A stretch of DNA of 49,172 nt from a virus. The notes under the pieces were generated by a model. That model had not been told where the DNA came from and searched no databases. It saw only the letters and a list, made by a program, of their open reading frames with translations. The stretch spans positions 1 to 49,172 of IMG/VR virus record IMGVR_UViG_3300011969_000002; one strand, written 5' to 3'. The position numbers and the translations under genes are program-made. Positions 1 through 49,172 of the stretch are shown here, piece by piece (within the stretch, counting starts at the first letter, position 1; every line of letters begins with the position of its first letter).

Positions 1-352
1 GCTCACGGAGGGGGGTGCGGCCCAGAGACCGGAAGGTGAACCACAGCGTGGCGGCGTCCATCGCGTCCAGGGCTTCGGTTGCGGCCTGCTCCAACGGCTG
101 CAGCTCGGGGCGCTCCGAGGCGTCGACCTTGGCGCGGATGGCCTCGGGGTCGATGACATCGACGGCTTCAGCGGTGGACCGGCACTCGGCCAGTCGGCGG
201 GGGCGGGATGCGTCCAGGCGCTCCCGTGCGGCGGTCAGGTCACGCTCGGCGGCGTCGACTGCTGCGACTGTGGTGTCGTCGAGGTAGATGCCGACGGTGA
301 CGCGGCGGGGCAGCTTCCCGAGCCGGTCCTGTGGGTTCTTCGGTGCGGTCAT
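1..352 (-). CDS. Tail assembly chaperone (gpG-like), 5' part, runs off window start
   Basis: The reading frame starts at ATG 350-352 (MTAPKNPQDRLGKLPRRVTV) and stays open to base 1, giving about 117 codons. It is the N-terminal part of the protein whose C-terminal part is read at the right end of the window; the overlap (residues DPEAIRAKVDASERPELQ to RSLGRTP) is almost the same protein. The position between major tail protein and tape measure, once the ends are joined, is the classical place of the gpG/gpGT chaperones that help the tape measure during tail assembly. The overlap differs from the right-end copy at about 17 of 236 bases, mostly silent changes. Confidence 0.75.
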   Translation of the reverse strand, partial: MTAPKNPQDRLGKLPRRVTVGIYLDDTTVAAVDAAERDLTAARERLDASRPRRLAECRSTAEAVDVIDPEAIRAKVDASERPELQPLEQAATEALDAMDAATLWFTFRSLGRTPLRE

Positions 353-386
353 GCGCGGGGCTCCTTGCGTGGTGGTGGGCGGTGGG

Positions 387-503
387 CTACTTGCCGTACT
401 TGGCACGCCAGGCTGGTGAGCCGAACTTCAGCGCTGCGGCCTTCTTGGGCTGGTTGGCCTTGAGGCGCATGTCTTTGGGTGTGCCCTTGCTGGGTTTTGC
501 CAT
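387..503 (-). CDS. Small basic protein between major tail protein and tail chaperone
   Basis: A 38-residue Lys/Arg-rich protein (MAKPSKGTPKDMRLKA...). The ATG at 501-503 has a good ribosome site (AAGGAGA, 8 bases upstream). I do not recognise a family. It sits in the late operon 35 bases ahead of the chaperone start, so it is probably co-transcribed with tail genes. The very basic composition would suit binding to nucleic acid or an acidic partner, which is inference only. Confidence 0.55.
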   Translation of the reverse strand: MAKPSKGTPKDMRLKANQPKKAAALKFGSPAWRAKYGK

Positions 504-581
504 GGCGTTCTCCTTGGTTGCTGCGGGCCGGTCAGGAACGGGCGTTGGTGGTGCTTCCCGGCCCCACCCCAGCGGCGTCAG

Positions 582-678
582 GCCACAGGCGGCGTGTGCC
601 CGCACGCGGTGCCTGTGGCGCTACCCGGCGCCCCTGCTGACGTCCCGATGACCGACGGACGAGCGACTGCAGGGGCGC
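582..678. terminator. Compound hairpin region after the major tail gene
   Basis: The 217-base gap between the major tail gene and the small basic gene holds two strong inverted repeats: GCCACAGGC (582-590) with GCCTGTGGC (611-619), and GCGCCCCTGC (628-637) with GCAGGGGCGC (669-678). A CGTCC/GGACG pair is nested in the second. No clear U-run follows on the minus strand. A strong hairpin after a highly expressed tail-tube gene could lower downstream transcription or protect the mRNA end. No other gene is visible in this gap. Confidence 0.5.
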
Positions 679-720
679 GGTAGACGCGCGCTGAACGAGG
701 TGAGGCCGGGAGTTGGTGGG

Positions 721-1212
721 TTACGCGACGACCGCGTTCTTCTCCTGAGCCCCGGTGATCGCCAGCTCGCAGATGTAGCGGCCCGGCTCGGTACCCAGGG
801 AGAAGTCCCGGTTCTTGGAACCGATCCGGATCGGCCAGACCTCGACCTTGGCCGCGGCCGCGAAGGTCTGACCGGTCGAGTTGATGACGATGAACCCGGT
901 GGCCTGCTCAGGCAGGGCCGTGTAGATGGTCTTGCGGGCCAGGTCGTCACCGGTCGCGCCGGTGCCGTCGTCCTCGATGAGGGTCAGCTTCGCGTCACCG
1001 AACTGTTGCGGGCCGTCGATCTGGACCTCCTGCTTGTACTTCAGGAGGGGCTGGTTGATCCGGTTGAGCTTGGTCTCGAAGCCCTCCATGGCTGCGAGGG
1101 CGGCGCCGAGGTCCGTGCCGGCGGTGATCTCAACTGCGGTGGGTGAGGCGACGTCGACGATGGTGGGGACGAAGCGGACGCCGGTGGTGCCGCGGCGGAA
1201 GAACATGCCCAT
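721..1212 (-). CDS. Major tail (tube) protein
   Basis: 163 residues. The start FVPTIVDVASPTAVEITAGT and the following AGTDL segment are typical of actinophage tail-tube proteins, which polymerise around the tape measure to form the tail. Position supports this: after the head-tail connector and tail-terminator genes and before the chaperone. ATG at 1210-1212 with GGAG 8 bases upstream; a second in-frame ATG lies two codons on. Followed by a strong hairpin region, as is common for abundant structural genes. Confidence 0.8.
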   Translation of the reverse strand: MGMFFRRGTTGVRFVPTIVDVASPTAVEITAGTDLGAALAAMEGFETKLNRINQPLLKYKQEVQIDGPQQFGDAKLTLIEDDGTGATGDDLARKTIYTALPEQATGFIVINSTGQTFAAAAKVEVWPIRIGSKNRDFSLGTEPGRYICELAITGAQEKNAVVA

Positions 1213-1213
1213 G

Positions 1214-1405
1214 TCAGGCTCCGATCTTGGGATCGGTCACGATGGGTGCCTTGGGCGGGCTTGGGAACTTCAGTGCCTCGACGGCGGGCTCGTCTGTGAC
1301 GATGACCCAGCCCTTGTCGGACCAGACCTGCTCGAAGGCTTCGGTGGTGGTGACGGCGCGCTCTTCGCCTGCAAGCGAAGGGTTCGTCATGACGACGGTG
1401 CTCAT
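1214..1405 (-). CDS. Small late protein upstream of major tail gene
   Basis: 63 residues (MSTVVMTNPSLAGEERAVTT...), family not recognised. ATG 1403-1405 is preceded by GGGAG. Its stop lies one base from the major tail start, so the two genes are coupled. The middle (EAFEQVWSDKGWVIVTD) resembles short actinophage proteins found beside the major tail protein, but no function can be given. A conserved 43-bp element lies about 110-150 bases upstream. Confidence 0.6.
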   Translation of the reverse strand: MSTVVMTNPSLAGEERAVTTTEAFEQVWSDKGWVIVTDEPAVEALKFPSPPKAPIVTDPKIGA

Positions 1406-1513
1406 GGGTACTCCCGTGGTGGGCCGGTCTCAGCCACGGCCCCGATCTCGGAGTACGCCGTCGTCCGCGTGGTTCGGTGGTGCTGGGAGGGCGCGGTCCG
1501 CTCTCAAAACCTC

Positions 1514-1556
1514 ACGCTAGAGCGCGAGTGTGTCCCGTGGAGTGCGACACGCCACG
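1514..1556 (-). promoter_or_regulatory. 43-bp conserved upstream element, copy 1
   Basis: This stretch in the 164-base gap before the 1405 gene matches the element at 8028-8070 at 40 of 43 bases. Read on the minus strand it holds the dyad GTGGCGTGTCGCACTCCAC, then CTCGCGCTCTAGCGT; TAGCGT fits a TAnnnT -10 hexamer. Both copies lie in gaps ahead of structural gene groups, which suggests a late promoter or an activator/repressor site. No standard -35 box is visible. Confidence 0.6.
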
Positions 1557-1569
1557 ATAGCGGGACAGG

Positions 1570-1800
1570 TCAGGTGGGCTCGGGGGTGAAAGTCAGAGTG
1601 AACGGCTGCCCGAGCTCGAATTGCTCGGCGACGGAGTCGAGCACCGTCATCGAGAGTTGGAGGCAAGGGGTGTACTTAGCCCATTCCTTGTTCTGGGCCT
1701 TGCCCTCGTCGGTGAGGTAGTCGGGGAGGAAGTTGAGGGTCGTCTGTCCGTCGGTGACGGGAGTCTTGCCGGTGACCTTGATCTTGGCTGTGATGCTCAT
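1570..1800 (-). CDS. Small late protein after the tail terminator
   Basis: 76 residues starting MSITAKIKVTGKTPVTDGQT. ATG 1798-1800 has GGAG 9 bases upstream. Family not recognised; short beta-rich composition (TLNFLPDY, FTLTFTPEPT) and position between tail terminator and major tail gene suggest a tail-associated structural or assembly role. It is the last gene before the 43-bp element. Confidence 0.6.
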   Translation of the reverse strand: MSITAKIKVTGKTPVTDGQTTLNFLPDYLTDEGKAQNKEWAKYTPCLQLSMTVLDSVAEQFELGQPFTLTFTPEPT

Positions 1801-1814
1801 GGTGGGGTGCTCCT

Positions 1815-2261
1815 TCAGGGGCGTTGGTAGGTGATCTCGAACGTCTCGAACTGCTGCCACAGCCCACCGACCAAGTCGGGGGCGCCGTCGTAGTTGGCCT
1901 TGCGGGTCATGACTCGCGCCGTGGTCAGGGCCATGGGTGTGACGTACCCGACGCGGGCCCGGGCTGCGACCTTCAGGCGGATGATGTCAAACAGGGCCCG
2001 GGCCTCGGTCTCCGTGGCACACAGGGCCTGGATACCCAGCTGCAGGTACAGGATGTCGTGGTAGTCCGACACGGCCGCAGCTGCGACAGGGGTGGACCCG
2101 GGCAGCGCCGAGCACACCACGAACGGCAGGAGCGTCTCAGGTGGCGGGGTGTCCTGCCACATCGTCAACGGCTTACTGCCCACCGTCGCAGGCAGGACCG
2201 TGCCCAGCCACGTCTTCAGCTCGGCCACGACAACACTGGGCTGCCAGATCGGGTCAACCAT
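1815..2261 (-). CDS. Tail terminator protein (gpU-like)
   Basis: 148 residues (MVDPIWQPSVVVAELKTWLG...). Length, position after the HK97 gp10-like protein and the pattern of an N-terminal helix followed by a strand-rich body ending in FETFEITYQRP fit siphophage tail terminators, which cap the tube and join it to the head. ATG 2259-2261 is chosen over a GTG at 2268 because AGGAAG sits 9 bases upstream of the ATG. It overlaps the end of the previous gene by 8 bases. Confidence 0.65.
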   Translation of the reverse strand: MVDPIWQPSVVVAELKTWLGTVLPATVGSKPLTMWQDTPPPETLLPFVVCSALPGSTPVAAAAVSDYHDILYLQLGIQALCATETEARALFDIIRLKVAARARVGYVTPMALTTARVMTRKANYDGAPDLVGGLWQQFETFEITYQRP

Positions 2262-2742
2262 TGGTGGCACTTCCTCTCACACGGGCCAGGACGCCCTCGA
2301 CCGCGTCGACGGCCGCGGCCTGGTATGCCGGTTCGATGGTGTCCGCGGCTGGTCCCCAGTGCGGGAACGCCGACTGCTTGTACACGCGCCCAATAGAGTC
2401 GACGCCGACGAACCCGTACTCCAGGCGGTTGCCCTGTAACGAGTTCGTATACACGTCAGCGTCCACTGAGCGCTCACCATTAAGGGTGCCCGAGCTGAAC
2501 GACAGGCTGATGGAGCGGACGTAGTCACCGGTGGCGCGGTTCGGGCCCGGACCTGTACCGGGGATGTGCGGGCGGCCGGGCTTGTGATAGCCGGTGGTCG
2601 CGTTGATCCGCACCTCGTTCTGCAGGTGCATGCCGTACTCGCGGATCGTGGTCTCCATGGCTTGGCCGACCTGGTGGCCGACCTCTTCGAGGTCGATCAG
2701 GGTCCCGGTGAAGGACACCTCAACGGCCAATTCGGAAGCCAT
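2254..2742 (-). CDS. HK97 gp10-like head-tail joining protein
   Basis: 162 residues. Features of the HK97 gp10 / tail-completion family are an N-terminal ELAVEVSFTGTLIDLEE segment, a helix with MHLQNEVRINATTGYHKPGRP (split here for length) and a C-terminal EYGFVGVDSIGRVYKQSAF strand region. These proteins close the head or complete the neck. The ATG overlaps the stop of the HExxH gene (TGATG), so the two are translationally coupled. Confidence 0.65.
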   Translation of the reverse strand: MASELAVEVSFTGTLIDLEEVGHQVGQAMETTIREYGMHLQNEVRINATTGYHKPGRPHIPGTGPGPNRATGDYVRSISLSFSSGTLNGERSVDADVYTNSLQGNRLEYGFVGVDSIGRVYKQSAFPHWGPAADTIEPAYQAAAVDAVEGVLARVRGSATNG

Positions 2743-3137
2743 CAGCGTGCAGTCAGGTAGTCGACGAGGTCGGGGTTGTCACGCAGCACGAGCAGGGTGG
2801 GTGACTCGAACGCACGGATGACCGCTTCCTCGCGGTCGACCTTGGTTTCGCCGATGTTGAGCCAGTCAGGCGAGCCCATCGTGGTTTCGCACAGTGCGTG
2901 CTGGATCTCGTGCCAGAGGGTCAGGCGTGCTACGTCGGGCGTCGCCTCGGGGTTGATGAGGATCGTGGCCGTGCGGTGCTCGGTATGGCCGTAGTAGCCC
3001 TTGGACTGGGCCTCGTGCTCGTAGCGCAACCAGGTGTCGGGGTCGATGGTCACCGTGTAGGTCACGGCCCCGATGCGGACTGAGGCCGGAATATTATTCG
3101 GCATAATTTCGCGCTCTTTTTCAGCCATCATCGCCAT
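2742..3137 (-). CDS. HExxH zincin-like protein in the connector operon
   Basis: 131 residues. The sequence LTLWHEIQHALCET carries HEIQH, a perfect HExxH zinc-metallopeptidase motif, followed by a possible third ligand among EEAVIRAFES. This resembles the IrrE/ImmA (DUF955) or SprT type of small zincin. Neighbours on both sides are head-tail connector proteins, an uncommon setting for a peptidase. ATG 3135-3137 overlaps the stop of the upstream gene. The first 18 codons are AT-rich compared with the surroundings, and other in-frame ATGs occur at codons 3, 4 and 12. Motif seen; activity inferred. Confidence 0.65.
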   Translation of the reverse strand: MAMMAEKEREIMPNNIPASVRIGAVTYTVTIDPDTWLRYEHEAQSKGYYGHTEHRTATILINPEATPDVARLTLWHEIQHALCETTMGSPDWLNIGETKVDREEAVIRAFESPTLLVLRDNPDLVDYLTAR

Positions 3138-3568
3138 CAGACCTGCCCGGTCTCAGGGAACGCGACGACGGTCAGGTCACGGATCGCACCCGCTGAGCTG
3201 TCGGGGATGGCCTTGATGACGAACTGGCGGGCCACGGCGAGCCTCGGGTCACGGCAGGTCAGCACAGTCCACACGTCACCGATCAGGACGTTGGTGACCG
3301 CAACCGGCAGCAGGAGACGCCAGTTGGTGTCGGAGCGCACCGTGCCCGGGTAGGGCTGCCCGTTCGACCCACCGGCTTGGGGGACGAGCAGGGCCACGAC
3401 GTCGGGGTAGGTGACCGGTGCGACCACGACGACCTCTTCGAGGGTGTCCGGGTCCACCATGACCGTGTCCTTGCCCCGCTGGCCCTTGACTGTGGTCCCG
3501 GACGTGGTCATGGCCTGCTCGGCCAGGGACTGGGCTCGGGCGAAGACCGACGCCAGGTCGAGGTTCAC
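3137..3568 (-). CDS. DUF6093-like head-tail connector protein
   Basis: 143 residues, GTG start (3566-3568). The layout MNLDLASVFARAQSLAEQAM, then TVKGQRGKDTVMVDPDTLEE, then a strand-rich C-terminus with a RQFVIKAIPDSSAGAIRDL segment resembles the DUF6093 proteins found between connector and gp10-like genes in actinophages. Probably a head closure or stopper protein by position. It overlaps its upstream neighbour by 4 bases (GTGA coupling). Confidence 0.6.
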   Translation of the reverse strand: MNLDLASVFARAQSLAEQAMTTSGTTVKGQRGKDTVMVDPDTLEEVVVVAPVTYPDVVALLVPQAGGSNGQPYPGTVRSDTNWRLLLPVAVTNVLIGDVWTVLTCRDPRLAVARQFVIKAIPDSSAGAIRDLTVVAFPETGQV

Positions 3569-3978
3569 TCGCTCGGCTCCCCAGTCTCGACGGCTTGGGC
3601 CATCTCGATCAGGACCTCGAGCGCGACCTCGATCGGGTTGCGGTTGAACCCTCGCGTCAGAGCAGCCTTGGCCAGGTGGTCAGGGTTGACCGACTGCAGG
3701 AACTCCACAGCGTGCGCACCCTGGACGATGGTGACCTCAGCGGGCCCGTCGTAGGTCACGCCGCCGATGAGTTCGACGTACACCTTGGTCGGGCGTCGCC
3801 GGTCGCCGGCCTGGATGGTCACGCCACCCTGGGCGATCCTGTTGGACAGGTCGTGCCCGTCTACCTCGAGCGAGCCGGCGCCGAGGGCGTCGATCTCGAC
3901 ATGGACGGGGTGCAGCACTGGGGCAGGGTCGGTGTGCTCGGTCTCGATGAGCGTTTCGTTTGTGGGCATGCCCGTCAT
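3565..3978 (-). CDS. Late protein downstream of minor capsid gene
   Basis: 137 residues, no family recognised. It begins MTGMPTNETLIETEHTDP; either ATG (3978 or 3969) could be used. The middle (HVEIDALGAGSLEVDGHDLS, TKVYVELIGGVTYDGPAEVT) is strand-rich and the C-terminal third is helical (EVALEVLIEMAQAVE). Position is between the minor capsid protein and the connector genes. A GTGTGG-type motif (3986-4006) lies just upstream. Confidence 0.65.
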   Translation of the reverse strand: MTGMPTNETLIETEHTDPAPVLHPVHVEIDALGAGSLEVDGHDLSNRIAQGGVTIQAGDRRRPTKVYVELIGGVTYDGPAEVTIVQGAHAVEFLQSVNPDHLAKAALTRGFNRNPIEVALEVLIEMAQAVETGEPSE

Positions 3979-3985
3979 CGTGCCA

Positions 3986-4006
3986 GTGTGGTGCGTGGCT
4001 TACGAC
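3986..4006. promoter_or_regulatory. GTGTGG-family motif before the 3978 gene
   Basis: In the 37-base gap, the plus strand reads GTGTGGTGCGTGGCTTACG. The reverse complement contains TAAGCCACGCACCACAC, close to the 16266-16285 site (TAAGCCACACGCCAC). The dyad is imperfect here. The flanking minus-strand sequence CCACACTGGCACGATGACG resembles the one after the 9729 site (CCACACGGCACAATGACG). Confidence 0.45.
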
Positions 4007-4015
4007 ATAACACGC

Positions 4016-5008
4016 TCAGCCTGCGCGGCGTGCCTGTAACGCTGCCAGGCGTTTCGCTGCGGGCCCACGAGCCACCGACGCGGCCGGCGCCATCGTGCCG
4101 TTACCTCTGCGGTCGACGACTTTCCGGAACCCCACGTCCGAGCCACTCGCTGCATCCTTGAGCTGCTGGGCGGTGAACTGCGGGCCCTTGGGTGTAGCAC
4201 CGATCAGGGACTTGACGTCCGGGCGCGGAATTGTCACGCGCCTGCAGTTGGGGTGGCTGATGGGAACAGAGCGTGCTTCAGCGATGGGAAGGATCAGACC
4301 GTTGGCCTGGCGGGTGTCGTCGTGAGAGAGCCACCCGCAGTTGGGCCCGTCCATGACCTCCATGAACTTCACCTGGTGGCCCTCGGCCTGGTTGAACCCG
4401 CCCACCTGGTAGGCCTCAGCGGTCTTGGTGCGCACGACCATGTCGGCGTAGGAGGCCAGGCCGTGGCGTGAGCCGTCCTTGTAGATGATCGCAGCCACCG
4501 ACTGGGCGCGGAGTGCCTTGGCGAGCGCGCGGCCCGCCTGCGTGGCTGGTGTGCCGGTGTAGAGCCGGTCCGAGACGTGGTCCCGGGCCAACGTGCGGAT
4601 CAGATCCTTGGTGGTTTGCCGCATGTGCGTGGTGGCGTGCAGCAGATCTTGGTGGGTGTCAGCTGCGAGGTGGGTGATCGCGTCCAGGTCGACCCCGGTC
4701 GTGGCCACCGCACCACCCACGGTCAGGGCGGTGGCGTGCGAACCCAGCAGGTAGGCGTCACGGACCCCGGAAAGGACGTGCCGGGCGGCGATCTCATCGG
4801 CTGAGTCCGCCAGTGCCCCGATGTGGTTCTGCAGCTCGAGGAGGCGGCGTCTGCGGGCCGCCGAACCCATCGAGGGCCAGTCGGCCTCCAGCTGGTCGAC
4901 CTGGGCGCTCACCTTGGCCCACACCGCTTCCAGGTCACGGCGCAGGATCACAGTGAGGGCTTCGATGGAGTCCGCGATCGCGGTGGCGGCGCCGGGGTTG
5001 TCAGCCAC
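4016..5008 (-). CDS. Minor capsid / MuF-like head morphogenesis protein
   Basis: 330 residues, GTG start. The central and C-terminal parts (ADMVVRTKTAEAYQVGGFNQ, then CGWLSHDDTRQANG and PISHPNCRRVTIPRPD) match the phage minor capsid protein 2 / MuF-type pattern, with the conserved Cys, HDD and HPNCRR segment. Such proteins enter the prohead and help maturation. The gene usually follows the portal; here it lies after the connector gene, with an 8-base overlap. The long N-terminal helical region (about 1-150) would face the portal or scaffold. Confidence 0.75.
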   Translation of the reverse strand: MADNPGAATAIADSIEALTVILRRDLEAVWAKVSAQVDQLEADWPSMGSAARRRRLLELQNHIGALADSADEIAARHVLSGVRDAYLLGSHATALTVGGAVATTGVDLDAITHLAADTHQDLLHATTHMRQTTKDLIRTLARDHVSDRLYTGTPATQAGRALAKALRAQSVAAIIYKDGSRHGLASYADMVVRTKTAEAYQVGGFNQAEGHQVKFMEVMDGPNCGWLSHDDTRQANGLILPIAEARSVPISHPNCRRVTIPRPDVKSLIGATPKGPQFTAQQLKDAASGSDVGFRKVVDRRGNGTMAPAASVARGPAAKRLAALQARRAG

Positions 5009-5336
5009 GGGCGGTGACCCGGCGCAGATGCGTCGAGGTCGAGGTGCCCCCGGTCACGTCAGCGGTCTCGTCCTGCTCGAGGCGAAGGATCTGCGCGTCG
5101 AGCGCGACCAGGTCCGTCTTGGAGCTCGACACGGACAGCACTCCGGTCAGGGTGAACGAGGACGCTTCGGACCCGCCGGCACCAGATGCACGGCGACGCT
5201 TCAACACCCGCAGGGCGACCAGGCGCCACCGGTCAGCCAACGCGGCCGCATACACCTGCAGCGTGGTGTCCGTGGGCGGGGTGGCGTCGCCGACCTCGTC
5301 ACGGATCAGGTCAAGGTCGGTCGTCGTGAGCGCCAT
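5001..5336 (-). CDS. Head-tail connector (adaptor) protein
   Basis: 111 residues. The pattern MALTTTDLDLIRDEVGDATP then YAAALADRWRLVALRVLKRR is typical of actinophage head-tail adaptor proteins, which dock under the portal. ATG 5334-5336 has GGAGG upstream (ACGGAGGATACGAATA). First gene after the capsid transcript hairpin. Confidence 0.65.
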   Translation of the reverse strand: MALTTTDLDLIRDEVGDATPPTDTTLQVYAAALADRWRLVALRVLKRRRASGAGGSEASSFTLTGVLSVSSSKTDLVALDAQILRLEQDETADVTGGTSTSTHLRRVTARG

Positions 5337-5381
5337 TATTCGTATCCTCCGTCGCGGCCGGAACTTGCTGATATGTGGGAA

Positions 5382-5424
5382 CGGCCTCGCACCCACGACT
5401 CGTGGTCAGTGGTGTGCGAGGCCG
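5382..5424. terminator. Hairpin between capsid operon and connector genes
   Basis: A perfect 11-bp stem, CGGCCTCGCAC (5382-5392) with GTGCGAGGCCG (5414-5424), lies in the 108-base gap after the capsid operon. The loop is 21 bases. There is no run of U on the minus-strand side, so it may attenuate rather than stop transcription. Confidence 0.55.
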
Positions 5425-5444
5425 CGTCAAGGTGTGGACTGCGC

Positions 5445-5666
5445 TTAGGCCTTGGGTGCAGCCCGCTTCGCAGGTGCGGGGTCGCCGGATTCGTCAGCGG
5501 CACCACCCTGCTCGTTGTCAGCTTCAGCGGGCTCTTCGGCGGCGAGCAGATGCGCGCCCACCTCGGAACCCTTCGGAACCTCGTCGCCGGCGAACAGGAT
5601 GACCGGACCGCCCGGTGCCCCGTGAAGGAACACCGACCCGTCCAAGTCATCCCGAATACGAGCCAC
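5445..5666 (-). CDS. Small acidic protein after the major capsid gene
   Basis: 73 residues with a GTG start (5664-5666) two bases after the capsid stop. It begins MARIRDDLDGSVFLHGAPGG and has a low-complexity, charged tail (EEPAEADNEQGG, PAPAKRAAPKA). Proteins of this size at this place occur in many actinophage head operons; function unknown. The frame is supported by spacing and codon pattern. Confidence 0.6.
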   Translation of the reverse strand: MARIRDDLDGSVFLHGAPGGPVILFAGDEVPKGSEVGAHLLAAEEPAEADNEQGGAADESGDPAPAKRAAPKA

Positions 5667-5668
5667 GA

Positions 5669-6694
5669 TCAGAGCACCGTCGCCGAAAGCAGGCCGGCGA
5701 TGTCGGCCGCGACCGGCATGAACGTCGCGTTGACCTTCGTCCAACCCGTGACCGGGTCCGGGGTCTTCCATGCGGAAGCGACCAGGCCGGGCGCGTCAGC
5801 CAGGACGAAGTCCACGGCGTTGGTCGTGGCGAAGTCCAGACCCTCAGCGGTGATGCCCCACTGGGACTCACCCACCGAGTCGGTGACCAGGATGAACTTG
5901 GTCGTCGGGATGAGCCGGGTGTTCGCCCCTGCGACCTCGAGCTGGTGGTCGTACTCCACCAGTGGCGGGAGGAAGTTGTCGGAGCGAACCTGGTTGAGCT
6001 GCGCCCGGTTCAGGTTCGGCTGTTGGCCAGCGTTGCCACCCCAGTACGCGGCGCGGTACTCCGCGTTGCGCAGCAGGTTGCCGATGACCGTGGAGGAGCA
6101 GAGCGCCGCGATCGGGGCCTTGCCCGAGTCGGTCTTGATGATCTGCACCCAGGCCTGCTCGTCGGAGAGCGGGACCGCGTTCGCGGCACCCCACAGGATC
6201 GCCGCGGTCGGCTTGTGGGTGCCGTCCAGGACGAAGTCGGCCTCGATGGTCAGACCGTTCTCGGCGACCAGGGAGAACTTGCCGGTGTTCAGGAACGACG
6301 CCCGGGCCAGCTCGGCACGGTTGCGGACGGCGCGCACGGAGTTCTCGACGTCGTCGTAGATCGTGGCGACCATGGCGTCCAGTGCGGACGCACCGTTCTG
6401 TGCGGCGTCCAGCTGCAGACGGTCCCACTCGGTGAGTGCGATCTTCTGGCCCACAGGTGGCAGCGTGACCTCGGTGAGCGAGACCGTGACGGGACGGATC
6501 CCGAGCGGGGTCGCTGCGTTGTACGCCCGGTACTGGGCGGTGACGTTCTGGCGGCTCTTCTTGGCCGACCGGGACTTGATCCCGGAAAGCACCCGGTCCG
6601 GAAGGAACCGGTTGAGGCTGTCGGGCAGGTCGTCGGGGAGGGTCCGTGCGAACACGGTGAGGTCTGCCGGCGAGACAATGTCCCAAAGTTGCAT
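5669..6694 (-). CDS. Major capsid protein (lambda gpE-type, HK97 fold)
   Basis: 341 residues. N-terminus MQLWDIVSPADLTVFARTLP and the segments RYRAYNAATPLGIRP-like, TEVTLPPVGQKIALTEWDR and the C-terminal LVASAWKTPDPVTGW match gpE-family actinophage capsid proteins, which build the icosahedral head. ATG 6692-6694 with AAGGAGA upstream. It follows scaffold and decoration genes in the expected order. No N-terminal delta domain or fused protease is seen, consistent with a separate scaffold. Confidence 0.85.
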   Translation of the reverse strand: MQLWDIVSPADLTVFARTLPDDLPDSLNRFLPDRVLSGIKSRSAKKSRQNVTAQYRAYNAATPLGIRPVTVSLTEVTLPPVGQKIALTEWDRLQLDAAQNGASALDAMVATIYDDVENSVRAVRNRAELARASFLNTGKFSLVAENGLTIEADFVLDGTHKPTAAILWGAANAVPLSDEQAWVQIIKTDSGKAPIAALCSSTVIGNLLRNAEYRAAYWGGNAGQQPNLNRAQLNQVRSDNFLPPLVEYDHQLEVAGANTRLIPTTKFILVTDSVGESQWGITAEGLDFATTNAVDFVLADAPGLVASAWKTPDPVTGWTKVNATFMPVAADIAGLLSATVL

Positions 6695-6719
6695 GACTGT
6701 TTCTCCTTATCTAGCCGGG

Positions 6720-7094
6720 TCAGACGAACCGGATGAGGGGGGCGTCGGTCTTGGCGGACGCGTCGACGACGAACGGCAGCGCGGACTCCTTGACCTGGCC
6801 GTGGGTGACGATCGCGGCGCCGACCTTCTTGGTCGCGCTGATCGTGACGTCGCCGTGGGTGAAGCCCACGAACACGCCAGTGCCGTCAACGGCTGCGGCG
6901 GCGAACAGGCCGTAGAAGCCTGTCGCGGTGACCTTGCCCAGGGCGGTCCCGGACGGCAGAACACCGGTCGGGAAGTGCGTCGCGGGAACGAAGCCGACGG
7001 CGCCGTCGACCGTGACGGTCTCAACCCAGTCGGCGGAGACTGCCCAGGAGTTGTCCTCCGGGGTGTAGCTGGTGGTGACGGGAGAAATGTCCAC
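6720..7094 (-). CDS. Head decoration protein (gpD-like)
   Basis: 124 residues, GTG start (7092-7094) with GAGGAG 6 bases upstream. Small, beta-rich and glycine/alanine-rich, with VTVDGAVGFVPATHFPTGVL and FVGFTHGDVTISATKKVGAA segments. The place immediately before the capsid gene is that of lambda gpD-type proteins, trimers that stabilise the expanded head. Confidence 0.75.
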   Translation of the reverse strand: MDISPVTTSYTPEDNSWAVSADWVETVTVDGAVGFVPATHFPTGVLPSGTALGKVTATGFYGLFAAAAVDGTGVFVGFTHGDVTISATKKVGAAIVTHGQVKESALPFVVDASAKTDAPLIRFV

Positions 7095-7233
7095 GTCTTG
7101 CTCCTCACATGCGAAAGGGAACTGGTTGTGCTCGCACGTGCGGGCTCAGGTGCCGCCGTCGTCCACCGTTGCGGGCGGTGGTGCCCGTCCCCCGTATCGC
7201 GGCTGCGGGGTGGCCGTGGTGTGTTCGTGGGGT

Positions 7234-7959
7234 CTAGGCGACCTTTGCGGGTGGGAAGCGTTTGGCGGCTTCCGCTGCGCCTTTGGCACCGAACGTGGTG
7301 CCAGCAGCGCGGGTCTTGGTGGGCCCGTTCGCCGGTTCGCCGTTAGGCTTGGGCACGGGCGGGGCGAAGAACGCCGGCGCGGCGGCCTTCACGATGTCGA
7401 TGGCGGCGGTGATCGCCGCGTCGTCAGCGTCGGCGGGCACGTCGACCAGGCGGACCGCCATGGCCAGCGCCGGGTTGGCCTTGCCGTCGACCTGCGGGGT
7501 GATCCCTGCGATGACCAGCGCCGTGGTGACCTTGGACGCGAGGATGGTCTGCGCTGCGGTCGCGGTCGCCGCGTCAGCTGCGGTCTTGGCGGCGGTCGCG
7601 GCGTCGGTGGCTTTCTGCGCCTCGGTCTTGGCGGCCTCTTGGGCTGCGGTGGCGGTGGCGATGAGGGCCTTGGCTTCGGCGACGGTCATGCCGAGCTCGG
7701 CGGCGACTTCGGCGGCGCCGGCACGTTTGCCTTTGGCGGCCTCAGCGGTGGCGATGCGGGTCAGGTCGTCCTGGGTGAACTTCTTGTCGGCCGCGGCCGC
7801 GGCCGCCGCCGCAGCAGCAGCAGCAGCAGCTTGGGCGGCTGCGTCGCCGCCTCCACCACCAGCGCCGCCGTCATCTTCGGGCGTGTTGCAGAGCATGCCA
7901 AAGGCCAGCCCGGCGAAGGGACTGTACTTGCCGTTGTACCGCTTCATGCCCTTGAGCAT
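7234..7959 (-). CDS. Scaffold protein
   Basis: 241 residues from ATG 7957-7959, which has GGAGG 6 bases upstream; an ATG at 8007 has no such site. Order of parts: basic N-terminus (MLKGMKRYNGKYSPF), Gly-rich stretch, a run of about 14 alanines, then a long Ala/Lys/Glu-rich helical region (FTQDDLTRIATAEAAK, AQEAAKTEAQKATDAAT) and a basic C-terminal end. This coiled-coil build and the place between portal and decoration genes are typical of scaffolds, which shape the prohead and leave. The poly-Ala is encoded by a GCN triplet run near 7795-7840. Confidence 0.75.
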   Translation of the reverse strand: MLKGMKRYNGKYSPFAGLAFGMLCNTPEDDGGAGGGGGDAAAQAAAAAAAAAAAAAADKKFTQDDLTRIATAEAAKGKRAGAAEVAAELGMTVAEAKALIATATAAQEAAKTEAQKATDAATAAKTAADAATATAAQTILASKVTTALVIAGITPQVDGKANPALAMAVRLVDVPADADDAAITAAIDIVKAAAPAFFAPPVPKPNGEPANGPTKTRAAGTTFGAKGAAEAAKRFPPAKVA

Positions 7960-8027
7960 GTTGCCTCCAAGATCGTTGTCGGTCTGCCCGTGCACGCCGG
8001 TGCGCATGCGGGGCTGTTCATTGGCTT

Positions 8028-8070
8028 ACGCTAGAGCGCGAGTGTGCTCCGTGGAGTGTGACACGCCACG
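8028..8070 (-). promoter_or_regulatory. 43-bp conserved upstream element, copy 2
   Basis: Matches 1514-1556 at 40 of 43 bases. On the minus strand it contains GTGGCGTGTCACACTCCAC, an almost perfect 19-bp dyad, then CGCGCTCTAGCGTAAG with TAGCGT as a possible -10. It lies in the 115-base gap between portal and scaffold, so transcription from it would drive scaffold, decoration and capsid, the highest-demand head genes. Confidence 0.65.
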
Positions 8071-8074
8071 CCGA

Positions 8075-9703
8075 TCATGCGACGGGCGGAACAGGTGGCA
8101 CCGGTGCGCCCAGGATGTGACCGCCGGCCAACGCCTCCGCCTCGATCAACGCCACCTCAGCGGCCGCGTCGTCGATCGGCAACCCGACCCGCGACAGCAT
8201 CCGCACCGCGGTAGCCGTACTGATCGCCCGGATCGGCAGCAGGTCCTTCACGGCCTCGATCGCCGCGGGCAGGTCCGCCGGTAACGCCGCACCCAGGTCA
8301 ATGGACAGGTCGGGTGTGGCCCCAGCGGGGATCTGGGTCGGGTCGTTGGCCTGAGTCAGGCGGACAGCGAACTTCAGCAGCAGCGGGTACTTCACTCCAC
8401 GGACGTTGCGCAGCTCACGCACCAGTGCGGACGTGGGGGCGAAGCCGAGCTCCAACGCATACCCCGACGGTGCCGCACCCACATCCGCGCGACCGAGCAG
8501 GACCAGGGCGAGACGGACGTTCGTGGCCAACGTCTCCATCAGCCGGTCACCGTGCTTGATCTGCGCATCCAGGCTCTTGGACGTGTCCAGCTGCGAGATG
8601 TTCGAGCCGGCTGGGGTGTTCCACTGCACGCCCGGCCCACCATCCAACGTCGGCGACCCGCCGCCGGTGACAATGGTGGCCGCAGGTGCGGACAGCTCCG
8701 AGCTAATCGCCAGGTCCGTGTCGCTGCCCATCAGGTCGTCCAGGATCATCGCGACCCGCAGCAGGGTCGAGCGCCCGAAGTGCCGCCCGCCCGGCTCGTC
8801 ATTGGGGACGTGGACCACGGGCATGAAGTCCACACCCAGGTCCACGGTCGCCTTGACCACGGTGACCGCTTCGCCGTCAGCGGGCAGGTTGTAGATGTTC
8901 CAGCCGACCTTGAGGCGGTCGGTGCGGACCTCGACGACGGTGAAGTCACACGTCCAGTCCCGGACCCCACCCCACGGCGCCGACACACCCTGGTCGAGTT
9001 TGCGCATCCGCCAGGTGTGCCTGACCAGGATGGTGTGGTTGTCGTCGTCTTCGCGCTCCCACGCCAGGTGCACCACGGGCGGGAAGTCGTCGTCGTCCCA
9101 CTCGGCGTACTCGGGCTTGTCTGCGGCCAGGAGGTCCGGGAAGTAGAAGCCCGGGTCGTAAACCTTCAGCCGGGGGCGTCCGGCGCGGGGGGACCAGCCC
9201 AGCACGTACACCCCGTCACCGTCGGTGATGGTCGTCTCTTCGCCGGTGAGGAGCTTGCCGACCAGGCGTTCCTTGGCGGCCCACGCTTCGAGCCAGTCTC
9301 TCACCTTGCCGGTGGCGGCGTTCTCGGTGTCACCTTCCTGAGTGGGGTCGACCACGACGATGGTCTGGTCCTCACCGAGCACCAGGGAGCGGGTCGCGTC
9401 GCAGATCAGCCCGGCATGGCCGTACTCACGCATCTTCGCAGCTTCGGACGGGTCCGAGCTGGAGGGCAGGTTCCCGAACGAGTCGAGCTCCAGGCCGCCT
9501 TGGACGCCCCACATGTTCGCCGGCAGGTAGTACCGCCTGACGTTGTCGACGTAGGCGGACAGGATCCGGTACGCGGTGAGCCGGCGGGCATCGACGTCGT
9601 CCACCCACGGCGCGACATTCAGCGGGCGCGTCCCGAGGTTCCCGTCACCGAGGTCTGCGATGTGCGAGAGCGGGGACCACTGGTCGTGAAGGAACGTGCG
9701 CAA
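8075..9703 (-). CDS. Portal protein
   Basis: 542 residues. Conserved actinophage portal pattern: N-terminal LNVAPWVDDVDARRLTAYRI, a middle strand region, HVPNDEPGGRHFGRSTLLRV, then DLMGSDTDLAISSEL and a C-terminal clip/helical part. It forms the dodecameric DNA channel at one head vertex. The start is TTG (9701-9703), supported by GGAGG 7 bases upstream; no ATG or GTG is better placed. Follows the large terminase, as expected. Confidence 0.85.
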   Translation of the reverse strand: MRTFLHDQWSPLSHIADLGDGNLGTRPLNVAPWVDDVDARRLTAYRILSAYVDNVRRYYLPANMWGVQGGLELDSFGNLPSSSDPSEAAKMREYGHAGLICDATRSLVLGEDQTIVVVDPTQEGDTENAATGKVRDWLEAWAAKERLVGKLLTGEETTITDGDGVYVLGWSPRAGRPRLKVYDPGFYFPDLLAADKPEYAEWDDDDFPPVVHLAWEREDDDNHTILVRHTWRMRKLDQGVSAPWGGVRDWTCDFTVVEVRTDRLKVGWNIYNLPADGEAVTVVKATVDLGVDFMPVVHVPNDEPGGRHFGRSTLLRVAMILDDLMGSDTDLAISSELSAPAATIVTGGGSPTLDGGPGVQWNTPAGSNISQLDTSKSLDAQIKHGDRLMETLATNVRLALVLLGRADVGAAPSGYALELGFAPTSALVRELRNVRGVKYPLLLKFAVRLTQANDPTQIPAGATPDLSIDLGAALPADLPAAIEAVKDLLPIRAISTATAVRMLSRVGLPIDDAAAEVALIEAEALAGGHILGAPVPPVPPVA

Positions 9704-9728
9704 GAGGGGCCTCCGTCGTCATTGTGCC

Positions 9729-9742
9729 GTGTGGCACGCCAC
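9729..9742. promoter_or_regulatory. GTGTGG dyad before the portal gene
   Basis: GTGTGGCACGCCAC in the 105-base gap between large terminase and portal: arms GTGG and CCAC around a CACG centre. Minus strand reads GTGGCGTGCCACACGGCAC. Same family as the sites at 3986, 16266, 19022 and 38015. Confidence 0.5.
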
Positions 9743-9808
9743 GAGAGACACCGTATCGGGCCAGTGTGGGAAAAGGGTCGCGCCACTTCAGCAACAGTTC
9801 TGCAACGC

Positions 9809-12334
9809 CTAGCGTCGACCAGCTGCACGGCGACGGGACGCAGCCTGCTGACGGGCGGCGCCGACCCCGGCGTCCGCATGCTTGGGCAGGAACAGCGCGG
9901 TCAGGGCGTGAACCAATGCGTCGATCCGGTCCGGGCTATCCCCCACACCGGTCCAGGCCGTCATCTGATCCTCAAGCGCCTGCAGCCGGTCGGTGCCGTC
10001 AGCTGCGTGGCGGACCTTGCCGACCTCGTAGATCGCAGCCACGGACTCGGCGCGGATCCGCTTGGACCTGTGGGCGTGGACCCGGGTGATCGGTGGGGCC
10101 AGGGGCGGCTGCCAAGACGGGTGCAGCTTGCGGTATGACGCGATCGCGGTCTGCCAAGAGGTTTGTAGGACGGTCAGGACCATCTCGCCGCCCTGGTTGT
10201 CCTCGATGACGATCCCTGTCGCGTTCCAGTCGAACACCGCGTGCCAGACCGCGACGCCCCACTCTGTGGGGGTTCCGCGCAAGGACCTGTCGTCGACCAC
10301 CCAGGCGGTGCCCTCGGTGTCCATCGCGGTCACCACGATGCCCGTCTCATCACTGGACGTCTTGGACGTGACGGCGGGGTCGACACCGACCAGGACCCGC
10401 GCCCACTGGTGCATGGAGTCGCCGGTGCGGCCGCGGAACGCGCTGATCCACGACTCCTGCCACACCGTGCCCTCAGCAGGGGTCGGCCGCTGCTGGTACA
10501 GGGCAGCCCACGTCCGGGCGGGTAGGGCGGCCTTGATCTTCTCCCACTGCGCCACGGTGCGCCGGCGCGCGCTGGCCATGAACTCCCCGAGTTGCCGGCC
10601 GAGCGGGTCGTCTGCCGGATCCAGGCACTCGGCTTGGGCGGGGATGCTGATGAGCTTCCACCGGTGCGCGTCCTCCTGGCTCAGGAGCCACCCGGCCAGG
10701 TCGTCCGGGTGCCACCTGGTCTGGATCAGGACGACAGGGGCGCCAGGGGCGAGACGCGTGGATCCAGTGTCGGTCCACCAGTCAATGACGTTCTGCCGGA
10801 TTGTGGGGGAGTCCGCATCAGCCCGGTCCTTGATCGGGTCGTCGATGATCAGCAAATCCACCGGGCGGCCGGTCAGTGCGCCACCGATGCCAGCGGTGTA
10901 CACGCCGCCTTCGTGGCCGTCGAGCTGCCACTCATGCTGTGCGGCGAGATCGTCACGGATTCGCAGGCCGAGAGCTTTGCCGTGCTGGGTGATGGTGTCC
11001 CGGACGGCGCGGCCCCAACGCCTGGCGATGTTGGACTCGTAGGAGATGATCGCGATGCGGGTGTCTGGGTTGCGGTGCAGCAGCCACAGCGGGAACCACC
11101 TGGAACACCGGAAGCTGTTGTGCGTGGGGATCATCTGCTCGCCCACGAGGTAGAGCCCATCCGTGCTCGCCACGGTGATGCACCGACCAGGGCGCGGCTC
11201 GACAGGCTCGACAGACACGATCGAGATGCGGCGGTGCTGCGCTGTTCCCTTGATCTTTCCGGCCTTGCGTGCCAGGCGGGCAGGGACCATCCCGTCACGG
11301 GGCGAGTACGTCACGATGTGGACCGGCAGCTTGCCGACGATCCCACTGCTTGACGTGCGAGGAGGAACGACGTGCTCACCGACCCGGTAGCCCAGCGACC
11401 TGATGAGTTGGGCCGTCTGCTTGGCTAGCAAAGTGTTCGTGTTGGCGAACAGAACCTGGCCACTGACGGCGATGCTGCCGTCTGAGTCGATGAGTCCGCA
11501 CAGGACGTCCCATCGGGTCTGGATGTCACCCCAGAGGTAGGCGTGCGGGATGTGCTTGTCGCCGGCGACGCCTGCGGCCTTCAGATCGGCCCAGAGCCCC
11601 ACGTAGTAGGTCGTGACGCAGCCAGTGGTGGGGTGGACCTGTCGAGATGACACCTTGTAGGGCAGGACGTAGTGGTCGTCCTCGTGATGGGTGACAGCGC
11701 CTTTGCTCGTCGAGCCGTCGCCGAGCCAAACCCCGAGCGTGTAGGGGTCCAGGGGGACGTCATCAGAGCGGCGTCCTTCGAGCGGCCCGCGGTCCGGGAG
11801 TTGCACGGTGAATCGGCCGTTGGTCTGTTGCAGTCGGCGAGCCGCGAGCGAGCGAGTCTCGACCGTCGTCCACTGACCACGCGCGCGGTCGAAGATGGTC
11901 CACTCGTGTGCCGGGTGAACGACCACAGAGCCACCCTCGCTGGTGGTGACCCGCATGCTGGCCTGGCCGTCGTGGCTGATGGCTGTGACCCGGATTGGGC
12001 GACCGGTGGGGTGGTAGACCCAGTCGCCGGGCTGTAGGTCGCCGTGTCGCCGGTATCCGTCAGGTGTGGGGACAACCTCGTTGTGATCGACCAGCTTGCC
12101 CTCCTGGGGGGGCATGCAGATGATGAGCCGCGCATCAGGAGTGGTCGCAGCTTCGACCAGTGCGGCGTCGATCAGGTCCAGCGCGGGGGTTTGGATGGTG
12201 CGGGGGTCGAGCTTGACGGCGAGGTCTCCGGGGGTTGCGTAGGCAGCCCGCCAGTTCGGGTCGAACATGCGGGCTGCGGCTTCGAGGAATCCTGTGCTCA
12301 GGGCTACTCCAGCCGGGTCATGACGCGTCCCCAA
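9809..12334 (-). CDS. Large terminase subunit interrupted by an intein
   Basis: 841 codons. N-extein 1-80 ends in the Walker A motif PPQEGK; the intein occupies 81-406; the C-extein restarts with Ser407, completing PPQEGKS. Walker B is VDLLIIDD (about 492-499). The C-extein then has the nuclease region of TerL proteins, with VGVDPAVTS and VIEDNQGGEM as likely metal-binding segments. The enzyme drives DNA into the prohead and cuts it. The listed start is TTG (12332-12334) with a weak ribosome site, overlapping the methyltransferase gene by 17 bases; a start further in cannot be excluded. Without intein the protein is about 515 residues, normal for TerL. Confidence 0.9.
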   Translation of the reverse strand: MGTRHDPAGVALSTGFLEAAARMFDPNWRAAYATPGDLAVKLDPRTIQTPALDLIDAALVEAATTPDARLIICMPPQEGKLVDHNEVVPTPDGYRRHGDLQPGDWVYHPTGRPIRVTAISHDGQASMRVTTSEGGSVVVHPAHEWTIFDRARGQWTTVETRSLAARRLQQTNGRFTVQLPDRGPLEGRRSDDVPLDPYTLGVWLGDGSTSKGAVTHHEDDHYVLPYKVSSRQVHPTTGCVTTYYVGLWADLKAAGVAGDKHIPHAYLWGDIQTRWDVLCGLIDSDGSIAVSGQVLFANTNTLLAKQTAQLIRSLGYRVGEHVVPPRTSSSGIVGKLPVHIVTYSPRDGMVPARLARKAGKIKGTAQHRRISIVSVEPVEPRPGRCITVASTDGLYLVGEQMIPTHNSFRCSRWFPLWLLHRNPDTRIAIISYESNIARRWGRAVRDTITQHGKALGLRIRDDLAAQHEWQLDGHEGGVYTAGIGGALTGRPVDLLIIDDPIKDRADADSPTIRQNVIDWWTDTGSTRLAPGAPVVLIQTRWHPDDLAGWLLSQEDAHRWKLISIPAQAECLDPADDPLGRQLGEFMASARRRTVAQWEKIKAALPARTWAALYQQRPTPAEGTVWQESWISAFRGRTGDSMHQWARVLVGVDPAVTSKTSSDETGIVVTAMDTEGTAWVVDDRSLRGTPTEWGVAVWHAVFDWNATGIVIEDNQGGEMVLTVLQTSWQTAIASYRKLHPSWQPPLAPPITRVHAHRSKRIRAESVAAIYEVGKVRHAADGTDRLQALEDQMTAWTGVGDSPDRIDALVHALTALFLPKHADAGVGAARQQAASRRRAAGRR
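11117..12094 (-). other. Class 3-type intein with LAGLIDADG endonuclease, in the TerL P-loop
   Basis: 326 residues between Lys80 and Ser407 of TerL. The first residue is Leu, not Cys/Ser. Instead the class 3 signature is present: Trp145 in HPAHEW (block B), Cys385 in GRCITV (block F) and Thr404 in the C-terminal PTHN (block G). Class 3 inteins start splicing from the block F Cys. A homing endonuclease core is visible: LGVWLGDGS (200-208) and LCGLIDSDG (278-286). The known intein of mycobacteriophage Bethlehem terminase is also class 3. Boundaries follow from restoring the P-loop. Confidence 0.88.
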
Positions 12335-13319
12335 GGTCCAGACCAGGTTGCGCCAGCCGTGTCCGCAGACTCAGGTCGAGGTACTCGGCGTTGAGGTCGA
12401 TGCCGACGTACTTGCGGCCGTGGCGGGCTGCTGCGAGGCCCGTAGTGCCCGAGCCGCTGAACGGGTCGAGGACCGTGCCGCCCGGCTTACAACCGGCTTG
12501 GATGGCCCGCTCTGCCAGGGTTCGTGGCATGACGGCGAAGTGCGCGTCGGGGAATGGTTGCGTGGGGATTGACCAGACGTCGCCGGGGTTTCTCCCCTTG
12601 GCGTCATAGATGTCATCGTGCCGAGTGCCAGTAGGTGAGAGGTTCGCGGACGACGCCTTGCCGTAGGTGGCACCTCTACGCCTACCGACGTCGGGTGACT
12701 TGCCACCGAACACCAGACCCTCGGTCAGCGCCTCGGGTCGGATCAGGGTTGCGCGGATGGGGTCGAGGTCGAACCAATATCGCGGTGACTTGGCGAACAG
12801 GAACAGGTGCTCATGCTTGGTCGAGAGCCGATCGGTCACGCTCTCAGGCATGGCGTTCGGCTTGGCCCAGATGATGTCGTTGCGGAGCGTCCATCCGTCG
12901 TCTTGCAGCGCGAAAACCGTCCTCCATGGCATCCCAAGCAGGCTCTTTGGGGGAAGGTTGGCGCGGCGGCCGACGATGCCCGGTGTCATCCCGGCCTGTC
13001 TGCGTCCTTGCAGGGTGCTGGTTACATTGGGATCGGTGTGACCGTTCGACGAGACGTAGGAGTCTCCGAGGTTGAGCCAGAGCGTCCCGTCGTCGGCGAG
13101 CACACGACGCACCTGAGCGAACCGCGCTCGCAGGTTCTCCACGTACTCGGCGGGTGAGGCTTCGAGCCCGAGCTGACCGTCGACGCCGTAGTCACGCAGC
13201 CCGAAGTAGGGGGGGCTCGTCACGCAGCAGTTGACCGAGGCGTCCGGCAGCGACGTCAGGACCGTCAGTGCGTCACCGTGGTACAGCGTCACGGATTCGT
13301 CCGCGTAGTAGGGCTTCAC
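12318..13319 (-). CDS. DNA methyltransferase (N4-C or N6-A, beta-type motif order)
   Basis: 333 residues, GTG start overlapping the small terminase stop (GTGA). Motif IV TSPPYFGLRDYG lies near residue 34 and the AdoMet-binding motif I DPFSGSGTTG near 285, so the order is IV before I, the beta class. SPPY fits amino-methyltransferases acting on adenine or N4 of cytosine. No partner restriction gene is visible, so it is an orphan, probably protecting phage DNA from host enzymes or marking DNA for packaging. It is embedded between the two terminase genes with overlaps on both sides. Confidence 0.85.
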   Translation of the reverse strand: MKPYYADESVTLYHGDALTVLTSLPDASVNCCVTSPPYFGLRDYGVDGQLGLEASPAEYVENLRARFAQVRRVLADDGTLWLNLGDSYVSSNGHTDPNVTSTLQGRRQAGMTPGIVGRRANLPPKSLLGMPWRTVFALQDDGWTLRNDIIWAKPNAMPESVTDRLSTKHEHLFLFAKSPRYWFDLDPIRATLIRPEALTEGLVFGGKSPDVGRRRGATYGKASSANLSPTGTRHDDIYDAKGRNPGDVWSIPTQPFPDAHFAVMPRTLAERAIQAGCKPGGTVLDPFSGSGTTGLAAARHGRKYVGIDLNAEYLDLSLRTRLAQPGLDLGDAS

Positions 13320-14053
13320 GCTGCTCCTCCTGCGATGGCGCGAAGATGACGGGGCACGATGCTGGCAACCTGGGAGAGCTGCTCAGGGGACAGGTTCAGG
13401 TCGTCGAGGATCCGCCGGATCGCCTCAGCGACCAGGGCGCCCTGCTGCTCAGCCAACTGGACGCGGCGTTCCTCGATGCCGGCCCGGATCGCTTCGGAGC
13501 AGACTTTGATCAGGCGGTCGCGTTCGCGGGAGTAGAGCTCGTACCAGGCGTTGGGTCCGGCGCGTTGGACGGTGGTGTTACCCCAGTCGTCGCCACCTGT
13601 CTTGTTCTTGTGTTCAGTGGTGCCCCAGACCAGAGCATGGCCGCGCTGGATGGTCGCCGGCTCGCCATCTTCGTCGATGACGAGGGTCTGGGAGTCCTGG
13701 TCTTCGAGGTCCTGGACCTTGGTCCGCAACCACTGGACGTGCACATACGTCCAGGTCACCTCTTCGAGGAGCGCTTCGGTGGGGGAGATGTTCAGGCCGT
13801 CGAAGCGGACCCCGAGGGTCTTGCAGGCGCGGATCTTCGCAGCGTCAGCCTCTTGCTGGGCTATCGCCTTGGCAGCCTTCCTCTTGGCGTCGACAGCTCG
13901 TCCGCCGTGGGTGGCGCACACCTTCTGGCCGCGCATCGCGGGTCGGCCGCAGGGCAGGTGGCGGTTGTTGTGTGCGACGCATTTGGGGTGGGTGAGGTCG
14001 CATTTGGTGCAGGTGCCGTCGGGGCGGAGTTTCGCGCGGGGTTTCCTGGGCAT
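13316..14053 (-). CDS. Small terminase subunit-like protein
   Basis: 245 residues from ATG 14051-14053 (MPRKPRAKLRPDGTCTKCD). The N-terminus has a Cys/His cluster (CTKCDLTHPKCVAH, then a CATHGG segment), followed by a helical region (AAKAIAQQEADAAKIRACKT) and LLEEVTWTYVHVQWLRTKVQ, as in actinophage small terminases. It would recognise phage DNA and load TerL. The start overlaps the DUF5131 stop (TGATG) and the end overlaps the methyltransferase start. Confidence 0.7.
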   Translation of the reverse strand: MPRKPRAKLRPDGTCTKCDLTHPKCVAHNNRHLPCGRPAMRGQKVCATHGGRAVDAKRKAAKAIAQQEADAAKIRACKTLGVRFDGLNISPTEALLEEVTWTYVHVQWLRTKVQDLEDQDSQTLVIDEDGEPATIQRGHALVWGTTEHKNKTGGDDWGNTTVQRAGPNAWYELYSRERDRLIKVCSEAIRAGIEERRVQLAEQQGALVAEAIRRILDDLNLSPEQLSQVASIVPRHLRAIAGGAA

Positions 14054-14952
14054 CAGGGGGTCCTTGGTTGCGTTGGGTACTCGTCCCAGGTGCGCCCGTC
14101 GAGGGTGCGCCCGTTGGCCTTCGGTGTCCGGCCGCCCCATTGCTTGAACAGGAACGAGATACCGGCTGCCGCGCTCTGGTCACGGATGTCGCGCACCCAC
14201 TTGTGCTCCATCGGGCGGGCGTGCGCGCCTGACTCACCGCCTGCGACGATCCAGTCAATCGACGAGCAGTGTCGACAGCGAGAGACGCCATGACCGGCGC
14301 ACACGGGTTCACCGGACCCGTCGTCGTACTGCGGACCGAAGTCCGGCAGCCAGTGGTTCTGCCCGTCGTCGTTTGAGTGCAGGTCGAGTGGCCCTAGTAG
14401 GGGTTCGGCGCTGACCCAACGCACGGCGGCCGGAGTGTCGAGCAGGGCTGGGATGCGCAGGTCAGCGGCGTCCTGGTCCTCGGCGCTGACGCCGAGCCAC
14501 AGGTTCGGGAGCGGCCACCAGTTGGGGTCGAGAGGCGTCCACCCGCCGCCCACCCAATGCGCGAGAACAGCAGGTGGGAACTCCTCGGACGACAGTAGTG
14601 ACCGCATCCGCCCATGCCGCTTCGTGAGCAGTTGGAAGGTGTGCTCCGGGCACGCGGCCATGACGGCAAACACGCGGGCTATGAAATCGTCTGGCACGTC
14701 CTTGTGGAACAGGTCGGACAGGCTGTTGACGAAGATGCGGCGTGGTTTGCGCCACCGCAAAGGTTGGGTCAGGAAACGGTCAGACCGCAGGTTGACGATA
14801 TCGAACGTCGTGGGGAACGCCGGTGACGTGCCGGCGAAGCGGTTGACCAGAGTCTCGGCGTAGCAGTGGTCGCAGCCGGCGCTGACCTTGGTGCATCCGA
14901 CAGTCGGATTCCATGTCGCGTCCGTCCACTCAATCCCACTCTTATCGCTCAT
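14053..14952 (-). CDS. DUF5131 (phage Gp37/Gp68) family protein
   Basis: 299 residues starting MSDKSGIEWTDATWNPTVGC. Family hallmarks are GCTKVSAGCDHCYAE (three Cys in C-x6-C-x2-C), VSAEPLLGPLDL and DWIVAGGESGAHARPM. The Cys cluster recalls radical-SAM iron-sulfur binding, but the biochemical role is not established. A second Cys group (CAGHGVSRCRHC) is inserted before the GGESG motif. Common in phages of many hosts; here coupled to the terminase genes. Start chosen because of the TGATG overlap with the gene before. Confidence 0.85.
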   Translation of the reverse strand: MSDKSGIEWTDATWNPTVGCTKVSAGCDHCYAETLVNRFAGTSPAFPTTFDIVNLRSDRFLTQPLRWRKPRRIFVNSLSDLFHKDVPDDFIARVFAVMAACPEHTFQLLTKRHGRMRSLLSSEEFPPAVLAHWVGGGWTPLDPNWWPLPNLWLGVSAEDQDAADLRIPALLDTPAAVRWVSAEPLLGPLDLHSNDDGQNHWLPDFGPQYDDGSGEPVCAGHGVSRCRHCSSIDWIVAGGESGAHARPMEHKWVRDIRDQSAAAGISFLFKQWGGRTPKANGRTLDGRTWDEYPTQPRTP

Positions 14953-15215
14953 CAGTCGTCGCCCCGTTCGAGGAGCGCGTCGTCGGCCCGGTCTTGTTCG
15001 CAACCCACGTTGGCGCACCCTTGCTGGTGGCATTCCTCGTGTGCGGGTCCGTCACCACAGTCGGCGACGTCGTCGTGTTTGGTGCAGACGACACCGTCGC
15101 AGAGGTGGCAGGACAGCCGGCCGTCACACGGTTCGCCTTCGGGGCAGTGGGTGCCGGGGTCGTCGGCCCATTCGAGGGTGAGTGGCGGTTCCAGAGACAG
15201 GTCGTAGAGGCTCAT
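14952..15215 (-). CDS. Small Cys-rich protein
   Basis: 87 residues starting MSLYDLSLEPPLTLEWADDP. Seven or more Cys (HCPEGEPCDGRLSCHLCDGV, then CADCGD-like and HQQGCANVGCEQ) point to one or two zinc sites. ATG 15213-15215 overlaps the stop of the upstream gene by 4 bases. Function unknown. Confidence 0.6.
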   Translation of the reverse strand: MSLYDLSLEPPLTLEWADDPGTHCPEGEPCDGRLSCHLCDGVVCTKHDDVADCGDGPAHEECHQQGCANVGCEQDRADDALLERGDD

Positions 15216-15403
15216 GCCGCTGCGCCTCGACGGATGCCGTTGGTCCAGGTCCCGGCCTGGTTGACGACGGTCCCGCATGTGCAGCGCAGCCAGTCGCAGG
15301 CCAGGTTGGTGTCGGGGCAGTGGGGTTTGCCGGTGTCGGCGAGGAGGTGGTGGCAGTCGGGGCAGCGGGGCGGGAACTGACGCTCCGGCTTCGGGGTGGT
15401 CAT
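15212..15403 (-). CDS. Small zinc-ribbon-like protein
   Basis: 63 residues (MTTPKPERQFPPRCPDCHHL...). Two Cys pairs: RCPDCHH and CDWLRCTCG. ATG 15401-15403 overlaps the upstream stop (ATGA) and its own stop overlaps the next start, so the frame is supported by coupling. No function assigned. Confidence 0.6.
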   Translation of the reverse strand: MTTPKPERQFPPRCPDCHHLLADTGKPHCPDTNLACDWLRCTCGTVVNQAGTWTNGIRRGAAA

Positions 15404-15603
15404 CGCAGGCATCCCTTGCACGTGGGGAGGTCGAGCGCACGGTCGGTCTCGTCCTGGGTGCCAGTGCCGTGCCATGGGGATGCCCAGGACGAGCTCAGTC
15501 CACACTCGGCCTCGCTACAGTCGTTTGGGCTCTTCAGTGGGTCCAGGATGTGTGCGACGCGGCCCCGAGGCAGGAAGACGCGGGTGCCATCCAAGGGGGT
15601 CAT
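15400..15603 (-). CDS. Small protein of unknown function
   Basis: 67 residues (MTPLDGTRVFLPRGRVAHIL...). Cys/His residues near the C-terminus (ECGL, LPTCKGCLR) may bind metal. ATG 15601-15603 overlaps the stop before it. Part of a chain of six short coupled genes. Confidence 0.55.
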   Translation of the reverse strand: MTPLDGTRVFLPRGRVAHILDPLKSPNDCSEAECGLSSSWASPWHGTGTQDETDRALDLPTCKGCLR

Positions 15604-15803
15604 GACGCGACCTGCAGCTCGTGGGTGTAGAAGCCGAGGGCTGCGATGTCATCCCTGACTGTGTCCTCATCCAGCAGGACGGCGACCTCGTACTCGAAGT
15701 TGGCGTCACCCACTCGCGCGCACTCGACGACGACGCCGGTCTTGCCGGTCAGTCCGCCGGCTGCTGTGACGACGACGTGGGTCCCTGGAGCAAGGGCGCT
15801 CAT
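15600..15803 (-). CDS. Small SH3-like/KOW-like protein
   Basis: 67 residues. The first half (GTHVVVTAAGGLTGKTGVVV) looks like the small beta-barrel of KOW/SH3 type; the rest (EVAVLLDEDTVRDD) continues as a strand and helix. Similar short proteins occur often in actinophage early regions. ATG 15801-15803 overlaps the previous stop (ATGA). Confidence 0.6.
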   Translation of the reverse strand: MSALAPGTHVVVTAAGGLTGKTGVVVECARVGDANFEYEVAVLLDEDTVRDDIAALGFYTHELQVAS

Positions 15804-15961
15804 GCGGCACGCTCGGTCTCGGTGCGCGGGTGGATGAGCAGGAACTTCTTCCCGTTCCCTGGTCGACACTGCAGAACGCCGTAGATCGTGGCTTCCCTGT
15901 CGTTCTGGCAGACCTTGACTGCCACGAGTTGCCCTGCGTGCCAGACCTCGACGCAGGTCAT
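15800..15961 (-). CDS. Small protein of unknown function
   Basis: 53 residues, MTCVEVWHAGQLVAVKVCQN at the start and LLIHPRTETERAA at the end. ATG 15959-15961 and TGA 15800-15802 both overlap the neighbouring genes by 4 bases, which is the main support for this short frame. Beta-strand-like pattern; no family recognised. Confidence 0.6.
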   Translation of the reverse strand: MTCVEVWHAGQLVAVKVCQNDREATIYGVLQCRPGNGKKFLLIHPRTETERAA

Positions 15962-16170
15962 GCCGCGTCCTGGTCGAGCACGCGCCGCAGCTCTTCGACG
16001 GCGCGAGGCTCGAAGTCGATGCCGACAGTGTTGCCAGTGGCCGCGTCGGTCAGGGACACGTAGAGGATGCCCTTGCCGATGAGGCCCGCGGACGCGGTCT
16101 TGGTCACAATCTGGGGGATGCGGTGGTCAGCGGTGGACGTCTTGCGGTGCCGGCCTGCGTAAACGGTCAT
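15958..16170 (-). CDS. Small protein, first gene after a regulatory gap
   Basis: 70 residues from ATG 16168-16170 (MTVYAGRHRKTSTADHRIPQ); ATG 16188 is an alternative six codons upstream. The body (ILYVSLTDAATGNTVGIDFE) is strand-rich and the end is helical. It begins a run of short genes downstream of the dyad at 16266-16285. Confidence 0.55.
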   Translation of the reverse strand: MTVYAGRHRKTSTADHRIPQIVTKTASAGLIGKGILYVSLTDAATGNTVGIDFEPRAVEELRRVLDQDAA

Positions 16171-16265
16171 CTGATGCTCTCTTTCCATGGGCCTCACCTG
16201 TCGGGCAGACAGTGGGCGGTGGTCCCAGATGCCTGGGTGCATCTCTGATCATGGCACAAACTGGA

Positions 16266-16285
16266 GCGTGTGGTAAGCCACACGC
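16266..16285. promoter_or_regulatory. Perfect GCGTGTGG-TAAG-CCACACGC dyad
   Basis: In the 159-base gap upstream of the 16170 gene. The arms are perfect 8-mers around TAAG, and the plus strand goes on CCACAA after the right arm. Best intergenic member of the motif family also seen at 1542, 3986, 8056, 9729, 19022 and 38015. Suggests binding of a dimeric regulator near a promoter serving the 16170-15212 genes. Confidence 0.6.
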
Positions 16286-16329
16286 CACAACAATGTGGAA
16301 AGTACTCGCAGGGACCACTTTTCGCATGG

Positions 16330-16569
16330 TCAGCTGCGGGCGAACAGGTGGTGCTTCAGGCAGTCGATGCCGAACTGCAGCAGACCCAGATCACGCCACC
16401 TCGGGGTGTGGTTCGACGCGTACATCCGCACGTAAGGCGCCCCGTCGATGCCCACGGACTCGACAACGAGGACCCACCCGGTGATCAGGCCCTTCTCCGC
16501 CGGTTCGTCAGCGTGGTCCTGCAGGGTTTTGGTGATCGCCGCTTCCAGGGCGCCGGACTGCCCGCTCAC
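16330..16569 (-). CDS. Small protein downstream of dNMP kinase
   Basis: 79 residues (MSGQSGALEAAITKTLQDHA...). An N-terminal helix is followed by GWVLVVESVGIDGAPYVRMY and a C-terminal LQFGIDCLKHHL. The DGxPYVRMYASN-like pattern recurs in unrelated actinophages, but no function is known. ATG overlaps the kinase stop by 4 bases. Confidence 0.6.
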   Translation of the reverse strand: MSGQSGALEAAITKTLQDHADEPAEKGLITGWVLVVESVGIDGAPYVRMYASNHTPRWRDLGLLQFGIDCLKHHLFARS

Positions 16570-17069
16570 TGCGACTCCAACCAGCCCAGCACGTCGAGCG
16601 CCAGGTGGGCCGGGGTGCGGTCGTTACTGAACGACGCATCGAAGTCGTACCCGTCCAACCCCAGCTCGGTGACGTGCCCGTTGGCCGGCCCCACGCCCGG
16701 GCGGGTGATCTCGATGACCCGACCACCGAGGGCTTTGATCGCGTCGGCCTCGTTGGGCAAGCGCACGTCGGTGATGACCACAGGCCCGGCCGGCAGCTGG
16801 CCCAGGATCGCGTTGAGCCATGCGTCGGCGCCCAGGTCGGTGCGAATGACCTGGCCGATGAACTGCAGGTACTCGCGCACGTAGGGCACGGTGCGTTTTG
16901 CTTCGTCCCAAGAGGTGTCATCGACGGCTTCGGCGACAGTGGTGTCCAGGTCGTAGGCGACGGCGCGGATCTTGTCGGCGAACGCGACGCGAGTCCAGGC
17001 GAACATCAGCTGTGCGAGGGCGTCTTTGCCGGTGCCTGCGTAACCAGCGAGACCCAGGAGGGTGGTCAT
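16566..17069 (-). CDS. Deoxynucleoside monophosphate kinase
   Basis: 167 residues. The P-loop GYAGTGKD is at about 8-16, FADKIRAVAYDLD follows as in phage dNMP kinases (T4 gp1-like), and VVITDVRLPNEADAIKALGG is the conserved base/phosphate region. It phosphorylates dNMPs to supply DNA synthesis. No other nucleotide-metabolism gene is visible, so it would work with host enzymes. The 13-base gap to the upstream phosphoesterase gene suggests the same transcript. Confidence 0.85.
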   Translation of the reverse strand: MTTLLGLAGYAGTGKDALAQLMFAWTRVAFADKIRAVAYDLDTTVAEAVDDTSWDEAKRTVPYVREYLQFIGQVIRTDLGADAWLNAILGQLPAGPVVITDVRLPNEADAIKALGGRVIEITRPGVGPANGHVTELGLDGYDFDASFSNDRTPAHLALDVLGWLESQ

Positions 17070-17082
17070 GGCGTGTCTCCGA

Positions 17083-18327
17083 TCAGAGGAGGGTGAGGGA
17101 GTCGCGGACCCAGCCGTACTCGTTGACAGTGAAGATGAGCAGGCCAGGGTCAGAGTCAGACCCGGACCGGTGCCGGTACCAGTCGGAGCCGTTGTCCTGG
17201 GTGGGTGCCTGGAACCACCACTTGGACCGGCCGGTGATCGGGTTCATCCCCGACGTCTGGATCCGCAGCGAGTGGAAGTGCCCGGTCAGCAGGATGTCGG
17301 CGTGTGCGATGGCCTGCCCGCCGTGGGTTTGGTTGGCCCACCACTGCGGGACCTGCTCGGGCCTGTTCGCCTGGTGTCCGTGCGCGAGGCCGATGATGGT
17401 GCCGGCGACGTCGAGCGCCAACGTCTCTTCGTGCTTGTCGGGCCAGAGCACACTGACGTGGCCGAACCGGTCCGGGTTCAGCGCCAACGCTTTGCGGATC
17501 TGCTTGAGCGCGAAGATCCCCCAGTCATCCCCAGGCAGACCCAGAGCGCCCTTCCCTGCCCGCCACCGGCAGTGGTTCGACCCGACACCGGCCATGACCA
17601 CAGAACCGTGGGTCCGGGCCAACGTTTTGACGGCTTCGAGCTCGACGGTAGTGGCCACGTCGATCTGATCCATCAGGGACAGGTCGTTGGTGAACGCCTG
17701 GGAGCTGGTGTTTTCGAACCCTTCGACGAGGTCACCGAGGTCGAAGAGGTACGCGGCGTCGTTGCGGTGTTTGCGGGAGTACGCCTCGATGCCTTCGAGG
17801 TACCCCTGTTGGCGTTCGATGAGCTGGGCGGTGCCGCCCCGGCTCGCGACTTTGCCGGTTTGTGGGTCGGCCCACAGCACGACGGTCGCTGAGGCCACCT
17901 TTTCAGGTCGTTCCGCGGCCGCTTTGGAGGTTTTGCGGGCCGCCCGCGCGCTGAGGAACAACTGCCTCATATCCGGTGTATTCGTGGACGTGAGGCGGCG
18001 CACGTTGAGCCGGTAGTAGTGCATCCGCACCACAGTGGAGACCCGCAGCTTGGTGTCGGGGTCGATGACCGCTTGCAGTCCGTCCCAGCCGCGGACGTTG
18101 ACCGGTTCGATGACCTCCACGTCGGCAGGGTCCATCCCAGCGTCGATCAGCCAGGCATCCCAGGTGGTGGGCCGTTCGGTCAGGGGCCCGGTGGTGACGC
18201 TTCCGGTATTGCCGTCCCACTGGTAGCCGGGTTCCCAGCCTTTGGGGTGGACGACCTGGGCGGCCCGTGGGGTGGGCGCCGGGGTCGGGTTGGACGCGGC
18301 GATCGCATCAGCCAAGGAGGTGGTCAC
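17083..18327 (-). CDS. Calcineurin-like metallophosphoesterase
   Basis: 414 residues from GTG 18325-18327, chosen because it overlaps the previous stop (GTGA); a GTG at 18339 is also open. Metallophosphoesterase motifs in order: WADPQTGKV (D-x-Q variant of DxH), FDLGDLVEGFE (GD), GVGSNHCRW (NH), LAHGHQ and LLTGHFHSLRI (GHxH). The N-terminal 130 residues look like a DNA-binding or adaptor region (WDAWLIDAGMDPADVEVIEP). Actinophage relatives are often called Mre11-like nucleases; here the substrate is unknown, with a role in DNA metabolism likely from its neighbours. Confidence 0.8.
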   Translation of the reverse strand: MTTSLADAIAASNPTPAPTPRAAQVVHPKGWEPGYQWDGNTGSVTTGPLTERPTTWDAWLIDAGMDPADVEVIEPVNVRGWDGLQAVIDPDTKLRVSTVVRMHYYRLNVRRLTSTNTPDMRQLFLSARAARKTSKAAAERPEKVASATVVLWADPQTGKVASRGGTAQLIERQQGYLEGIEAYSRKHRNDAAYLFDLGDLVEGFENTSSQAFTNDLSLMDQIDVATTVELEAVKTLARTHGSVVMAGVGSNHCRWRAGKGALGLPGDDWGIFALKQIRKALALNPDRFGHVSVLWPDKHEETLALDVAGTIIGLAHGHQANRPEQVPQWWANQTHGGQAIAHADILLTGHFHSLRIQTSGMNPITGRSKWWFQAPTQDNGSDWYRHRSGSDSDPGLLIFTVNEYGWVRDSLTLL

Positions 18328-18584
18328 GGGCAGCGGCACTCTTTGCGGCGGTGCCGGCCGATGCTGTTCTGAGACAGGGCCTCGGTCAGCACGCCTTGTT
18401 CGGCGAGGTAGGCGGTGGCCCGGTGTAGCTGGGCGATGGACGCGGTGCCGCGGGAGGCGGCGAGGAGTTCGGCGGCGAGGTCCGGGTTGGTGGTGCGCAA
18501 CTGGTCGATCAAGGCGGTCACGGCGCAGGGTGTGCCAGGTCTGCGGTCGGCCTGTTCGAGGGCGTCGGCCAGAGACATACTCAT
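18324..18584 (-). CDS. Small helical protein
   Basis: 86 residues (MSMSLADALEQADRRPGTPC...). Mostly helical with a repeated pattern of SLADALEQ and RTTNPDLAAELLAAS. The segment ALSQNSIGRHRRKECRCP ends in a basic Cys-rich tail. Similar short proteins with a GTPCAV segment accompany phosphoesterase genes in other phages, function unknown. Confidence 0.6.
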   Translation of the reverse strand: MSMSLADALEQADRRPGTPCAVTALIDQLRTTNPDLAAELLAASRGTASIAQLHRATAYLAEQGVLTEALSQNSIGRHRRKECRCP

Positions 18585-18703
18585 GCGGCTACCAGGGTTC
18601 CGCGGGCGTTGACGGTGGCCCCGCAGCGGGTGCAGATGGGGTAGTGCCAGGGGCGGTGGGTCCAGTCGTGGCGGCGGGTGATGACACACAGTAGGGCTCG
18701 CAT
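18581..18703 (-). CDS. Very small protein with a CxxC motif
   Basis: 40 residues, MRALLCVITRRHDWTHRPWH then YPICTRCGATVNARGTLVAA. CTRCG with an upstream Cys/His set suggests a zinc knuckle. The start (TGATG) and the stop (ATGA) overlap both neighbours, supporting the frame despite its size. Confidence 0.6.
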   Translation of the reverse strand: MRALLCVITRRHDWTHRPWHYPICTRCGATVNARGTLVAA

Positions 18704-19005
18704 CAGTCGTCCTCTTCGGTGTCGGTGTCGGTGTTGGCGAACGCTGTGAACAGGTCCTGGTCAGCCAGTGCCTCAATGCCGTGCTGAGCCAGGCCACGGG
18801 CGCGGTAGTCGGGCATGTACCCGTCGCGGAGCAGGACCCCTTCGTCGCTGGTGGTGTCGCCGGCTGAGTCCCAGGTTTGGGCGGACAGGACCACGATGTA
18901 GTCGGTGACGATCGCGTCGGGTGCGAAGCCGTAGACGATGGCGGCGGCTTGGACGGCGGCGGTCAGTGCCGTGTCTGCCTGTACCTGCTCGGGTGTCCTC
19001 CCCAT
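18703..19005 (-). CDS. Early protein of unknown function
   Basis: 100 residues from ATG 19003-19005 (MGRTPEQVQADTALTAAVQA...). Helical N-terminus, strand-rich middle (IVTDYIVVLSAQTWDSAGDT), acidic C-terminus (NTDTDTEEDD). It lies downstream of the motif at 19022-19049. Confidence 0.6.
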   Translation of the reverse strand: MGRTPEQVQADTALTAAVQAAAIVYGFAPDAIVTDYIVVLSAQTWDSAGDTTSDEGVLLRDGYMPDYRARGLAQHGIEALADQDLFTAFANTDTDTEEDD

Positions 19006-19021
19006 GGGCTCAGTCTGTGGT

Positions 19022-19049
19022 TGTGGCGTGTGGGGTGGGTGATGCCACA
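19022..19049. promoter_or_regulatory. GTGTGG-family site before the 19005 gene
   Basis: In the 51-base gap: TGTGGC (19022-19027) and TGCCACA (19043-19049) enclose CGTGTGGGGTGGGTGA. The TTGTGGCGTGTGG core is shared with the reverse strand of the 16266 site. Confidence 0.4.
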
Positions 19050-19056
19050 CCGTGGG

Positions 19057-19356
19057 TCAGCAGCATGGGTGGGTCGTCTGTCCAGGCTCGATCGGGTCCA
19101 TGACGAGCCCGCACGTGGCGCACCTGGGCTTGCTGGGAACGAGGGTCAGGGTGCGCTTCCGGGTACAGGTGTCCAGGTGGCAGGTGTACGCGTCCTGGTC
19201 TTCGATCGGCAGCTGGTGGGCGGGGACCTTCCGAGCCAGGGTCCCGGTCAGCAGGTGGTTGCCGATCGGTGATGGTTCCCGGTCCAGTGGGATGGCGACG
19301 CCGTTGGGGGTTTTCGCCCAGCGGATCGGGACCGCGCACTCGCGGCAGACGTTCAT
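19057..19356 (-). CDS. Zinc-ribbon protein
   Basis: 99 residues. N-terminal CRECAVPIRWAKTPNGVAIP is the widespread phage zinc-ribbon that reads C-x2-C, then a WAxTxxGxxxPLD motif. Further Cys pairs are CHLDTC and CATCG. Function unknown; such proteins are frequent in actinophage early genes. ATG overlaps the previous stop. Confidence 0.65.
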   Translation of the reverse strand: MNVCRECAVPIRWAKTPNGVAIPLDREPSPIGNHLLTGTLARKVPAHQLPIEDQDAYTCHLDTCTRKRTLTLVPSKPRCATCGLVMDPIEPGQTTHPCC

Positions 19357-19769
19357 CAGTCGTCACCAGTGCAATGCACCATGTAGACGCTCTCGACCGA
19401 CACGAGTCCCGTTGCGTCAGGGTGTGGGTCGTGCGCAAGTTGACCATCGCGGTTGATGACGACGTGGTGGATGCCGTTGCCGCGTGGGCTCGGTCCCATC
19501 GCCAGGACGTACTCACCGGGTTCGGGATCTCGGACGCCAGCCGAGGTCACGCTTAGCCCGCGGTCGTGCAGCCAGAGCAGCATCCGGTTCCACCAGTGCC
19601 ACTCGTTGACGCTGTCACCGTCGTGGTCGACGTGGTCCTGGACGAAGTGCGGAACGTCGCCTAGTGGCAGTTCCAGGAGTGACGCGAGGGCGGCTTGTAG
19701 GCAGTTGCCACGCTGCTCATCGACGGGCGCGTCAGGGTCGTAGAACTGGGTCTGGAGGATGGGCCTCAT
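19356..19769 (-). CDS. Papain/C39-like cysteine-peptidase-fold protein
   Basis: 137 residues. GNCLQAALASLLELPLGDVP places a Cys at the start of a helix, as in papain-like and C39-like folds, and NGIHHVVINRDGQLAHDPHP supplies a His and an Asp in the usual order. Phage proteins of this kind are widespread and usually uncharacterised. Whether it is an active protease is unknown. Confidence 0.65.
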   Translation of the reverse strand: MRPILQTQFYDPDAPVDEQRGNCLQAALASLLELPLGDVPHFVQDHVDHDGDSVNEWHWWNRMLLWLHDRGLSVTSAGVRDPEPGEYVLAMGPSPRGNGIHHVVINRDGQLAHDPHPDATGLVSVESVYMVHCTGDD

Positions 19770-19981
19770 GGCCGGCGGCCGCCGAGGGCGTCGAGGAAGT
19801 CAGCCCAGCCGAGCTCGAGAGACCCGATGAGGGCGACCATGTCGGGTGGGTAGCCGTCGTGCAGTGCTTGGGCGCGGGTCAGGTCGACGCTGAAGCGCAG
19901 CTCGTCGGCCCGGTCACGCAGGTATGCGGGCACGTTGCGGACCACGGCCGGGATCTGGGTCACACCCTGGGGGAGTTTCAT
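19766..19981 (-). CDS. Small early protein
   Basis: 71 residues (MKLPQGVTQIPAVVRNVPAY...), helical, no motif recognised. ATG 19979-19981 overlaps the previous stop by 4 bases. Confidence 0.55.
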   Translation of the reverse strand: MKLPQGVTQIPAVVRNVPAYLRDRADELRFSVDLTRAQALHDGYPPDMVALIGSLELGWADFLDALGGRRP

Positions 19982-20166
19982 ACCGTGACCAGGGACAGGG
20001 TTTCCAGTGCGCGGGCGGTGCGGACGTTGACGGGGATGCCGGTGGCCAGGAACGCCTCATGTGCCAGGAACTCCATGTCGGCCTTCAGCTGGGCTTCGGT
20101 CTGGATGATGGACCGGTCGACGTGTTGGAGGAACCGGGTCGCGGCCTGACCTACGAGGACGTTCAT
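19978..20166 (-). CDS. Small early protein
   Basis: 62 residues (MNVLVGQAATRFLQHVDRSI...), helical. GGAG lies 11 bases upstream of ATG 20164-20166. Overlaps the next gene. No family recognised. Confidence 0.55.
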   Translation of the reverse strand: MNVLVGQAATRFLQHVDRSIIQTEAQLKADMEFLAHEAFLATGIPVNVRTARALETLSLVTV

Positions 20167-20173
20167 AGCGGGC

Positions 20174-20416
20174 TTACTCCGCCACGTCAGCAAAACAAAA
20201 GCCCGTGTGCTTGGAGGGCAGGACACAGGCTGACGCATGGTCCCTCAGGGTGGCGACGTTGATCTCCAGGCGCGGTGGCGCGTCAGCAGGACCGTGCCCG
20301 GCCATGTAGGAGTCGACGTCGGCAGCGAGGTTGGCCCAGAGCTGTCGGAGGCTGGTGTCCTCGTCGGTGCGTGACATGTCCAGGAAGTAGTCGCCGAGCT
20401 GCGCCAACGTCAGCAC
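20174..20416 (-). CDS. Small early protein
   Basis: 80 residues from GTG 20414-20416 (MLTLAQLGDYFLDMSRTDED...). The GTG lies inside the end of the zinc-finger gene. Contains an amphipathic first half and a Cys/His-containing end (DHASACVLPSKHTGFCFADV). No family recognised. Confidence 0.5.
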   Translation of the reverse strand: MLTLAQLGDYFLDMSRTDEDTSLRQLWANLAADVDSYMAGHGPADAPPRLEINVATLRDHASACVLPSKHTGFCFADVAE

Positions 20417-20697
20417 GACGACGCCTCGGCGCGCGCTTCGCTGGTGAGGTGCCAGCACGGCGGGTGGCACTGCACGCACTTGTAGGCGCGGACCTCCCTG
20501 CGGTTGGGGTTGGTCGAGATCGAGTTGATGACCAGGGCCCGTTCGGCTTCGGGCTGGGTGCTGAACCGCTTCTTACCGCAGGGCATGATGCGTTCGAGGA
20601 GGGTTTCGGCCAGGACCAGGTGGGAGTGGGTGGTGAGGTGGGTGAGCATCGCTTCGGGGCCGTGTTGGGTGCGCCGGCAGACCGGGCACCTGATCAC
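20410..20697 (-). CDS. C2H2-type zinc-finger protein
   Basis: 95 residues, GTG start. CPVCRRTQHGPEAMLTHLTT followed by H is a classical C-x2-C-x12-H finger spacing type. The second half (MPCGKKRFSTQPEAERALV, then YKCVQCHPPCWHLTS) matches a small phage family with a CGKxxYxTxxxA segment and a WHLTS end. Probably nucleic-acid binding. Confidence 0.65.
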   Translation of the reverse strand: MIRCPVCRRTQHGPEAMLTHLTTHSHLVLAETLLERIMPCGKKRFSTQPEAERALVINSISTNPNRREVRAYKCVQCHPPCWHLTSEARAEASSC

Positions 20698-21056
20698 AGT
20701 GCGCGCCGGTCGTCAGCAGCGTTGAGGCTCTGGTGGACACTGGCGTCCCCCACCACGTCACTGGTCCACGTGCACTTGCCTGTGGTCTGGTTCCACACGA
20801 TCAGCAGCCCGCCAAGGTGCGGTTGGATGATCTCGTATGCCTGCCAGTCGCCATCCGCGCCCTGGCGCGGTGTGGGGTCATTGGCACCGCTCATGCGCCT
20901 GATCGTGTGGTCAGCTTCGTTGATCTGATACACGGAGTTCACCGTGGTCACGGTGCGCACACTTGGCAGTGGCTCCTGCGCGTCCTTAGCCGGCCACGCA
21001 CGCACGCGGTCGGCGTCGTCCTGGTCTGCTTCGTGGCGCTCTTCTGGGGTGGTCAT
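20694..21056 (-). CDS. Early protein of unknown function
   Basis: 120 residues (MTTPEERHEADQDDADRVRA...). The acidic N-terminus is followed by a strand-rich part (YQINEADHTIRRMSGANDPT, LGGLLIVWNQTTGKCTWTSD). No domain recognised. Confidence 0.6.
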   Translation of the reverse strand: MTTPEERHEADQDDADRVRAWPAKDAQEPLPSVRTVTTVNSVYQINEADHTIRRMSGANDPTPRQGADGDWQAYEIIQPHLGGLLIVWNQTTGKCTWTSDVVGDASVHQSLNAADDRRAL

Positions 21057-21250
21057 GCCGGGACCGCGACTGTCTGAAAGGTGAAGCCGACGCGGGTCTT
21101 GTCAGTGGCAGCGTCGTAGTCGGCGGTGACGGCGGTGAGCCACTCACCGAGGAGGTTCGGGCCTTTGACTTCTCCCACAATGTGGGTGACATCTCCCGGG
21201 TAAGTGGCGAACCGGGTTGCTGCTGGGGACGTGGTCATGAGCGTTGCCAT
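21053..21250 (-). CDS. Small early protein behind an operator-like site
   Basis: 65 residues (MATLMTTSPAATRFATYPGD...), with AGGAG 6 bases upstream of ATG 21248-21250. Strand-rich; no family recognised. The operator-like 26-mer at 21293-21318 ends 43 bases upstream, so this may be the first gene of a repressor-controlled transcript. Confidence 0.6.
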   Translation of the reverse strand: MATLMTTSPAATRFATYPGDVTHIVGEVKGPNLLGEWLTAVTADYDAATDKTRVGFTFQTVAVPA

Positions 21251-21399
21251 GGGGTGCTCCTGGGCTTGGAGTGGGTGTGTTCTTGGATGGTAGCGGATAA
21301 GTGCGCTACGTAGCGCACAATGGACACGACAAAGTTGCGGGTGTCCCGGCGGGCGCACCGGACGAGCTCTCGGGCGTGGTCGGTCCAGGTTGGGATCAT
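21235..21399 (-). CDS. Possible small protein overlapping an operator-like site
   Basis: 54 residues, MIPTWTDHARELVRCARRDT at the start. ATG 21397-21399 overlaps the VRR-NUC stop (ATGA), the coupling used through this operon. The frame runs through the palindrome at 21301-21318 and 16 bases into the next gene. It could be a real gene or a chance frame. Confidence 0.4.
   Translation of the reverse strand: MIPTWTDHARELVRCARRDTRNFVVSIVRYVAHLSATIQEHTHSKPRSTPWQRS
21293..21318. promoter_or_regulatory. Operator-like 26-mer, mid-operon copy
   Basis: GCGGATAA followed by the perfect 18-bp palindrome GTGCGCTACGTAGCGCAC (21301-21318). Matches 32021-32046 at 23 of 26 and 32877-32902 at 20 of 26 bases. 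Likely bound by the phage repressor or Cro-like protein; it would control transcription into 21250 and beyond. Confidence 0.65.
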
Positions 21400-21734
21400 T
21401 TGGGGCTCCTCAGAATGCGCTCGATGCTGCCGTCGAGCAGATCGATGGGGCGCAACAGGTGAACCTCGACACCGACCGCGGTCAGGTCGGCGATCCAGTC
21501 GTGCTGCTTGGTGCTGGTCTTGCCCTTCATGGTCTTGAGTTCGACGAACAGCAGGCGCCGTTGGCGGGCGTGAACGAGGCAGGAGTCAGGGAAACCGCCA
21601 GGGCTCCTGCGTGAGTCGTGGGTGTGGTATGAACGCCAGCCGAGGGCGTCGGCGAGTGCGTCGAACTGGTTCTGCAACGCGTTCTCGGTCATGGTCTTGG
21701 CCAGCTGCACCTGGTACTCCGCCGTGGTGGTCAT
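21396..21734 (-). CDS. VRR-NUC domain nuclease
   Basis: 112 residues. ENALQNQFDALADALGWRSY, GGFPDSCLVHARQRRLLFVE and LKTMKGKTSTKQHDWI give the VRR-NUC pattern: a Glu helix, PD, then E-x-K. This PD-(D/E)xK family contains phage Holliday-junction-type and structure-specific nucleases. Likely works with the recombination genes. Start ATG 21732-21734 overlaps the previous gene. Confidence 0.8.
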   Translation of the reverse strand: MTTTAEYQVQLAKTMTENALQNQFDALADALGWRSYHTHDSRRSPGGFPDSCLVHARQRRLLFVELKTMKGKTSTKQHDWIADLTAVGVEVHLLRPIDLLDGSIERILRSPK

Positions 21735-21892
21735 GGCGTAGCCCTCTTCGCGAGCTCAGCGACGTACCTGCGTTTGGCAGCGCGCACCACATCGGCGAAC
21801 GCTTCACGAGTCACAGCATCCATCTCAGCGCCGCCGTGGACGCGGATGATCTCGCCGTCGATCTCGACAGGGCGGCACTTGTCGGCGCTCAT
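21731..21892 (-). CDS. Small early protein
   Basis: 53 residues (MSADKCRPVEIDGEIIRVHG...). A short strand hairpin and a long helix (VTREAFADVVRAAKRRYVAE). ATG 21890-21892 overlaps the previous stop, and the stop overlaps the VRR-NUC start. No family recognised. Confidence 0.55.
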   Translation of the reverse strand: MSADKCRPVEIDGEIIRVHGGAEMDAVTREAFADVVRAAKRRYVAELAKRATP

Positions 21893-22197
21893 CGGTTCGC
21901 CAGTTCGAGCAGGACGTCTCCGTGGCACGGCTGGTCGAGCCGGCAGTAGCACATGAGCGTCTTGCCTGCGAGCTCGTCGCGGATCTGGCCTTCCCAGCCG
22001 CACTGGGCGACGTAGGCGCGGAACAGCTCGACAGCCAGGGCTTGGGTGATCGTGACCTTGAGGCCGTCTGTGGGGAGCACCGCGTCGCCGACCCTGAAGG
22101 GGTTGCCCCAGTCGGATGGGCGGGTGACGTTGATGGCGCCTTCGGGCATCCGCCAGCCTTTGGTGCGCTTGCGCTGGATCCGCTTCGGCGCGCTCAT
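21889..22197 (-). CDS. DUF4326 domain protein
   Basis: 102 residues. The family pattern is visible in RIQRKRTKGWRMPEGAINVT, then SDWGNPFRVG and LMCYCRLDQPCHGDVLLELA. DUF4326 proteins are common in phages and have a small Cys/His-containing fold; the function is not known. Coupled by overlap with ASCH and a small gene. Confidence 0.8.
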   Translation of the reverse strand: MSAPKRIQRKRTKGWRMPEGAINVTRPSDWGNPFRVGDAVLPTDGLKVTITQALAVELFRAYVAQCGWEGQIRDELAGKTLMCYCRLDQPCHGDVLLELANR

Positions 22198-22673
22198 GAC
22201 GCCTCCCGGATCGGGTACCGCAGCTGCTCGTTGAGGCCGTCGGGTATGTCCCAGTTCCAGAACCCTTGCGCGCCCTTGGCTGGGATCGGCTGAGGCAGTC
22301 GGGAGATGGACGTGATGGACCATGCGAACCGGCCCGGGGAGTGGTCGCCCAGGGACCGCTCACGGTCGCTCGGGGCGTGTCCGCCGCTCGTGGTGGAGCG
22401 GGTCTGGAACAGGTCACCCACAGCCACCACGGCGCCCATGGGCAGCCGGTACGGCCACGACAGGGACTTGCCTCGCAGCAGCAGCCCCGACTTGTCCCGC
22501 TCGACCTGGTAGGGGCCGACCTCGAACCAGTCACCGATCCGACACGGCCACGCCAGCCCGGCATGGATCGCCACAGGTCCGCGGTACTTCGTGTCCCACG
22601 AGCGGGTTTCCATCTGCTTGACGCCGAGAGCGAAGAACGTGGCCCAGGGCTGGCGGATCGTCAGGGCCCTCAT
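22194..22673 (-). CDS. ASCH domain protein
   Basis: 159 residues. MRALTIRQPWATFFALGVKQ followed by ETRSWDTKYRGPVAIHA is the start of the ASCH (PUA-like) fold; MGAVVAVGDL is its central strand. ASCH proteins bind RNA or modified nucleosides and some hydrolyse N4-acetylcytidine. Target here unknown. Confidence 0.8.
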   Translation of the reverse strand: MRALTIRQPWATFFALGVKQMETRSWDTKYRGPVAIHAGLAWPCRIGDWFEVGPYQVERDKSGLLLRGKSLSWPYRLPMGAVVAVGDLFQTRSTTSGGHAPSDRERSLGDHSPGRFAWSITSISRLPQPIPAKGAQGFWNWDIPDGLNEQLRYPIREAS

Positions 22674-22927
22674 GACGTCAGCCCGGGCAACGTGTCGCCG
22701 CGCACAGCCGAGACCAGGTGCGCGCTGTCCTTGGCGTCTTGGGGGACGCAGTCCTCGCAGTAGGACTCACCCGCCGCGGTGATGGTCCAGTCCGAGTCCT
22801 CAGCGTCCGTGATGGCCTGCGACTCATCGCCCCAGGCTGTGATGTCGTAGTCCTCGCTCGGGCACCGGGCGGTGCACCCGTCGCCGTCGCACTCGACCCA
22901 GAAGTAGGGCATCGACTTGACGCTCAT
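22670..22927 (-). CDS. Small Cys-rich protein
   Basis: 85 residues (MSVKSMPYFWVECDGDGCTA...). CDGDGCTARCPSEDYD and ESYCEDCVP give a four- to five-Cys zinc-ribbon pattern. ATG 22925-22927 overlaps the preceding stop. Unknown function. Confidence 0.65.
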   Translation of the reverse strand: MSVKSMPYFWVECDGDGCTARCPSEDYDITAWGDESQAITDAEDSDWTITAAGESYCEDCVPQDAKDSAHLVSAVRGDTLPGLTS

Positions 22928-23283
22928 GACGCGCTCCGGTCGTTGTCGCAAGACGAGCACAGCGGACTGGGGCCCTTCTCGACCCACCAGCAGCCTTCGG
23001 GGCAGGCATGGTCGTCAGTGCAGCCACAGCCACGACAGTGACGCTCTTGAGAATGGTTCTCAACTGCCACCTCGAGCTTTCCACCAGGCACCAGCCGGGT
23101 ACGCAGCTCGGTCTCGACCCACAGCCGCTCTTCCTCGGTGGCCGGCTCACGAGGCAGGACGATCCTGTCCAGCGGGAAGCCGGTGTAGGCGACGAGCCAT
23201 CGAGTGATGACCCAGACGCGCTCAGGGGTAACTTGAGAATCGTTCTCATTACCAGAGGTCACCGGACAGGTTGACATAATCAT
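22924..23283 (-). CDS. Small protein with Cys/His zinc motif
   Basis: 119 residues (MIMSTCPVTSGNENDSQVTP...). HCRGCGCTDDHACPEGCWWV and LCSSCDND form a zinc-binding domain of a widespread phage type (CRxCGCTDxxAC). The coding sequence holds two palindromes, TTGAGAA-N3-TTCTCAA near 23048 and TGAGAA-N3-TTCTCA near 23233. Start overlaps the upstream stop. Confidence 0.65.
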   Translation of the reverse strand: MIMSTCPVTSGNENDSQVTPERVWVITRWLVAYTGFPLDRIVLPREPATEEERLWVETELRTRLVPGGKLEVAVENHSQERHCRGCGCTDDHACPEGCWWVEKGPSPLCSSCDNDRSAS

Positions 23284-23522
23284 GGGTTGCTCACCTTCGC
23301 TGGCTTGTAGTCCTTCGCATGGATGGCTGGCCAGGCGTTGACCAGGGCGCGGCCGAAGTCGGTGTTGGATGCGTCGACGGACAGGCCGCAGGGTTCGCAG
23401 CCGACGCTGATCCGGTCGCCGTGCTCGTTGACGACGGGTGGCGGGATGGCCAGCATGTGGGCGGCTTGGGTGGCGAGGAGGTTTAGGCGTCGGGCTTGAC
23501 TGGGACTGACTCTGGGTTTCAT
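23280..23522 (-). CDS. Small early protein
   Basis: 80 residues (MKPRVSPSQARRLNLLATQA...). CEPCG in the middle; a helix-rich start and a basic end. ATG overlaps the upstream stop (ATGA). No family recognised. Confidence 0.6.
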   Translation of the reverse strand: MKPRVSPSQARRLNLLATQAAHMLAIPPPVVNEHGDRISVGCEPCGLSVDASNTDFGRALVNAWPAIHAKDYKPAKVSNP

Positions 23523-24331
23523 GCGCGTTTTCTCCAGTCGGTGGGTGGGTTGGTATCAGCTAGGGCGATACAGCCGGAGCACTTGTCGGGGTCGTGTTCG
23601 GGTAGGTCTCCGCAGGGGGCTCCGCGTGTTGGTCGTTTCTCTGGTGAGGTTGTGTTACGTAGTTGAGTACCTGGGGGAGAGGGAGTAGGAGAGGGAGTAG
23701 GAGTGAGGGGGGGATCGACCGATGGGTTTGTGGAACCCTTTTGTTGATCTGTTCCCGAAGGGTTAGGCGAAGGGTTACCGGAAGGGTTTGACGATGGTTC
23801 GGTGTGACCCCAGTCGGAGGGGAAACCGGCCATGTTCGGAGGTAGTACCTCAAGGGCTTGGTCGGGGGTCATGGCCCGCTTCTTCAGGAGCCCTCTGACG
23901 TCGGGTCGGGCGGCCCAGGCCTTCAGCGTCGGCTCCTCCTTGTAGAGCCTCTTCAGCTCGTGGACGATGACCGCCTGGAGGGTTCTCGACGCGATCGCGC
24001 CGTAGGCCTTGACCATCGCGGCGGCCACGTTGGGTTGTTCCATCAGGCCGTCGTTGCGGATGAACGATCGGACCAGCACTTCCTCGGTGTCACGGTCGAT
24101 GACGATGTAGTGGTTCTGCTCCAGCTCGACCGCTGCGGACTCGACGCGGTCCGGTGAGACGTCGACAGCCATGGGTGCGATGCGTGCCGGCCGCCAGTCC
24201 GCAACACCGGCGTAGGACAGCCCTGAGGACGTCATCAGCAGCATGTACAACCACTGTGACTCGCCTGGTAGGTCCCGGAAGTCCTCGTCGGCCCACATGG
24301 CAAGTTTGATTCGGGCGTGGGTGCGGGCCAT
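23519..24331 (-). CDS. Replication initiator-like protein (phage HTH / DnaD-like)
   Basis: 270 residues. The N-terminus (RIKLAMWADEDFRDLPGESQ, WLYMLLMTSSGLSYAGV, then LEQNHYIVIDRDTEEVLVRS) is the winged-helix pattern of phage replisome organiser proteins. The middle (PNVAAAMVKAYGAIASR) is helical. A low-complexity linker at about 180-235 contains repeated NPSGNPSPNPSG and TPTPSPTPSPP, then a C-terminal Cys motif (CGDLPEHDPDKCSGC). No helicase gene is found, so it probably recruits host enzymes to the origin. Confidence 0.65.
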   Translation of the reverse strand: MARTHARIKLAMWADEDFRDLPGESQWLYMLLMTSSGLSYAGVADWRPARIAPMAVDVSPDRVESAAVELEQNHYIVIDRDTEEVLVRSFIRNDGLMEQPNVAAAMVKAYGAIASRTLQAVIVHELKRLYKEEPTLKAWAARPDVRGLLKKRAMTPDQALEVLPPNMAGFPSDWGHTEPSSNPSGNPSPNPSGTDQQKGSTNPSVDPPLTPTPSPTPSPPGTQLRNTTSPEKRPTRGAPCGDLPEHDPDKCSGCIALADTNPPTDWRKRA

Positions 24332-24654
24332 CAGGCTGTCTCCTCATTGGTGTCGTCGGTGCCAGCTGGGTGGCGTTGGTGGTACCAGCGGGTGTCGCGT
24401 TCTGCCTCGGTCATGCCAGCCCAGAACCCGTCGCTCTCGGTCGCTGACGCTTCCTCACAACGGCGGAGCACCTCGCAGGTCCCGCACATGGCTCGGGCGG
24501 CCTGGAGGGCTTTGGCGCGCAACGTGACCCTCCTGACGGATGCCAGGACAGGCAGAGCTGCAGCGGTGTCGTACAGCTCGTACTGGCCCGCGCACGCAGC
24601 GTCAGCGGTCCATGCTGACTTCCCGTCGAGCAGGGACCTCAGGTTGGGTGTCAT
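24331..24654 (-). CDS. WhiB-family transcriptional regulator
   Basis: 107 residues. WhiB signature: first Cys in AACAG, then MCGTCEVLRRCEE (C-x2-C-x5-C), then GFWAGMTEAERDTR, a form of the G(V/I)WGG turn. The four Cys hold a 4Fe-4S cluster in this Actinomycetota-specific family. Phage WhiB proteins can repress host whiB genes and cause exclusion of superinfecting phage; here the role is inferred. Confidence 0.85.
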   Translation of the reverse strand: MTPNLRSLLDGKSAWTADAACAGQYELYDTAAALPVLASVRRVTLRAKALQAARAMCGTCEVLRRCEEASATESDGFWAGMTEAERDTRWYHQRHPAGTDDTNEETA

Positions 24655-25484
24655 GCCGCTTGTGCCCGGTCACGGGTGGTGGTGTTGCGTGCCAGGCGGG
24701 CAAGGATGTCGCGTCGGTTCTTGCGTTCACAGGCGTGCTCGATGGCCGACTTGGTGACGCCCAGGCGTTCAGCGAGCTGGTCGAGGGTGTAGGGCGTGAT
24801 GCCCAGGAGGAACTCGACGTCGTCCAGGTCGAACCTTTGGCTGCTGGTCCACCCTGAACTGCCACCGGTGTCAGGGGTTTCGGTGGGGTCATCGATGTTG
24901 TCCCAACCCATGGGTGGCACCCACCCGGCGAGGGTTGCCCTGCGTTTGGCTTCCGTCGACGTGCCAAACTGGCCAGACAGCTGCTCGTACAGGTCGGCGA
25001 TCTGGTGGTGGCGCGCCGCGGTGATGTTCGTGGTGGCGCCGCGGCGGATCGCAGCCAACGTCACGAACGAGATCCCCGACGCGGCCTGGAGGCGGCTGGT
25101 GTCGAAGCCGTGGCACGCCAGGGCCTGCAGGCGCCGGCGTGCCACCAGTGCGTCGCAGTGGCCCGCGGTGCCGGTCCTGATGTCAGCGGCCATGATCCGC
25201 CCGGTAACGGTCGCCCCAAGCTTGCGCACGTGCCCGGCGTTGCGCTCCGACAGGGCGGACTCAATGTTGCGCATCTGCAGTCCGCAGGCGGTCGCGATCC
25301 ACGCCGCCGAGTACCCCGCACCCATCCACGCGTCGATCCGCTCCCACGCCAGGGCCGGGTCAGGGCGTGGTAGGCGCCCGGTGCGGCGCAGCTTGGCCAT
25401 CCGGCGACGCTGGACTTTGCACGGTGGGCAGTGGCATGTTGGCCACCTGGACAGGTCTCGTTTGATGCAAACCTGATCGGTCAT
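24651..25484 (-). CDS. HTH protein, paralogue 2 of a tandem pair
   Basis: 277 residues. Starts with a Cys cluster (CHCPPCKVQRRRMAKLRRTG) and has several HTH-like units (LQALACHGFDTSRLQAASGI; LDQLAERLGVTKSAIEHACE). Shares an ordered set of blocks with the next protein upstream: ADLYEQL, AGWVPPMGWDNIDDP and RRDILARLARNTT. Likely DNA-binding regulator; target unknown. ATG overlaps the preceding stop. Confidence 0.65.
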   Translation of the reverse strand: MTDQVCIKRDLSRWPTCHCPPCKVQRRRMAKLRRTGRLPRPDPALAWERIDAWMGAGYSAAWIATACGLQMRNIESALSERNAGHVRKLGATVTGRIMAADIRTGTAGHCDALVARRRLQALACHGFDTSRLQAASGISFVTLAAIRRGATTNITAARHHQIADLYEQLSGQFGTSTEAKRRATLAGWVPPMGWDNIDDPTETPDTGGSSGWTSSQRFDLDDVEFLLGITPYTLDQLAERLGVTKSAIEHACERKNRRDILARLARNTTTRDRAQAA

Positions 25485-26557
25485 GCCGCGTTCTCCTGCA
25501 CGGTCTTGTTGCGGATCATCCTGGCGAGCAGGTCGCGCCGGTCGGTCCGGGCTAGGCGGTGCTCGATGGTGTCCCGGGTGACGTGCAGGCGGTCGGCCAG
25601 CTGGTCGATGGTGAGCGGGTCGTTGTCGAGGATGAAGTCGATGTCCTCAAGCTCGAACTTCATCGGCCTGCCATTGAGAAGCGAGACCTGGCCAAGATCA
25701 GGCGTCGCCTCAGGGTTGTCGAGGGTGTCTTCATCCCATGCCATCGGGACAACCCAGCCAGCCAGTGCGGCGTACCGGATGCTGCGCGTGTAGGCGATCT
25801 TGTCGCGCCACTCGGCCCGTGGTGGCGCCGTGTTCCACAGCTGGTCGTACAGGTCCGCGACGGCCTTGGCGCGTGCCGTGGTGACGCCGGTTCGGCCTTG
25901 TGCGAGGGCGGTGAAGTTGGACCGGCCGATGCCGAGGCGGGCGGCGATTTTCGACTGTGACCAGCCGACCGCGACGAGGGCCTGTATCCGGCGTGTGGTG
26001 CCGATCGAAGAGATCTTGGCGCCGTCTGCGAGGTCGAGCCTGATGGCGAGGATCCTGGCATGGGCTGACTTGGTGATTCGCACCGACGGGATCCGGGATC
26101 CATCCTTGTGGCGTTTGCCGTAGATGAGCTTCCACAGCAAGCCTTGGGAGATGTCGGAGACAGCGACGATGCGCTTCAGCCCCATCCCTTGCGCTGCCAG
26201 GGCGGTGATGTGCTCACGTGCCGGCGTCGCGTCGACGAGGTTGTCCCACCGGCCGTAGGCCTTGGCTCGGGATGTGGTGCGTTCCCACCTGGAGCGCTCG
26301 GTGCTGCACGGCGTGCAGTGGCATCTGTCCAGGACGTAGCAGGCGTAGGTGCCGTGGACGTGAGTGACCTGCTTGTGGTGGCACGGTTTGGGGGTGTGGT
26401 CGACCCGGGCGGCGATCGCGCGGCCGTTCGCGGCCTTTGCGTCCTTGGTGATCTGCCGGGCACATGAGTGCTGCCGGAACGAGTAGGCGACACGGGCGGG
26501 CGTGGTGGGTGAGCCTTGCCATCCGCAGTCGCAGATCGGCACATGTTTGGTACTCAT
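25481..26557 (-). CDS. HTH protein, paralogue 1 of a tandem pair
   Basis: 358 residues. N-terminal CDCGWQGSP, CARQITKDA and CHCTPC Cys/His groups, then HTH-like units (ALVAVGWSQSKIAARLGIGR; TIDQLADRLHVTRDTIEHRL). Conserved blocks shared with the 277-residue neighbour: VADLYDQL, AGWVVPMAWDEDTLDNP, RRDLLARMIRNKT. Larger by about 80 residues, mainly at the N-terminus. Similar multi-HTH proteins are known in actinophages, without a proven role. Confidence 0.65.
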   Translation of the reverse strand: MSTKHVPICDCGWQGSPTTPARVAYSFRQHSCARQITKDAKAANGRAIAARVDHTPKPCHHKQVTHVHGTYACYVLDRCHCTPCSTERSRWERTTSRAKAYGRWDNLVDATPAREHITALAAQGMGLKRIVAVSDISQGLLWKLIYGKRHKDGSRIPSVRITKSAHARILAIRLDLADGAKISSIGTTRRIQALVAVGWSQSKIAARLGIGRSNFTALAQGRTGVTTARAKAVADLYDQLWNTAPPRAEWRDKIAYTRSIRYAALAGWVVPMAWDEDTLDNPEATPDLGQVSLLNGRPMKFELEDIDFILDNDPLTIDQLADRLHVTRDTIEHRLARTDRRDLLARMIRNKTVQENAA

Positions 26558-26751
26558 CGGCCGGCGTCCGCGTGGCGTTGGCCGACCTCAGCGAGAGTGT
26601 CGAACAGGGTGTCCTCGTCGAAGACGATGGGGCCGCTGCTGGTCTTGGCGAGGTACTCGATGTCGCGCATGAGGTCGTCCGCCTCGATGATCTGGGAGCC
26701 GTCGAGATGGTGGACGAGCGAGGCTAGGCAATCTTTCTCGCGGGGCGTCAT
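26554..26751 (-). CDS. Small early protein
   Basis: 65 residues (MTPREKDCLASLVHHLDGSQ...), acidic and helical. ATG 26749-26751 overlaps the preceding stop and the stop overlaps the next start. No family recognised. Confidence 0.55.
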   Translation of the reverse strand: MTPREKDCLASLVHHLDGSQIIEADDLMRDIEYLAKTSSGPIVFDEDTLFDTLAEVGQRHADAGR

Positions 26752-26936
26752 GCCGCACCGGCCTTGGTGACGACAGTGAGTCGTTCGGGGGCTGCGCTGG
26801 CGCTGGTGTACCCGACGAGCGGGTGCAGCGTGACGTATGCCTTGCCGGTAATGGACTTGAACTGCGCGAACCCTGTGACGGTGTACTCGGTCTTGCCTTT
26901 GCCGATGCGAACGACGTCGCCGACCACGAGGGTCAT
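26748..26936 (-). CDS. Small SH3-like protein
   Basis: 62 residues. MTLVVGDVVRIGKGKTEYTV is a beta-barrel-like opening (KOW/SH3 type), resembling the 15803 protein in style. ATG 26934-26936 is coupled to the upstream stop. Confidence 0.6.
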   Translation of the reverse strand: MTLVVGDVVRIGKGKTEYTVTGFAQFKSITGKAYVTLHPLVGYTSASAAPERLTVVTKAGAA

Positions 26937-27166
26937 GACGCGGCCTTGGAGACGAGGCGCATCTTGTGTCCCTTGCTCGGGCCATGGTCGGGGCAGTAGG
27001 TGTGTTGAGACCTGCCGTTCCATTTCGTCCAGCCAAGCGACTCCGCTTCGGCCCAGTACTCGCGAAGGCCGTACCAGAACGGCAGTTCAGGGCCCTCGAC
27101 GGTGGCAGGGCATCCGGGCTTGTCGCAGCGGTAGCCGCTGACGTACCGGCGATCCAGGTACGTCAT
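26933..27166 (-). CDS. Small Cys/His-containing protein
   Basis: 77 residues (MTYLDRRYVSGYRCDKPGCP...). RCDKPGCPA and TYCPDHGP form a possible zinc site, with WYGLREYWAEAESLGWTKWN between. This pattern appears in many actinophage small proteins; function unknown. Confidence 0.6.
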   Translation of the reverse strand: MTYLDRRYVSGYRCDKPGCPATVEGPELPFWYGLREYWAEAESLGWTKWNGRSQHTYCPDHGPSKGHKMRLVSKAAS

Positions 27167-27375
27167 GAGCACGCCTCGCAGATGTAGTCGCCGTCGTCGG
27201 TGCGGGCGATCATGTCGCCTTGGTCCATGGCGTTGCCGCACCCGTCGCACTCGGAGTCGAACCGGGCCGGGAAGCGCGCCGTGATGACGTACTCAGGTAC
27301 TGGTGGCTTGGGTGCGTGGTTTCGGCAGGCGCACTGGTCGACGGGCAGGTCGGAGAGTTCGCAGCGGACGCTCAC
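27163..27375 (-). CDS. Small zinc-ribbon-like protein
   Basis: 70 residues from GTG 27373-27375, overlapping the ParB-like stop (GTGA). ECDGCGNAMDQGDMIARTDD, then YICEACS, makes a four-Cys ribbon; CELSDLPVDQCACRNH adds three N-terminal Cys. No function assigned. Confidence 0.65.
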   Translation of the reverse strand: MSVRCELSDLPVDQCACRNHAPKPPVPEYVITARFPARFDSECDGCGNAMDQGDMIARTDDGDYICEACS

Positions 27376-28499
27376 GACGCGTCGCCCATGAGCTCGAGCT
27401 CGGCGGGGGACCACTCGTACCCGAAGACCGTGCCCAGGGTGTGCCGCCAACCTTTGGTGTGGGTCTGACGCCACGCGGACGCGGACCGGGCCAGGTCCAT
27501 GTCGCGTTGCAGGCCGCCGATGACATCCAGGGCGATCACAGCCTGGGGCAGGGTCATGCCGCGGATCCGCCGCTCGTAACCGGCACCGAGGACCTTGGTC
27601 ATGATGGCCGGGTCGTAAAACATCGCCTGGGTTGCCTGGTGCACGCGTGCCCGAGCGATGGTCAACGCGATGTCGGGGTCGCCTTCGGTGATGACCTCGG
27701 CGAGGTGCTGGTGGCGGCAGCGGGCTGCGGTGTCGAGGGTGCGGAGCAGGGTCGCGCGGGCGGTGCGGCCTTCGGGGATCTGGTTGACCTGCTCGGGGGT
27801 GGCCTCGGTCGGTGCGCTCTTGGTGACGGCTGGTTCCGCTGGGGGAGGGTTGTCGGCGGCTTCCTTGGCCCGGGCGATGTCACCCTTGGCCTGGTTGAGC
27901 TTCCAGGACCAGTCGCGGGTCCCGACCGCTTTGGCGAGCTCTTCGACGACTCCCAGGTCTGTGAACGCTGCTAGCTCCAGGGCGTCAGTGATGGTCAACT
28001 GGCCGTGGTCGACACCGGTGCGGGCCTGCTCAGGCAGGTGCGCGATGGACAGCCGGCCTTCGACGTAGGTGCGGGTCCGGCCGAGCTTCTTCGCGATCAG
28101 GGTCGGGGTGTAGTTCGGGAACTCCATGAGCGCCTGGTACCCGTCGGCCTCTTCGGTGACGGTCAGGTCCTTGCGGTGCCCGTTCTCGATGAGCATCGTC
28201 TCGAGCTGCTTCTCGGGGGTGTCCAGGTCATGGCGGATGATGCACGGCACGGTGTCGAGTCCGGCGTCGACGGCTCCGGCGAGGCGGCGGTGTCCGGCGA
28301 TGAGCGTGTACCGGTACGAGGCCTTCAGGGGTGCGGCGACGACCAGGGGTTCGATGATCCCGGCCTCTTTGATGGACGCGGCGAGCTCTTCCATCTTGGC
28401 TGCGGTGCCGAGGTCGTGGCGGGCGTTGCGGGGGTGGGGTGCGATGGACGCAACGGCGATCTCGAGGAACGTGGTTTTGTGCACGGCGGTCTTGGGCAT
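27372..28499 (-). CDS. ParB/KorB-like protein
   Basis: 375 residues. ParB N-terminal domain: PHPRNARHD, SIKEAGIIEPLVVA, LIAGHRRLAGAVDAGLDTVP (ParB box II GHRR). An HTH follows (TPTLIAKKLGRTRTYVEGRL) and a helical C-terminus with a Pro/Ala/Glu linker at about 230-260. Phage ParB-like proteins act in partition, as nucleases or as regulators; no ParA is seen. CTP binding through GHRR is possible. ATG 28497-28499. Confidence 0.8.
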   Translation of the reverse strand: MPKTAVHKTTFLEIAVASIAPHPRNARHDLGTAAKMEELAASIKEAGIIEPLVVAAPLKASYRYTLIAGHRRLAGAVDAGLDTVPCIIRHDLDTPEKQLETMLIENGHRKDLTVTEEADGYQALMEFPNYTPTLIAKKLGRTRTYVEGRLSIAHLPEQARTGVDHGQLTITDALELAAFTDLGVVEELAKAVGTRDWSWKLNQAKGDIARAKEAADNPPPAEPAVTKSAPTEATPEQVNQIPEGRTARATLLRTLDTAARCRHQHLAEVITEGDPDIALTIARARVHQATQAMFYDPAIMTKVLGAGYERRIRGMTLPQAVIALDVIGGLQRDMDLARSASAWRQTHTKGWRHTLGTVFGYEWSPAELELMGDAS

Positions 28500-28516
28500 G
28501 GCAGGCTCCGGGTGGG

Positions 28517-28606
28517 TCAGTTGTTGGGGGTCTTGTAGGTCGCTGCGGAGGTGAGGGCTGCGTAGATCACGGCCACGGTCAGGGCCAGGATGTAGAGGCC
28601 GGTCAT
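28517..28606 (-). CDS. Very small single-pass membrane protein
   Basis: 29 residues, MTGLYILALTVAVIYAALTS plus a short polar tail (AATYKTPNN). A single hydrophobic helix near the N-terminus, N-out or N-in uncertain. ATG 28604-28606 overlaps the preceding stop (ATGA). Confidence 0.55.
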   Translation of the reverse strand: MTGLYILALTVAVIYAALTSAATYKTPNN

Positions 28607-28917
28607 GCGACGTGGCTGTTCTGCAACGAGCGCAGGTCTGCGGCCTTCTTGATCATCAGGAGTCCGAGGGCTTCGGCGGTGTCAGCGTCCATCCAGGTGG
28701 TGAACTGCTCCTCGACCGCGTCGGCGGCGTCGTCGAGGGCGTTCTCCAGCAGGGTCAGGTCGGCGCAGGACCCAGCGCGGGGGGAGACCCTGTCATGGTT
28801 GGCGGCGAGCATGGCGTCCGCGGTCTCCCACACGTGGAAGGGGTCGATGAGCTCGGCGAGGTCGATGGTGTCTGGGACGAGTCCGAGGCCTGCGTTGACG
28901 TCGATGAGGATCTTCAT
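28603..28917 (-). CDS. Early protein of unknown function
   Basis: 104 residues (MKILIDVNAGLGLVPDTIDL...), acidic, helical. VETADAMLAANHDRV-like and LLENALDDAADAVEEQ segments. ATG 28915-28917 overlaps the upstream stop. No family recognised. Confidence 0.6.
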   Translation of the reverse strand: MKILIDVNAGLGLVPDTIDLAELIDPFHVWETADAMLAANHDRVSPRAGSCADLTLLENALDDAADAVEEQFTTWMDADTAEALGLLMIKKAADLRSLQNSHVA

Positions 28918-29108
28918 GCTGTCTCCGATGTGAGGGTGGTGCGGTTGCTGGGGTGGGCCGCCCGTGACTTGGCGATGCGGGCGGCGGTGGCGCAGTTCAG
29001 GAGCTCGTTGCCGAGGTTCTGTGCCTGGTCGGCGTCGAGGAACTCCTGTGCTCCTTGGTTGGGCAGGTGCAGGGTGATGCCGTCGATGCCGACGGACAGG
29101 CGGATCAT
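28914..29108 (-). CDS. Small early protein
   Basis: 64 residues (MIRLSVGIDGITLHLPNQGA...). Short beta hairpin then helix (LDADQAQNLGNELLNCATAA). ATG 29106-29108 coupled to the preceding stop. No family recognised. Confidence 0.55.
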   Translation of the reverse strand: MIRLSVGIDGITLHLPNQGAQEFLDADQAQNLGNELLNCATAARIAKSRAAHPSNRTTLTSETA

Positions 29109-29479
29109 GCGGACGCGGCGAGCCGGTCGAGGGCGACCAGGCGCCACACGCGCTGAGGCTTGCCACCGTTCCCAGCCCAAGTGGTGCACTCGGTCCACCC
29201 GGCGACCTGCAGGGCGCCCTTGACTGCCAGGGATCGGATGACCGCACCGATGACCATGGGCGTCACGGTCAGCGCCCCGGTCTTCGGGTTGATCAGTCGG
29301 GCCCGCAGGCTGTTCGGGTTGACCCGGCCAAGGTGACTGTGGGCTTCGGCGACGATCGCGGCCACGATGACCTCACGGTCGCGGGCGTGGCATGGGTCGC
29401 CCGCGATCAGGGCCAGCAGGTCGGCGGTATCGGAGTCGATACCTGAGGCGGGGACCCCAGTCAGGACCCGGTCGGTCAC
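29105..29479 (-). CDS. Small protein following RecT
   Basis: 124 residues from GTG 29477-29479, overlapping the RecT stop (GTGA). Winged-helix-like features: VIVAAIVAEAHSHLGRVNPN, VIGAVIRSLAVKGALQVAGW, then GKPQRVWRLVALD. Many recombination operons have such a DNA-binding companion. Confidence 0.6.
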   Translation of the reverse strand: MTDRVLTGVPASGIDSDTADLLALIAGDPCHARDREVIVAAIVAEAHSHLGRVNPNSLRARLINPKTGALTVTPMVIGAVIRSLAVKGALQVAGWTECTTWAGNGGKPQRVWRLVALDRLAASA

Positions 29480-30408
29480 GACTTCCCCGCAACCCACGCG
29501 TCGTCATCGGCGGACGGCATGTAGGACTCTTCGCCACCGACCGGAGAGGGCTCAACAACCTCACCAGTGGCCGTGTTCACGGGCCCCTGGTCGGTCTCCT
29601 CGATGACCTCACCGACGATCTCGTAGCTCGACACGTGGTTGATGTCCGAGGTCGGAGAGATGTCCAGACGGACCGTGTTGTCAGCGGCGATCGCCGTGGC
29701 CAGCTCAGTGCTCTTGGGCATCCACTTGGCCAGCTGGCGGACGCACGTCTTGTGCGCCATGCCCTCGAAGTGGTCCTTCCACGGACCGAACACCACGCCT
29801 GCCTTGGTCCTGGCTGTGGCGTGCAGCTTGGAGTAGGCCACCATCTCGTCATGGGTCATCCAGATGAACGCATGCCCGCCCGTGGTGAACTTCACGATCG
29901 CGTAGTACCCCATCGGGTCGCCACGCTCACCAGTCATCGCCGGGCGGTGGACCAGGGAGTCCGCCAGGCCGTAGTCGATGTCGAGGTGGTCGTTCGTGTA
30001 GACCGTGCGGGCGATCAGGGATGAGATGCGACCGGAGCGGTGCGCGAGCTCGATCAGCCCCTGGTAGCCGATGACCAGCTGCGCCTGGAACCCGCCACGG
30101 CCGTCGTTTGCCTTGGACGACCAGAACGGCAGGAGCCACGCGTGACCCAGGACGCCGGGACGGAGGCCCAGCTGGGCGCAGGTCATCAGCGACCCCAGGA
30201 CTGACAGCCGGTCACACTGGGCCAGCTTCGGGGTCATCCGCAGTGCGGTGATCGCGTCACGGATCAGCTGGACGGCCTCGCCACCCTTGGGCATGGCCAT
30301 CTCGAACTGCTTCTGCATACCGGTGATGTCCTGCTCGAGGGTGGTGCCCCCGGGCTGGCGTTGGGCGACGGCGTTCTTGGTGACGCGTTCGGTCAGGTTG
30401 GTTCCCAT
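29476..30408 (-). CDS. recT: RecT-family single-strand annealing protein
   Basis: 310 residues from ATG 30406-30408 with AAGGAAG upstream. RecT pattern: LIRDAITALRMTPKLAQCDR, SVLGSLMTCAQLGLRPG, WLLPFWSSK, VIGYQGLIELAHRSGRI and the late FEGMAHKTCVRQLAKWMPKS. It anneals strands produced by the YqaJ exonuclease. Acidic C-terminal tail, as is usual for these proteins and possibly a contact site for host SSB. A direct neighbour of the exonuclease. Confidence 0.9.
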   Translation of the reverse strand: MGTNLTERVTKNAVAQRQPGGTTLEQDITGMQKQFEMAMPKGGEAVQLIRDAITALRMTPKLAQCDRLSVLGSLMTCAQLGLRPGVLGHAWLLPFWSSKANDGRGGFQAQLVIGYQGLIELAHRSGRISSLIARTVYTNDHLDIDYGLADSLVHRPAMTGERGDPMGYYAIVKFTTGGHAFIWMTHDEMVAYSKLHATARTKAGVVFGPWKDHFEGMAHKTCVRQLAKWMPKSTELATAIAADNTVRLDISPTSDINHVSSYEIVGEVIEETDQGPVNTATGEVVEPSPVGGEESYMPSADDDAWVAGKS

Positions 30409-30409
30409 G

Positions 30410-31438
30410 TCAGACTTCCTTCGGTATGGCTGAGAGACGCAGGACGCGGGCGCGGTACTGCGCGTAGAGCTCCGGGTACTCGGTCTTGACCCGGTCGAGG
30501 TCGAACACCGGTTTGGTCGACAGGGCGTCGGCCAGGTCGGGGTGGTCGGAGGCGAACCGTTTGAGCGAGAACGTGCCGTTCGCTTTGGCGGTGGCATAGA
30601 GGAGGCCGCCAGCGACCAGGGCTTCCCCAGATCCGAGGAGCTCACGCAGCTGGGCCTCGAGGAGGTCTTCGGCTTCTTGGGCTTCCTTGGTGGTGGCCTT
30701 CGCGGCTTTGATCGCGACATACAGGGGTGCGATGACCTCCGGGTCGCCGACGGTGAGGTCGGTCTCGACGGTCAGCCAGTGGGCTTTGATCGCAGGCAGT
30801 GCGGGCGCGTCGACTGGGGGAGCGGTGTTGCCCAGGACGTACTTGTCCCAGAACTCCTGCTCCATCTCGGTCAGCAGCGCGATGAACTTCTCGTCGCGTT
30901 CGACCCGGCGGATCTGGAAGTCATTCCCGTCGATCAGAGCCACGACGTGGGCGTGCGAGCGGCCCGTCACAGCGAGGCCGTGCTGGACCTGCACTTCGGC
31001 ATGGTCGGCGATCTGCTCGTTGTCCCAGTCGTCGGCCATCCGCCAGTTGGTGCACTTGGACTCGAAGATCCCGCCGTCGCCGACGTTGCCGTCCAACGAG
31101 ACCTGCATGAACGGGTGCGACTTGGAGCGCATCAGACCGGCGCGGTGCACGACCAGGCCGGTGTCCTCGACGAACGCCTGACGCAGCGACGGCTCGAGCA
31201 GGGTGCCCCAGCGCATCGCGGACGTCTGGTGCTTCTCGGGCAGCTGGCCGGTCTTGTCCAGCCACAGCTCGTAGCGGGACGAGAACCGGTTGACGCCGGC
31301 AATGGTCGACGCGTCGGACCCACCGATGCCTTTGCGGCGTTCGGCAAGCCAACGCTCACGGGGTGCATCGCAGGGCAACACCTGGATGGCGTTCGGGTTG
31401 GCCCAGGGGTTGGCCGGTGTGGCGGCTGGGGTGCTCAT
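30410..31438 (-). CDS. YqaJ/lambda-type exonuclease (RecE-like)
   Basis: 342 residues. GIGGSDASTIAGVNRF is the conserved YqaJ opening, MRWGTLLEPSLRQAF the next helix, DGNVGDGGIFESKCT carries the D and E-x-K metal site, and EVQVQHGLAVTG the downstream Gln motif. Digests one strand of dsDNA ends to give tails for RecT. The long C-terminal part (about 215-342) is partly helical (VAIKAAKATTKEAQEAEDLL). ATG overlaps the previous stop. Confidence 0.9.
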   Translation of the reverse strand: MSTPAATPANPWANPNAIQVLPCDAPRERWLAERRKGIGGSDASTIAGVNRFSSRYELWLDKTGQLPEKHQTSAMRWGTLLEPSLRQAFVEDTGLVVHRAGLMRSKSHPFMQVSLDGNVGDGGIFESKCTNWRMADDWDNEQIADHAEVQVQHGLAVTGRSHAHVVALIDGNDFQIRRVERDEKFIALLTEMEQEFWDKYVLGNTAPPVDAPALPAIKAHWLTVETDLTVGDPEVIAPLYVAIKAAKATTKEAQEAEDLLEAQLRELLGSGEALVAGGLLYATAKANGTFSLKRFASDHPDLADALSTKPVFDLDRVKTEYPELYAQYRARVLRLSAIPKEV

Positions 31439-31728
31439 GCCGATACCGGGAGGTTGTGGAGGATCTCGGTCCGGATGCAGTCCTCGATGTACTGGAGGCG
31501 GTCCGCGGCGTTGGTGGCCTTGGTCCAGGCAGTGTGGACGGCCACGGCTGCGCCGTCGAGGGTGGTGTGGCGGCCGAGGTTCATGCCGTCTTTGTCGGTG
31601 GCGGTGAAGCCGATGACGTAGTCGCCGAACACGGCGCCGATGAAGGCCCCGTCGAAGCGGAGGATGTAGCGACCTGCGACGACGCGGCGGATCTGAACGC
31701 CGGTGTCGGTCGTCGAGTGGAGGTGCAT
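31435..31728 (-). CDS. Early protein upstream of the exonuclease
   Basis: 97 residues from ATG 31726-31728 with AAAGG upstream (MHLHSTTDTGVQIRRVVAGR...). Strand-rich middle (YILRFDGAFIGAVFGDYVIG) and a helical end. No family recognised. Confidence 0.6.
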   Translation of the reverse strand: MHLHSTTDTGVQIRRVVAGRYILRFDGAFIGAVFGDYVIGFTATDKDGMNLGRHTTLDGAAVAVHTAWTKATNAADRLQYIEDCIRTEILHNLPVSA

Positions 31729-31811
31729 GTGGGAACCTTTCTGTGTGTTACGGGCCCCGGTCCGGCTGCTGTGTAGGCGGGCCGGGTCGGGGTCCGGTTT
31801 GGTGCTGGGGG
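31729..31811. terminator. GC-rich hairpin in an 83-base gap of the early operon
   Basis: GCCCCGGTCCGGC and GCCGGGTCGGGG pair with two G-U-compatible mismatches, just after the excisionase-like gene on the minus strand. It could attenuate transcription between the regulators and the recombination block. No U-run. Confidence 0.4.
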
Positions 31812-32000
31812 TTAAGCGGCTGCGCGGTCGGCGAGGTATGCGTCGATCGCGGCACGTGTGACGCGGCGGGTCCTGCGGATCTTGATCGCAGGTAGCTCGC
31901 CGGCCTTGACGAGCGCGTATGCCGTGGATCTGCCGACGCCCAGGAGCAGGCCGGCGGCGGCGATGGTCATGGTCAGTGGCTCTGGGGGTGAGGCGGTCAT
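31812..32000 (-). CDS. Excisionase-like HTH protein
   Basis: 62 residues. LTMTIAAAGLLLGVGRSTAY, then LVKAGELPAIKIRRTRRVTR, gives the helix-turn-helix/wing pattern of the MerR-like HTH_17 domain found in phage excisionases. It would bind attP and direct the integrase to excision. ATG overlaps the Cro-like stop; an operator-like site ends 21 bases upstream. Confidence 0.75.
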   Translation of the reverse strand: MTASPPEPLTMTIAAAGLLLGVGRSTAYALVKAGELPAIKIRRTRRVTRAAIDAYLADRAAA

Positions 32001-32329
32001 GCGGCTGTGGTCTCCTTGGTGCGGATATCTGCGTTACGTAGCGCACTTGCGACACGACGAAGCAGTGCCCGTGGGTCGATGTTCAGGACGATGGAGATGG
32101 CTAGGAGGGTTCTCTCCGAGGGTTGCCGGCGGCCGCTGACGATGTCGGACACCATCTGCTTGGACAGGTTGGCTTCGGAGGCGATGTCGACCTGGCGTTT
32201 GCCGGCCCGGATCATTGCCTGACGCAGGATCAGCGGGTCGACCTGGAACGCGACCCGGCCGAAGTCGGTGTGTACCCACAGGATCTGACGCGTCGACAGT
32301 TGGTGGCGCGTCGCGTTGAGGGTGGTCAC
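31997..32329 (-). CDS. Cro-like XRE-family repressor
   Basis: 110 residues from GTG 32327-32329 (GTGA overlap). The HTH lies at about 40-90: LRQAMIRAGKRQVDIASEAN, LSKQMVSDIVSGRRQPSERT. It is the third gene of the leftward early transcript, as Cro would be. The final codons overlap the operator-like sequence at 32021-32046. Confidence 0.75.
   Translation of the reverse strand: MTTLNATRHQLSTRQILWVHTDFGRVAFQVDPLILRQAMIRAGKRQVDIASEANLSKQMVSDIVSGRRQPSERTLLAISIVLNIDPRALLRRVASALRNADIRTKETTAA
32021..32046. promoter_or_regulatory. Operator-like 26-mer before the excisionase-like gene
   Basis: GCGGATATCTGCGTTACGTA then GCGCAC, in the 3' end of the Cro-like gene. Same orientation as the sites at 21293 and 32877. 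It ends 21 bases upstream of ATG 31998-32000 on the minus strand. Confidence 0.6.
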
Positions 32330-32496
32330 CGTTTGCCCTCGAGTGTCTTCTCGACGGCGGCTTTGAGTGCCTCGACGGTGTCGTGGGGCTTGTGGATGCA
32401 CTCGGTGACAGCGTCGATCAGAGCCAGGCGGGTTCGGCGTTCGCGTTCGGCGCGCTGGTTGGCGGCCTTCAGCTCTTCCTTGCCGTAGGTGCTCAT
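32326..32496 (-). CDS. Small early protein
   Basis: 56 residues (MSTYGKEELKAANQRAERER...), highly charged and helical, with a possible coiled coil in the first half. ATG 32494-32496 overlaps the preceding stop and the stop overlaps the Cro-like GTG. No family recognised. Confidence 0.55.
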   Translation of the reverse strand: MSTYGKEELKAANQRAERERRTRLALIDAVTECIHKPHDTVEALKAAVEKTLEGKR

Positions 32497-32804
32497 GCTG
32501 ACACCTCATGAGCAACCTCATCGGCGTAGAAGCCGTTGTGGTTCTTGGTGCTGCGGTGCCACTCGCGCACGATCTGGTCGGCGGGCAGGGTGGTAAGGCG
32601 GGCGTGCGGCAGGTGGATCTCGACGTGCTCACCACAGGTGCTGCAGATGCCGTGGTCGACTGTGGGGGGCTGGCCCAAGTAGTCGGGGTCGTCCTCGATG
32701 TGGATCGGGAGGCCAGCGTGCCACGGCGGGAGAGGGCAGGGCTTCCCGTCGATGAGAAGGCCGCACGAGGTCATGACGTTCGGGCCGGTGATCGGGGTGC
32801 TCAT
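32493..32804 (-). CDS. First gene of the leftward early operon
   Basis: 103 residues (MSTPITGPNVMTSCGLLIDG...). CGLLIDGKPCPLPPWHAGLP and HGICSTCGEHVEIH suggest a zinc site. ATG 32802-32804 has AAAGG upstream. The first gene left of the divergent control region, so likely the first one expressed when repression is lifted. Function unknown. Confidence 0.65.
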   Translation of the reverse strand: MSTPITGPNVMTSCGLLIDGKPCPLPPWHAGLPIHIEDDPDYLGQPPTVDHGICSTCGEHVEIHLPHARLTTLPADQIVREWHRSTKNHNGFYADEVAHEVSA

Positions 32805-32876
32805 ATCGGTCTACCTTTCAGTTGCGCCGGGAACGTGGTCTTGTTCCTTGGGCTTCGGCGCCATATCCGAACTGTA

Positions 32877-32902
32877 GCGGATAAATGCGTACCGTAGCGG
32901 AT
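32877..32902. promoter_or_regulatory. Operator-like 26-mer in the divergent control region
   Basis: GCGGATAAATGCGTACCGTA then GCGGAT, with a direct repeat GTAGCGG at 32874-32880 and 32894-32900 (20-bp period, so on one face of the helix). It lies 73 bases upstream of the 32804 gene and 160 bases upstream of the repressor gene, where a repressor would control both directions. The region is AT-rich beside it (ATTATTTACAAAG). Confidence 0.65.
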
Positions 32903-32940
32903 TATTTACAAAGTTTCTTTCAGGGTCCCGAAAATGGGGG

Positions 32941-33027
32941 TTGACCTGCGAAAACACACGCCTGTAAGACCCTCGTGCCTAACGTAAATCGGAGCAAACT
33001 GCGCTGCGTTGCGGACTTGTTCGCAAC
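32941..33027 (+). promoter_or_regulatory. Probable repressor promoter and inverted repeat
   Basis: TTGACC (32941-32946), 16 bases, TGTAAG (32963-32968) gives a fair -35/-10 pair pointing to the repressor gene. Downstream, GTTGCG (33008-33013) and CGCAAC (33022-33027) form an inverted repeat that could be an operator or mRNA hairpin. No convincing leftward promoter hexamers were found. Confidence 0.45.
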
Positions 33028-33062
33028 GAACCCGCCACGCGATGCACCCTTGAGTTGGCACT

Positions 33063-33527
33063 ATGGTCGTTATGACTGACATACCTCGCCCACCAGAGCA
33101 GCCCGCCTGGGCCAAGCTCCTCCAGGAGCAGCGCCTTCAGCGCGGGTACTCAGCGCGCAAAGCCGCACTGCTCGCCGGACTCTCCGACTCCTTCTGGGGG
33201 ATGGCCGAACGCGGCTACAAGCCAGTGCGAGGCAAACCTTCGCGGCCGATGCTGCCCAGCCGTCGGACCCTCATCCAGATGACCGAAGCGTTGCGGCTCT
33301 CACCCGCATCGACGAACGCAATCCTGACCGCGGCCGGCTACAAGGCCGTCCCTGCCATCGATGAGCAGCCTGACCCACGAGCCGAGGTCGACCTACGCGG
33401 TTTGAACCAGTCCGACATAGTCCTTTTGAATGCTATTTCACGGCATCTGCGTGACAACAGGCATTCTGGTAGTGCACACTCCGTTCATCCACGGCTTGCC
33501 TCAAACGGGGACGAGGTGGATCGATGA
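33063..33527 (+). CDS. XRE-family immunity repressor
   Basis: 154 residues; ATG 33063 or 33072, ribosome site weak. HTH at about 15-75: WAKLLQEQRLQRGYSARKAA, LLAGLSDSFWGMAERGYKP, RRTLIQMTEALRLSP. C-terminal part (EVDLRGLNQSDIVLLNAISR) is probably for dimerisation. It is divergent from the early operon and next to integrase, the usual place of the phage repressor. No LexA-like protease motif is visible. Confidence 0.75.
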   Translation: MVVMTDIPRPPEQPAWAKLLQEQRLQRGYSARKAALLAGLSDSFWGMAERGYKPVRGKPSRPMLPSRRTLIQMTEALRLSPASTNAILTAAGYKAVPAIDEQPDPRAEVDLRGLNQSDIVLLNAISRHLRDNRHSGSAHSVHPRLASNGDEVDR

Positions 33528-33548
33528 CCACGCAGGGGGCCACCTTCC

Positions 33549-33788
33549 ATGAATTCATCCGCAGCCCAAACCGCACCCGCTCTGACCGTGGTCGCAGGGA
33601 CGTCGGTGGGGCTCATACCGTGGGTGAGGCTACTTCAGGCTGCGGTGTTCTGCTCCAACGTCCACGATCTGGCCGATGCGCTCGAGGTCAGCAGGGACAC
33701 TGTCCTGGAGTCCATCGAGGCCCTGACACTGGTGGAGACCGACACGTTGGGCGAAGTGTTCCGGCTGCGCGAGCTCGCCTCAGCCTGA
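33549..33788 (+). CDS. Small winged-helix-like protein
   Basis: 79 residues (MNSSAAQTAPALTVVAGTSV...). LLQAAVFCSNVHDLADALEV and SRDTVLESIEALTLVETDTL look like a helix-turn-helix with wing. ATG 33549-33551 has AGGGGG 9 bases upstream. Chosen over an overlapping frame (33524-33841), whose translation is Arg/Gly-rich and not protein-like. May be a regulatory partner of the repressor or integrase. Confidence 0.65.
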   Translation: MNSSAAQTAPALTVVAGTSVGLIPWVRLLQAAVFCSNVHDLADALEVSRDTVLESIEALTLVETDTLGEVFRLRELASA

Positions 33789-33843
33789 TCGTCGCCGGGG
33801 TGGCTCTGGCCGTTCCGCTGACCATCAAGGCTGGAGGGTAGCG

Positions 33844-35085
33844 ATGGCTGCACGCAAGCAGCTGCGCCGCTCCAACGGTGAAGGGACCGTCTTCCAGCGC
33901 GCCTCCGACTCCCGGTGGATCGCCCGGGTCACCTACGTCGACGAAGCCACCGGCCGGCAACGCCACAAGGAACAGTCGGCCCGGACCGAAGGTGAGGCCC
34001 ACGACAAGCTCACCACGCTCAAGTCTGACCTGCGCTCGACCGGTGGCCTGCCGGAAGGGCGAACCCCGACGGTGGGGGAGTGGCTGACGCACTGGCTGGC
34101 CACGTCAGCGAAGAGCCGTACCAGCGAGAACACCTATGACGCGTACCGGTCGATCACTACTCACCACCTGATCCCGCTCCTGGGCAGGCGCAAGCTCGAC
34201 ACGTCCCTGCGGGCCCATCACGTCGAGTCCGCCTACGCGATCATGGCTGCCGGGCGGCCGTGCGGTCGCGCTGACTGCCCCCAGGCCGACGGCAAGCACT
34301 GCCCGAAGTGCCGGCCGCCGCTCGCGCCGAGCTCGGTCCTGAAGGCGCACCGGATCCTGTGCCGGGCACTGAGGGTCGCAGCCCGGGACTACGCCACCCT
34401 GGACCCGAATGTGGTCGACGCACCATCGGTGCGCAAGGCTCGCGGTGATTCCTACACCATGGTGGAGGTCACCAAGATCGTGGCCGAGCTGGCCACACGT
34501 CGCAACGGGGTGCGGTGGCTGATCGCCCTAGTGCTGGGCATGCGCCAAGGTGAGTGTCTGGGCCTGTGGTGGTCCGACATCGACCTGGTCACTGGGGTCG
34601 TCACGGTCCAGGCCAGGAACCATCGGCGCAAGGGTGGCGGGGTGGTCCGGCGCCCGGTCAAGAACGACGACTCGATCCGTGACATCGCCCTGCCGGACGA
34701 GCTCGTGGCCGCGCTGAAGGAACACCGCAAAGCACAGATCACCGAACGCCTCGCAGCCGGACCGAAGTGGGTCGACGACGGCGGGTGGGTGTTCACCAAC
34801 GAGCTCGGCCTTGGCATGCGACCGGAGGCGGACCTGAAGGACTGGTACGCCATGTGCGAGGCGGCCGGGGTGCGCCGGGGACGGCAGCACTCAGGGACCA
34901 GGCATACCGTGGCGACGCTGCTGCTCGAGGCGGAGATCAACCCGAGGATCGTCATGGAGCTCCTCGGCCACTCGCAGATCGCGGTCACGTTGAACACCTA
35001 CTCCCACGTCAAGGCCAACGTCGTCCGCTCGGCCGTCGACGGGCTCGCGGCGTCGGTGTTTGGGTCGGCCAAGGCCACGAAATGA
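33844..35085 (+). CDS. int: Tyrosine-type integrase
   Basis: 413 residues. Arm-binding N-terminus (RRSNGEGTVFQRASDSRWIA), SAM-like core-binding domain (about 76-190) and catalytic domain. Catalytic set: Arg234 (GMRQGE), Lys273 region, Arg353 and His354 (GTRHT), His376 (LLGHSQ) and Tyr386 (LNTYSH). A Cys4 insert (C140, C145, C153, C156) sits in the core-binding domain, as in some actinobacterial integrases. In box II the His is at R-4 (HSGTR) rather than the usual R-3. The gene points to attP, 120 bases downstream. Confidence 0.9.
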   Translation: MAARKQLRRSNGEGTVFQRASDSRWIARVTYVDEATGRQRHKEQSARTEGEAHDKLTTLKSDLRSTGGLPEGRTPTVGEWLTHWLATSAKSRTSENTYDAYRSITTHHLIPLLGRRKLDTSLRAHHVESAYAIMAAGRPCGRADCPQADGKHCPKCRPPLAPSSVLKAHRILCRALRVAARDYATLDPNVVDAPSVRKARGDSYTMVEVTKIVAELATRRNGVRWLIALVLGMRQGECLGLWWSDIDLVTGVVTVQARNHRRKGGGVVRRPVKNDDSIRDIALPDELVAALKEHRKAQITERLAAGPKWVDDGGWVFTNELGLGMRPEADLKDWYAMCEAAGVRRGRQHSGTRHTVATLLLEAEINPRIVMELLGHSQIAVTLNTYSHVKANVVRSAVDGLAASVFGSAKATK

Positions 35086-35204
35086 CACTAGTTTCTGCAC
35101 TATCGCGGGTACACGAGAGCGGACCTGTGCGCACCGTCACGGATTGTGTTTGTGCTCAATAACTGAATAACCGCAGGTCAGAGTCCGCTACGAAAGTCGT
35201 TTCG

Positions 35205-35254
35205 ATTCACTCGTAATGAATAGGTCATCGGTTCGATTCCGATAGGCGGCTCCA
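35205..35254 (+). other. attP: attP core: 3' half of tRNA-Thr(CGT)
   Basis: The sequence folds as the 3' part of a tRNA: anticodon stem ATTCA/TGAAT with loop CTCGTAA (anticodon CGT, 35212-35214), variable region AGGTC, T arm ATCGG-TTCGATT-CCGAT, acceptor strand AGGCGGC (35244-35250), T and CCA (35251-35254). There is no 5' acceptor strand or D arm, so it is not a full gene. Integration would restore the host tRNA-Thr. The exact crossover cannot be fixed from one sequence. Confidence 0.8.
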
Positions 35255-35262
35255 CGGAAAAG

Positions 35263-35298
35263 GCTCCTGACCAGCGGAAACGCCAATCAGGAGCTTTT
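35263..35298 (+). terminator. Rho-independent terminator beside attP
   Basis: GCTCCTGA (35263-35270) pairs with TCAGGAGC (35287-35294), followed by TTTTCTTG; the left arm is preceded by AAAA, so it may work in both directions. In a prophage it would end the reconstituted tRNA transcript ahead of the 35322 gene. Confidence 0.75.
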
Positions 35299-35321
35299 CT
35301 TGTTCACCATCGGAGGACCCA

Positions 35322-35699
35322 ATGCCACCAACGACACCACTAGTTGACGACGACAACCCCGAAGTGACTGTCGCCGACCTGGTCATAGCCGCCTTGGCAC
35401 GCAAGGACATGTCGATGCGAGACGCAGCTGAGCGCACCGGGGGCCGGGTGTCGCACTCGCAGATCGCGCGCATCTGCCGGGGCGAGACCACGACGATCCA
35501 ACCCCAGACCTTGCAGGCGTTGTCCGATGCGCTGCGTATCCCCATCAGGCGACTCAGGGAGGCCAACGGGTGGGCGCCGGCCACGGGCCGACCGTTCGTT
35601 CTGCCGGAGCGGGCCGACGAGCTGAGCGTGGCTGAGCGTCGGGTGATCGTGAACATGATCGGGGCACTCCTAGCCGCCCGCGACCGGCAACGCAAGTGA
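35322..35699 (+). CDS. XRE-family HTH protein next to attP
   Basis: 125 residues with GGAGGA 6 bases before the ATG. HTH: VADLVIAALARKDMSMRDAA, GRVSHSQIARICRGETTTIQ, LSDALRIPIRRLREANGW; after it the strand AERRVIVNMIGALLAARDR. Because attP lies between it and integrase, this gene sits at the far prophage end after integration. It may be a second repressor or superinfection factor, inferred from position. Confidence 0.75.
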   Translation: MPPTTPLVDDDNPEVTVADLVIAALARKDMSMRDAAERTGGRVSHSQIARICRGETTTIQPQTLQALSDALRIPIRRLREANGWAPATGRPFVLPERADELSVAERRVIVNMIGALLAARDRQRK

Positions 35700-35935
35700 T
35701 TCCCGGTCGACCTGCACACCAGGTCATCGAGTCCGCCGCGCAGGCAGACCGGGCGCGCAGCGAAGGTCTGGCCGATGAGCACCTGGTGACGTTGATGCTG
35801 GCCCGTCGCGCGCTGGCCGGTCAGGGTGCGATGCCGCCCCGGGCGGACCTGGTCGCCGCGGTTCTGGACCCGTCAGCGGGCGCCTACGACCAGGTCCTCG
35901 TGGCACGCATCAAAGCGCACCTACGGCGCCGCTAA
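35696..35935 (+). CDS. Small protein coupled to the XRE gene
   Basis: 79 residues from GTG 35696-35698 (GTGA overlap with the XRE stop). IESAAQADRARSEGLADEHL, then VTLMLARRALAGQGAMPPRA, helical. No family recognised. It ends facing the lysis genes; the two stop codons overlap by four bases. Confidence 0.6.
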   Translation: MIPGRPAHQVIESAAQADRARSEGLADEHLVTLMLARRALAGQGAMPPRADLVAAVLDPSAGAYDQVLVARIKAHLRRR

Positions 35936-36015
35936 AGATTCAGCAGGTGGCCGAACAGGAGCAGGGCCAACCCCGCGCCGAGCAGCTGGAGGCTGCGGGT
36001 CAGGATTGGGTCCAT
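35932..36015 (-). CDS. 27-residue membrane protein at the end of the lysis cassette
   Basis: MDPILTRSLQLLGAGLALLL then FGHLLNL: a single hydrophobic helix with two charged residues at the N-terminus. ATG 36013-36015 follows the preceding stop by one base. Might be a small holin partner or pinholin-like; weak ribosome site. Confidence 0.5.
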   Translation of the reverse strand: MDPILTRSLQLLGAGLALLLFGHLLNL

Positions 36016-36016
36016 G

Positions 36017-36136
36017 TCAGGGTCCGGGCCGTGGTGGGACGTGGACGCGGACGTGGACGCGGGGAGGGTGTGGCAGGCCGGCGACACAGTAGGGGCACCG
36101 GTGGTCGGGCGCGGGCTTGTGCGTCGGGGCGGGCAT
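36017..36136 (-). CDS. Small Cys-containing protein after holin
   Basis: 39 residues (MPAPTHKPAPDHRCPYCVAG...), with CPYC and several His/Pro. ATG 36134-36136 follows the holin stop by two bases. Similar short HRCPYC proteins occur near actinophage lysis genes; role unknown. Confidence 0.5.
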   Translation of the reverse strand: MPAPTHKPAPDHRCPYCVAGLPHPPRVHVRVHVPPRPGP

Positions 36137-36138
36137 GG

Positions 36139-36405
36139 CTACCCCTCGGTGACGGACGCGGGCTGCGTCGCCAAGAACGGCAGGAACCGGGCCAAGAACT
36201 TGTCCACGACAGGCAGGGCCATGACGCGGGTGACACCAGCTGCGACGGCGAGGCCGGTTGCGGCCCACCCTGTTGCGGCGGCGGCGTCCTGATGCACGGC
36301 AGCCTCATAGACCGGCGCGGCCACGGCAGCAGCAGCGACGATGCCCTGGAAGACGGTGCGGATGGTGGTGCGCCACGGGCGGACAACCTGGGTGGGTACG
36401 GTCAT
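36139..36405 (-). CDS. Holin
   Basis: 88 residues with two hydrophobic segments: TVFQGIVAAAAVAAPVYEAA and GWAATGLAVAAGVTRVMALP. Short charged ends. TAGGAG lies 7 bases before ATG 36403-36405. Size, two membrane helices and position right after endolysin fit a holin that opens the membrane for endolysin. Confidence 0.7.
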   Translation of the reverse strand: MTVPTQVVRPWRTTIRTVFQGIVAAAAVAAPVYEAAVHQDAAAATGWAATGLAVAAGVTRVMALPVVDKFLARFLPFLATQPASVTEG

Positions 36406-36414
36406 GACGGTCTC

Positions 36415-37365
36415 CTAAAACTTGTTGAGGTTGGCAGTGACAGCGTTGGCCCACGCGCGGGCCGTGATGGGACCCCAGTCGCCGTCCTGAGCGACACCCA
36501 TGGCCATCTGGAGCCGCTTGATGGTGGCGATCCTCGCGGCCTCGCTCTGGGTGCCCCAGATCCCGTCGACCTTCGTGTCGACCCAGCCTTGGAGGGCTCG
36601 GACGTTGCTCAGGTCGCGGCGGATGACAGCGTTCGCGGCGGTCTGGGTGCCGTTGCCCCACTTGCCGTCAGCGGTCACGTGGATGGCGCGCTGGATGGCG
36701 ATGGTCAGGGCGATGTTACGGGCAGGCTTGCGAGTCAGGACGGCCTTGATGACAGCGATGATGGGACGCACCCATCCGCCGCGGGACACAGTCACCGGGT
36801 CGACATGGACAGGCGTGTTCGTCCACATAGGGAACGGGTGCAGGACCACGTTCTCGTCCGTGCCCGACAGCGGGTGCGCGACGGTCGCATGGAGCCGCTG
36901 GTACAAGTGAGCGGAGGTGGAGACGCGGCCGGCGGACCACGCACACGCCTGCCACTTCCAGGGCGCGACGACCCCGTCAACGACACGGATGCCGCCGTAC
37001 ACGCCAACCGGGCGATGTGCTTTCGAGGTGACGCCTGCGAAGTACGGAGCGACAGCGGCAGGAGCGGCGTCGTAGTCCACCGCATAGAACAGGACGGCGG
37101 TGAGAGGGTAGCCGAGCGCTGTTGCCTGAGCCTCCGCGGCAACGACATCAGCAGCACCGGCAGCGAATCCCGCACCAGCTCGTGACGCGGTGGTCTCCCA
37201 CACGAGGCCGATGGACAGCCCTGCCGCGAGCAGGCCGGTGGCCTCAGCCTTGGACAGGTTCTTGGTGGAGTCGTGAGACAGGTAGCGCATGACGCCGGAG
37301 TAGCCTGCGGCCTTGATGGCAGCGGGGCTTGGCTTGGCCCATGCGTAGTCGAGCAGGAGGGTCAC
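36415..37365 (-). CDS. Endolysin: glycoside-hydrolase-like domain plus peptidoglycan-binding domains
   Basis: 316 residues, GTG start overlapping the previous stop. The N-terminal 200 residues (LLDYAWAKPSPAAIKAAGYS, VMRYLSHDSTKNLS, VLFYAVDYDAAPAAV, VGVYGG) match the DUF1906 / Rv2525c-like glycosidase fold. The C-terminal 110 residues have two peptidoglycan-binding type repeats: IQRAIHVTADGKWGNGTQT and LQMAMGVAQDGDWGPITARA. Would cut the cell wall at lysis. No signal peptide, so it depends on holin. Confidence 0.85.
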   Translation of the reverse strand: MTLLLDYAWAKPSPAAIKAAGYSGVMRYLSHDSTKNLSKAEATGLLAAGLSIGLVWETTASRAGAGFAAGAADVVAAEAQATALGYPLTAVLFYAVDYDAAPAAVAPYFAGVTSKAHRPVGVYGGIRVVDGVVAPWKWQACAWSAGRVSTSAHLYQRLHATVAHPLSGTDENVVLHPFPMWTNTPVHVDPVTVSRGGWVRPIIAVIKAVLTRKPARNIALTIAIQRAIHVTADGKWGNGTQTAANAVIRRDLSNVRALQGWVDTKVDGIWGTQSEAARIATIKRLQMAMGVAQDGDWGPITARAWANAVTANLNKF

Positions 37366-37550
37366 GGCAGCGTCTCGATGCGATCGAGCTCGACGTCGGG
37401 GTTGGCGCGTTGCGCGCCCTCGAGCGCACCCGCCCGGGTCGTGTAGCCCTCGCCTGCGCTGATGACCTCACCGTTGGCGGCGACCCTGTGCCAACGGAAC
37501 TCGCCAGCGGAGTCGACGCGGATCTCGATACGGTCGTTCTGTGCGGTCAT
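37362..37550 (-). CDS. DUF1508 (YegP-like) small protein
   Basis: 62 residues. GEFRWHRVAANGEVISAGEG and YTTRAGALEGAQRANPDVEL match the DUF1508 fold, a small alpha-beta unit. It overlaps the endolysin start. Role in lysis unknown. Confidence 0.75.
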   Translation of the reverse strand: MTAQNDRIEIRVDSAGEFRWHRVAANGEVISAGEGYTTRAGALEGAQRANPDVELDRIETLP

Positions 37551-37560
37551 GTCAGGCTCC

Positions 37561-37992
37561 TTATCGGACGATGTAGTACAGGGCGCCCAGGAAGGCCGCT
37601 ATGCCCGCGGCTCCGGCGTACAGATTGCCCTTGGTCAACTCGGCGCCCTTGTGTGCGGACACGTAGTCCACCAGGGGTTGCAGCGATGTCTTCAACTCTC
37701 CGATGGCCTGTGACACACCGGCGTTGGTGGCGTAGATGCCGGACTCGCTCAACGTCTTGTCGCGGAGCGCGTCGTTCTGTAGCTCTTTGAGGGACTGTGA
37801 CTCGCGCGCGAGCTGGAGCGCTGCAAGGTCGGCGGTCTCCTTGATCTTCAGCGCCTTCTCTTTTTCGATGTTGACCTCGCTATAGCGGCGGTCGCGTTCG
37901 TTCTCGAATCGGATGTCGGCCTGCCGTAGTGCCTCGATGTGGTGGGCGTAGGTATCTGTCGTCCAACCGTGCGGGTTTGTATTCTTCGGCAC
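37561..37992 (-). CDS. Coiled-coil membrane protein of the lysis cassette
   Basis: 143 residues from GTG 37990-37992 with GAGGGG 6 bases upstream. MPKNTNPHGWTTDTYAHHIE, then a long coiled coil (YSEVNIEKEKALKIKETADL) and a C-terminal membrane helix (GNLYAGAAGIAAFLGALYYI). Proteins of this build lie beside lysis genes in many actinophages and may be second holins or holin regulators. Confidence 0.65.
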   Translation of the reverse strand: MPKNTNPHGWTTDTYAHHIEALRQADIRFENERDRRYSEVNIEKEKALKIKETADLAALQLARESQSLKELQNDALRDKTLSESGIYATNAGVSQAIGELKTSLQPLVDYVSAHKGAELTKGNLYAGAAGIAAFLGALYYIVR

Positions 37993-38014
37993 TGTCAGCC
38001 CCTCATCGTGTGTC

Positions 38015-38037
38015 GTGGGGCGTGCTACACGCCACAC
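38015..38037. promoter_or_regulatory. GTGTGG-family dyad before the lysis cassette
   Basis: GTGGGGCGTGCTACACGCCA followed by CAC; dyad GGCGTG-CTA-CACGCC at 38019-38033. In the 94-base gap upstream of the first lysis gene, after the last tail gene, so it would separate tail from lysis expression. Confidence 0.5.
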
Positions 38038-38086
38038 CGTCACGCTAAGGCCGGGCGGTGCTGATCACTTCGGGGCACGCCGTGGG

Positions 38087-38719
38087 TCAGCGGTAGCCGC
38101 GTTGGCGGATCGACCTCTGCACGGAGGTGCCGCCGCGGGCGCGGACCACGGAGCGGCCGAGGCCGTCGTCGCGCTGGACCTGACGCAGAGGGGCAGCGCT
38201 GCTGATGAGCGTCAGACGTAGTTGTGACACCTTGAACACGGTGGCGGGCGAAGCCTGGTGGACGGAGACGTACATCAGGCCAGTGACGAGCGCCGCGAGC
38301 ATGTCGGAGATGGGGGCACCGTAGGCGGGGTCGAACAGGTAGGTGTCGGCGTAGGTGTTCCAGCCGACGTGGTCGACGTCGGGGTAGGGGCCACCGTTCC
38401 ACGACCAAGGGACCGCTGGGGCGTCGCTTGTCATAAACCATTGGGGGCCGTGGTACGTGGCGTCAATGGTTTCGAAGTACATCTGGAAGTCCAGACGCGC
38501 ACCCACGATCCCAGCGGGCGCCACGTATGCCGGGATGAAGTAACCGACGTAACGGTCCAGCCCTGCGACGGTCGAGTCAACTTCCCCATACGACGTGTCG
38601 GTGTCCGCGGTGTCGATGTACGGGTACGCCCCAGCCCACGTCAGCCCCGGCCCCGTTTCAGGGTAGTAGCCGAACCGGAGGAATTGAGGCGTCCCCATCG
38701 GGACGACATACTCGGTCAC
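38087..38719 (-). CDS. Minor tail protein
   Basis: 210 residues from GTG 38717-38719 (GTGA overlap with the large tail protein). Strand-rich and aromatic (RFGYYPETGPGLTWAGAYPY, PQWFMTSDAPAVPWSWNGGP), like a carbohydrate-binding tail tip protein. The end is basic (RSVVRARGGTSVQRSIRQRG). Receptor-binding role likely but inferred. Confidence 0.65.
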   Translation of the reverse strand: MTEYVVPMGTPQFLRFGYYPETGPGLTWAGAYPYIDTADTDTSYGEVDSTVAGLDRYVGYFIPAYVAPAGIVGARLDFQMYFETIDATYHGPQWFMTSDAPAVPWSWNGGPYPDVDHVGWNTYADTYLFDPAYGAPISDMLAALVTGLMYVSVHQASPATVFKVSQLRLTLISSAAPLRQVQRDDGLGRSVVRARGGTSVQRSIRQRGYR

Positions 38720-41700
38720 TGGATCGGTGCCGGGTAGATCCGCCCCGAGATGAACGTGGAGGTGGGGGACCACTCAGCGACCCACACCCACGGCGGTTTC
38801 TGGCTGATGTAGGACAGGCCACCGGTGTCGATGAGCTGACCGGTGAGGGTGCCAGTGCCCTCCTGCCCGCGGCCGTACCCCGCAGCGGAGCCTGGGCCGC
38901 CGAACGCTTCGATGAAGCCGAGGTCGTCCAAGGCGATCCCTTTGGCTTCGGTGCGGGCGAACGGGTTGGTGCCCGACAACGGGTCACCGACGAGGCTGAC
39001 CAGGTGTGCTGGGGTGATCGGGGCACCGAACAGGGCCAGGGCGAACTTCGCCGCCGGTGAGGCCGTCTTGATGTCGAGCTTGGCGATCTGTCCCATCTGG
39101 GAGACCGGGATGCGGATGACGGTCCACAGCCCGCCGTACAGGGCGTGGCGGGGGATCCTGCCGCCATCGGACTCGCCGTCGAACTGGACGGCGATGTCCT
39201 GGTCCATGCGACTGCGGCGGTTCACGGCGCCGGGCCTGCGGGCGGGGTCAGGGGCTGCGTCCCTGGTGTCCTTCATGATGGCCGCGATGGTCATTGCGTC
39301 GCGGGCGTGCTCGTCGACGGTGATCGTGACCTGGTGGGTCTGCGGGGATGCTTTGAGGTCTGCGATGTGCAGCAGCGGGTTGGCGCCACGGAAGCCCAGG
39401 ACGCGGACGTTGTTGCCTTCGTCGATCAGGAACCTTGACCCTTCGTGCGGGTCGGACGTCAGGGTGATCGTCCCGGTCAGTCCGGGGTTCTTGTCGCGGG
39501 CGAGCTCGGCTTTCGCGGACCTGGTGGCGTCCGCTTTGGTGGTGCCGGCGCCGAAGTCCTCGTCGCGGTCGACCCTGATCACGGACCGGTCGTAGGCCGG
39601 GTTGACGCCGTCGATGGCACCGGATGCGGTGTAAAGGTGGGGGTCGACGCGTGGGTCGATGGCCAGGGGCCTGCGGTACGCCCCGGTCAGGTCGCCGCCG
39701 CCGGAGCCGACGGCGAACGTGCCGGCCCACGTTTGTGGGCCCACGATGCCGTCCACGAGCAGGCCGTAGGCGCCCTGAATGGCCCGGCAGACGTTGGCGT
39801 CGGAGGTGTTGTACACCCCGTCGACGGGCACGTTGCCGGTCAGGTTCAGGTCGTTGACCCTGCGCTGCCAGTCCGTGACACCATGACCGGTAAGCGTGCC
39901 CGCGTCGGTGTCGCCAACGCTCATCACCGTCGCGCCAGAGGAGTACGGGTAGGCCGGCGCGTCATCATCAAGGAACTTCGGGTAGCACCAACCCGCCCAC
40001 GCGTACCCGTCGGGGCCGATGCCGCGCCCGTAGACCGCGGTGACCGTCGAGAGGAGGTCCCGGGACAGTGCCGTCTCGACACCGGGGGCGCCGGTCGTGA
40101 CGGTCCAGTGCACCGTGGTGCGGTCCTTGAGTCTGAGCAGGTACTGCCGGTGCGTGTTCGGCTTCTTCGCGACCGTCCACTGCGACGATGCGTCATCAGT
40201 CCACGCCGTGCCCAGCAGGGCTTGGACGTAGTCGATGGGGGAGTCGCCCAGGGATCCGCGCTGCCTCGACTTGATGCCGGTGGTGACGTTCGCGATCGAC
40301 CCGAACCTGCGGGACACAACCCCGTTGAGGGACTTGCTGATCAGCGACCCGATGTCGGTGGGGTCCAGGATCGTCGGGACCGGGTTGCTCACATGGTCGG
40401 CCTGGAACAGGGCACCTTCGGCCTGCCACACGTTATTTGCGGCGTCTTCGCTGGATCCGCCCTCATCGGAGATGAAGTGGCCCGCGAACCGGCGGTACCG
40501 CGTGACCCCGTTGGCGTCGAGGAGGAAGATCTCGACGGGTGCACCAGGGTGCAACCAGGCGAGGTCACCGGCGCCGGTGACGTCGAACGGGCTGAGCTGG
40601 GGGAACGTGACCTGCGCGGAGGCGTCACCGAACGGCTCCGCTGTCGACCATTCGTCCACGAGGGTGGGGGTCCCGCGGAAGTAGGTGACGTCGCGGCCGG
40701 ACACGGTGACGTGGAGGACCCCGACGTCGCCTTCGATGATCGTCCAGGCGTCAGAGACCCGTGCGTGCCCGTCGGTGTCGGGGGTGGGCACGGGCATGAT
40801 GTGCGACTGGCGGCGTAGCATCCGCTCGACGACCAGCGGCCCGCCAGTACCGCCCGGGCCAGGCCCACCCGTGCCGTCCGGTGCGACCGCGAGGGGCGGG
40901 TCCACGACCAGGACACCGTCGGTGACGTTGAGCTCGAGAGCGGTTCGTTGTGACTGGTCGGCGGTCCACCCGATAAGGGCCATCGACAGTGCCGGGGCTG
41001 GCGCAGTAGCCGTGACGGCGGCTCGTGGTGCGGCCAGGGCCAGTGGTGAGCCGGGCGTGTTGATGCTGACCGGTAGCGCCGTCGCAGTTGCGCCCGCGCT
41101 GGGGAGTGCGAGGTGGAGCGCACCGAAAGTGACAGTGGGTGGCAGGGCCGTGGCCGTGGCTGTGGCTGCTGGCGGGTAGAAGATGATCCCGCCGAGGATT
41201 AACGAAGAGGCAGGGGCGGGTGCGCTGGCGCTAGCGTGCGCGGCGGGGACATGGTAGGTGCTGGGTGGCACGTACTGGTCCATCTCGAACCGAGCGACCT
41301 CCACATAGTTGTTGCCCGAGTTGGAGGTGACCATCAGTCTATAAGCCGCATACGCAACGGTGTTGGTAAAGGTGAAGGTCTGCATCACCGAGTCAGCCCA
41401 AGTGACACTGCTCCGGGTGTCCAGGGTCGCCCATGAGGCACCGCCGCCCATGGTCAGCTCGGCACAATGAATTGCTGCGGCACCGCCTGGAGTGGCGTTG
41501 ATGTTTATCTTGAACTGCGAATACGCCGTCGTGTTGGCGAAGGTGTAATGCTTAGTGAGTGTCCGGCTGGCGAAGGTCTGACCAGTCTGGGTGTCCAAAG
41601 TGGTCCAGGTAATACCATCGTTGGAGCCGGAAATCACCCAGTCCTTCGGGTCCTGGGTTGCATTGGTGGGGGAGGAGGTAATCCAGTATTCGGTAGGCGT

Positions 41701-42270
41701 CAAGGCTGCGCTGTACTGGACCGATGCCCACGCGGTAGCGGTCTGGACAAACCACTCAGACAGCACGTTGCCGTCGAAGAGGTTTACTGCTGGCGTTCCG
41801 GCATATTCACCAGACTTGTTTACGGTAACAACGTCCACATTATTATTACTGCCTTGGAACGTCCAACTGCCTGGTCCTTGGGACAGGGTGGGGACCACGC
41901 CCATGTGGTAGGCGTTGACAGCAACCGGGCTATTCATTGCCATCTGCAACCACTGCGGCGCGTTGCCGGCAGACAGCCACTGGGTGGCGAAACTGCCGTC
42001 GAAAGCGTTACTGGCCGGGTGTCCGCTGTAAGAGCTGCTGGCTGTGGCCGTAAAAGTAGTGGGAGAGATGATCCCGCCGAGGGTCAGCGTGGGTGGGGTT
42101 GCTGAGGCGCTGGCGTGGGCTGCGGGTGCGGCGAGTAGCAGCGGGATCTTGGGCGGGGGTGCGCTGACGGTGGCTGTCGCCGCGGGGATGGCGAACACCA
42201 ACGCCGCGAGGCCGAGAACAATGTTGCCCAGTCGGCTGTCTGGGGTCCCGAGTTTGCCGGTGAACGCCAC
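38716..42270 (-). CDS. Large minor tail protein with discoidin-like domains
   Basis: 1184 residues, GTG start with AAGGGG upstream. N-terminus GKLGTPDSRLGNIVLGLAAL is typical of actinophage minor tail proteins. Parts: Ala/Pro-rich repeats (about 28-70 and 340-430; ATATALPP units); F5/8 type C (discoidin)-like sequence at 72-332; a baseplate-like body from about 440; and an embedded peptidoglycan-binding unit at about 799-850 (DWQRRVNDLNLTGNVPVDGV, YGLLVDGIVGPQTWAGTF). Probably the adhesin or central tail-tip protein. The 72-332 part is of visibly lower GC than its flanks. Confidence 0.8.
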   Translation of the reverse strand: MAFTGKLGTPDSRLGNIVLGLAALVFAIPAATATVSAPPPKIPLLLAAPAAHASASATPPTLTLGGIISPTTFTATASSSYSGHPASNAFDGSFATQWLSAGNAPQWLQMAMNSPVAVNAYHMGVVPTLSQGPGSWTFQGSNNNVDVVTVNKSGEYAGTPAVNLFDGNVLSEWFVQTATAWASVQYSAALTPTEYWITSSPTNATQDPKDWVISGSNDGITWTTLDTQTGQTFASRTLTKHYTFANTTAYSQFKININATPGGAAAIHCAELTMGGGASWATLDTRSSVTWADSVMQTFTFTNTVAYAAYRLMVTSNSGNNYVEVARFEMDQYVPPSTYHVPAAHASASAPAPASSLILGGIIFYPPAATATATALPPTVTFGALHLALPSAGATATALPVSINTPGSPLALAAPRAAVTATAPAPALSMALIGWTADQSQRTALELNVTDGVLVVDPPLAVAPDGTGGPGPGGTGGPLVVERMLRRQSHIMPVPTPDTDGHARVSDAWTIIEGDVGVLHVTVSGRDVTYFRGTPTLVDEWSTAEPFGDASAQVTFPQLSPFDVTGAGDLAWLHPGAPVEIFLLDANGVTRYRRFAGHFISDEGGSSEDAANNVWQAEGALFQADHVSNPVPTILDPTDIGSLISKSLNGVVSRRFGSIANVTTGIKSRQRGSLGDSPIDYVQALLGTAWTDDASSQWTVAKKPNTHRQYLLRLKDRTTVHWTVTTGAPGVETALSRDLLSTVTAVYGRGIGPDGYAWAGWCYPKFLDDDAPAYPYSSGATVMSVGDTDAGTLTGHGVTDWQRRVNDLNLTGNVPVDGVYNTSDANVCRAIQGAYGLLVDGIVGPQTWAGTFAVGSGGGDLTGAYRRPLAIDPRVDPHLYTASGAIDGVNPAYDRSVIRVDRDEDFGAGTTKADATRSAKAELARDKNPGLTGTITLTSDPHEGSRFLIDEGNNVRVLGFRGANPLLHIADLKASPQTHQVTITVDEHARDAMTIAAIMKDTRDAAPDPARRPGAVNRRSRMDQDIAVQFDGESDGGRIPRHALYGGLWTVIRIPVSQMGQIAKLDIKTASPAAKFALALFGAPITPAHLVSLVGDPLSGTNPFARTEAKGIALDDLGFIEAFGGPGSAAGYGRGQEGTGTLTGQLIDTGGLSYISQKPPWVWVAEWSPTSTFISGRIYPAPIQ

Positions 42271-42331
42271 GAGTCAGCCCCTTACGTCGTTGTCAGAGAT
42301 GCCCGAGTGGGGTCAACATGTGCCATTCGCA

Positions 42332-43030
42332 TCAGGCGGCCTCGTAGGTGAGCCATGCCTGTAGTTCGTCATTGACAGCCCAGGCGACGGGGGTGCTGGC
42401 GGGGGTCAATACGCTCTCCGCTGTGTTCTGTGCCGTGGTGTAGTGGAACTCGGCCTGCGTGGAGCTCACCAACTGCAACCATCCTGCGGTGATATACCCA
42501 TTTGTGGCGTCGTAATACGTCCAGTTGCCCACCCGTCTGTTGGTGAGAAAGTAGGGGGCTACGGGGAGTGTCAGGCGAATGGCCCCCGTTCCTGCGGTGA
42601 ACCCAGTCGCCCCGCTGAAAATCAAGTTGGCATCAACTTTCTTGCCGACCTGCGTGTGCCGCGTCGTCGCGGTGAAGTTCGTCATCGCAGTGCCAGCGGT
42701 CTGTATTACAGCCGTGGTGGAGGTCCACGCGCCGCCGATCTGCGCCGCGATCTTGCCGTCAACGAAGTTGCCCAGACTCGCAGCGGTGAGAACGTGAGTC
42801 ACCACATCAGCAGACGTGTGAGCCGCTGACGTCGCCACGCACGTCCACGTCGTACCCGCCACGTTCGTGACCGTGATGATCTCGGTGCCAATAATGACCC
42901 GGAACTGTGACGTGCCAGTCACTGCGGCAGGGAAGCCCGTCGAGGACGCCACCGTGAACGACGTCGCGCCCGTCGAGGGAGATGACGTCAGAGTTGTGGC
43001 AGCGTTGTCGCTAAACAGCTCCAAAGGCAA
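42332..43030 (-). CDS. Minor tail protein
   Basis: 232 residues from TTG 43028-43030, with GAGGGG 9 bases upstream; no ATG or GTG fits and another TTG (43039) is too close to that site. Features: LTSSPSTGATSFTVASSTGF, FRVIIGTEIITVTNVAGTTW (a strand-rich fibre-like N-terminal part) and YFLTNRRVGNWTYYDATNGY, SSTQAEFHYT at the C-terminal head. The mid-part is a mild AT-rich pocket. Confidence 0.65.
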   Translation of the reverse strand: MPLELFSDNAATTLTSSPSTGATSFTVASSTGFPAAVTGTSQFRVIIGTEIITVTNVAGTTWTCVATSAAHTSADVVTHVLTAASLGNFVDGKIAAQIGGAWTSTTAVIQTAGTAMTNFTATTRHTQVGKKVDANLIFSGATGFTAGTGAIRLTLPVAPYFLTNRRVGNWTYYDATNGYITAGWLQLVSSTQAEFHYTTAQNTAESVLTPASTPVAWAVNDELQAWLTYEAA

Positions 43031-43043
43031 AGGAATCAACCCC

Positions 43044-43472
43044 TCACGCGACGACGACGGACACGACGCCAAGGGTGTCGAGGGTGAGGTTGACATCCTG
43101 CGCGGTCGCCGTCTGGTCCGCGCCGAAGTCCACGTAAGCCAGCAGCGGGGACGTCCCAGCGACGCCCGTATCGACCAGGTACACCAGGTAGCGGAACGTC
43201 CCGGTCAGGCCCGTGAAGGCAAAGTCCGCGGCGTCGAGCATCAGGGTGTTCGTGCCGCCCGTGTACGTCACAGCCTTGGTCCCCAACGTCACCCGCGCAT
43301 ACCCGCCACCCGTGAGCTCACCAGCGAGGCTGGACGCGTACTGGTGGGTGTCCTGGTCCGGGGTGTACGCCGCCGAGCACAGGACCGCCTTGACGGCATC
43401 TGTGTCGTAGTCGATCTCCTTGTTGAACGCCGACTTGAACGCCAGCCCAAACATTTTCGCGGTGATCGCCAT
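43044..43472 (-). CDS. Minor tail protein
   Basis: 142 residues, ATG with AAGGAGA upstream. MAITAKMFGLAFKSAFNKEI and LCSAAYTPDQDTHQYASSLA, then strand-rich GGYARVTLGTKAVTYTG, resemble small actinophage minor tail proteins near the tape measure. Function by position only. Confidence 0.65.
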   Translation of the reverse strand: MAITAKMFGLAFKSAFNKEIDYDTDAVKAVLCSAAYTPDQDTHQYASSLAGELTGGGYARVTLGTKAVTYTGGTNTLMLDAADFAFTGLTGTFRYLVYLVDTGVAGTSPLLAYVDFGADQTATAQDVNLTLDTLGVVSVVVA

Positions 43473-43488
43473 CAGCGGTTCTCCTTCA

Positions 43489-43872
43489 TCAGAATGATTC
43501 GATGCGTAGGTACTGCTTGGGGATGAACAGGCCCGCCCCGGCCAGGACGTTGTTGCCGTCGCGGAGTAGGCCTGCGATGCGGGGTGTGCCGCCGGCGGGG
43601 GAGTCCCAGCCGACCCAGGCCACGACCGTGCCCAGGTCCAGGGTTGGGTTGGTCAGGGGCAGGTCGTTGGCGGCTTGGACGGCCCGGTCCGCGGCGGGGT
43701 CCCACCAGGCGCTGATCCGTTGCAGCTGGGCGCGGGTCTGCCCTGCCGGTTCGGTGATCCCGGATTCGAGCCACTTGTCGGGCACAGTCGTGGACAGTGA
43801 CACCCACCACGACCCGCCAGCGGTCACCAGGGCGTCCAGTGCGAGGTTCGCTTCCACTGTGGCCAGGAACAT
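43489..43872 (-). CDS. Minor tail protein
   Basis: 127 residues from ATG 43870-43872 (AGAAGGGG upstream). SWWVSLSTTVPDKWLESGIT and VVAWVGWDSPAGGTPRIAGL are found in actinophage minor tail proteins. It lies between the Dit-like gene and other tail-tip genes. Confidence 0.6.
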   Translation of the reverse strand: MFLATVEANLALDALVTAGGSWWVSLSTTVPDKWLESGITEPAGQTRAQLQRISAWWDPAADRAVQAANDLPLTNPTLDLGTVVAWVGWDSPAGGTPRIAGLLRDGNNVLAGAGLFIPKQYLRIESF

Positions 43873-43886
43873 GCGGGTACCCCTTC

Positions 43887-44330
43887 TCAGACGGTGGTGG
43901 TGGCTGGTGTGGGCTGGACGGGCACCTTCGCGATGAACGTGGACTGCCCAGCCATTGCCTGGAACTTGTCTAACGGATAACTCGAATCGGCGCGTGTGGC
44001 ACGCCACACGGTGCGACTGTTGCCGATGGTGACCTCGAGGAGCCAGGACCAGACCTCGACGGCGTCGACCAGGGCTTGGCGGCGGGTGTTGATCTGCGCC
44101 TGGGTGGTGCCGTCGATGCGGCAGATGAAGCCGTGCATGCCCCCTTCGAGGACCATCGCGACAGGGAACTCCCCGTCGGCATACGGCGAGTGGGTGGTGA
44201 CCCTGCGCCAGGTACGGTCCGGGGTGGAGATCTCGATGAGGTAGTACCCGGCGGCTTCGGTGACGTCCAACACCACAGCTGATGCGTTGGTGAGGATGCG
44301 GACGCCTACGGCGAGGTCGGGGGTGGTCAT
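43887..44330 (-). CDS. Distal tail (Dit-like) minor tail protein
   Basis: 147 residues directly after the tape measure and overlapping it by 4 bases. VGVRILTNASAVVLDVTEAA and ALVDAVEVWSWLLEVTIGNS form a strand-rich body. Position fits the distal tail protein. The codons NSRTVWRATRA contain a perfect CGTGTGGC-AC-GCCACACG dyad (43993-44010), the same family as the intergenic motif. Confidence 0.6.
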   Translation of the reverse strand: MTTPDLAVGVRILTNASAVVLDVTEAAGYYLIEISTPDRTWRRVTTHSPYADGEFPVAMVLEGGMHGFICRIDGTTQAQINTRRQALVDAVEVWSWLLEVTIGNSRTVWRATRADSSYPLDKFQAMAGQSTFIAKVPVQPTPATTTV

Positions 44331-47300
44331 GTGGGGCGCCTTCCGCCGAGCCGTGCGAGCCGGGACTGTTCGTAGGTTTTGCGGGCGTCACCAACGTCGC
44401 GGAACGACGCGTGCTCGATGTGCAGCGGGAACTCGCTGGTGCGGGTTTCGTGGACGGGGACCTTGACGACCTGCACCGCGCCCCCACCCCACGGCGAAGC
44501 CACCCGTGAGCCCAGGGGCCCACCGTCGGCATACCGGGGCAGACGCCTCTGGTTGATCGCGTCCATGAAGTCCGTGCCGTAGAAGTCATGCGCCGCCACG
44601 GACTGGAGGTACTCGCGCGGGTTGGCCCGGATCGTCACGTTGTCGACCTTCGGACCCAGGAACATGCCCGGAACCACACCACCCTCAGAGCCACCCCAGC
44701 TGGGCTTCTTCGGTGCGAACGGCCCCAGCGGGTTGGGCACGACCACGTTGTCCGCAGCCTTGCCCGGGTACCCCTCCAGCCCCTTACCGAAGGACGCCAC
44801 CACGTTGACCGTGGCCGTCGCCGTGGAACCGTTGATGGTCTGCAACGCGTACATGACGCCGTCGATCACCGGGGTCGCAGCCGAGGCGTCCACGACGACC
44901 CTGCCGTTCATCCCGGCCTCCAGCATGTTCTTCAACGCCTGGGCCTTGCCCGCCGTCACATCGATGGCCTGCGCGGCGGGCTTCAAACCCGTGTCGATGT
45001 CGATACCGAAGTCCGCAGCGACCCGTCGGACGTCAGCAGCTGACACACCCAGCTTCTTCGCGAGCTCGTCGATCGTCAGCTTGCCCTTGGTTGCCAGGGT
45101 CGCCTGCTGGACCTGCATCGCTACCGGCAGGTCCTTCACGGCCTGGTCGGTGGCCGAGCCCACCGCGATCGCCGTCAACCTCGCCTGTGCCACCACGATC
45201 AAGTTCAGCCGGGCAAGCTGGGCTTCGGAGTCGTTGACCATCTTGATCATCGCCCCGCTGTGATCCGAGAGGATCGTCTGCAGGATCGGGCCGGCCTGCT
45301 TCGGGCCCTGCTCGAGGAGCCGGGAGATGACGTTCATGTCCAGGCCTTTGGCGGTGGCTGTGGTGATGTCCCGGGAGAACTGCGTCGCTTCGGCAATCGT
45401 GGTCTTGTACGCGTTCTTCAGACCGGTCGTACCGGTCGCAGCTTGTGCGTCGCCGACGTCCTTCTGCGCGGTGGCCACCTCACGTTGAGCCTTGGCCAAC
45501 GCCTGGGTGTCGCTGATGGTGCGTTTCTTCTTCGCACCGACCCTCGCCTCGACGTCGGACAGGTTCTGCTGGGACGTCGCGAGCTTGTCGTTGGCTGCGG
45601 TGACCTTGTCCGCCCCTGCTGTGGGGTCGTACTGGCCCAGGACGTCCGTGCCGCCCTTGAACGCCTTGGACGCCTTGTCCTGGGCGTCCTGCAACGCCTT
45701 AGCGTAGGCCTCCATGGCATCAATGTCGGTCCCGATCTGCCCAGCCATGGCCTTGGTCGACAGCCCGGTCTGCTTCTCCAGGTCCACGACGTAGGCGCGC
45801 AGCTTCAGCATCTCGTCGCCGGCGTCCTTGGGTGCCTTGGACAGGTCGACGTTCTGGGACTTGGCCAGCTTGATCAGTGCCGCGTCGGTCAGGCCGGTGG
45901 TGGTCCGGAGCCCGGCGAGGTTCGCGGTGACGTTACCGGCGCGCGCCTGTAGCACACCCAACGCGTCAGAGGCGGCGGCACCGTCGTTGGCGACCTTCGC
46001 GAGCTCCTCGTTGCCGAACAGCAGGGAGAACCCGCCCTTGATGGTGCCCAGGGTTCCCTGGTACTGCTTGCCGAGGTCGGCAGCCTTCTGCGCGGTGTTG
46101 GTCAGCTGGTCGATGCCACCCTGCAGCTTCGCCGGGTCCAGGACGTCCGTGGAGGCGCCCATGCCCTGGAAGGTGTCCTTGGCCTTGTTGGCGGCGTCGT
46201 CCATCATCATGAACCCGCGGGCGGCCAGGAACAGGGCGGCGCCGAGGCCCAGGGTGGCGATGGTCTGCACGGTCAGCATGGACGCAGCCAGGACCCGCAA
46301 ACCGGCAGCGCCGCCTTCAGCAGCCGTCATCAGGCCCACCAGGCCAAGGATGACGGGGGTCAGGATCATCTTGTTGAACATGACCTGCACCGCAGCCAGG
46401 GAAGGCAGCAGCGATACGCCGTAGACGATGGCCAACGCCAGGACGATGTCCTTGTGGTCGGCCAGGAACCCGGTCGCCGTGGCCAGGGCTTGGGCGATCG
46501 CGGTCAGACCGGCGACCACAGCCCCGGCGGCCAGGGCGGCAAGGGCACCAACGGCTGGTGCGGCGACCTGCGCGATGGTCTTGAGCATGGTGACTACGTC
46601 CACGCCGATAGCCCACAACGCCGAGAAGAGTGGGGTCAGTGCCCTCACCCCGGCCTGCAGGTCGGGTGCTGCACCCTTGGCCAGGTCCATCATCGACTTC
46701 ATCAGCGTGGTCAGCACCGGCAGCAGCTTGAGGCCGACCTCGATCGTGCCGGCCTTGATCGCGTTCACGACCAGTGCCCACTGTGCGGACGCGGACTTCA
46801 TCTGCTCAGCCAACGCCACCGCGGTGGCCCCAGCACCTGCATGGGCGGCGGACCACCCGGCGATGACGCCGGTGTACAGCTTGCCCTGGTCTGAAGTCAG
46901 CGCCAGCGCGCCCTTGAGGGAGCGGATGTCGGTGAACAGGGAGGACATGGTCGTGACGTTGCCGCCGGTGACCCGTTGCAGGTCGGCCATGACCCCGTTC
47001 AGGCCCTTGCTCTCCAGTGCTGCAGCGCCGGACTCATACCCCAGGGACTTGTACACCCCAGCCAGGGCGTCCCCGGGGGTGATCAGCTGGGCCATCAGCT
47101 GGTTCAAGGCGGTGAACGCCTCAGCGGGTTTGATCCCGGCCTTGGTCATTGTCGCGATGGCCTGGCCGACGCCGTCGATGCTGATCCCGGCGGCCGAGGC
47201 GGTGCCGATGACGTCGCCGAGGTTCTGCCCGAGCTGGTCGAAGGACAGCACGCCCAGGTTCACGGTCTGGAACAGGGTGTCCGAGACGTCCTTTGCGCTG

Positions 47301-48013
47301 GATGCGCTCAGCCCGTAGGCGTTCAACACCCCAGAGATGGCCTGGGCGGCCACCGCAGTGGTGGAGATCCCGGCGGAGGCGGCCTTGGCGGACGCGTCCA
47401 GGACCTGCAGTCCGGCCGCGCCCTGGAACCCTGAGGACGCGATGTCGTACAGGCCAGCAGCCAGCACCGTGGCTTCCTGCGGCAACGTCTTGGACAGGTC
47501 CAGCACACTCTGGCTGAGCCCACCCAGGGCGGCCTCGCTCATCCCCGTGATGGAGTTGACGTTGCGCATCTGCGCCTCGAACTGCGCACTCAGCTGGATG
47601 CCGCCGGTGAACGCGGTGATGAGCTGACGCCCCAGCATGAAGGCCGCGGCCGAGGCCAACCCGAGCCCGGCGGCGACCCGCAACCCACCTACGGAGTAGT
47701 ACTCGGACAGGCGCAGGGCGATCTTGGCGTGCCGATCGGCCTGGTCGGCGGCCTTCCCCGTCGCGATCCCCACAGCCTGCATGCCAGTGGCTGTGGTCCT
47801 CGATGAGGTGCGGGTCCGCTGCGCGGTCTTCTCAGCGGTAGCGCCGAGCCGGGCGGTGGCGGCCTCGGTGGCCCCCATGGACTTGGTTGCGCCGCGCTGC
47901 CCGGTCTCAACCTCTTTGGCGAACGCCCGGATGGAGGCCTTGGCCTCATTCAGGCGCTGGTCCAGGGATGCGTTGGATCCGGTGATCTTGACGCCGATGA
48001 CGCGCACACCCAT
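44327..48013 (-). CDS. Tape measure protein
   Basis: 1228 residues. N-terminal coiled coil (NEAKASIRAFAKEVETGQRG), a TP901-type core (FEAQMRNVNSITGMSEAALG, SQSVLDLSKTLPQEATVLA), central hydrophobic segments (about 460-600) and a second helical region (ANDKLATSQQNLSDVEARVG). It sets tail length and reaches the cell during DNA entry. About 1.2 kres suggests a tail near 180 nm by the usual 1.5 angstrom per residue rule. No lysozyme domain is visible. Confidence 0.9.
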   Translation of the reverse strand: MGVRVIGVKITGSNASLDQRLNEAKASIRAFAKEVETGQRGATKSMGATEAATARLGATAEKTAQRTRTSSRTTATGMQAVGIATGKAADQADRHAKIALRLSEYYSVGGLRVAAGLGLASAAAFMLGRQLITAFTGGIQLSAQFEAQMRNVNSITGMSEAALGGLSQSVLDLSKTLPQEATVLAAGLYDIASSGFQGAAGLQVLDASAKAASAGISTTAVAAQAISGVLNAYGLSASSAKDVSDTLFQTVNLGVLSFDQLGQNLGDVIGTASAAGISIDGVGQAIATMTKAGIKPAEAFTALNQLMAQLITPGDALAGVYKSLGYESGAAALESKGLNGVMADLQRVTGGNVTTMSSLFTDIRSLKGALALTSDQGKLYTGVIAGWSAAHAGAGATAVALAEQMKSASAQWALVVNAIKAGTIEVGLKLLPVLTTLMKSMMDLAKGAAPDLQAGVRALTPLFSALWAIGVDVVTMLKTIAQVAAPAVGALAALAAGAVVAGLTAIAQALATATGFLADHKDIVLALAIVYGVSLLPSLAAVQVMFNKMILTPVILGLVGLMTAAEGGAAGLRVLAASMLTVQTIATLGLGAALFLAARGFMMMDDAANKAKDTFQGMGASTDVLDPAKLQGGIDQLTNTAQKAADLGKQYQGTLGTIKGGFSLLFGNEELAKVANDGAAASDALGVLQARAGNVTANLAGLRTTTGLTDAALIKLAKSQNVDLSKAPKDAGDEMLKLRAYVVDLEKQTGLSTKAMAGQIGTDIDAMEAYAKALQDAQDKASKAFKGGTDVLGQYDPTAGADKVTAANDKLATSQQNLSDVEARVGAKKKRTISDTQALAKAQREVATAQKDVGDAQAATGTTGLKNAYKTTIAEATQFSRDITTATAKGLDMNVISRLLEQGPKQAGPILQTILSDHSGAMIKMVNDSEAQLARLNLIVVAQARLTAIAVGSATDQAVKDLPVAMQVQQATLATKGKLTIDELAKKLGVSAADVRRVAADFGIDIDTGLKPAAQAIDVTAGKAQALKNMLEAGMNGRVVVDASAATPVIDGVMYALQTINGSTATATVNVVASFGKGLEGYPGKAADNVVVPNPLGPFAPKKPSWGGSEGGVVPGMFLGPKVDNVTIRANPREYLQSVAAHDFYGTDFMDAINQRRLPRYADGGPLGSRVASPWGGGAVQVVKVPVHETRTSEFPLHIEHASFRDVGDARKTYEQSRLARLGGRRPT

Positions 48014-48014
48014 G

Positions 48015-48764
48015 TCAGGCCTCCTGCTCGGGGATTACGGCCTGGAGGTGGTGGTGGTACCGGTGGGCGTGCTCGGGTGGGATGGAGTCCCCGGCATGCT
48101 TCATTGCGTCGCAGTGGACACACCCACGGGATACGACCGTGAACGCGTCGATGTCGTTCATCAGGGCGGCGGGGACACCGCACCCGGGGCACCGGTCAGC
48201 GGCGCGCACCTCATGGGCCAGGGCGAGGTCCTGGTCCCGCTCCGACCACGACAAGAACGCCGAGTGGGGTACACCGTTGGTGGCGCAGTACCCGACCTCA
48301 GCGGCCAGGCGCGGGTCACGGTCGAGGCGGCGGCGCGCCCATTCGATGCTGGTGATGTTCAGGGCCACGCAGCGGGCGAACAGGTCCTCAGCGGCGTCGG
48401 TGGGCCACTCGTTCCACCAGTCGGTGGCGGTGCCCTCGTCGACGTCGTCGTAGGTGGTGTCGTTGCCGATGTCGGACTGGTCGGACCACCAGGTGACCGA
48501 TGCGGCGATCAGGGCCGGGGCGAACGTGTCCTCAAACCACAGGTCCCGGTCCTTGACCGGCGGGTGCGCCTCAACGAGCTCGTCAAAGGGCGCGCGGCCC
48601 ATCGCGGCGAGACGGACCGTGACGGTCCCGTCGTCGCCGTAGTAGGTCGCCTCGTCCCTGCGCACTCCGGTCAGGCCCGGCGCCGCTTCGGGTCGGCCAC
48701 GGGCGCCTGGGTTTGGGCGAGCTGTGCGTGCACGACCAGGGCGTTGATCTCGACTTCGTTCCAC
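48015..48764 (-). CDS. Tail chaperone, frameshift extension (gpT-like frame)
   Basis: This frame is open from 48764 but its first part overlaps the gpG-like frame; the unique part runs from about 48690 to 48015 (REAA..., then MGRAPFDELVEAHPPVKDRD). It is -1 relative to gpG, as in lambda gpGT, and is followed after one base by the tape measure ATG. The extension repeats the gpG domain pattern (GRxPFxxLxxAHP) and ends with a possible zinc site (CPGCGVPAALM, GCVHCDAMKHAG, HAHRYHHH). No classical XXXYYYZ heptamer is in the right register. Confidence 0.65.
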   Translation of the reverse strand: MERSRDQRPGRARTARPNPGARGRPEAAPGLTGVRRDEATYYGDDGTVTVRLAAMGRAPFDELVEAHPPVKDRDLWFEDTFAPALIAASVTWWSDQSDIGNDTTYDDVDEGTATDWWNEWPTDAAEDLFARCVALNITSIEWARRRLDRDPRLAAEVGYCATNGVPHSAFLSWSERDQDLALAHEVRAADRCPGCGVPAALMNDIDAFTVVSRGCVHCDAMKHAGDSIPPEHAHRYHHHLQAVIPEQEA

Positions 48765-49172
48765 GTGTCGCCCTCGAAGATCGTGGCGATGTCGTCGTCG
48801 GTCAGGACCGGGTCGACGCAGGACGCCTGCACGAGGGCGCGGGGGAACGTGTCCATGTTGTATGGCGCCTTCGAGCCTTCGCTCTGCGCGGACACGGCCT
48901 CGTGGTCCTCGTCGCGGGCCGGGTGCGCCAGCAACAGGTCACGGAAAGGCGTGCGACCCAGGCTGCGGAACGTGAACCACAGCGTGGTCGCGTCCATCGC
49001 GTCCAGCGCTTCGGTTGCGGCCTGCTCCAACGGCTGCAGCTCAGGGCGCTCCGAGGCGTCGACCTTGGCGCGGATGGCCTCGGGGTCGATCACGTCGACG
49101 GCTTCAGCGGTGGACCTGCACTCGGCCAGTCGGCGGGGGCGGGATGCGTCCAGGCGCTCCCGTGCGGCGGTC
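48671..49172 (-). CDS. Tail assembly chaperone (gpG-like), 3' part, enters from window end
   Basis: The reading frame continues past base 49172 and stops at 48671 (PVADPKRRRA). Domain pattern TLWFTFRSLGRTPFRDLLLA and HP, then MDTFPRALVQASCVDPVLTD and FEGDTWNEVEINALVVHAQL. Its upstream part overlaps the copy at 1-236 (about 93% of bases). Together the two partial copies rebuild one full gene of about 280 codons. Encodes the short chaperone that, with its frameshift product, wraps the tape measure. Confidence 0.8.
   Translation of the reverse strand, partial: TAARERLDASRPRRLAECRSTAEAVDVIDPEAIRAKVDASERPELQPLEQAATEALDAMDATTLWFTFRSLGRTPFRDLLLAHPARDEDHEAVSAQSEGSKAPYNMDTFPRALVQASCVDPVLTDDDIATIFEGDTWNEVEINALVVHAQLAQTQAPVADPKRRRA

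Follow-up and report, generated by a model that had tools for sequence, protein, structure and literature searches.

The 49,172-bp IMG/VR virus record analysed here (referred to as the window) carries three similar 26-bp sequences, one at the junction between a repressor gene and the leftward genes of a phage, one just before its excisionase gene and one 10 kb away. Are they the operators of a single regulator, and if so, of which one? The sequences are located at 32877–32902 (GCGGATAAATGCGTACCGTAGCGGAT), 32021–32046 (GCGGATATCTGCGTTACGTAGCGCAC) and 21293–21318 (GCGGATAAGTGCGCTACGTAGCGCAC), exactly where the preliminary description had placed them. Its pairwise matches (20, 20 and 23 of 26), its distances to the gene starts at 32804, 32000 and 21250 (73, 21 and 43 bp) and the perfect 18-bp palindrome of the third site (21301–21318) are all reproduced. 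The shared consensus needed correction: as literally spaced it has no match, and the correct spacing is GCGGATA-NN-TGCG-N-TACGTAGCG, from which the site at 32877 departs. Two further sites, missed in that description, are found at 32999–33027 (minus strand) and 35116–35144. One precedes the repressor gene and the other is next to attP, positions that make a target set more plausible.

A 234-nt repeat is common to both ends of the window (93% identity), and a related contig of 49,579 bp (G003) is collinear with it across the end junction. On this evidence, the window is judged to be a phage genome that is complete or almost so and was assembled as a circle. Leftward from 32804 are the genes for YqaJ, RecT, a ParB-like protein, a replication initiator, a VRR-NUC nuclease, an exonuclease and a dNMP kinase, followed in the same direction by those for terminase, portal, capsid and tail. 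Rightward of the switch are the repressor candidate, a tyrosine integrase (33844–35085, plus strand; Phage_integrase, E 1e-18) and attP. The attP core (35206–35255, plus strand) is the 3′ part of a tRNA gene and ends with GGCTCCA at 35255; in the alignment of three phages its first bases differ and the rest is identical. From its sequence the gene reads as tRNA-Thr(CGT), which ARAGORN does not confirm, only part of the gene being present. Just past attP, an HTH_3 protein is encoded rightward (35322–35699), with 63% identity in both relatives that carry this switch (G003 and G002); it would sit at the prophage end opposite the integrase.

When all copies from the window and its relatives are aligned, the repeated unit is a 29-bp element composed of three 8-bp half-sites, GTAGCGSA>, <TSCGCTAC and GTAGCGSA> (to be referred to as A, B and C). 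Half-site A is GTAGCGGA in the forward direction and is followed by a 4-bp gap, often TAAG. Half-site B is TGCGCTAC, the reverse complement of the same half-site, and half-site C is GTAGCGCA or GTAGCGGA, again forward. The GCG cores are spaced 11 and 9 bp apart by hand count, which places all three half-sites on the same face of the helix.

Five copies of the element are present in the window. S1 (32874–32902, plus strand; matrix score 45.3) is located at the putative early leftward promoter, with half-site A at 32874–32881, a degenerate B at 32886–32893 and C at 32894–32901. S2 (32018–32046, plus strand; score 38.6) lies entirely inside the 3′ end of the gene for a Cro-like protein, 18 bp before the start codon of xis, and is kept in G003 and G002. 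S3 (21290–21318, plus strand; score 47.1) is positioned 40 bp ahead of the gene whose start is at 21250. S5 (32999–33027, minus strand; score 24.1) is reversed and lies upstream of the repressor gene, and S6 (35116–35144, plus strand; score 22.2) follows the stop codon of the integrase gene and precedes the attP core. The score of S6 is 30.5 in G003 and weaker, 14.8, in G002. Closer to the attP core, the half-site reported near 35187 was found at 35184–35192, as a lone GTAGCGGA on the minus strand (35184–35191). About one chance occurrence per genome is expected for any such 8-mer, but all three phages carry this one, with GA, CA or GG after GTAGCG, and the core CGCTAC is kept in both relatives (TCCGCTAC, TGCGCTAC, CCCGCTAC).

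Two more classes of the element are known from relatives. S4 is found in G003, G002, G005 and G006 and is replaced in the window. S7 occurs solely in G007, where it comes with an inserted gene for a 244-residue zinc-ribbon/HTH-like product in the gap between terminase and portal (L038, 10032–10827), 36 bp upstream of that gene. S1 to S4 and S7 are oriented toward leftward genes, while S5 is flipped, matching the rightward repressor gene. No leftward phage gene follows S6.

The internal symmetry of the element differs among the copies. The 18-bp palindrome of S3 is half-site B joined to C, and it is broken in S1, S5, S6 and S7. Half-sites A and B form a second, wider dyad, best kept in S5 (GTTGCGGACTTGTTCGCAAC, 33008–33027). 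Dyad symmetry between half-sites one turn apart is seen as A–B in S3 and S5 and as B–C in S3. S2 to S5 have an inverted middle half-site. In S1, half-sites A and C are perfect direct repeats 20 bp apart, flanking the degenerate B. In addition, a GACACGA-like block is observed just past half-site C in S2, S3, S4 and S7 (21290–21334 and 32018–32062 in the window) and is missing at S1, S5 and S6; it may serve as an additional binding site or indicate that those copies arose from one another.

The sites stand out clearly from chance. A scoring matrix was trained on the relatives only, with no window copies and no copies of S5 or S6. A scan of the window with this matrix finds the five sites (S3, S1, S2, S5 and S6) with scores of 22–47, and the same procedure finds six sites in G003. 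Over 4 million matched random positions the best score is 11.6, far below the values for the three originally described sites (47.1, 45.3 and 38.6). A pattern scan of IMG/VR gives matches solely in contigs of this phage group. The same scan of 257 Gb of bacterial genomes gives 13 scattered single matches in unrelated taxa, which is the chance level, and as a result no host prophage was identified there.

Every site is kept in related phage contigs, and the conservation is concentrated in the element. In S1, 28 of the 29 columns are identical in three phages, compared to 118 of 225 in the remaining intergenic region. Only 3 of 29 columns vary in S3 among six phages, against 21/40 and 19/40 in its flanks, and only 1 of 29 in S4, against 10/40 and 24/40. 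The dyad of S5 has 17 of 20 columns conserved. Could the similarity be due to chance or to shared coding constraints? The location of S2 in the 3′ end of the Cro-like gene would fit the latter. However, S2, S3 and S4 are read in different frames, which rules out coding constraint as the cause of conservation, and S1 and S5 are intergenic and still conserved in relatives. Together with scores far above the random maximum, these observations refute chance or coding similarity, the probability of which is close to nil.

In the transcribed direction, half-site A of S1, S3, S4 and S7 has CTAC or CTAT at its end, and this supplies the first bases of a TAnnnT hexamer. At S1 this putative −10 hexamer is TACAGT (32871–32876, minus strand), the same in the window, G003 and G002 (3/3), and it would belong to the early leftward promoter. 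At S3 it is TACCAT (21287–21292, minus strand), identical in 6/6 phages. The corresponding hexamers are TATGCT in 4/4 copies of S4 and TACGAT in the single copy of S7 (1/1). The predicted leftward transcripts would have leaders of roughly 25–75 nt, and the element is placed where a bound protein would cover the promoter. A scan of the switch region with the sigma-70 consensus finds no full promoter and no −35 match. The −35 element is missing from many actinobacterial promoters.

No copy of S2, S5 or S6 has a TAnnnT hexamer at the position used by the others. Since this hexamer is absent from its expected position, S2 is not a second promoter, before xis, of the kind proposed for S1 and S3. 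It may instead present a block to passing RNA polymerase, or act near the ribosome-binding site of xis. On the rightward side, the hexamer TATGGT is located just 5′ of the repressor ATG at 33075 in the window, which makes a leaderless repressor transcript from this ATG possible, but neither G003 nor G002 has kept this hexamer.

Four candidate binding proteins are encoded in the window, all of them conserved in relatives. The repressor candidate (33063–33527, plus strand) has an XRE-type HTH (HTH_31, E 0.0005, below the Pfam cut-off) and shows 87% identity in G003 and 79% in G002, with conservation starting from the ATG at 33075. The Cro-like protein (31997–32329, minus strand; HTH_3, E 2e-10) has predicted-fold matches that include phage 434 Cro. 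Strong conservation of both proteins is seen in G003 and G002, no further contigs with this switch having been found, and the HTH of each protein is invariant across the three phages. Their predicted folds resemble XRE regulators, and the closest folds of both include restriction-modification controller proteins. These predicted structures (mean pLDDT 72–73, from three-row alignments) support the HTH fold and do not separate the candidate binders. Excisionase (Xis, 31812–32000, minus strand), with a MerR-like HTH (HTH_17, E 2e-13) and matches to PHROG excisionase families, is less conserved, at 74% and 60% identity. The ParB-like protein (27372–28499, minus strand), a minor candidate with ParB_N and HTH_ParB domains, is kept in all relatives that cover its gene.

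By tblastn, the repressor candidate has no relative in 50,697 phage records; bacterial genomes gave nothing usable, with one weak match in 395 genomes of one class, and the Cro-like protein has no match among named phages. Two contigs with a related YqaJ and another immunity region (L061 and L062) lack S sites, and neither has a detected match to the repressor or the Cro-like protein. The S sites are thereby tied to this switch, an association that does not discriminate among repressor, Cro-like protein and Xis.

The explanation we favor, with somewhat better than even confidence, is that the elements are dispersed operators of a temperate switch, bound most likely by the 33063 repressor and possibly also by the Cro-like protein. 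Copies are located at the repressor, early, excision and 10-kb-distant genes and at the integration site, and they are kept in relatives; it is therefore likely that a single DNA-binding protein uses them to govern the entire choice of life cycle. In S1 and S3, as in the S4 and S7 of relatives, the element would span the −35 position and extend into the first −10 bases, and we infer that binding there would silence the leftward promoters, both early and middle. Binding at the reversed S5 would provide autoregulation of the repressor gene, binding at S2 would limit read-through or translation into xis, and binding at S6 would couple the same protein to attP. The target set of the preliminary description, with its proposed reach from the immunity region to xis and to an internal promoter far away, is well supported by the conservation and by the −10 hexamers fused to the sites at 32877 and 21293, whereas for the binder, taken there to be the repressor or Cro, all four proteins are candidates. 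The flipped orientation of S5, with the other promoter sites facing leftward genes, counts for operators of this kind. Also in their favor are the scores well beyond the random maximum, the excess conservation of S1, S3 and S4 over their surroundings, the TAnnnT hexamer in each copy of S1, S3, S4 and S7, the conservation and HTH-type folds of the repressor and the Cro-like protein, the lack of S sites in L061 and L062 and the arrival of S7 with an inserted gene. Counting against them, a plain repressor would not be expected to have a site close to attP, the missing −35 would also suit an activator, and the middle half-site of S1 is degenerate.

The copy beside attP keeps open a dual role for Xis similar to that of Apl or Cox. 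Xis would then be the binder, acting in excision at attP (S6 and 35184), on the switch promoters (S1 and S5) and on its own gene (S2). S6 and the conserved half-site in the attP arm fit such a protein, as does the position of S2 directly before xis. The outer half-sites of S1 are perfect direct repeats, and the spacing of the cores by about one helical turn is that of Apl, which binds att and the pR–pL region (PMC7498355). On the other hand, Apl-type sites are direct repeats, whereas S2 to S5 have their middle half-site inverted, the copy at attP scores lowest in the set and the distant S3 highest, and Xis is less conserved than the repressor and the Cro-like protein. We consider Xis a rather unlikely binder. 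A positive regulator is a different matter, and we regard it as quite unlikely: a phage protein bound between −35 and −10 would turn on early and middle promoters that have no −35 of their own. MerR-type and controller-protein sites are located in the promoter spacer, where the present element is also found, and controller proteins are among the folds nearest to both HTH proteins; the lack of a −35 match at the switch points the same way. However, many actinobacterial promoters would lack this element in any case, half-site A enters the −10 itself, which favors blocking, and no −10 accompanies S5 ahead of the repressor gene or S6 next to attP.

The perfect palindrome of S3 also brings the ParB-like protein into consideration, as its domains and conservation would suit a protein that acts on a parS- or KorB-like site to silence promoters close by. 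A conserved palindrome at each site would mark such a system, but the palindrome is missing from most site classes, even from S1, which is among the best conserved, and this reading was set aside. Moreover, L062 codes for a segment related to the ParB-like protein (47% over about 200 residues) and has no S site in the 15 kb scanned, and no ParA was recognized among the scanned proteins. Silencing by the ParB-like protein is highly improbable.

An alignment places the position of S4 in the window at 16250–16330 (minus strand), where a promoter-sized block with the dyad CGTGTGGTAAGCCACACG (16267–16284) is found instead. This allele is shared by the window, G007, L051, L053 and L054. The dyad belongs to a second repeat family of the late region, GTGGCGTGTNRCANNCCAC, which shows the dyad GTGGnGTGTnACACnCCAC in its best copies. 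The family is located at 1511–1556, 8025–8070, 9722–9745, 16267–16290, 37995–38036 and 43993–44010; one of these copies replaces S4. G003 has the family at the corresponding places, as do G007, G002 and G005 in part, and two copies are followed by CTCTAGCGTRAG, which contains TAGCGT. They are possibly late promoters or operators of another regulator. A bolder proposal, which we hold only tentatively and consider rather unlikely, is that one protein and one three-half-site element both hold the lytic promoters and gate recombination at attP (S6 and 35184), and that the element moves as a cassette, S7 having been gained with its gene and S4 exchanged for the late-region dyad family. The S4 exchange and the S7 gain suggest that a phage may add genes to the switch, or drop them, by changing one 29-bp element. 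If one protein binds the set, it would define the immunity specificity of a phage group without characterized relatives, and it would offer a compact system (five sites, short proteins) for repression, excision and attP occupancy with one motif.

How does this set compare with known switches? As in C1/Cro-type systems, sites occupy the region from which the repressor and the early lytic genes diverge, and they overlap the predicted early promoter. The likeness to phiC31 is one of arrangement. In this actinobacterial phage, the repressor binds conserved inverted repeats, dispersed dyad sites at early promoters. The present sites are also dispersed dyads at early promoters; the copies are more numerous in phiC31.

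With the sites of Apl (phage 186) and Cox (P2), the present set shares a motif found both at attP (S6 and 35184) and at switch promoters (S1 and S5), with units about one turn apart. The units of Apl are direct repeats of 6 bp, five to seven to an array (PMC7498355). Unlike those arrays, the present set has an inverted middle unit, and strong copies are located 10 kb away at internal promoters.

Functional parallels are known among dispersed operators. The C1 repressor of phage P1 has 22 dispersed 17-bp operators (PMC8546580), and the proposal made here is likewise that one switch protein, through operators scattered over the genome, shuts off lytic genes far from the immunity region. The P1 sites are asymmetric and AT-rich (ATTGCTCTAATAAATTT), in contrast to 29 bp with three GC-rich half-sites here, and only about five to six copies are present, one of them beside attP; the tblastn search described above likewise gives no sign of a C1-related repressor. 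The stoperators of cluster A mycobacteriophages (L5, TipsytheTRex) are 13-bp asymmetric sites, more than twenty in number and bound by a repressor monomer (PMC9283540). Like the present sites, they are found in promoters and elsewhere and are oriented with transcription, and a promoterless site such as S2 could act as a stoperator in their manner. The present elements differ from them in their internal dyads, their length of 29 bp and their number, five in the window and six in G003. While it lacks the site features that define either system, the set works like the dispersed operators of P1 C1 and the cluster A phages.
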